A stretch of 26,944 bases of DNA, from the IMG/VR virus record IMGVR_UViG_3300042691_011065, positions 1-26,944 of that record; one strand, given 5' to 3'. A program made the position numbers and the translations under genes. The notes under the pieces were generated by a model. It did no database searches and was not told the DNA's origin. It saw nothing but the letters and a program-made list of their open reading frames with translations. The stretch is from a virus. Position 1 is the first letter of the stretch. Each line of letters starts with the position of its first letter. Positions 1 to 26,944 of the stretch are shown here, in pieces.

Positions 1-443
1 CCGAAGTACTGAGCGTCAAGAACTCTGTAGGCGAACCCATACCCGAGTTCTCCCAACATTCCGAGGAAGGTACCAAAGTCCCGTCCTCCGTTAGACGACA
101 AGACCCCAGGGACATTTTCCCAAACCAACCAACGGGGAGAGAAGTGGCGAGCAATGGCACCAAAGGTAAGCATGAGGTTACCACGCGGGTCGTCCAATCC
201 TTTTCTGAGTCCGGCGACAGAGAAGGATTGACAGGGGGTTCCTCCGACAAGAAGGTCAATTGTTCCAAGATTCCACTCCTTAAATTTGGTCATATCCCCG
301 ACATTCGGGACATTGGGGTAGTGGTGCTTCAGCACCGCGGATGGGAAGGGCTCAATCTCTGAGAAGGCCACAGGCTCCCAACCCATGTGGTGCCAAGCAG
401 ATGTGGCCGCCTCAATCCCGCTGCAGACAGAGAGATATTTCAT
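1..443 (-). CDS. C5-cytosine-specific DNA methyltransferase, N-terminal part (gene runs off the left edge)
   Basis: Transfers a methyl group from S-adenosylmethionine to C5 of cytosine in a target DNA sequence. About 147 codons are visible, with the C-terminus outside the window. The reading begins MKYLSVCSGIEAA, which is motif I, the AdoMet-binding loop. GGTPCQSFSVAG at about residues 67-78 is motif IV with the catalytic Cys71, and WENVPG at about 108-113 is motif VI (ENV). The target-recognition domain is not visible, so specificity cannot be read. The ATG at 443 forms an ATGA overlap with the stop of the upstream gene. In phages these orphan methyltransferases usually protect the genome from host restriction or mimic host methylation; which applies here is inference. 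No cognate endonuclease is visible. Family assignment is very secure. Confidence 0.95.
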   Translation of the reverse strand, partial: MKYLSVCSGIEAATSAWHHMGWEPVAFSEIEPFPSAVLKHHYPNVPNVGDMTKFKEWNLGTIDLLVGGTPCQSFSVAGLRKGLDDPRGNLMLTFGAIARHFSPRWLVWENVPGVLSSNGGRDFGTFLGMLGELGYGFAYRVLDAQYF

Positions 444-652
444 TTAGCGTTGAATTCCTTGTCCACATACTTCTTATTCTGACTGCCTGCCCACAATGAC
501 ACGCAGGCAACCTCAAGAGCTTCTGATGGCGGCTGAGTGCTCAGAACCACTTTCTGACCGGCAGCAAACCCCTCCGCATACCGCTGATCCATGCGGTGCA
601 TAACTAGCAAAATAATTGTTGCGATCGTGCAAAACGCTAATACATATTTCAT
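440..652 (-). CDS. Small single-pass membrane protein, unknown function
   Basis: A 70-aa protein I do not recognise. Residues 3-19 (YVLAFCTIATIILLVMH) are a continuous hydrophobic stretch and look like an uncleaved signal anchor or transmembrane helix. The following segment carries mixed charges and a Gln/Pro-rich stretch (STQPPSEALE), which probably lies on one side of the inner membrane. Its start overlaps the stop of the zinc-ribbon gene by four bases (ATGA), and its own stop overlaps the methyltransferase start in the same way, so it is translated as part of the left early operon. Phage early operons often carry such short membrane proteins, which can act in host takeover or superinfection exclusion; no function is shown here. 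Confidence 0.75.
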   Translation of the reverse strand: MKYVLAFCTIATIILLVMHRMDQRYAEGFAAGQKVVLSTQPPSEALEVACVSLWAGSQNKKYVDKEFNAK

Positions 653-861
653 TCTGCGATCTCCTTATTCTTTTTGAACCCCATAGCATTCATCCGCTTC
701 GCACACTCACCGCATCTCCATACACTACTGCCCTTGCGTTGCATCTGCTTGCCGGTCTCCACAGGTCGATGGCGCTGACAACTAAAGCAGAACTTGGTGC
801 CAAGAACCTTGAGCCCTGCTTCTTTAACCATGTCATAGACTTGACTCTTACCTCTTGCCAT
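649..861 (-). CDS. Small zinc-ribbon-like protein
   Basis: A 70-aa basic protein with two CxxC knuckles, CFSC at about residues 24-27 and CGEC at about 50-53, separated by about 22 residues. This spacing is typical of a zinc ribbon that binds one Zn ion through four cysteines. The flanks are rich in Lys and Arg, which fits binding to nucleic acid or to a host protein, but no specific family is recognised. The start overlaps the stop of the Rap1a-like gene as TAATG, and the end overlaps the next gene as ATGA, so it is translationally coupled on both sides. Small zinc-ribbon proteins are frequent in phage early regions and can be modulators of transcription or replication; that role is only inferred. 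Confidence 0.8.
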   Translation of the reverse strand: MARGKSQVYDMVKEAGLKVLGTKFCFSCQRHRPVETGKQMQRKGSSVWRCGECAKRMNAMGFKKNKEIAE

Positions 862-1190
862 TACGCTCCCTTGCCTTTGCTCTTACATGGCCACACTCGA
901 CGGATTGCGTCAGTCACCAAAAGATCGGCGGCCATGTTCCGTAGCGATGGGTTTTGCTCAAGGTACTGTTGAACCATGTCTTGAATTTGACCGGCATTGA
1001 TACCGCTGCCATTTGGAGCGCAATGTCTAATGTGCTGACCGGCATCGAATACGCCCAAGACATAGCCAAGCCCGTACATCTTGTCCATGTACTCATTGCT
1101 CTTTAGCCGTGAGAGAAGGTCGTTTCCGCTTACGAACTCCGCATGAGCCATAGCGGGAACCATCAGTAACGCAACTAGAATCTTTTTCAT
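861..1190 (-). CDS. Secreted Rap1a/Tai-like protein (type VI immunity-protein fold)
   Basis: A 109-aa protein with a clear Sec signal peptide: MKK, a hydrophobic core, then AHA with cleavage after about residue 17, giving a periplasmic protein of about 92 aa. The mature part resembles the Rap1a/Tai family in pattern: LLSRLKS near the start, GYVLGVFDA at about 42-50, a cysteine at 57 followed by PNG, a VQQYLEQNPSLRNMAADLLV segment at 73-92, and a final WPC. Cys57 and Cys102 could form the disulfide typical of the family. Rap1a proteins neutralise type VI amidase effectors in Serratia; homologues also occur in phage genomes with no proven role. The TGA of the preceding gene overlaps its ATG (ATGA). 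Assignment rests on motif memory only, without a search. Confidence 0.75.
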   Translation of the reverse strand: MKKILVALLMVPAMAHAEFVSGNDLLSRLKSNEYMDKMYGLGYVLGVFDAGQHIRHCAPNGSGINAGQIQDMVQQYLEQNPSLRNMAADLLVTDAIRRVWPCKSKGKGA

Positions 1191-1378
1191 TTCTGTTCCC
1201 TCTTCATCATGTTTTCAACAAGCGATGCGTGCATCTTCATCTGCGAGGCTATATCGATGATTCGGGCGTAGTTCGGCATATAGGTCTGCCGGGTTTCCCT
1301 GTTTAACTCCATAATTAGTCTGTTTAGCGACACAACATGACTGCTTAAATCAGGCACATCTTGAACAATTGAGCTCAT
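1187..1378 (-). CDS. Small helical protein, unknown function
   Basis: A 63-aa protein of unrecognised family, beginning MSSIVQDVPDLSSHVVSL. I chose the ATG at 1378 over the in-frame ATG ten codons upstream because AGGAG sits five bases before 1378, while the upstream ATG has no convincing SD and would overlap the preceding gene by 22 bases. The residues suggest two helices (about 8-28 and 35-60), mostly polar, with no membrane segment or signal peptide. Its stop overlaps the Rap1a-like start as ATGA, so the two proteins are probably made together. No function can be read. Confidence 0.65.
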   Translation of the reverse strand: MSSIVQDVPDLSSHVVSLNRLIMELNRETRQTYMPNYARIIDIASQMKMHASLVENMMKREQK

Positions 1379-1386
1379 GGCTTCTC

Positions 1387-1590
1387 CTATCGAACTCGTA
1401 CTTGACATGAATACGCCTGCGTTGCATCCCTAAACGATCCAATAATCTTGCAATCATCCGTGATCTGTTTTGTCTGCCATGCCATCCCAAAAACAAACGC
1501 AAGCCCCACTACCAAAAACCATCCAAACGATTCCTTCCATTGGTTTACTATCCGCTCCCAAATCTTCTTGAAATCAATTAAGTCTTTCAT
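1387..1590 (-). CDS. Small single-pass membrane protein, unknown function
   Basis: A 67-aa protein with one transmembrane helix at about residues 21-39 (ESFGWFLVVGLAFVFGMAW). A basic and aromatic N-terminus (KDLIDFKKIWERIVNQWK) probably faces the cytoplasm, and the short C-terminus contains two cysteines (DDCKIIG and YSCQV) that could pair in the periplasm. The start is well supported by a GAGGAGG sequence six bases upstream of the ATG. The family is not recognised. It is flanked by other small early genes, and the following gene begins eight bases after its stop. Confidence 0.75.
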   Translation of the reverse strand: MKDLIDFKKIWERIVNQWKESFGWFLVVGLAFVFGMAWQTKQITDDCKIIGSFRDATQAYSCQVRVR

Positions 1591-1600
1591 ATTGGCCTCC

Positions 1601-1825
1601 TCAAAATAAACTTTCCTGTTTCCATAACGGCTCTAACTTTGGTGCTTTTATTTTTCTGAGCTTTTCAATCATCACATGAACCCTTTTGGGGTACGGCCAT
1701 CCTTTGGTCTGGGGGATGTTTAAGAGGAAGCGTTCTCCTTCATCAAATACTTCGATGACTTGCCCCTTCTCTCCGGTCTCGCATACCAAGACCCAATCCC
1801 CCTCCTTGATGACCGGCTGCGTCAT
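1601..1825 (-). CDS. Small basic protein with a KOW/SH3-like beta pattern
   Basis: A 74-aa protein. The first 40 residues (VIKEGDWVLVCETG, then GQVIEVFDEGERFLLNI) alternate hydrophobic and polar residues with glycine turns. The pattern is like a small SH3-like or KOW-type beta barrel, but the match is by eye only and I know no named family for it. The C-terminal 30 residues are rich in Lys and Arg (PYPKRVHVMIEKLRKIKAP). The ATG overlaps the stop of the upstream gene as ATGA. It probably acts in the cytoplasm and may contact nucleic acid; this is inference. Confidence 0.7.
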   Translation of the reverse strand: MTQPVIKEGDWVLVCETGEKGQVIEVFDEGERFLLNIPQTKGWPYPKRVHVMIEKLRKIKAPKLEPLWKQESLF

Positions 1826-2160
1826 AGCGTGACTTTGCCCTCCACCCTCAGGTTTGCCTGTTCGCTACGCCAGATCTCCACTCGAGCCTGAGCTGCAATC
1901 AGATCCCACCGCAAACTTTCTTCTATCTCAATTGCATCTCTTAGACCCTCTAGCAGGCTTTTGTATTCCTCGTTCGCATATGCTTCACGCTCCTGAGCCC
2001 CGATCGTCTCCTCAAGGCTTCGCTTCATCAGAATCGCCTTTAATGACTTACGAAACTCCTCAAGGTAAACACGCTCAGCTTTAGCCTTAGCAAACTTCTT
2101 AGCGTTAGCAATGATGTAGTCAACCGCCTTATGTGGGTCGCGCTCTTTTCTGTCGCTCAT
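1822..2160 (-). CDS. Helical, charged phage protein, unknown function
   Basis: A 112-aa protein beginning MSDRKERDPHKAVDYI. The frame is open further upstream, but the ATG at 2160 makes an ATGA overlap with the previous gene, whereas the longer reading would lie across most of that gene in another frame. The sequence is almost entirely predicted helix and highly charged: Lys/Ala-rich at 15-40 (NAKKFAKAKAERVYLEEF), Glu-rich at 50-85, with two Trp residues near the end. Proteins of this type, with a KAKAER.YLEEFRKS pattern, are in my recollection common next to replication and recombination genes of phages, with no known role. The position between RusA and the small genes fits a replication-associated protein. 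Confidence 0.75.
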   Translation of the reverse strand: MSDRKERDPHKAVDYIIANAKKFAKAKAERVYLEEFRKSLKAILMKRSLEETIGAQEREAYANEEYKSLLEGLRDAIEIEESLRWDLIAAQARVEIWRSEQANLRVEGKVTL

Positions 2161-2360
2161 TCGGCGTACTCCTTGACCATAACGGTTACCTTGACCACGG
2201 TTCCCTTTAACGCCCAGAACCGATTGCTTGCCAACCACGCCTTTGCCTGCTTCTGAGTGCGGAAGAGCATGGTTCGATCGGCTTCCCAATAATGGGTCGG
2301 CTGAAAATTCACAAAGCCGCCACGGTTAATCTTGATTGCCCAACAATGCGTTCGCTTCAC
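2157..2360 (-). CDS. Small basic protein with a GTG start, unknown function
   Basis: A 67-aa protein reading (M)KRTHCWAIKINRGGFVNF. I place the start at the GTG at 2360: AGGAG lies five bases upstream, and the GTG overlaps the RusA stop as GTGA. The longer open frame from 2411 would read backwards through RusA. The protein is rich in aromatic and basic residues, with an alternating beta pattern at the N-terminus and another near the end (GTVVKVTVMVKEY) around a helix (KQAKAWLAS), suggesting a small alpha/beta fold. It resembles small phage proteins that echo an input value in a table (RTQKQAKAWLA) but I know no named family. Confidence 0.7.
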   Translation of the reverse strand: MKRTHCWAIKINRGGFVNFQPTHYWEADRTMLFRTQKQAKAWLASNRFWALKGTVVKVTVMVKEYAE

Positions 2361-2704
2361 TTGTTCTCCTCTATCTTCACCTTCAACATCCCACCGATTT
2401 CCGGTGCCCAATAAATCCTTAGATCCACTACCAATGAGTCATCGTGATACACGCCGGCACTACCTAAAGCATCCAAGACCGCCTTCAAGAGGTTGTCAAG
2501 GTCACGCCTGCGGTTGTCCGGCCTGAATGCCTCAATCGTCATCTTGACCTTGCCCTCTATTGACCGGGTTCCTTTATGGATCATGACTAGATCGGATACG
2601 GCCTTTCGATACTCACGGCCTTTTGTCCCAATCACCATGCGTCCTTGCCACATACGCCAATAATGATTAACCGATGGTGGCCAAGGTAAAGTTATTTCAA
2701 TCAT
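2357..2704 (-). CDS. rusA: RusA-family Holliday junction resolvase
   Basis: Cuts four-way DNA junctions made during recombination and replication, before packaging. The 115-aa length is close to the usual 120 aa of RusA. Visible family marks are the N-terminal beta strand and PPSVNHYWR, then RRRDLDNLLKAVLDAL at about residues 65-80, and GVYHDDS at about 84-90. The acidic residues D68, D70 and D88 or D89 match the metal-binding triad Asp70/Asp72/Asp91 of E. coli RusA. I chose ATG 2704 over ATG 2710 because 2704 forms ATGA with the preceding stop and has GAAGG six bases upstream; the longer start adds only two residues. The exonuclease and SSB-like protein on the plus strand probably work in the same recombination pathway. 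Confidence 0.93.
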   Translation of the reverse strand: MIEITLPWPPSVNHYWRMWQGRMVIGTKGREYRKAVSDLVMIHKGTRSIEGKVKMTIEAFRPDNRRRDLDNLLKAVLDALGSAGVYHDDSLVVDLRIYWAPEIGGMLKVKIEENK

Positions 2705-2922
2705 TTCCATCCTTCCCCGCGGTTACCTTTTTTCCATTGATCGACGACATCGGACTCCAAAATAGAGCCGGGATGCTTTTGGTTCCAACCTTGAAGCCAG
2801 ACATGGGCTTTGTCTCTGTCTGCAACCCGCATACGGATGACCCACCTGACAAGGCCGCGGTGCCGGTCTTGATCATCGCCTTGTCCTTCTTTCCAATTTT
2901 TGAGCTTTTCGTAGACATTCAT
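2701..2922 (-). CDS. Trp-rich small protein, unknown function
   Basis: A 73-aa protein with seven tryptophans, including the segments VRWVIRMRVADRDKA and VWLQGWNQKHPGSI, then QWKKGNRGE at the end. Two frames are open here; I chose this one because its ATG overlaps the helicase stop as TAATG and its own stop overlaps the RusA start as ATGA, whereas the other frame lacks either junction. The mix of Arg, Trp and Gly suggests nucleic-acid contact, perhaps with the neighbouring helicase or resolvase, but no family is recognised and this is inference. Confidence 0.65.
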   Translation of the reverse strand: MNVYEKLKNWKEGQGDDQDRHRGLVRWVIRMRVADRDKAHVWLQGWNQKHPGSILESDVVDQWKKGNRGEGWK

Positions 2923-3890
2923 TAAAACTTTCCATGCTCATCGAATGTCATGGGCAACCCGTCATGACGGTCAACGAATTGCTGAGACTCACGGTGAAAC
3001 CAAAGCGAATACCAATCCTCAACCTCACCATTCCTTTGCTTCTCACACATCAGCATGGCGTCATTCATAAGCGGATCGGTCGCCACCCCCATCGATGCCT
3101 GATGCTCTTTCTTCTTGTTTCTCCACACCATGAAGACATTGTCGACTTGGTCAGCGATAGCACCTGAGCCCTTGATGTCGTGCTTATTCGGGGTTGACTC
3201 TTCATTCGCTAACTTCCGGATGTGGTGAACCAAGTGGACATGGACATTGTGGTCTCGCGCTAAAGAGCAGAGCTCGTCGATGAACCACTTCTGACCGTTG
3301 TAATCGTCCTCTCCCTGAACGCACTTCATTAGGGAGTCAATAAAGATGTGGGTCACGCCCAACTTCACAGCTGAGTAACGAGCAACGGCAACAACCTGCT
3401 GCGCTGAAGTAGTTCCCTGTTGATCGTAGAACCACAACTTCCCGCGGGAGAAGTTCTCAAGGCGATTAGCCAGGTCACGGACATACTTTTCCTTATCCAT
3501 GTACCGCGGCTTATGGATGTTCTCCCCTGAAAACTGACGAAGCATTCGCTCAAGGCTTCTCTTGGGCTTCATCTCAAATGATGCAATGCACACTTTCTGA
3601 CCCTGTTTGATCAGGTGAAGAGCGATCTGACCCGTGACCAATGACTTACCGCCGCCGTTCGATCCTGCGTACAGGGTCACCTCACCCGGACGGAAGGCGA
3701 CCTCTCCATGGGTCTTCGTCCAAGGCATTTGAAGGTTGTTCTCCTCCTTCGGGTGGGCGACATCTTCCACAAGCTCATCAAGGTAGTCCGATGCCGGCTT
3801 GACCTTTTGATGGTTGTCTGTCGCCTGTAAGTAGGCGGCAAAGTCGATGTCGTCTGGCTCAAGAAACTCCAACTTCTTCTCCTTCGTCAT
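2922..3890 (-). CDS. DnaB-like replicative helicase, RecA-fold domain
   Basis: An ATP-driven hexameric helicase-type ATPase for the phage replication fork, 322 aa. A polar N-terminal tail (1-65) precedes the RecA-fold core. Walker A is GSNGGGKS at about 76-83, the catalytic Glu is probably E106 in the ASFEMK segment, Walker B is THIFIDSL at about 180-187, the H4-like strand is VHLVHHIRK at 218-226, and the DnaB-type sensor GSGAIADQVDNVFMVWRNK lies at 241-259. There is no DnaB N-terminal domain and no primase or zinc finger, so the protein is shorter than bacterial DnaB (about 470 aa) and resembles the helicase half of T7 gp4 or Twinkle. Its start lies 32 bases inside the previous gene. The DUF1376 protein encoded upstream could act as its loader or partner. 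Confidence 0.9.
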   Translation of the reverse strand: MTKEKKLEFLEPDDIDFAAYLQATDNHQKVKPASDYLDELVEDVAHPKEENNLQMPWTKTHGEVAFRPGEVTLYAGSNGGGKSLVTGQIALHLIKQGQKVCIASFEMKPKRSLERMLRQFSGENIHKPRYMDKEKYVRDLANRLENFSRGKLWFYDQQGTTSAQQVVAVARYSAVKLGVTHIFIDSLMKCVQGEDDYNGQKWFIDELCSLARDHNVHVHLVHHIRKLANEESTPNKHDIKGSGAIADQVDNVFMVWRNKKKEHQASMGVATDPLMNDAMLMCEKQRNGEVEDWYSLWFHRESQQFVDRHDGLPMTFDEHGKF

Positions 3891-4200
3891 AGATCAACTC
3901 ACCCTGATGAAGGGTGAAAACCTGCTTTGCCCCCGCCTTCATGCAGGCAACATGGGCGGCATACATCCGCTCAGTCGTGTCATTTCCGTCAACATGGACT
4001 TGGAGCCCTGTCAAGAACCTCAAATCAAGCGATTTAAGGTTATCTTTCGGCTCAATCACGATTTCAGGATGCGCCCATAGATCGGTATAGCGGTGCCAAG
4101 AAGCCGCCCACGGGAGGTCGGTAATACCTACCCATACCCATACCGCTTTGGGACGCTTGTGCGCCAATCTCATGCGGATTAGAGCGGTATGCCCGATCAC
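3859..4200 (-). CDS. Small alpha/beta protein with a GTG start, unknown function
   Basis: A 113-aa protein reading (M)IGHTALIRMRLAHKRPKAV. The GTG at 4200 is supported by GGAGG five bases upstream and a GTGA overlap with the end of the DUF1376 gene. It has a Trp-rich beta strand (AVWVWVGI at about 19-26), a LPWAASWHRYTDLW segment, and a C-terminal region with LQVHVDG and a helix with AAHVACMKAGAKQVFTL. The pattern could be a small nucleotide-handling or Toprim-like fold, but no catalytic motif is convincing. Its 3' end overlaps the helicase gene by 32 bases in another frame, so the helicase SD is inside it. Placement between two replication genes points to a replication accessory role by inference. 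Confidence 0.75.
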   Translation of the reverse strand: MIGHTALIRMRLAHKRPKAVWVWVGITDLPWAASWHRYTDLWAHPEIVIEPKDNLKSLDLRFLTGLQVHVDGNDTTERMYAAHVACMKAGAKQVFTLHQGELIYDEGEEVGVS

Positions 4201-4847
4201 TTTGCCCTCCGGATGAAGGTTTGGGGGGTCTCATCCTCCCAACGGCGTTGGTTGATGTAGGTCAGGGGTGCAGGTTCAAAGCCCTCACGCCATTGATCTG
4301 ACCCTTTTAAGACTTGGACATGGGCGATGATTTGGTCAGCAACGGTATCCAACCCATGCCGTACCCACTTCGCTTCACAAGCCGCCTTCCCTACCTTGCG
4401 CTTGCTTGATGGCCATACCGACCAAAAATCAGCGAACCGGGTCGGCTTTGCCGACATAGTGGTTTTATTCTTACTTCTGATATCTGATATCTGATTAGGG
4501 ATATGGTTGGGTTCCGATTCGGTATCCGATTCGGTTTTCTTCGGCCTCCCACCACGGCTCGCTAACTGACGATTGATACTGACTTGGTGCTGATACTTAC
4601 CTATTTCCTTATCGCAACGACTATGTCGATACCCCTCAGGAGTCTTTTCAAAGAACTCATTGAGTACTGATTCGACTATATCGAGGTCAAGCCTGATCTT
4701 GCGAGAAACCGAATCGGTTTCCAAGGGGATGGGCTTCTCTTCGTGGTAGTACATATCGATGAGTCTTCGGTAGGCAAGATCCTCTGCATCGCTCAAATGA
4801 TGCGTGTGCATGATGTAATCCGCAAGGTAAAACTTGTACCAAATCAT
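4197..4847 (-). CDS. DUF1376 (YdaU-like) replication protein
   Basis: A 216-aa, two-part protein. Residues 1-90 (MIWYKFYLADYIMHTHHLSD, then AEDLAYRRLIDMYY) match the DUF1376 domain found in Rac-prophage YdaU and in many phage replication initiators. Residues 95-135 are a polar, low-complexity linker with GGRPKK. Residues 136-205 hold FWSVWPSSKRKVGKAACEAKW and PLTYINQRRWED, a C-terminal module common to phage O-like proteins. Such proteins are thought to help helicase loading at the phage origin; here it is followed by a small protein and the helicase, which agrees. The ATG overlaps the YdaS stop as ATGA with GGAGG four bases before it. The linker is encoded by short DNA repeats, so the length of that segment may vary between relatives. 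Confidence 0.85.
   Translation of the reverse strand: MIWYKFYLADYIMHTHHLSDAEDLAYRRLIDMYYHEEKPIPLETDSVSRKIRLDLDIVESVLNEFFEKTPEGYRHSRCDKEIGKYQHQVSINRQLASRGGRPKKTESDTESEPNHIPNQISDIRSKNKTTMSAKPTRFADFWSVWPSSKRKVGKAACEAKWVRHGLDTVADQIIAHVQVLKGSDQWREGFEPAPLTYINQRRWEDETPQTFIRRAK
4476..4495. repeat. Short tandem repeat, 7-bp unit, about 2.9 copies
   Basis: The unit TCTGATA is repeated almost three times inside the linker-coding part of the DUF1376 gene. A second imperfect duplication (CCGATTCGG twice, a few bases apart) follows at about 4515-4535. Because seven is not a multiple of three, gain or loss of one unit would shift the frame before the C-terminal module. Confidence 0.6.
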
Positions 4848-5053
4848 GCGACCTCCCCGAACAGATCAGGGCGCAAATCCTTGCGGGTGACGGCTCCTTC
4901 GGTAAGCCGCTCAATCTCCACGGCTAGTTCAGGCGAACAGACTTCCCGGCCGCTGATGATCAAGCTCATCCATGTCCTTGAGATCCCCAAATCCTTAGCC
5001 AAAGCGTCCTTGGCTCCCCTCTTCTTGTCTGCAAAGTACTCTTGCAGGGTCAT
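4844..5053 (-). CDS. YdaS/Cro-like HTH transcriptional regulator
   Basis: A 69-aa DNA-binding protein beginning MTLQEYFADKKRGAKDALAK. The helix-turn-helix covers about residues 13-50, with the recognition segment LGISRTWMSLIISGRE, and the ending SPELAVEIERLTEGAVTRKDLRPD is characteristic of YdaS/Cro-superfamily phage regulators. The start is the ATG at 5053, with AGGAGG five bases upstream; an in-frame GTG two codons earlier lies inside that SD and is unlikely. It is the first gene of the left operon, next to a divergent promoter pair with an inverted repeat, so it probably binds that region and represses one or both operons, including its own. No partner such as a CI-like repressor or an integrase is visible, so temperate growth cannot be claimed. 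Confidence 0.85.
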   Translation of the reverse strand: MTLQEYFADKKRGAKDALAKDLGISRTWMSLIISGREVCSPELAVEIERLTEGAVTRKDLRPDLFGEVA

Positions 5054-5064
5054 GATCACCTCCT
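5054..5064 (-). promoter_or_regulatory. Extended Shine-Dalgarno sequence of the YdaS-like gene
   Basis: On the minus strand the eleven bases before the start read AGGAGGTGATC, an uninterrupted match to the complement of the 3' end of bacterial 16S rRNA, ending directly at the ATG. It is the longest SD in the window and decides the start at 5053. It implies very efficient initiation for the first gene of the left operon. Confidence 0.8.
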
Positions 5065-5080
5065 AAGATAATTTAATGCG

Positions 5081-5109
5081 ATCCTACATTAAGAAAAAAG
5101 AGTTGTAAA
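5081..5109 (-). promoter_or_regulatory. Putative sigma70-type promoter of the left early operon
   Basis: Reading leftwards, TTTACA (5109-5104) and TAGGAT (5086-5081) are separated by exactly 17 bases, a good match to -35 and -10 elements. Transcription would start near 5074 and run about 20 bases before the YdaS-like start. The right half of the element overlaps the left copy of a 7-bp inverted repeat, so a regulator bound there would block it. Confidence 0.55.
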
Positions 5110-5160
5110 GGGTATTGTATGTTGAAGTTAAATTTGATATGGTGAGGGTGTAGTACAACT
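5101..5160. promoter_or_regulatory. Candidate operator: AGTTGTA/TACAACT inverted repeat
   Basis: AGTTGTA at 5101-5107 is mirrored by TACAACT at 5154-5160. The left half-site overlaps the -35 of the leftward promoter and the right half-site lies just downstream of the -10 of the rightward promoter. This is a position where a dimeric regulator, most simply the adjacent YdaS-like protein, could control both directions. The 46-base separation would need two bound dimers or a loop. Binding is inferred, not shown. Confidence 0.4.
5115..5143 (+). promoter_or_regulatory. Putative sigma70-type promoter of the right early operon
   Basis: TTGTAT (5115-5120) and TATGGT (5138-5143) are separated by 17 bases. 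The -10 box is weak, matching four of six consensus positions, so an activator or a phage-modified polymerase is possible. The start point would be near 5150, about 28 bases before the first gene. It is arranged back to back with the leftward promoter. Confidence 0.4.
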
Positions 5161-5177
5161 AGGAAAGGTAGGTTTAT

Positions 5178-5342
5178 ATGGATCAGTCAGAAATGCACCA
5201 ACTCATGTTGGAACGAATGCAGGAATTAGAGGAGGCGTTAGCGCGAGCCCAGGCAGGGAAAGCCTCGCCTCAAGATTGGGAACTCATCAGGTATGAATGT
5301 GGATTAGGAAAAAAGGAGCGGAAACATGGCATTAGTGGCTAA
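5178..5342 (+). CDS. Short helical acidic/basic protein, unknown function
   Basis: A 54-aa gene, first in the right operon. It reads MDQSEMHQLMLERMQELEEA and continues with a heptad-like helix to about residue 30, then a Trp-containing segment (SPQDWELIRYECGL) and a basic tail. AGGAAAGGTAGG precedes the ATG at an acceptable distance. It overlaps the next start by 17 bases, which puts the SD of the SSB-like gene inside its end. The N-terminal coiled coil suggests a small oligomer. No family is recognised, and the call depends on position and SD. Confidence 0.6.
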   Translation: MDQSEMHQLMLERMQELEEALARAQAGKASPQDWELIRYECGLGKKERKHGISG

Positions 5343-5970
5343 AGATTCAGGAGATTTTGTAGCGGTACCAACGGGGATGCACCTTGCGCGGTGCTACCGA
5401 ATCATCGACCAAGGTACTCAACGGTCAGAGTACATGGGCAAGGAGAAGCATCTTCCCAAGGTCATGATTCAGTTTGAGATTCACGGAGAGGATGACCAAG
5501 GCAACCCTTTGGTGACCCAAGACGGACGCCCCCTATCGATTGCTAAGAGCTTTACGGTAACCCTTGCGGAGAAGTCGACCCTACGGAAAGACCTTCAGAT
5601 GTGGCGTGGCCGTGAGTTCACCCCCCAAGAACTTCGTGGCTTTGAGTTGAAGAATGTCTTGGGTGCATGGGCGATGCTCAATGTGACCCACACAGAGTCA
5701 AACGGTAAAACCTACACCAACATTGCGGCGATCAATCCGGTTCCCGCAAACATGAAGAAGGCGGGTCTACCTGAGGGCGTCAACGAACTGAAGTTGTTCG
5801 ACATTGAGAACCCCGACATGGAGTTGTTCGATACCTTCTCAGAGAACCTGAAGAACAAGATTAAGTCTTCACCTGAGTGGCAAGCATTACACGGTGGAGA
5901 ACCGGTTCAGGCTGAGCCCAAGAAGTCGGGCGGCGGCTTTGAAGAGCTTGATGACGATATCCCATTCTGA
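5326..5970 (+). CDS. Phage single-stranded-DNA-binding-like protein
   Basis: Probably coats and protects single-stranded DNA during phage replication and recombination. The 214-aa protein has an alternating beta-rich region over about residues 10-140 (for example LARCYRIIDQG, KVMIQFEIHGE, ISIAKSFTVTLAEKS, WAMLNVTHTESNGKTYTNI), consistent with an OB-type fold, and then a helical segment (about 155-190). The C-terminus EELDDDIPF is the acidic tip typical of SSB proteins, the part that recruits partner enzymes. Its amino-acid pattern is like proteins annotated in phages as SSB-like or as conserved replication proteins, but no closely defined family can be named by eye. AAGGAG stands seven bases before the ATG. 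It heads the operon that also encodes the exonuclease. Confidence 0.8.
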   Translation: MALVAKDSGDFVAVPTGMHLARCYRIIDQGTQRSEYMGKEKHLPKVMIQFEIHGEDDQGNPLVTQDGRPLSIAKSFTVTLAEKSTLRKDLQMWRGREFTPQELRGFELKNVLGAWAMLNVTHTESNGKTYTNIAAINPVPANMKKAGLPEGVNELKLFDIENPDMELFDTFSENLKNKIKSSPEWQALHGGEPVQAEPKKSGGGFEELDDDIPF

Positions 5971-5978
5971 GGTGCGTC

Positions 5979-6179
5979 ATGAGTCAAGCAAACGACATCT
6001 TGGCTTATATGAAGAAACACCCAATCACGGCGATGGATGCTCTTCGCCTTTTTGGGTGCTTTCGACTAGCCGCCCGGATTAAAGACCTCAAAGATTACGG
6101 ACACATAATTACCACGCATATTGTGCATAGGAATGGCAAGAAGTTTGCAAAATATGTCCTTGTGAAGGAGCGGAGATGA
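5979..6179 (+). CDS. Winged helix-turn-helix protein (HTH_39-like)
   Basis: A 66-aa DNA-binding protein. MSQANDILAYMKKHPITAMD, then ALRLFGCFRLAARIKDLKDYGH is the pattern of the phage helix-turn-helix family PF14090, with the recognition helix at about residues 28-38. The end (IITTHIVHRNGKKFAKYVL) forms the beta wing. Members of this family occur in many phages of proteobacteria, usually in the replication and recombination region, with no proven role beyond likely DNA binding. GAGGT lies five bases before the ATG. The stop overlaps the start of the next small gene as ATGA. Confidence 0.8.
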   Translation: MSQANDILAYMKKHPITAMDALRLFGCFRLAARIKDLKDYGHIITTHIVHRNGKKFAKYVLVKERR

Positions 6180-6343
6180 GAGAGTTTTGGGGCTTTGCCT
6201 TTTTGTTTTGGGTTATTGGGTCGTGGCTGACCCATATCATTGCGTGCCTTGCCGATGAACGGTGGGGGTTCTTAATTGCTGGAGCTTTGTTTTTCCCGAT
6301 TGCTTGGGTTCATGGCACCGGTATCTGGTTTGGAATTTGGTAG
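6176..6343 (+). CDS. Small two-pass membrane protein, unknown function
   Basis: A 55-aa, Trp- and Phe-rich protein starting MREFWGFAFLFWVIGSWLTH. Residues 5-24 form one hydrophobic helix and residues 30-48 a second (RWGFLIAGALFFPIAWV), joined by a short loop with CLADER. Its ATG overlaps the stop of the HTH gene as ATGA, so it is coupled. It fills what would otherwise be a 170-base gap between two coding genes. The function is unknown; small membrane proteins in early phage operons can act against other phages or on the host envelope. Confidence 0.6.
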   Translation: MREFWGFAFLFWVIGSWLTHIIACLADERWGFLIAGALFFPIAWVHGTGIWFGIW

Positions 6344-6351
6344 AGGAGATT

Positions 6352-6600
6352 ATGGAAGATAACAAAACAATTCCCGTAGGTGGCATTCGCATCCAAAACG
6401 GAGACCATTCGATCGCATTTGTGCCTACTGATGACATCACGGCAAAAGAAGTCGCCCTGATCTTTCAGATGTTTATCAACGGCATCATGCACCGAAGCAA
6501 CGACCTTTTAGACTTTGGTGGGTTTATCGTTGCCAATAACCTTCAGAAACACTTTGCGGAGATCAAAGATGAACCTCAGGAAAGCCAAGAAAATTCGTAA
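6352..6600 (+). CDS. Small alpha/beta protein, unknown function
   Basis: An 82-aa protein beginning MEDNKTIPVGGIRIQNGDHS. I set the start at the ATG at 6352 because GAGGAG stands three to four bases before it; a longer frame from 6262 would read through the preceding membrane protein gene. The first half is beta-like (GGIRIQ, SIAFVPTDDIT) and the second is a helix pair (AKEVALIFQMFING and LLDFGGFIVANNLQKHF). The tail is polar (EPQESQENS). No family is recognised. Its end overlaps the next gene by 32 bases. Confidence 0.7.
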   Translation: MEDNKTIPVGGIRIQNGDHSIAFVPTDDITAKEVALIFQMFINGIMHRSNDLLDFGGFIVANNLQKHFAEIKDEPQESQENS

Positions 6601-6730
6601 GGCGGTAGGCTTTCACCCCGGTGAGGAGCGTACCTACGAACAAGACTCCCGCGGCACCGTGAAGTCCAAGGGTATGCGTAGGGCTTATCAGGCGGCTAAG
6701 AAAGCGGCTCGCCTTGCGGGGTTAGCATGA
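6569..6730 (+). CDS. Small, very basic protein, probably nucleic-acid binding
   Basis: A 53-aa protein, MNLRKAKKIRKAVGFHPGEE, followed by RTYEQDSRGTVKSKGMRRA and a Lys/Ala-rich end. Lys and Arg make up about a third of residues. The start at 6569 is preceded by GGAG seven bases upstream; the longer frame to 6515 lacks an SD and adds 18 residues that are out of character. The stop overlaps the start of the exonuclease gene as ATGA. The strong positive charge suggests DNA or RNA binding, possibly with the neighbouring nuclease; this is inference. Confidence 0.65.
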   Translation: MNLRKAKKIRKAVGFHPGEERTYEQDSRGTVKSKGMRRAYQAAKKAARLAGLA

Positions 6731-7500
6731 AGGTATCGACCTACACCTCTGAGGCGGGGCATTGGTACACCCGCAACGGCAATCCGATGTACACAATTGT
6801 CGGCAAGAACGGTAAGGAGCGAAACACCACCCTTCGGGATGCGCGATCATTGGACTTGGTTCCATCGGTCACGACCATCCTGAATGTTGCGGCTAAGCCT
6901 GGGCTTGAAAAGTGGAAGATGCAGCAGGTGCTTTTTGCCTCCCTAACCCTCCCACGCCGTGATAACGAGTCTGAGGAGTCTTACCTTGACCGGATCATGG
7001 AAGACTCAAAGGAGCAGGGTCGAGCCGCCGCTGATGAGGGCACCAAGATCCACGCCGCCATCCAACAGCACTATGAGGACAAGAAGGGATGGCCATACGC
7101 TGAGTACGTTGCCGGGTGCGACACAGAGATCGTTCGTACCTTTGGTGATCAGAATTGGGTCTGTGAGGCGTCCTTTTCCCATGAGCTCGGCTTTGGGGGT
7201 AAGTGCGATATGTACGCCCGAAGCGAGACAGACTCTAAGGTCGGAATCATCATCGATATCAAGACCAAGGAGTTTGACGATCCGTCCAAGGTTGAGGGCT
7301 ACGACGAGCACCTGATGCAACTTGCCGCCTATCGGATGGGCTTCAATATGCCGGCCGCCCGGTGTGCAAATGTGTTCGTATCCCGATCCGTTCCCGGATT
7401 GACCGTCATCAAGGAGTGGAGCCCCGATGACCTAGTCCGTGGGTGGAAGATGTTTAGGGCTCTCTTGGACTTTTGGCAACTTAAAAACAACTACAAGTGA
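6727..7500 (+). CDS. PD-(D/E)XK (RecB/Cas4-like) phage exonuclease
   Basis: A metal-dependent nuclease that likely resects double-stranded ends for recombination, 257 aa. Family marks are GTKIHAAIQQHYE at about 105-117 (with the His and Glu helix), GFGGKCDMYA at about 155-164 with the first metal ligand D161, IIIDIKTK at 174-181 with D177 and K179, and HLMQLAAYRMG at 195-205 with the Q198 motif. These are the four motifs of the lambda-Exo/RecB/Cas4 group. There is no four-cysteine Fe-S cluster as in Cas4. It is coupled to the preceding basic protein (ATGA). No single-strand annealing protein of the Bet or RecT type is recognisable in the window; the SSB-like protein of the same operon may be a partner. 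Confidence 0.88.
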   Translation: MKVSTYTSEAGHWYTRNGNPMYTIVGKNGKERNTTLRDARSLDLVPSVTTILNVAAKPGLEKWKMQQVLFASLTLPRRDNESEESYLDRIMEDSKEQGRAAADEGTKIHAAIQQHYEDKKGWPYAEYVAGCDTEIVRTFGDQNWVCEASFSHELGFGGKCDMYARSETDSKVGIIIDIKTKEFDDPSKVEGYDEHLMQLAAYRMGFNMPAARCANVFVSRSVPGLTVIKEWSPDDLVRGWKMFRALLDFWQLKNNYK

Positions 7501-7763
7501 TCATGCTTAAAACCGAAGACATCAAACAAGTATTTTTTCATTGCGACAATCGAGACCCTGACGGCTTTTACGCTGATGGGGTGGACGTCCTTGAGTTCGG
7601 GCAGAAGATAGCCGCATTTGCCTTGGCTCAAAAAAAGCCGATGGACGACAATGAGGTGGTGGACTTTATGATCAACACCTGCCTGACCGAAAACGGCGAT
7701 GAGCTCTTCAATCGGGTCAAGACTTTAATCCGAGCGGTAGAGCGGTTTCACGGTATTAAATAA
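7497..7763 (+). CDS. Small acidic helical protein, unknown function
   Basis: An 86- to 88-aa protein, last gene of the right operon. It may start at the GTG at 7497, which overlaps the exonuclease stop as GTGA, or at the ATG at 7503; neither has a clear SD, and the two differ by two residues. The sequence MLKTEDIKQVFFHCDNRDPD continues into a GFYADGVDVLEFGQKIAAFAL helix and ends with a second helical stretch (LFNRVKTLIRAVERFHG). It is acidic overall. No family recognised. The stop codon is immediately followed by the A-run of the late terminator. Confidence 0.7.
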   Translation: MIMLKTEDIKQVFFHCDNRDPDGFYADGVDVLEFGQKIAAFALAQKKPMDDNEVVDFMINTCLTENGDELFNRVKTLIRAVERFHGIK

Positions 7764-7798
7764 AAAAACCCCTCCCCCTGAGGAGATAGAGGGAGGGG
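7762..7798 (-). terminator. Rho-independent terminator of the late operon
   Basis: An 8-bp GC stem (CCCCTCCC at 7769-7776 with GGGAGGGG at 7791-7798) surrounds a 14-base loop, and on the minus strand it is followed by seven U (the A-run at 7762-7768). It lies about 40 bases beyond the stop of the transglycosylase gene and ends the leftward late transcript. On the plus strand the same hairpin follows the right operon but lacks a U-tract, so termination there would be weaker. Confidence 0.85.
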
Positions 7799-7839
7799 GT
7801 GGGAGCTACTCCATGGCTGAAGTAGAGGAGATCATCCCT

Positions 7840-9180
7840 TTATGGAGCGGCAATATCTGAGATCTGACCCTCAGGCCGCTCCGATTTTGTTTCTCTAAGG
7901 TACTGAATAAGTGGTGCCGTAACTGCAAGCGGGATACCTACGGGAGCGGTAGCCGGGAACATCGACATTCCTGCGCCGATCGCTCCAAGACCCGACAGAC
8001 CCGCTTTTAGATAGTCAGGCTGCTCTTTACGGCCTTCGCTGATCATCGCCCCTGTCTCGCTACCTGCCTGCATCAGAGCAAGCGGAGGAGCCCCATAGCG
8101 CATCGCTACACCGCCCGCCGTGCGGAGTTTCGATCCCGGCTCAATCATCTTACGGAAGAGTTCTGTGACCTCATCTAGACCGCTTTTAGGAACCGCAGGA
8201 GGCATCTTAGTCACAGGCGGTGTCCGTGGGTAGATAACCCCTGACGGAGAAGATGTCATGCCTGGACCCTTTGCAAATGGGTCAGGAACACCCTGAGCAA
8301 CCAATCCTTGACGCTGAAGAGCCCCGATATTACGGGCGGCTTCTTTAGCCCTTGCCGCCTGCTGAGCGGTCTCTACATTGAATCCCTGCATCCGAGCCCG
8401 TCCTGTAGTGCCTGCATCGTCCGTGGTGCCTTGTAGGATGCGGTTCATGGATGTTGACTCAGAAGCCAATCCGGGAGCCATCGTGCCGCCTATAGGGGGT
8501 TTCTGTGCTGCGGCTTTTGCTTCAGCGGCAAGCCTTCCCTCTTCCATAGCGCTTCCAAGGAACTTAGCGGCACCTCTAGCGGCTGGAACCGCGGCTCGAC
8601 GAGCAGTCTCAGCGGCACCCAAAGCGCCCCCGATTAACTGACCACGCCCACGGGCAACGCCTTCATCAACCTTATCAATCTCTTGTTGAAGGTTGATCGC
8701 TTCCTGGCTTGGAGGAGGCTCTTGAAACTCAACCGTCTTCTTCTCGGGGGCTCCAGTAAACGCACCGAAGGTGTTTAGGCTCTTCAGGTAGTTGACCGTG
8801 GTGTCAGGCAGGGTCTGATCTTTAGAGCTGAAGAACGGGTGATTGACGCCTGCGTTGTACCCTGCGGCGGCTAACTTCGGGTTGCCTTCGCTTAGTTCAT
8901 AGGACTTCTTTAGGTAGGAAAGACCGGCCTCAATGTTCTTCATTGGGTCGGCTAGATCATCAAGGCTAAAGCCCATCTCTTTGGCCGTTGCAGGCTTGAT
9001 CTGCATGATGCCGATCTCACCGGCGGCACCCTTACCGACCTGAGGATTCAGGCCGCTTTCTTGGAAGGCAACCGATACGGCAAGCTCAGGGGGTATCCCC
9101 ATCTCTTTTGCTTTGGCCGCAATACGGTCAGCAAAAGCCTTTTGCGTTGGGTTTAGGTTTTTATAGAAAGATAGTTCCAT
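7840..9180 (-). CDS. Virion-associated lytic transglycosylase (SLT domain)
   Basis: Degrades peptidoglycan locally as the phage genome enters the cell. The 446-aa protein has an N-terminal SLT domain (about 1-118): AFQESGLNP at 39-46 with the catalytic E41, GEIGIMQIKP at 54-63, and AAAGYNAGVNHPFF at 104-117. The remaining 330 residues are Ala-, Pro- and Gly-rich with helical pieces and a hydrophobic stretch (about 395-425). It has no signal peptide, and it is the last gene of the structural operon rather than part of the lysis cassette, so an ejection role like the N-terminal domain of T7 gp16 is more likely than host lysis. GGGGTGAGGA precedes the ATG. Confidence 0.85.
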   Translation of the reverse strand: MELSFYKNLNPTQKAFADRIAAKAKEMGIPPELAVSVAFQESGLNPQVGKGAAGEIGIMQIKPATAKEMGFSLDDLADPMKNIEAGLSYLKKSYELSEGNPKLAAAGYNAGVNHPFFSSKDQTLPDTTVNYLKSLNTFGAFTGAPEKKTVEFQEPPPSQEAINLQQEIDKVDEGVARGRGQLIGGALGAAETARRAAVPAARGAAKFLGSAMEEGRLAAEAKAAAQKPPIGGTMAPGLASESTSMNRILQGTTDDAGTTGRARMQGFNVETAQQAARAKEAARNIGALQRQGLVAQGVPDPFAKGPGMTSSPSGVIYPRTPPVTKMPPAVPKSGLDEVTELFRKMIEPGSKLRTAGGVAMRYGAPPLALMQAGSETGAMISEGRKEQPDYLKAGLSGLGAIGAGMSMFPATAPVGIPLAVTAPLIQYLRETKSERPEGQISDIAAP

Positions 9181-9189
9181 TCCTCACCC

Positions 9190-10740
9190 CTAGACCGGTA
9201 AACGGGAGGCTGCGCCTTGATTGTCACGACCGCCTGAAGGACGGCTACGCGCCGGAGGCGTGATTGATCCGCTTAGGCGGGCATCAATAATCGCCCCAAG
9301 TTTGTCTTCATAACTTGAAACCATGCGCTCATACTCAGGGCTGAGCTTGAAGTCATCGATATTGCCCTTATATCCACGGGCAGCCTTAGAAACTTCACGA
9401 TCGAACTCAGCGCGAGCCCGTAGCAGGTCAAGTTTGGCAAGAATCGTCTGCGGGTTGTCTGTCTTGGTGATTGCGGCCTGACCAAACAATTGGCGCTCAT
9501 AGTCAGATACCGCACCCTGACCCTGCTGAAGCCGGCTCATCTGTAGTTGGACGTTAGCCATCAGGGAGAGAGCCAACTGAGACTGATCGATCAGGTTCTG
9601 CGGTAGCCCTGCGTTGGTCATAATCTCGCGGATAGCGGGGACACCGACCGTAAACTTAGGGTTACCGATACCGCTTTCCACAAGTTTTCCAATCTGCTCA
9701 AACACGCCTGGGCGCTCAAAGATACCGAAAATCGCCTTAGCATTCGGGCCGCTAGCGATCCGCTCAAGCTGACGATAGGTACCAATACGGGAGGCGGCAT
9801 CAGAGCCTGCTTCAATGGTTCTCTTACGCTCATCTTCCTGAGCCTTAGCCCGCTCTTTAGCGGATTCTGTTGCCGCTGCTCTTTCAGCCTCAACCTCAGT
9901 CGCAGACTTCATCCGCTCGCCCTCAGCTCCTGCAACCTTTTCACCCGGTTTTGGAGGAGCCTTAGGACCTTCCACAACCCTCTTAGCCAGGTCGTAATAG
10001 CGCGGGTCACCGTTTGCGGCGTACATATCGAGAAGCGCAGCAGTCCGGGCGTCCACATTGAACTCACCCGAATAACCAAAGATCTGACGTTTGACCGTTT
10101 CGCCCTTCGGGAACGGATAGTACATACCTGAAGCCAAGTCCTGAACGCCGCCCTCACGCACCTGATACCGATCCATCTCCATCTTCTGGGCCTCTTTCAT
10201 TGCCGCGGTTGGGGAGATCGATGGGTCCATGCGAGCCATGCCAAGGTACTGACGGCCGGTCATAAAGGACGGATTGGGAGGAGCGACCGGAATACCTTCT
10301 GTGCCTTCAAATCCCTTTGGAGGAGCCGGTAGAGCACCCTTTGCCTCAGGAGCGCCGGTAGGCAGAGCACCTTTAGGAGCGCCCTGTGGCCCCATCATGC
10401 TCTCAAATTGACGGTCACGCTGACGCATCCGCTCAAGTTCAAGACCCTTACCGGCAAGTCCTAGTTGAGCCTGAGCAATCTCACGCTCTTCCTTTTCTTG
10501 CTGCATCTGGGCTTCCCGCATATTTTTAGCGGCATATCCAAGAGACTCACCAAAGCCTCCGGTCTGCGTAGGAGCCAAAAAGCCTGATGCCAAGGCAAGC
10601 ATCTCAGGGTCGAACATTCGGTTTTTGCGGGCATCAAGGGCTTCCTGCATCCGTGCAAGCGCCTCTTGATAGTCAAGATTTGCCTTCATCGCATCCGGGT
10701 CGCTACCCGGTAGAAAGCCAAAGGAAGTTTCTTTTGCCAT
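9190..10740 (-). CDS. Putative internal virion (ejection) protein, coiled-coil
   Basis: A 516-aa protein of the late operon with no family I can name. It starts MAKETSFGFLPGSDPDAMKA. Residues 20-115 are helical and rich in Glu, Gln and Met, residues 116-160 are Pro/Gly/Ala-rich with two KGALP motifs, and residues 270-310 are a second strongly charged coiled coil (EVEAERAAATESAKERAKA). The end is Ser/Pro/Gly-rich. The long helices and lack of membrane or enzymatic motifs fit an internal core protein stored in the head and ejected with DNA. It lies between another virion protein and the transglycosylase, the order seen for T7 and P22 ejection proteins. AGGA precedes the ATG. Confidence 0.7.
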   Translation of the reverse strand: MAKETSFGFLPGSDPDAMKANLDYQEALARMQEALDARKNRMFDPEMLALASGFLAPTQTGGFGESLGYAAKNMREAQMQQEKEEREIAQAQLGLAGKGLELERMRQRDRQFESMMGPQGAPKGALPTGAPEAKGALPAPPKGFEGTEGIPVAPPNPSFMTGRQYLGMARMDPSISPTAAMKEAQKMEMDRYQVREGGVQDLASGMYYPFPKGETVKRQIFGYSGEFNVDARTAALLDMYAANGDPRYYDLAKRVVEGPKAPPKPGEKVAGAEGERMKSATEVEAERAAATESAKERAKAQEDERKRTIEAGSDAASRIGTYRQLERIASGPNAKAIFGIFERPGVFEQIGKLVESGIGNPKFTVGVPAIREIMTNAGLPQNLIDQSQLALSLMANVQLQMSRLQQGQGAVSDYERQLFGQAAITKTDNPQTILAKLDLLRARAEFDREVSKAARGYKGNIDDFKLSPEYERMVSSYEDKLGAIIDARLSGSITPPARSRPSGGRDNQGAASRLPV

Positions 10741-10749
10741 GTCTAATTC

Positions 10750-11772
10750 CTAACGGCGGCGAATGTGAGCGAGACCACCTCTAGCAAGACCGCCATAATC
10801 TTCTTCTTCAAAGTTGTAGCCTTCCCCAGGGGTGCCGGATGCAGTCTTTGCCCATTCTTCCCAGTTAAATCCTCCACCTTCTCCACCTGAGAAAAGGTCT
10901 TTAAATCCAGAAAGTACGCTACCAATTAGCTTGTCTCCGGCTGATCCGCCCTTGATTCCGCCAATCGTAGAAAGAACGCCAAGGATGTTAGAAAGCGGGG
11001 AGGTCTGATACATCCCTGCCTTTGGCCCCACAAACTTTTCGGTTTGGGTTGTCGGAACTTGGAAGCCGCGCATCAAGGCGGCGGCATCGGTAGCGGTCTT
11101 CATTGGAAAGTCCAACTTAGCCTGCTCATAAGCCTGCTTCTCAGCACCGGCTTTGGATAGGGCTCCTGCCCCGGTCAGCCCTAAAGACTGCTCCATTTCA
11201 GCTAGTTTTCCCTGCACCTGAGCCGCCTGGTTCTGAAGGTTTAATTCATCCATGGCCGCCTTCAGAGCGTTTCCGTAGCCCTGAGATAAGGCACCGTATT
11301 GCTGACCCATCAGGTTGCGCTGCATATCGGCTAAGGTCTGCCCTGTAGCCCCGGCGTACCGTGAGCTTCCTAGGTCACCGCGACCAACAAAGGCACCCTT
11401 TAGGGACGGCAGAACCGATCGTTGGATATTTTGCTCTTGGAGCCGAGCCATCTCATCAACGACCTGCTTTTGATACGGGTCCATGAGAGCGGCAATACGG
11501 GATGGATCAAGGCCGGCCGCAGCCTTTCCTGCTGTTGCCGTAGCTGCCGAAAGACCGGGTTTATATGCCCCGGCAGCACCTTCTACTTGGCCATAACCAA
11601 GGGTTTGGAGTGGGTCATACCCTGCAATTCCTTGTTCTGCGGTACGCCCCATGCCTGTTTTGGCGGCGTCCGATAGGCTTTGGAGGTAACTAGTGTAGTA
11701 ATCAGGCGCAGTATCGGTTCTAGTTGTCGTCTGCGTGATATCGGGTAACGGAGCACCTTGGGTAATTGCCAT
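10750..11772 (-). CDS. Putative internal virion protein with RGGLA C-terminus
   Basis: A 340-aa protein starting MAITQGAPLPDITQTTTRTD, with SD AGGAG six bases upstream. Residues 30-110 and 140-230 are Ala/Gly/Gln-rich helices (for example MDPYQKQVVDEMARLQEQNI and MDELNLQNQAAQVQGKLAEM), residues 255-300 contain Gly-rich hydrophobic segments (LSNILGVLSTIGGIKGG), and the tail is acidic then GGLARGGLAHIRRR. Proteins of this style are common in podovirus-like phages next to internal virion proteins and are taken as structural. The RGGLA motif also occurs near the end of the adjacent 1700-aa protein. No enzymatic motif is visible. Confidence 0.7.
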   Translation of the reverse strand: MAITQGAPLPDITQTTTRTDTAPDYYTSYLQSLSDAAKTGMGRTAEQGIAGYDPLQTLGYGQVEGAAGAYKPGLSAATATAGKAAAGLDPSRIAALMDPYQKQVVDEMARLQEQNIQRSVLPSLKGAFVGRGDLGSSRYAGATGQTLADMQRNLMGQQYGALSQGYGNALKAAMDELNLQNQAAQVQGKLAEMEQSLGLTGAGALSKAGAEKQAYEQAKLDFPMKTATDAAALMRGFQVPTTQTEKFVGPKAGMYQTSPLSNILGVLSTIGGIKGGSAGDKLIGSVLSGFKDLFSGGEGGGFNWEEWAKTASGTPGEGYNFEEEDYGGLARGGLAHIRRR

Positions 11773-11774
11773 GC

Positions 11775-14700
11775 TTATCTCCTAGCCTTTCGGGAGGGTT
11801 TTTTCAGATAGTCCAACGGGTTTGCCTTTGCCTCAGGAGGCAGGTCTTTCGGTTTAGCCGATCGGTGATAAGCCCGTATGGAGTGCATCATGTCGTATAG
11901 TTTGTCTGATCCAGCCTTTGTAGAACCGTTCCCAAGGGCGGCCACGACATCGGCAGGGATCACAAACTCCCCGTCTGCGAGCATTGCAGGGATGCTGTCA
12001 GATTGACCATCTCCCGGCCCCGTCACCGCGTCACCCTGACGGAAGTCTACCCTTGTCTTGCCTGAATGCGCTACCAAGGGTACGCCTCCGCCGGCATACC
12101 GACCGTATCGGGTAAGACCGCCACCTGCCATTAGAGGAGCGGCTAAACCGCCGCGCTTAGCAGCCATCTCATCTTCAAACTGAGACAAGCCGGTTCCGGT
12201 GGCACCGAATGGGCCAAACAGACTATCAAGGTCTGTCTGCATCCCATAGGTAAAGTAATTGGGCATCGTTTCTTCCTTCGTATCTTCTTGGTCTTGTAAT
12301 TGCATGGACGGCGCTTGAGCCATAAAGTCAGGGTGAAGCATATCTCCTGATTCCACCTCTTGGAAGAATGGATCAAGAGAGCCGACAAACTTGCGTTGTT
12401 CAGCCGCGCTTGTAATGAACGGGTCTTTAAACTTTGGCCCATCGTCAGGGAAAATTGTAGGTGCAGCCAATAAACTTAAACCAAGCGCCGGTGACGGCTG
12501 GGTTTTTGTTGGCGTTTTCTTGGTCGGCGTTGTCTTGGTCTTGGTATCAGGTTCTGTAGGTTCTACCGGATCAGGCGTATCAATATCCGGCTCTTTCCAA
12601 TCCGGTGGAACAACCGTCGTCTTGGTGTCAATAACCTCGCCTGTGCTCGTGTCAATAACTGTGGTTGTCTGAATATTATTATTTGGGTCAGTAACTACCT
12701 TTGTTTCAGTACTTGAGTTGTTATCAGTCTTGGTCTCTGTGACAACATTTGTGCTGTTATCAATCTGAGTTGTTGTCTGGGTGTTGGTATTCGGGTCTGT
12801 ATTAGTCTGAGTGACGGTATTTGTGTCAGTATTGACCGTCGTTTCAGTAGTTACATTTGTCTCAGCATTTGTTGTTGTCTGAGTGGTTGTATTTGTATTG
12901 GTATCAGTCGTTGTGGTTGTCTTTGTGTCATTCTTTGTGTCTGTAACAACCTGCGTGTTGACACCTGTATTGTTATTTGTCGTTGTTTCAGTAGTCGTGT
13001 TTGTGGCCGCGTCAGTAGTTGTCTGAGTTGTAGCCCCGGTAGTAGCGTCCGTCGATGTAGTGGCTCCGGTCTTTGTGTCCGTAGTCGTATCAGCAACCTG
13101 CGTTGTGTCAGCAGCTTGAGTTGTATCAGTAGCCGCTCCAAACTTACCCAAACTTGACAGATCACCTACGGTAATTGGCTGACCCTGCGCATTGGTTCCG
13201 ATAGAGACATCAGGTGCAATATACTCAATATTTCCTAAGCCGGTTACAGAGCTACCCAAGTAGTCGCCTAAGGTAACCGCGTTTCCAAACTTATCAGCAC
13301 CGACTGTAATATTCACATTCGGAATATTTAGATCACCGTAATTGTTGATGTTCGTAATAATCTGCTCAGCAACTGCCGTGTTTGCTACGCTCTCAGCCTG
13401 CTGAGTGTTCATTCCAGAAGCCGTCAAGGTTGAAACAATTTCTATGCTTGCCTGCTTCAGATCTGCCCCTGGCTGCATGGCCGTGTTGACCGTGTTAATG
13501 AGGGTCTGAGCTTGCTCAGGATTGGAAACCGATGCAGAGATCATTTCGCCTGTAGCGGGCTTATTGCCTGCAACCTCCACAACCGTGGCAACCGTTCCGG
13601 ATACATTTCCTGCAACCGCAGGGTCAAGCACCGCTGAAGTCAGCACCTGATTCATGTCAACCTGACCGGTAGCAAAGTAACTTCCAACGGCAGCAGCACC
13701 GCCGCCTTCAGCGCTCTCAGTTACAACTTCTTTGCCTACTGTTTTGCCGACCTCTTTGGCGCTTTGTTTAACGCCTGTCTGTGCGACACCCTCAACAAGA
13801 TCTCCGGCTCGTTTAATTAAGGGCATCTCTGCTACAGGCCCAAGAACAAACGCAAGTGCTCCGGCGGCTCCCGCTGACTTTTGAGCGGCAGCGTGTGCAT
13901 CTGCCTCGCTCATTCCGGCATCAAGAGCCTGTTTCTTGGTGTCGTTGTAGTTTGCTCCTGCCGCCTCAACAAGGTTAGTAACCGCGTTAACGCCGTAGGC
14001 TATGATTTTTGGGGCTCTTGCAATTATTGAAACAACCGCTCCAACAACACTTGGAGCTTCTTCCACTAACTCGCTTGCACCAAGGGTTAACAAAGCAGAT
14101 GGGTTTTTAATAATTCCGTCTGCTAACGCTTTTAACTTTCCAGTTAATCCTTCAGCCTCACTAATCCTGCTAACAAACTCTTTTTCTTGGTTTACAAGGT
14201 ATTCGCCAACTTGCTGATTTCCAAGTTCTTTTAGATCCGAAGCAATTTGAATTAACGGTGAGTTTTTGTCGATTACATTAATCGCCTGGAGCGTACCTGC
14301 GGTAAAGTCAACAATTCCGCCAACGCCTCGAGTGGCCAAACCAACCGTCTTGACCACGGGGTCAATAATCTGCTTACTAATCTTGTCATCAACAATGATA
14401 TATTCGCCACCAAGACCGGCTGACTTCAAGAATGGATCAAAGGTGCCGTAAGTTTGAGCCTGATCCAATCCCGACAAATCAATTTGAGACTGAGCATCAG
14501 CCATTGATTTGGTGTCGTAATTTGTATATGTCTTGGTTGCCGTCTTAGCCGCAATTGCCGCATCAGAAGCCGCAGCAAGAACAGGATTTTCCTCACGGGT
14601 GTCTGTTGAGTATGACTTACCATTCCATTCAAAGGTCTGCCCTGGGCCAAGCCTTTCACGGGCAACTTTATAAGCATCATTAAAACTAGACTGAGAGGCA

Positions 14701-16877
14701 ATCTCTTGATTAGCAACTTGTCGATCTACATCTTGAGCGGATGCGCTTAAAGCGTAGGTTGTGCCTCCGAAGGTAAAACTAGAATAACCTTTAGATGCGG
14801 CAAGATTAGCGGCTTCTTCCGGTGTGTTCGCTTCAGTATTGCTAATATTTAAGACATTTCGCTCAGTTGTAGCTTTAGTTGCGTCGCCAAAGCCACCAAA
14901 CTCATCTACCGTAGTCTTTGAGGCTGTCAGGACACTATTGGCGGCATTCAGCGCCTCTTCGTCGGTTGCGCCCTTGTTCTTGGCGTCCACAAAGGTATCT
15001 ACCGCTAACTGATCAAGACCGGTAAATGTGTCTTCTGCGCTTACATCGTCAGCCTTGACGGTCAGATCGTTGCCACCACCGCCTACGGTGGTGTCCAACA
15101 TATCACCAACCGCGTCCGTAGCCGTTCCGGTGACAGAAGTGTTTAGAGACGCAACCTGAGTGTTTTTGACGCTATCAGCAATCTTGGTTGCAACATTCTG
15201 ATCGGTAATATTGTTTGCCGCATTTGTAACCTTATTAAGGTTCATAGCCGCATCAGCAATCAAAATAGGGTTGCCTGACTGAATTGCCGTAATTACTTTG
15301 GTCGCTGCGCCTGCCGTAACTAGGTCAGGACTATTTGACATCGTCCCGGCAATCGTTAGCGCACCACTCCAATTTTGGTTGTTGATGGCATCGGCTAGCT
15401 TTATGCCGTTTCCAACATCTTTAAGACTAATGTCTCCGGCAATTTTTATATCGCCGGCTGCTTTGGCAACATCTGCGTTGGATACAAGAGCGCTTACTAA
15501 TTGAACGGCGTCACCGTTTTTAGCAGCGTTTGCTACCTGAAGAGCCGTCGCTACATTGTTAAACCCGCCCACTCCCGCAAGATTAGCCAACCCATTTAAG
15601 ACATCACCGTTCTTAATGGCGATACCCGCTTGGATTGCTTTAGCAAAAACAGCAAGTTGCGGGACAAACGATGCCATGGTCAAAATCGCCCCGACCTTGT
15701 CCATATCGCTTGTGCTTGAGTAATAGGCCGCAAACTCAGGCTTACCCGTTGTCGGGTTCATGATCAACCGATACCGAGTCGAATCAGGGCCGGTATAGGT
15801 CACACCGATATCAAAAGATAGCCCTTCGGTTACCTGATTGGAAGCATTGATCAGTTGATCGCCAGAATAAAGAGTTCGACCTGTAAGGATGTCTTCTGCA
15901 ATCTTTCGGACATTATCGCCTTCCGATCCTTGAGTGCTTTCCGTGCGAATTCTTGCCGCTTCTTCTGGCGTCAGAATTCGAGTCATGGTTCCTTCAGGAT
16001 TATTCGGGTCTTGCACCGAAGTCCCGTAAGTTCCCGTTGGCCTTCCTTGATCGTCAAGAATCTCAAAGACCTCTAGATCTTCTTTTTGCTCTTTGATATT
16101 GAGCTGACTTAGGTCAGTAACGCCCATATTGAGCAGGTTACGAGCCATATCCAAAACGACCTGCTGCCCGACCGTAGGTTCTGCACCAAGAATCTTGGTA
16201 GCTTCATCAAAGTCAAAGCCAACGCTTTGCCCGGATGTTGAAAACACACCACCAGCAAGGCTTGTAATGTTTGGCCCAATTTGAGCTGCTAGGCTTAGAA
16301 GTTGGTTTTTGTCGTAAGACTTGCCCTGATAGTCATAAACAAGGTCTTTTGGATCGGTCGTCTTTGCAGTCGTTGTGGTAGCAGTTTGGGTTCCTCCTGG
16401 CAACGCACCCTGTTGTGACATATCGGTCGTTGCTGTGGTTAATGCTCCTGATGTATCAGCAGCCTTGGTTTCTGCTCCGGTTGTAGCCCCTGTAACCACA
16501 TCTTGGGCGGTTGCCGTTACGGTATCTGCGCTACCTCCCGGCAATGCTCCGGTAATTGCGGTATCTGCTACCGTTACAGTATCCGTTTTGCCTCCGGGTA
16601 ATGCGCCGGTGGTTTGCTTGGTAGTTTGCTCAGTTGTTAACGAAGAGTCAGAGACTTGATTTAATGCAGATATTTGAGAATCAATACCTTCTTGAAACTG
16701 ATCAATGTTAGAAGCAGGCGTTGTGTTTGCCGTATTAGCAATATTGGCGGCATTCATGTCTTGGCTAGTCGGCGCAAAAACATCAATACCGGCATCTTCG
16801 TAATCACGAAACTCTCTCATTCTGTTAGGTCTGAAGCCTAAGAAAGAGTTTTGATAAATATCGTCTTCAAACGCCAT
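11775..16877 (-). CDS. Giant internal virion (ejection-type) protein, 1700 aa
   Basis: The largest gene in the window. I place the start at ATG 16877 (MAFEDDIYQNSFLGFRPNRM), two bases after the preceding stop; a longer frame adds 16 residues inside that gene. Order: N-terminal tail, a Thr/Ala region with GALPGG at residues 91-96, 110-115 and 157-162; an Asn/Ala-rich repetitive helical part around 380-560; a hydrophobic helical part at about 925-1020 (SVVGAVVSIIARAPKIIAYG, AGALAFVLGPVAEM) that could insert into membranes; a Thr/Asn low-complexity linker at about 1248-1425; and a C-terminal module with VTGPGDGQSDSIPAMLADGE and FVIPADVVAALGNGSTKAG, a pattern I have seen repeatedly in phage virion proteins. 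Size, position and membrane-active middle fit an ejected protein that lines the DNA channel; this is inference. Confidence 0.8.
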   Translation of the reverse strand: MAFEDDIYQNSFLGFRPNRMREFRDYEDAGIDVFAPTSQDMNAANIANTANTTPASNIDQFQEGIDSQISALNQVSDSSLTTEQTTKQTTGALPGGKTDTVTVADTAITGALPGGSADTVTATAQDVVTGATTGAETKAADTSGALTTATTDMSQQGALPGGTQTATTTTAKTTDPKDLVYDYQGKSYDKNQLLSLAAQIGPNITSLAGGVFSTSGQSVGFDFDEATKILGAEPTVGQQVVLDMARNLLNMGVTDLSQLNIKEQKEDLEVFEILDDQGRPTGTYGTSVQDPNNPEGTMTRILTPEEAARIRTESTQGSEGDNVRKIAEDILTGRTLYSGDQLINASNQVTEGLSFDIGVTYTGPDSTRYRLIMNPTTGKPEFAAYYSSTSDMDKVGAILTMASFVPQLAVFAKAIQAGIAIKNGDVLNGLANLAGVGGFNNVATALQVANAAKNGDAVQLVSALVSNADVAKAAGDIKIAGDISLKDVGNGIKLADAINNQNWSGALTIAGTMSNSPDLVTAGAATKVITAIQSGNPILIADAAMNLNKVTNAANNITDQNVATKIADSVKNTQVASLNTSVTGTATDAVGDMLDTTVGGGGNDLTVKADDVSAEDTFTGLDQLAVDTFVDAKNKGATDEEALNAANSVLTASKTTVDEFGGFGDATKATTERNVLNISNTEANTPEEAANLAASKGYSSFTFGGTTYALSASAQDVDRQVANQEIASQSSFNDAYKVARERLGPGQTFEWNGKSYSTDTREENPVLAAASDAAIAAKTATKTYTNYDTKSMADAQSQIDLSGLDQAQTYGTFDPFLKSAGLGGEYIIVDDKISKQIIDPVVKTVGLATRGVGGIVDFTAGTLQAINVIDKNSPLIQIASDLKELGNQQVGEYLVNQEKEFVSRISEAEGLTGKLKALADGIIKNPSALLTLGASELVEEAPSVVGAVVSIIARAPKIIAYGVNAVTNLVEAAGANYNDTKKQALDAGMSEADAHAAAQKSAGAAGALAFVLGPVAEMPLIKRAGDLVEGVAQTGVKQSAKEVGKTVGKEVVTESAEGGGAAAVGSYFATGQVDMNQVLTSAVLDPAVAGNVSGTVATVVEVAGNKPATGEMISASVSNPEQAQTLINTVNTAMQPGADLKQASIEIVSTLTASGMNTQQAESVANTAVAEQIITNINNYGDLNIPNVNITVGADKFGNAVTLGDYLGSSVTGLGNIEYIAPDVSIGTNAQGQPITVGDLSSLGKFGAATDTTQAADTTQVADTTTDTKTGATTSTDATTGATTQTTTDAATNTTTETTTNNNTGVNTQVVTDTKNDTKTTTTTDTNTNTTTQTTTNAETNVTTETTVNTDTNTVTQTNTDPNTNTQTTTQIDNSTNVVTETKTDNNSSTETKVVTDPNNNIQTTTVIDTSTGEVIDTKTTVVPPDWKEPDIDTPDPVEPTEPDTKTKTTPTKKTPTKTQPSPALGLSLLAAPTIFPDDGPKFKDPFITSAAEQRKFVGSLDPFFQEVESGDMLHPDFMAQAPSMQLQDQEDTKEETMPNYFTYGMQTDLDSLFGPFGATGTGLSQFEDEMAAKRGGLAAPLMAGGGLTRYGRYAGGGVPLVAHSGKTRVDFRQGDAVTGPGDGQSDSIPAMLADGEFVIPADVVAALGNGSTKAGSDKLYDMMHSIRAYHRSAKPKDLPPEAKANPLDYLKKPSRKARR
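12600..13135 (-). repeat. Thr/Asn-rich low-complexity coding repeat
   Basis: About 530 bases inside the 1700-aa gene encode irregular Thr-, Asn- and Asp-rich repeats (units like TTTDTNTNTTTQTTTN and VTETTVNTDTNTVTQTN). At DNA level it is dominated by GTT, GTA, TTG and GTC steps on the plus strand. It probably forms an extended linker, ends in a Pro/Lys/Thr-rich stretch, and is a likely site of length variation between relatives. Confidence 0.75.
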
Positions 16878-16879
16878 GA

Positions 16880-17152
16880 TTACGCTACCCGCGGGTTGAT
16901 CATTGATAACAGTTCCTGAGCCCAATCAAACCAATTATTGAATTCATCGGTTGCCGGGATAGCCTCATTCGTAAAGACATCAATAGCTTTCAATCCGTTG
17001 CCCCACAACTTCCAATCCGTAAGTGGCCCCGGAATTTCAATCTGTTGCCCTGCATACTGCTCGCACATAAGCGCTGCCCAAGACTCAAAAGTATGGAATC
17101 TTGGGTCATAAATAAACGGTTGACCGCTAGCAGGGGTAAGTGGAGTCGTCAT
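16880..17152 (-). CDS. Small conserved-type virion-region protein, unknown function
   Basis: A 90-aa protein, MTTPLTPASGQPFIYDPRFH, rich in Trp (four) and Pro, with FESWAALMCEQYAGQQIEIP and LTDWKLWGNGLKAIDVF segments and a Trp-containing C-terminal helix (FNNWFDWAQELLSMIN). Its ATG overlaps the nozzle gene stop as ATGA with GAGG six bases upstream. Small proteins with this look sit between nozzle and ejection-protein genes in other podovirus-like phages; I know no function for them. It may be a minor structural or assembly protein. Confidence 0.75.
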   Translation of the reverse strand: MTTPLTPASGQPFIYDPRFHTFESWAALMCEQYAGQQIEIPGPLTDWKLWGNGLKAIDVFTNEAIPATDEFNNWFDWAQELLSMINPRVA

Positions 17153-19383
17153 GAATATCCTCTGACATCACCAATATCTGCGTTAAGGATCACACGACCA
17201 AGCTGATAGTCGCCACCGACCGTGTTGGAGATGAATTTCAGCCTCAACTCCCGGCGTTGTTCCTTCATATCAATCTTTCCCGTGTTGGGGTCAAAATAGT
17301 AAGGATCAGATGCCTTGTCATCGATCTGAGCATAGGGGCGACCTGTAACGATCAGGCTCATCTGCCCGTGCTGAATAAAGTCAGGCTCCACCCGCTCAAG
17401 TCTTAACCAACGGTTTGCGCCCTCCATCGTCGGCTGAGCAGGACCACCGGCTACCCACCCAAGATCTGAGGTTTCAAAGTAGGACTCAATTGCCGTGACA
17501 TTTTGGCCATTGATGGCATCTACCCCAACCTCGTGCTGATAGATCTCAATCCGGTCAGCAGGGGTGCTAAAGGTCAATTCAGCAGTATCAGAAGCCGTGG
17601 GAGCGTTAGACAGGGTCAAAACCATGACATATAGGTCATCTACCGGCACCGAAAAGCCTGACCCGGTACCCCCTAGGTTGGTATTGCTTGCAGATAGAAC
17701 ATCCCCGACCTGATAGGCCGCACCCGGATCAACGATCAAGACATCCGTAACCGCACCACCTGAGACCGTTATATCGGCCGTAGCACCCGCTCCTAAGCCT
17801 CCGGTGAGGGGAACATCGGGGTAAGTGCCATCGCCGTACAGAGAGCCGCCTGTGATCGTATCTAGCCCCTTTATACCGCTAGATTGGATGGCGTCCACGG
17901 TCGTGTTAGCAGGGATGTCGGTTCCGGTAACCACGCAATTAAGGACAATCTCGCCGTAGTAGGTATTCAATAGGATCTTATTGAACCCGCTTGTATAGGT
18001 CATCGACTGCTCTAAAAGCACCTCTTGGGGAAGCGTTTCCCAATCGGCAGCAATTGGGTAAGCAAACACCTGAGAGAAGTAGCCTGCGGATCGGCGAGCT
18101 CCTAAAGCGATGCCGGCGTCATACCAGGTGTTCTCACGGATGTTATAGATGATGGCGTCATTACACTCAGTTGAGCTTCCGCGGGGGTAGAACCACCAAA
18201 TCTCACCGAATCGAGGAACCTTGGTTGCCCATACCTTTTGACGCTGGTTGTAGTTCAGATTGTCAAAAAAGTAGTTCTGATTCATCTGATTGGGGATTTC
18301 TTTCACCACCCCGTTATACAGAAGGAATCTATCGACACCGCACCAATAATAGACGCCATCATACTCAATGACGGACTGCGATGAAAGTATTGAGGTCTGG
18401 GAGGAAATGATGTCGTACCGCCAGAAGGTCGGCGGGGCAAAGTTTCCTGTTCCGGCAACACCTAAGGACTGAGGAGCATAAGATACCCGGATGAGGGAGT
18501 CGAGCGACCAAAAGAGCCCTGAAGGAGAGTTAGAACCGCCGCGAACCGGCAGACCCTGAACGATCTTTCCGGTGGCCACATTGGTTTCATTGGCATCGGC
18601 CGACACCCAATCCTGAGCATTTCCTGCTGAACAGTTTCTAATCAGGCCATTGTTTCCGTAGACGAACACATACGGATGCAGGGAAACCACGCCTCCGGAC
18701 ACCTCAACATTATTGTTAAAGGTTGCCGTAACGGTTGCTGATGCCGTGGCATTATTGGACATCGTAACCGTAGTGCTTGAGACAGAGACTACGGTAGTGT
18801 TTGCAGGTATTCCCGTTCCGGTGATTGTCTGACCCGCTCCGATAAGGATATTGCTTGCCGCTAAAGTGACTGTCGGAAGTCCGTTTGTAGTCGTTACGGA
18901 GTCCGTAAACACCCCAATTTGGGACATGGTCGTGCCGTTAATGTCTCCAATCAAAACCGGGGTGTTGGTCGTGTTATCAATTGCGGCAAGGTTTTGGCCG
19001 GGATGGGCTAGTAAGGAATTTACCCCCGCACCCGCAACATCATAAAAGCCATCAAACTGCCAAAGATTTAATGGGGAGGCAGTAAAGTTGGACAGGGTGA
19101 GAGTTGTGTATCCGGCACCAACACCATTGTCATCAATGATGAGCTCTTGTAGGCCGTCTGAGTAGCCTGAAAAGATGTAATTAAAAGCGTTTTGAGGATT
19201 TAGCCAAATCCCTCTTGAAGGCCCGCTTAGGTCGTTTGAAATGACCCGGTACCCACCTACCTTACGCGGGCGACCACGCTGAAACCTGACCCAACGGCCA
19301 TCGTTGTAATACTGCTTATCGAAGACAGTGCCGTCGCGTTGAATCCCCGCTAGGGTATCAAGGGCAAAGACCTTTTGCGTCAT
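17149..19383 (-). CDS. Tail nozzle / beta-propeller structural protein (T7 gp12, P22 gp10-like)
   Basis: Probably forms the hexameric nozzle below the head-tail adaptor, the end of the DNA channel. The 744-aa length compares with 794 aa of T7 gp12. The N-terminus DTLAGIQRDGTVFDKQYYND, with GRWVRFQRGRPRKVGGYRVI after it, opens a long beta-rich protein with blade-like segments (RFLLYNGVVKEI, GEIWWFYPRG, DAIIYNIRENTWYDAG). Two portable domains are inserted: an IPANTTV domain at about 180-225, and a second IPANTTV domain at about 483-600 that itself is interrupted by a Gly-rich GTYPDVPLTGGLGAGA/GSGF domain. The C-terminus RRELRLKFISNTVGGDYQLG resembles the end of P22 gp10. Coupled on both sides (TAATG, ATGA). 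Assignment combines position and fold pattern. Confidence 0.7.
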   Translation of the reverse strand: MTQKVFALDTLAGIQRDGTVFDKQYYNDGRWVRFQRGRPRKVGGYRVISNDLSGPSRGIWLNPQNAFNYIFSGYSDGLQELIIDDNGVGAGYTTLTLSNFTASPLNLWQFDGFYDVAGAGVNSLLAHPGQNLAAIDNTTNTPVLIGDINGTTMSQIGVFTDSVTTTNGLPTVTLAASNILIGAGQTITGTGIPANTTVVSVSSTTVTMSNNATASATVTATFNNNVEVSGGVVSLHPYVFVYGNNGLIRNCSAGNAQDWVSADANETNVATGKIVQGLPVRGGSNSPSGLFWSLDSLIRVSYAPQSLGVAGTGNFAPPTFWRYDIISSQTSILSSQSVIEYDGVYYWCGVDRFLLYNGVVKEIPNQMNQNYFFDNLNYNQRQKVWATKVPRFGEIWWFYPRGSSTECNDAIIYNIRENTWYDAGIALGARRSAGYFSQVFAYPIAADWETLPQEVLLEQSMTYTSGFNKILLNTYYGEIVLNCVVTGTDIPANTTVDAIQSSGIKGLDTITGGSLYGDGTYPDVPLTGGLGAGATADITVSGGAVTDVLIVDPGAAYQVGDVLSASNTNLGGTGSGFSVPVDDLYVMVLTLSNAPTASDTAELTFSTPADRIEIYQHEVGVDAINGQNVTAIESYFETSDLGWVAGGPAQPTMEGANRWLRLERVEPDFIQHGQMSLIVTGRPYAQIDDKASDPYYFDPNTGKIDMKEQRRELRLKFISNTVGGDYQLGRVILNADIGDVRGYS

Positions 19384-20624
19384 TAGAACGTCCCGCCAAG
19401 AACGCCACCGCTAAAGGTTCCCGTGCCTGTAACGGATATTCCGCTTGCCGTGACATTTAGGCGTTGAGCCCCTAATACGGTGACCGCAAACTGGCCTGCA
19501 CCTGGCCTGTAAACACCCGTGTTTTGTTCGCTTGCAAAAGAAAGGCTTGGTGCGCCAACCGAACCATCAGATAGTTGAGGGTTCACAATACCAGCCGCAA
19601 CAGTAGCGGCATTAAACAGGTTTACAGAGTCACAGAGCAGGATTGCCTGTTGATTAGAAGGAACCGTAGCAACCCCAGACCCTGAGATGCCGGTGGTAAA
19701 GGTGATGTCAAAGTTTGAGCCCGTACCATCCGTTTGGTTGGTAATGTAGTAAACCTGAATGGTCTGCGGAAGCTCTACCGTCACATTGCCTGACAGGGTT
19801 CCGGTGTACTTTTGGATGACGTTGGAAGCCTCAGCAGGGGTCAAAGTGACCGTTCCTGAAGTCACCGCCTTGGTTAACTGAGTGAAGTTAAATTCAGTAG
19901 ATCGACCAATACCAACGGTAAAAAATGCCGAACCTGAGCAAATTACGAAGCATGAGTCATCTGGCTGAAGGTCTATGGCCGCAGCAGAGTCAATTAGTTG
20001 ACCGCCTGACGGTGTAATAGAAAGGGTTCCGGTGCCGTTGTTTCGCACCAAAACAAACCAATTGTCGCCAAGAGTGGTTCCTGAAGTCAGGGTTAGGGTT
20101 CCGGCACCCCCCGTCCAAACGACCGTCTGTGCTCGATTGGCTACACCGACAGTTGTGTTAGCCGAAATTGTATTGACCGGGTGAGATTGATTTAAGGTGT
20201 TGCCAACCGCCAAGAGTCCGTACCCGGCAAGAGTTGCGGCGTCCACATTTGAGGTTCCTACACCAAAAGCGATGACACCCCAAGTACCCGCCTCATCAGG
20301 GTTGGTCTCAATATAAATGTACTTAGCCTCACCTGCGGCTACAGAAACAATTGTATTGCCATCATAGTCGGTTACCGTGAAGGTAGTCGCACCAACATTT
20401 CGGATCAGAGCATCTTGACCTACAGAAGCCTGATTAGCAGGCGGCATCTCAAGGAGAAGACCTCCTGCGAGCGCTACGACCTCCATGATCCGAGCGGCAT
20501 AGTCGTCCGTGGCGTTTCCGTTAATTGGCCACTCAAGCTGAGTATTGGCCGACAGGGCGATCGCCCTGTAAGAAACATCGGTCGGTTGGATTACATTACC
20601 GGTAAAAGGTGAGTTGTAGCTCAT
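19383..20624 (-). CDS. Putative tail fibre / tail-associated beta-rich protein
   Basis: A 413-aa protein of almost pure beta pattern, between adaptor and nozzle genes. The N-terminal 130 residues (SYNSPFTGNVIQPTDVSYRA, EWPINGNATDDYAARIMEVV) look like a virion-attachment domain, the middle has Thr/Ser/Gly strands (AGTLTLTSGTTLGDNWFVLV), and the end carries the fibre-type unit GAPSLSFASEQNTGVYRPGA followed by AQRLNVTASGISVTG, a pattern common in phage fibres. There is no C-terminal intramolecular chaperone domain and no catalytic motif. It is plausibly a short fibre or decoration of the tail near the nozzle, which may bind the host surface. The start overlaps the adaptor stop as ATGA. Confidence 0.65.
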   Translation of the reverse strand: MSYNSPFTGNVIQPTDVSYRAIALSANTQLEWPINGNATDDYAARIMEVVALAGGLLLEMPPANQASVGQDALIRNVGATTFTVTDYDGNTIVSVAAGEAKYIYIETNPDEAGTWGVIAFGVGTSNVDAATLAGYGLLAVGNTLNQSHPVNTISANTTVGVANRAQTVVWTGGAGTLTLTSGTTLGDNWFVLVRNNGTGTLSITPSGGQLIDSAAAIDLQPDDSCFVICSGSAFFTVGIGRSTEFNFTQLTKAVTSGTVTLTPAEASNVIQKYTGTLSGNVTVELPQTIQVYYITNQTDGTGSNFDITFTTGISGSGVATVPSNQQAILLCDSVNLFNAATVAAGIVNPQLSDGSVGAPSLSFASEQNTGVYRPGAGQFAVTVLGAQRLNVTASGISVTGTGTFSGGVLGGTF

Positions 20625-21259
20625 TGTGAATCCAATACAGTAGCTTGACGATCTGCGATCCGGGTAACGTCTTCAGCCTTCAAGGTATTGATGATCTTGT
20701 CGTACTGAGCCTGCCACATCGGGGTGCGGTCATCGTTTTTAAGGAAAGGCATGGCCTGCAACAGAGTCCCGTACAGGAGCGCCTGGGGTGCGTAAATCGT
20801 GAACCAATTGGTCTGATTTGAGGAATCTAGGGGCTGAATCCGCTCATAGTAGAGCACCTCAAAGGTATAGGCAGACGCCGGGGTCGGAGCTACCAACCAA
20901 TGGGTATAGTCATAGTCACAATAAAATTTGGGGACATCCGTTTGAGTAGCATCAGGCCAATACTCCCGAAGGTACTCATACTTGCGAAGCAGGACAGGCT
21001 GACGCTCACCGGCCACGACCACATTCATGGAGACCGTCTTATGCCACCGGGCGGGCTTGTCGATGACCGGTTGGGTCGCCACCATCGTGCTCTGCTGAAC
21101 CGTCAGATTGCCCAAAAACTTGATTTCTGAGGCAATAACCTGCTCAGCCAACATGATGAAGGTTGGGATCTTGTCTAGGGTGGCTTGGTCGGTTCGCTCT
21201 AGGTAAGACGAAATATCGTCCACCAAAGAGTTATAAGTCATGACGGCGGCGGTTGGCAT
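20621..21259 (-). CDS. Head-tail adaptor (T7 gp11 / SU10-adaptor-like)
   Basis: Connects the portal to the tail nozzle as a dodecameric ring. The 212-aa protein has an N-terminal helix bundle (TYNSLVDDISSYLERTDQ, PTFIMLAEQVIASEIKFLG), a beta core with YCDYDYTHWLVAPTPASAYT and FEVLYYERIQPLD, and a C-terminal helix pair (APQALLYGTLLQAMPFLKND, then WQAQYDKIINTLKAED). This layout is that of the podovirus adaptor or tail tubular protein A. I set the start at ATG 21259, which overlaps the preceding stop as TAATG, rather than the GTG two codons upstream. Fits its position before the nozzle gene. Confidence 0.8.
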   Translation of the reverse strand: MPTAAVMTYNSLVDDISSYLERTDQATLDKIPTFIMLAEQVIASEIKFLGNLTVQQSTMVATQPVIDKPARWHKTVSMNVVVAGERQPVLLRKYEYLREYWPDATQTDVPKFYCDYDYTHWLVAPTPASAYTFEVLYYERIQPLDSSNQTNWFTIYAPQALLYGTLLQAMPFLKNDDRTPMWQAQYDKIINTLKAEDVTRIADRQATVLDSQ

Positions 21260-21426
21260 TACCACTTCCCTTTCTTAGCCTTGGCTCCAGCCATATTAGC
21301 CACCAAGGATGGGTACTTAGTCCCTGTCTTTTTTGCAAACGCTTTTGCTGCCCGTTTTTGGTTTGGGCTTAGCGACTTGGGCTTTCCTAGGCTTTTTGGC
21401 CGGTCTTTTTCCCATACTTCTGCCAT
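21259..21426 (-). CDS. Small basic protein, unknown function
   Basis: A 55-aa, very basic protein reading MAEVWEKDRPKSLGKPKSLS, with QKRAAKAFAKKTGTKYPSLV and a Lys/Gly/Trp end. AGGAGG is placed five bases before the ATG and the stop overlaps the adaptor start as TAATG, so translation is well supported. It resembles small basic proteins encoded near the head-tail genes of other podovirus-like phages, in which a DNA-binding or packaging role is suspected. No family is secure. Confidence 0.7.
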   Translation of the reverse strand: MAEVWEKDRPKSLGKPKSLSPNQKRAAKAFAKKTGTKYPSLVANMAGAKAKKGKW

Positions 21427-21435
21427 CTGAGCCTC

Positions 21436-21516
21436 CTATTTTTTTTTAAACAACGATTGAATTTTGGCCTTCAAAGAGGCAAAAAACTCTTTAATCTTGG
21501 CTACGATCTTTTTCAT
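21436..21516 (-). CDS. 26-aa cationic amphipathic peptide, candidate lysis peptide
   Basis: A tiny gene directly after the endolysin. It reads MKKIVAKIKEFFASLKAKIQ and then ends SLFKKK: nine Lys, one Glu, net charge about +8. Hydrophobic residues I4, V5, I8, F11, F12, L15, I19, L22 and F23 fall on one face of a helix, with the lysines on the other, so the peptide is strongly amphipathic like cationic antimicrobial peptides. GGAGGT stands five bases before the ATG, and the ATG overlaps the endolysin stop as ATGA, both strong signs of translation. Known phage disruptins, such as phiKT gp28, are small cationic peptides that break the outer membrane in lysis; this is the analogy I draw. It has no signal sequence or lipobox. 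It may instead be an assembly or regulatory peptide. Confidence 0.65.
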   Translation of the reverse strand: MKKIVAKIKEFFASLKAKIQSLFKKK

Positions 21517-22001
21517 GTCGCACCTCCGCTTAAATAGAGTGCCCGCTCATCCTTTCGGCGGCGCACCAAACCCGGCAATTCTTTCCCGCCGGCCTTAGTC
21601 CACATCATAAATGCGTCTGCGGCATCCTGAAACTGACCCCTGTTGTGACGCATCCGAATCGAACTTCTTTGAAGGTTACCTAGACCAAAGTTGAAACTCG
21701 CGCTAACGAGTGCATCAAACCTAGACTGATTAAGCCCAGAAGGACATAGTCGGAGTACCCCTGCCTCAAACCTCGCCAAATCCTGAGCAAGAATCTGGTC
21801 AACCTCATCCATAGTGAGGGTTCGATCCCAACCCGGCGGGATGGGTAGGTTTTTACGGTCTTCAAGTTTGACTCCAATATGCGAGGGGTCAATTACATGG
21901 CCGACAGCCGTTGTCCAAAGCAAGGCAGGGCACCTGTAGGGGCGAAATCTGACCCCCTCATGGTGCTTGATCATTTCGATCGCCTTGGCTGAGGTTTTCA
22001 T
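21513..22001 (-). CDS. Endolysin, GH24 muramidase
   Basis: Cleaves the beta-1,4 bond between N-acetylmuramic acid and N-acetylglucosamine at the end of infection. The 162-aa length and the motif E15-(8 aa)-C24-(5 aa)-T30, in HHEGVRFRPYRCPALLWTTA, give the GH24 catalytic triad; the family accepts Cys in place of Asp at the middle position. FDALVSASFNFGLGNLQRSS at about 95-114 and GLVRRRKDERALYL near the end are further family marks. There is no signal-anchor segment, so it needs a holin to reach the wall. The ATG overlaps the holin stop as ATGA. It is followed immediately by the cationic peptide gene. Confidence 0.95.
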   Translation of the reverse strand: MKTSAKAIEMIKHHEGVRFRPYRCPALLWTTAVGHVIDPSHIGVKLEDRKNLPIPPGWDRTLTMDEVDQILAQDLARFEAGVLRLCPSGLNQSRFDALVSASFNFGLGNLQRSSIRMRHNRGQFQDAADAFMMWTKAGGKELPGLVRRRKDERALYLSGGAT

Positions 22002-22483
22002 CGCTTCCCAAAAGCCTGCGTCCCAAACCAGAAAGCAATGATTGATGAAAAGACTATGGCTGAATCCTCATCCCACAGGATGTCCAAAGCCTGATCAAAG
22101 GGCACTCCCATGTACCAGGCATAGTAGGCACCAAAAACATTGACCGCCACCAACATCAGGAACATTCCGTAGGTGATGACCGGACGCACCGATGCTCGAA
22201 GGTTGATGATTAGTTGAGAGGCTCCTTGACCAATGGCCACATCGTGGGCGTACAGGGCTTCCCGCTCCTGAACCGCGGTCTGCATGGCTATCTGATCGGT
22301 ACGAATCTCTTCCATCCGCATCTGAGCGGCGTATCCGGCCTCCAAGAGCTTTAGTTCCCGCTCTAGTTGGAGTTGAGCCAAGGACATCTCATGCGCCTTA
22401 TCTGACCGATCCTGCATGAAATTGAGGATTTTGGGAAGACCGCCAGCCAAAAACGACACTAGGGTGGAAAGTAAGGTGATCAT
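21998..22483 (-). CDS. Holin, 3TM type (GTA_holin_3TM-like)
   Basis: Permeabilises the inner membrane so that the endolysin can act. The 161-aa protein has an N-terminal hydrophobic helix (about 1-21, LSTLVSFLAGGLPKILNF), a long charged coiled coil (27-78, SLAQLQLERELKLLEAGYA), and two transmembrane helices at about 101-124 (PVITYGMFLMLVAVNVFGAY) and 141-157 (SAIVFSSIIAFWFGTQA). The ending FWFGTQAFGKR is typical of the 3TM holin family described from gene transfer agents (PF11351). It stands directly before the endolysin with an ATGA overlap. The family match is from memory of pattern. Confidence 0.85.
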   Translation of the reverse strand: MITLLSTLVSFLAGGLPKILNFMQDRSDKAHEMSLAQLQLERELKLLEAGYAAQMRMEEIRTDQIAMQTAVQEREALYAHDVAIGQGASQLIINLRASVRPVITYGMFLMLVAVNVFGAYYAWYMGVPFDQALDILWDEDSAIVFSSIIAFWFGTQAFGKR

Positions 22484-22484
22484 G

Positions 22485-22823
22485 TCAGCCCCTTGTGATT
22501 ACGGTGTCATCGCCCTTATGGACGGTTACGCGGCCATTCTCAACATCGACCCGCATTGGGGCCTCTTTTTGGTCTAGGCGCTGAATGAGGTCTTTAATTA
22601 CTTGGAATTCAGGCTTCTCTTCCTTGTCTTTGGTGCCGGTAATGCCTGCAATCATCGAAATTAGAGCCATGATGACACCTGAAGCCATACCAACGATCGG
22701 GGTTAGGGCTTCGGAAGTGAGCTTCATCGCTGAATAGATCACCATGCCGACCATGAGAACGATTGCCGGGATACCAATAACCCCAATGACCTTACTTGCT
22801 AGTTCTTTTGCGCTTTTTTCCAT
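22485..22823 (-). CDS. Two-pass membrane protein, possible second holin or antiholin
   Basis: A 112-aa protein, MEKSAKELASKVIGVIGIPA, with transmembrane helices at about 12-33 (VIGVIGIPAIVLMVGMVIYS) and 41-63 (TPIVGMASGVIMALISMIAG), then a charged cytoplasmic-type tail (about 65-112). I chose ATG 22823 since it overlaps the stop of the upstream 25-aa gene as TGATG and GGGGG is close upstream; the longer frame would read through that gene. The stop is one base before the holin start. Two-TM proteins beside a holin often regulate or duplicate it, but nothing in the sequence identifies which. Confidence 0.7.
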   Translation of the reverse strand: MEKSAKELASKVIGVIGIPAIVLMVGMVIYSAMKLTSEALTPIVGMASGVIMALISMIAGITGTKDKEEKPEFQVIKDLIQRLDQKEAPMRVDVENGRVTVHKGDDTVITRG

Positions 22824-22900
22824 CACAACCCCCATATGAATGCGGCTAATGCAATCATCAGTATCAGGACGCCCAAGAAAACAAACGTCCAAAAGCCCAT
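22823..22900 (-). CDS. 25-aa single-pass membrane peptide
   Basis: A very short gene joined to both neighbours: its ATG overlaps the upstream stop as TAATG and its stop overlaps the downstream start as TGATG. It begins MGFWTFVFLGVLILMIALAA and ends FIWGL, with no charged residue at all, so it is one uninterrupted transmembrane helix. Small hydrophobic peptides of this size can act as minimal holins, holin regulators or host-membrane agents. The exact fit of both junctions is the main evidence that it is translated, as it is too short for statistical support. Confidence 0.5.
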   Translation of the reverse strand: MGFWTFVFLGVLILMIALAAFIWGL

Positions 22901-23166
22901 TATTTGTCTACTTTCCCGTTTAGCCTGTCAAACAACTGACCAATCATGGTTTCTATCTTGTGAAACCCATGATTCATATCGGTTTTGACATCCTTGAAAG
23001 ACTCGCGCATCTCATCTTTACGGGCATAAACCTCAGGCAAGTCTCTCTCAAGACGGTGAATATCTCGACGAAGTTCTTTCACGGCGTCCCAGATCTCTCT
23101 AGCAAACCACCCAAGGGCAGCCAATAGCGAACCACCGCCAATATTGATGACCGTCTGCCATTCCAT
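22900..23166 (-). CDS. N-terminal-TM plus coiled-coil protein of the lysis cassette
   Basis: An 88-aa protein, MEWQTVINIGGGSLLAALGW, with one membrane helix (about 6-24) followed by a long charged coiled coil (28-82: DAVKELRRDIHRLERDLPEV, then DVKTDMNHGFHKIETMIGQL). The layout resembles an inner-membrane spanin (i-spanin) or XhlA-like holin-associated protein. By the positive-inside rule the Arg-rich side after the helix would remain in the cytoplasm, which argues against a spanin. No o-spanin lipoprotein is nearby. Small proteins of this type stand in the lysis region of many phages, of unknown role. It starts four bases after the previous stop. Confidence 0.7.
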   Translation of the reverse strand: MEWQTVINIGGGSLLAALGWFAREIWDAVKELRRDIHRLERDLPEVYARKDEMRESFKDVKTDMNHGFHKIETMIGQLFDRLNGKVDK

Positions 23167-23170
23167 TCAC

Positions 23171-23515
23171 TTAGACCCCGTTCAATGCGTCCTTGCGAGC
23201 CCATACCCAGGCTGCGGCTTCGGCAGGATTAAATGGAATGGTTGCCGTAAGGTCGTTAGGCTTGGCCGGATCAGGCTGTGTCCAGTTAGCGCCAACATTG
23301 GCCAGATATGTTTGAAGGTCTGCTTGGGTTGCAATGACATCAGCGTCACCCGTGTTGTCGTCCTCAGACAGGCCAATCATGACCATGTCACGGGGGGTAG
23401 GGGTAGCAGGGTCACCGACCACAAACACGCCACCCACACCCTCAGGGTGGAGACAAAGGAATGACGGGATTGTGCCGTCAGCGTTTAAACGATATTTAAT
23501 GCAATGATGTGCCAT
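23171..23515 (-). CDS. Small structural-region protein, unknown function
   Basis: A 114-aa protein, MAHHCIKYRLNADGTIPSFL, with a beta-like N-terminal half (GGVFVVGDPATPTPRDMVMI), a helix DLQTYLANVGANWTQ, and a C-terminal NPAEAAAWVWARKDALNGV. AAGGAG lies five bases before the ATG. It overlaps the end of the glycosyltransferase gene by 20 bases. I recognise the general style from tail-region proteins of freshwater phages but no defined family. It could be a minor virion or assembly protein. Confidence 0.7.
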   Translation of the reverse strand: MAHHCIKYRLNADGTIPSFLCLHPEGVGGVFVVGDPATPTPRDMVMIGLSEDDNTGDADVIATQADLQTYLANVGANWTQPDPAKPNDLTATIPFNPAEAAAWVWARKDALNGV

Positions 23516-24230
23516 CTAAAGCTCCTTGCTGGGCGTACTGCCCGTTAAATAGATAAGCCCCAAAGTGACCTAACTCACACCACGGAGCAACCCATACCGT
23601 GCCACCATGCTCACGGTAGATATGACAAAAATTGTAGTCTTCAGACAGTAGATGGTGGTCAACATTCTGAACTTTGAAGAAGTCATAAACCTTGTCTTCA
23701 GGATTGATTGTGACCCCGCCGTTCTGATACCAGCCGACATGAGGCTTTAAGTCTTCAAAGACATCCCTGCGGATCAGCATAAACCCGGTACCAACGTGCT
23801 TGACCTGAAACGGCTCATTGGGATTGGTCATCTCATGGCCATCAAGTTTGTTGATGTTAAAAACCCCCGTCAGGCGGCTTAGGTCAGGATGGTTCAGTAC
23901 TGCTCCCTGACGAACCTTGTTCCAATTGATTCCCTTCATAGGAACCGCCCCGCCGATAATGCCCTTGTCTGCCTTGATCATTTTGGCTATGTCGTTAGCC
24001 ACAAACTTCTGATCGGCGTCAATAAACATCAGGTGGGTAGCGTCTTCCATCTGTAGGAAGTGATGGGCGATAGTGTTGCGCCCGCGCTGAATCAGGGACT
24101 CATTACCAAGGAAAATACAGGTCATCCTGATGCCGTATTGCAGGCAAGCCTCCTTGAGAGCTAGTAGCGACTGAACGTATTCAGTACACATTTGACCCCC
24201 ATAAGCAGGTGTTCCGATGACTAGGTGCAT
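23496..24230 (-). CDS. GT-A fold glycosyltransferase
   Basis: Likely transfers a sugar from a nucleotide-sugar to a virion or host component. The 244-aa length is usual for phage GT-A enzymes. MHLVIGTPAYGG opens the Rossmann part, RGRNTIAHHFLQ is at about 49-60, the metal-binding DxD is MFIDADQKF at 68-76 (D71, D73), VGTGFMLIRRDVFEDL at 146-161 is an acceptor-side loop, LSEDYNFC at 195-202 carries the probable acidic base, and GHFGAYLF closes the core. No membrane segment is visible, so it acts in the cytoplasm. The ATG overlaps the preceding stop as TGATG. Late expression beside virion genes suggests that a virion protein is modified; this is inference. Confidence 0.85.
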   Translation of the reverse strand: MHLVIGTPAYGGQMCTEYVQSLLALKEACLQYGIRMTCIFLGNESLIQRGRNTIAHHFLQMEDATHLMFIDADQKFVANDIAKMIKADKGIIGGAVPMKGINWNKVRQGAVLNHPDLSRLTGVFNINKLDGHEMTNPNEPFQVKHVGTGFMLIRRDVFEDLKPHVGWYQNGGVTINPEDKVYDFFKVQNVDHHLLSEDYNFCHIYREHGGTVWVAPWCELGHFGAYLFNGQYAQQGALDGTSLH

Positions 24231-25084
24231 CAGGCAGCCTTTTCCTCAGGCGGAGGAGCTTCCTCCAAGAGAGGCGTGTTGGTCAGGCTTGACCGATCAA
24301 AGATGGAGAATCCGCGACGCTTAGCAAACTGCTCAGGGTCTTTTTCCCACTTGTCAGCGCAAGCCTCAAGCCAGCGCATGGTCATCTCATGGGTGGGCGC
24401 CTGCCCTTGGGAGATCAGTTGATTCTCCATGTTCAGGTAGGCAAATACCTCTGCCTGTGCCTGGGCCGCATTGATGCCAAGATCGAACAGATAGATCAGG
24501 TTGCCCTCATCAATCATGCCGTTACGGGATCGAGCCGCATTTAAAGCCTGCTTCATACAGGTCATAATGTGGTAGCGGGCTTCTTCCTTCTCATAGTCCT
24601 CTTCCGTAATCTCATTCTTGCCGACCTTTTCAAGCAGTTGCTTGTGCTGGTTGACCATGAAATTCATCTTACGGAGCGCACCGTTGACATGGTTCTGGGT
24701 GCCTTCTAGATGGCCCTCAAGCTCAAGAATCTCAATCTCAAGAAGTTCTTTGTCAAACGCATCCAAGGGTTCCTTGGGGTTCTCCAAGGCGTCCTTTTTC
24801 TTCTTCAGCTCAACCTGCTTCTTACGCATATTGATATAGGCTTCCTGAAGCGCGGAGCGGGTACGGTCAATCTCAGCCAAGGTGTGCTTGATCGAACGGA
24901 TCGGGGTGATAGCGGTCACATCCAAAGTCACCTGCATGAACTGGCTATGGGACTTATGGAAGTTGCTAGTGTCCTGCTGAACGGCAGGCAACCGATCCTG
25001 AATGTTTTTAAGCATCAGGTTGTACTCTGGTTTTTTGACGACTAGAGCAGACTGCATATTGCTGAGGATTAGATCGTTAGACAA
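24230..25084 (-). CDS. Coiled-coil late protein with a TTG start, unknown function
   Basis: A 284-aa protein, (M)SNDLILSNMQSALVVKKPEY. I set the start at TTG 25084: AGGAG lies seven bases upstream and no other start in this frame has an SD. Residues 62-165 form a long, highly charged coiled coil (SALQEAYINMRKKQVELKKK and KELLEIEILELEGHLEG), followed by helices (KQALNAARSRNGMIDEGNLI, NAAQAQAEVFAYLNMENQLI) and an acidic Pro-rich tail (APPPEEKAA). I do not recognise a family. It precedes the glycosyltransferase, and its helical nature would suit a scaffolding, structural or chaperone role in assembly. Confidence 0.75.
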   Translation of the reverse strand: MSNDLILSNMQSALVVKKPEYNLMLKNIQDRLPAVQQDTSNFHKSHSQFMQVTLDVTAITPIRSIKHTLAEIDRTRSALQEAYINMRKKQVELKKKKDALENPKEPLDAFDKELLEIEILELEGHLEGTQNHVNGALRKMNFMVNQHKQLLEKVGKNEITEEDYEKEEARYHIMTCMKQALNAARSRNGMIDEGNLIYLFDLGINAAQAQAEVFAYLNMENQLISQGQAPTHEMTMRWLEACADKWEKDPEQFAKRRGFSIFDRSSLTNTPLLEEAPPPEEKAA

Positions 25085-25112
25085 TGTAAATCTCCTTTTA
25101 TAGTTTGAATTT

Positions 25113-26944
25113 TTATAGACCACCATTAGCGTTTGAACAGCTTGCAACGCCTGTGGTTTCCGTTGCCATATCACCAAAGTCAACAGCGTCTCCGGTCGAT
25201 GCGATGGTCACATAGTCAATGACATTAGAGCGACCAAGACCTGCGGCAAAGACCCCCCTTGTTGATGAGGAGGAACCGGTTACCTGCCTTCTTGCTAACG
25301 TTAAGTCTCCAAAATCTGTGGAGTCGCTAGCAGAAGCAATGGTTATGTAACTAATTACGTTTTGTGCTGTTCCTGTTGATCCGCCAGCAAACAGACCTCT
25401 TGTTGCAGATGAACAGGCCGCAAGTTCATTTGTGTTTGCCGTAAGATCGCCAAAATCGGTTGCATTGCCGGTCGAAGCAATTGTCACATAGTCAATTGTG
25501 TTGACCCTAACTGTGGTAAATCCACCCCCCCAAACCCCAACTGTAGGTGATGAACACGATGCAAGCTCGGTTCGTGCAACCGTAAGATCACCAAAGTCCG
25601 TAGCGTTTCCGGCGCTTGCAATTGTGACATATTGGATTACATTGCTTACCGCAAGACCGCCAGCAAAAACACCGCGGGTAGATGAGCCACAACCTGCATT
25701 CTGGCTTGTAATGGTCGTTAGGTCGCCAAAGTCTGTGGTCAAACCAAAGGTTGAAAACTCTATGTACTCAATAACATTGGTGTTGGGAGAGTTTCCTCCT
25801 GCAACCACTCCGCGAGTGCTTGATGCCAATCCTCCAGACCGATCCCTTGCAAACAAGCACTGGCCAAACATTGGGGAATTACCAGTTGTCGCAATGTTAA
25901 TATATTGGATTGATGCCTGAGCGCCTCCTGCACTTGTGTTTCCACCAAATAGCAACATCATTCCAGAACTCGTTGGCGTGGATTGAACTGCGTCAGCCCC
26001 AGATGAACATCCAGCAAGTCCAGATCGAGCTACCGTCAAATCACCAAAATCCGTAGCGTTACCTAAAGATGCAATGGTGATGTACTGAATTACATTGGTG
26101 ACAGCAGAAGTGTTTGCTGAATATCCCCCTGCGAATACGCCACGAGTGGATGACGCACAGGCAGCCATAGCCTCTACAGGCTCAATTAAGTCACCAAAAT
26201 CAGTTGAATTTCCTGTGGTAGCTATGGTGACATACTGCATTGTGTTATCGCCACCAGCAGCACTACTTGCAAAAACGGCTCTGGTTTCTGACGCCACACC
26301 TTGGCCAGTAGCACTATTTGGACTTACCGCTAAATCACCAAAATCAATTGCGTTTCCGGTCGAGGCAATCGTAATGTATTGAATAACGTTAGTGAATACC
26401 GTGGTGTATCCGCCGGCAAACAATGCCCTAGTTGATGATGACGCACCCGCCAAAACATAATTAGCAGCTAATAAATCCCCAAAATCAATTGCATTGCCTG
26501 TGGATGGGATGGTGATATAGTCAATAACGTTTAAAACAACTGTTGTAAAACCACCAGCAAACACCCCCCTAATTGCATTCGATGCGGCAGTTAAACTGTA
26601 TTTTGATTGACTTAAATTTCCAAAAAGTGAAGTGTTTCCAAGCGTTGCAAATGCAGAATAAGACATATTGTTTTGTCTAGTTCCGGCACCACTAATTCCT
26701 GCCCCCCAAACCGCACGAGTGGACGAGGAGCAACTTGCTAATCTGTCTCTAGCTCCATTCAAATCTCCATAATCTGTGGCGTTTCCAACTGAAGTAATAA
26801 CTATCTTATCTATTGTATTTGTTGCTGTTCCTGTTGATCCGCCACCAAACAACCCAATCGGCGTAGCATTTCCTGCAATCGGCCACAGCCCCTGCTTCAG
26901 CCAATACGCTACTTGGTCTAGTGTCCATACACCGGGAGCTGCTC
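25113..26944 (-). CDS. Kelch-like repeat protein, probable tail fibre/adhesin (5' end outside window)
   Basis: At least 609 residues are visible, with the N-terminus off the right edge; I treat the frame as open to 26944 because the first 30 visible residues (APGVWTLDQVAYWLKQGLWP) look like a typical N-terminal motif of phage repeat proteins, not like a start. The rest is twelve units of about 46-50 residues of the pattern VFAGG..NVIQYITIASTGN then ATDFGDL and CSSSTR, each a likely four-stranded blade of a beta-propeller. The last unit ends at the stop. There is a longer linker after unit 6. Kelch-like propellers in phage tail or head proteins usually bind sugars or host surface structures; no enzymatic motif is visible. 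No other start codon is well placed within the window. Confidence 0.75.
   Translation of the reverse strand, partial: AAPGVWTLDQVAYWLKQGLWPIAGNATPIGLFGGGSTGTATNTIDKIVITSVGNATDYGDLNGARDRLASCSSSTRAVWGAGISGAGTRQNNMSYSAFATLGNTSLFGNLSQSKYSLTAASNAIRGVFAGGFTTVVLNVIDYITIPSTGNAIDFGDLLAANYVLAGASSSTRALFAGGYTTVFTNVIQYITIASTGNAIDFGDLAVSPNSATGQGVASETRAVFASSAAGGDNTMQYVTIATTGNSTDFGDLIEPVEAMAACASSTRGVFAGGYSANTSAVTNVIQYITIASLGNATDFGDLTVARSGLAGCSSGADAVQSTPTSSGMMLLFGGNTSAGGAQASIQYINIATTGNSPMFGQCLFARDRSGGLASSTRGVVAGGNSPNTNVIEYIEFSTFGLTTDFGDLTTITSQNAGCGSSTRGVFAGGLAVSNVIQYVTIASAGNATDFGDLTVARTELASCSSPTVGVWGGGFTTVRVNTIDYVTIASTGNATDFGDLTANTNELAACSSATRGLFAGGSTGTAQNVISYITIASASDSTDFGDLTLARRQVTGSSSSTRGVFAAGLGRSNVIDYVTIASTGDAVDFGDMATETTGVASCSNANGGL
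25130..26860. repeat. Twelve tandem coding repeats of about 140-150 bp
   Basis: The core, coding for DFGDL (minus-strand TTTGGTGAT-type), returns every 134-150 bases, near 25166, 25306, 25450, 25591, 25725, 25863, 26042, 26190, 26336, 26486, 26626 and 26765. One interval, 25863 to 26042, is 179 bases long, dividing the array into six plus six. Units have diverged, especially at 26626-26780 and 25863. Confidence 0.85.

What the first reader, a model, noticed from the sequence alone, without database searches (positions are those of the whole stretch)
21436..21516. A 26-aa cationic amphipathic peptide coupled to the endolysin: candidate disruptin-like lysis peptide
Seen: an 81-base gene with its own SD (GGAGGT, five bases before ATG) and an ATGA overlap with the endolysin stop. 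The product has nine Lys and one Glu, and its hydrophobic residues (4, 5, 8, 11, 12, 15, 19, 22, 23) line one helix face. No lipobox and no clear Rz/Rz1 pair is found in the cassette. Known: Gram-negative phages need outer-membrane disruption, normally by spanins; some use small cationic peptides called disruptins. Inference: this gene fills the spanin role and is among the smallest such candidates.
Basis: partly seen in the sequence, partly recalled or inferred. Interest (0 to 1): 0.75.

Follow-up and report, generated by a model that had tools for sequence, protein, structure and literature searches.

The report
Tiny membrane-breaking peptide beside phage endolysin
This phage carries a real, conserved 26-residue positively charged helix gene joined to the end of its cell-wall-cutting enzyme gene, in the exact place where sister phages keep the genes that break the bacterial outer membrane, so it probably does that job, and other sisters seem to hide a look-alike peptide inside their own enzyme gene.

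Summary
It is a real gene: a diverged orthologue (28 aa, 54% identical, +10, own GGAGG) follows a 75% identical endolysin in related contigs, with codon-position identities 15/17/6 of 22 and every hydrophobic-face position but the last kept. No lipoprotein spanin was found in the window or in two 54-56 kb contigs. In syntenic relatives the same slot holds embedded Rz/Rz1 spanin pairs of two lineages. Best reading: a disruptin-like outer-membrane disruptor (about 0.62), supported by position and anatomy, not activity. Against certainty: 20 GH24 relatives have neither spanin nor peptide in the slot. Unexpected: the closest relatives by adaptor gene use an M15 endolysin, and a +1-frame ORF nested inside it encodes a register-matched cationic helix (MKNLLARIRQFGSALKTRLMSLKSKI...). 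Synonymous variation over its core is cut to about 0.3x, against about 1.1x in 135 control groups, so it looks like a genuine overlapping gene. The kind (disruptin, phiKT gp28) is known; half-size and endolysin-nested versions are new variants.

The parts
21436..21516 (-). 26-aa cationic amphipathic peptide gene, MKKIVAKIKEFFASLKAKIQSLFKKK, net charge +8
   Evidence: orthologue in L018/L019/L170
21522..21527 (-). Shine-Dalgarno GGAGGT, 5 nt before the ATG, inside the endolysin 3' end
21513..22001 (-). GH24 endolysin (PF00959), 162 aa, no signal or anchor seen; its stop overlaps the peptide start (ATGA)
21998..22483 (-). 161-aa membrane protein (phrog_6637), likely holin; overlaps the endolysin start
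   Evidence: conserved before the endolysin in relatives. Holin role is inference
22485..22826 (-). 113-aa small membrane protein of the cassette, second holin/antiholin candidate
   Evidence: role is inference
22900..23166 (-). 88-aa protein, short N-terminal hydrophobic stretch plus coiled coil; no lipoprotein partner found; absent from the orthologue's cassette (L018)
21259..21426 (-). 55-aa basic protein (phrog_34011); its SD AGGAGG (21432-21437) overlaps the peptide stop codon
20621..21259 (-). SU10-type adaptor (PF24175), the synteny anchor used to compare relatives

Best explanation
A genuine late lysis gene whose 26-aa product forms a cationic amphipathic helix and serves as the outer-membrane disruptor in place of Rz/Rz1. 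Proposed order of events: translationally coupled to the endolysin, the peptide builds up in the cytoplasm (it has no signal sequence); when the holin opens the inner membrane it escapes with the endolysin, binds LPS and the outer leaflet through its Lys face, inserts its hydrophobic face and breaks the outer membrane once the wall is cut. Shown: gene reality, cassette position, spanin slot sharing, helix-face and charge conservation, no spanin found. Inferred: timing, release and membrane action.
For: Orthologue at the same place (+15 nt, GGAGG) after a 75% identical endolysin, 54% aa identity; codon-position identity 15/17/6 of 22, BLOSUM 61 vs null -4.5 (sd 17.2), p < 5e-5. Hydrophobic positions 4,5,8,11,12,15,19,22 kept in both. 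In two syntenic lineages the endolysin-to-adaptor slot holds an Rz gene with embedded Rz1 (L185/186; L188/191/205/207/209/214/499), lipobox LTAC, PHROG Rz-like spanin E 1.6e-8 for the L185 Rz. No lipoprotein in window, G001 (56 kb) or G002 (54 kb). Residues 2-21 align without gaps to the LL-37 KRIVQRIKDFLR region (p = 0.0006 against pattern-preserving shuffles; Pfam CAP18_C E 0.007, below its cut-off). phiKT gp28, the prototype disruptin, also starts inside the end of its endolysin gene. Close relatives with another endolysin encode a register-matched nested peptide under +1-frame constraint.
Against: 20 syntenic GH24 relatives, and those with M15b or GH108 endolysins, show neither spanin nor such a peptide in the slot, so the lineage may have another outer-membrane solution. 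The orthologue is known from only two lineages. LL-37 likeness is far weaker for the orthologue (p = 0.09) and there is no sequence relation to phiKT gp28. No host is known and no activity data exist. Contigs are not proven complete.
Confidence: 0.62

Rival explanations
1. A real small basic peptide with a non-envelope role, such as nucleic-acid or capsid binding or regulation of holin or endolysin, that happens to sit in the lysis operon.
For: The next gene also encodes a small basic protein (21259-21426; phrog_34011) and other relatives have non-amphipathic basic micro-ORFs after the endolysin (L112, L082).
Against: One clean hydrophobic face, kept position by position in the diverged orthologue, and the slot is where spanins sit.
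Confidence: 0.2
2. A coupling or leader ORF whose translation only feeds ribosomes to the downstream gene, its product being irrelevant.
For: Its stop overlaps the AGGAGG of the next gene and the orthologue's stop overlaps the next start.
Against: Amino acids, not only the frame, are conserved: third positions 6/22 identical against 15/22 and 17/22.
Confidence: 0.08
3. A membrane-acting peptide aimed at the inner membrane (holin helper or depolariser) rather than the outer membrane.
For: Cationic amphipathic helices act on any anionic membrane (general knowledge); made in the cytoplasm without a signal it meets the inner membrane first.
Against: Two other membrane genes precede the endolysin, and the slot occupants in sister phages are outer-membrane disruptors.
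Confidence: 0.1

Closest known systems
Disruptin gp28 of Escherichia phage phiKT (Holt et al. 2021/2022, cited in PMC12819732; primary paper not held)
   Same: Small cationic phage peptide encoded directly after the endolysin with an overlapping start; spanin-less cassette; described as LL-37-like in effect (PMC12819732)
   Different: 56 aa against 26; no sequence similarity (p 0.50); charge here is far denser (+8 in 26 against +7 in 56); activity here is untested
LL-37 / cathelicidin CAP18 C-terminal domain (PF12153)
   Same: Residues 2-21 align without gaps to the region KRIVQRIKDFLR of LL-37; same helix-face pattern
   Different: Pfam score below cut-off (16.7 vs 20.5 bits); best taken as convergence; phage peptide has no precursor
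Embedded two-component spanins Rz/Rz1
   Same: Occupy the same slot between endolysin and adaptor-side genes in sister phages
   Different: Spanins are lipoprotein plus inner-membrane coiled coil; this peptide has neither lipobox nor anchor

Membership tests
Disruptin (phage outer-membrane-disrupting cationic peptide) | Small cationic amphipathic helix without signal sequence or lipobox | tested here: met
Disruptin (phage outer-membrane-disrupting cationic peptide) | Encoded in the lysis cassette next to holin and endolysin | tested here: met
   the endolysin is certain, the holin assignment is inference
Disruptin (phage outer-membrane-disrupting cationic peptide) | Phage lacks spanins | tested here: met
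   no credible lipoprotein in the window, G001 56 kb or G002 54 kb; contig completeness not proven
Disruptin (phage outer-membrane-disrupting cationic peptide) | Required for lysis and disrupts the outer membrane | not testable with these tools
   Needs expression, complementation or peptide assay
Disruptin phiKT gp28 sequence family | Sequence homology to gp28 | tested here: not met
   best ungapped match 5 residues, p 0.50
Spanin (Rz/Rz1 or unimolecular) | Lipobox lipoprotein and/or transmembrane anchor | tested here: not met
   sequence
Cathelicidin C-terminal domain PF12153 | Reaches the Pfam gathering score | tested here: not met
   16.7 vs 20.5 bits

The most novel reading that the evidence does not exclude
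Within one phage lineage the outer-membrane step is swapped between three devices at the endolysin locus: embedded Rz/Rz1 spanins, a free 26-28 aa peptide gene, and a convergent cationic helix overprinted in the +1 frame inside the M15 endolysin gene itself, so that one stretch of DNA encodes both the wall-cutting enzyme and the membrane disruptor.
Probability: 0.4. Interest if true: 0.78.

Novelty: new variant of a known kind. Interest (0 to 1): 0.6.

Why it matters
About 13% of surveyed tailed phages of Gram-negative hosts have no recognised spanin (91 of 677 in PMC6139136), and whether disruptins fill the gap is stated to be an open question (PMC12819732). This lineage gives a natural experiment in which the same slot holds either spanins or a micropeptide, with explicit, testable candidates at half the prototype's size. 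The nested version would show that annotation pipelines can miss the outer-membrane disruptor altogether, because it lies inside the endolysin gene.

Tried and rejected
tblastn of the peptide against phages: nothing. The search for related loci with the two-peptide alignment confirmed only the sister contig. Degenerate DNA patterns in viral and genome contigs gave many MKK-type starts; none of the viral ones I inspected lay in a lysis cassette apart from the known orthologues, and the 27 genome-contig hits, mostly Firmicutes MAGs, were not followed up. A 43-aa cationic ORF inside the adaptor of L003 and a 42-aa one in L066 are out-of-frame, one-off matches; rejected as chance. L112 and L082 micro-ORFs after the endolysin are basic but not amphipathic. 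The nested M15 ORFs were first taken for chance; the comparison of synonymous variation with controls changed that for the L158 clade but not for L159, which has one sequence only. PDB search with the two-peptide profile: no meaningful hit. The classical hydrophobic moment alone is not a strong argument (p 0.045). The 67-aa and 70-aa single-TM ORFs near 440-1590 are not spanins by any test used (no lipobox).

Full report
OBSERVATION. The ORF is on the minus strand, 21516 to 21436, and reads MKKIVAKIKEFFASLKAKIQSLFKKK. The SD GGAGGT is 5 nt upstream and the start overlaps the endolysin stop as ATGA. The endolysin is a GH24 lysozyme (PF00959). Upstream on the same strand lie a 161-aa membrane protein (phrog_6637), a 113-aa membrane protein and an 88-aa coiled-coil protein; downstream a 55-aa basic protein and an SU10-type adaptor.

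IS IT A GENE? The window is an IMG/VR virus record. One contig, G001 of 56 kb, is identical over the 6 kb around the gene, so it adds length but no evolution. The endolysin scan showed a second lineage (L018, L019; later L170) with the peptide MKKLIEKIKALFQKLKQKIKSITIKAKK 15 nt after an endolysin 75% identical to this one, with its own GGAGG. Aligned over 22 codons the two genes share 15, 17 and 6 nucleotides at codon positions 1, 2 and 3; the in-frame BLOSUM score is 61, against -29 and -14 in the other forward frames and a column-permutation null of -4.5 with sd 17.2, none of 20,000 reaching it. That is a protein gene under purifying selection. Hydrophobic positions 4, 5, 8, 11, 12, 15, 19 and 22 are kept although residues change, and charge is +8 and +10. 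Clustering of V/I/L/M/F/W on one face: R = 0.74, p = 2e-5; the Eisenberg moment is moderate.

IS THERE A SPANIN? A lipobox scan found no credible lipoprotein in the window, in G001 (56 kb) or in G002 (54 kb), but found Rz1 in L188, L205 and L209. Its one blind spot among the controls was L185, whose fully embedded Rz1 was seen only on reading the frames. Related contigs of 54-56 kb suggest these two are near full length (inference).

WHAT DO RELATIVES KEEP IN THIS PLACE? Using the adaptor as anchor, the slot between a GH24 endolysin and the next gene holds: embedded Rz/Rz1 in L185/L186 (Rz matches PHROG Rz-like spanin at 1.6e-8; Rz1 MRTKLLLFATTLSLTACASAPKPVKTQCP...) and in L188, L191, L205, L207, L209, L214 and L499 (Rz1 MKRVIWLLVIPLWLTACATGRSAPPKPVPCPIPPAL... 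and variants); the cationic peptide in the window/L002 and L018/L019/L170; and nothing recognisable in about 20 others. Spanin carriers lack the peptide and peptide carriers lack spanins. This is position evidence for a shared role, limited by the empty-slot relatives. Over all 182 distinct GH24 loci only the two lineages have the peptide.

AN UNEXPECTED SECOND FORM. The relatives closest to the window by adaptor (L158, L160, L161, L163-L167; 85-93%) have no GH24 but an M15_3 endolysin (PF08291). The peptide profile found in them, in the +1 frame inside the endolysin gene, an ORF with GGAG (10 nt before the ATG, a longish spacing): MKNLLARIRQFGSALKTRLMSLKSKI plus a variable tail, 36-40 aa, charge +9 to +13. 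MAFFT aligns it to the window peptide without gaps over 26 residues (38% identity). I treated it as chance and tested that. Synonymous codon shuffling gives a cationic nested SD ORF at that place in 0.3-4% of trials. Over nested residues 1-26, 4 of 21 conserved degenerate codons vary synonymously against 61 of 92 elsewhere (Fisher p 9e-5), while amino-acid change is not reduced, which argues against a homogenised recombination tract; the low stretch starts at the SD codons and ends where the helix core ends. In 135 control groups (overlapping samples) of other M15 endolysins without the ORF the same ratio is never below 0.81 (median 1.13), against 0.28 here. AlphaFold predicts a single helix 2-30 (mean pLDDT 79). 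Since the enzyme frame is homologous to M15 genes that lack the ORF, it most likely arose by overprinting, making the likeness convergent (inference). L159, the second-nearest, has a different nested ORF (MIKSFLSSIRGRISAFLTRLKQRLKGKS, AAGGAG) near the gene's 3' end; one sequence, null 6%, undecided. 192 GH24 endolysin genes contain no such nested ORF. L168, with a GH108 endolysin, shows none.

MECHANISM. Best supported: outer-membrane disruption after holin-mediated release, like the disruptin of phiKT. The phiKT record shows gp28 (56 aa, +7) starting 8 nt inside the end of its endolysin gene, the same arrangement. Literature describes that disruptin as a short amphipathic helix with LL-37-like effects and calls the question whether spanin-less phages encode such peptides open (PMC12819732). 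Residues 2-21 here align without gaps to LL-37's KRIVQRIKDFLRNLVPRTES, though the orthologue does so much less; I take this as convergence. Membership in the phiKT sequence family is not met; working like a disruptin is supported by anatomy and position, not by activity.

VERDICT. Real gene, about 0.93. Disruptin-like outer-membrane role, 0.62. The nested form being a real overlapping gene, about 0.65; that it is also a disruptor, about 0.4.

Noticed in passing
L158:3167-3289 (also L160, L161, L163-L167, L504): +1-frame ORF nested in the M15 endolysin gene encodes a register-matched cationic amphipathic helix; synonymous variation over its core is about 0.3x of the rest of the gene.
   Followed up: yes
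L159:1495-1581: A different nested +1-frame ORF with AAGGAG near the 3' end of an M15 endolysin, MIKSFLSSIRGRISAFLTRLKQRLKGKS, +8; only one sequence, so selection cannot be tested.
   Followed up: partly
L185:3122-3598: Rz gene with a fully embedded Rz1 (MRTKLLLFATTLSLTACASAPK...) in the slot where the window has the peptide.
   Followed up: yes
window 440-1590 minus: Three small membrane or exported ORFs near each other (67 aa single TM, 109 aa with signal peptide, 70 aa single TM), with counterparts kept in G002; function unknown.
   Followed up: no
L003:5545-6342: Lys/Gly-rich 265-aa repetitive protein directly after a GH24 endolysin.
   Followed up: no
L259:3696-3776: 26-aa ORF MKKIVNKIKEIVKTIGEIYKNKRNNI with a strong SD directly after an apparent folD-like gene on a 112 kb contig; similar start, different context.
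   Followed up: no
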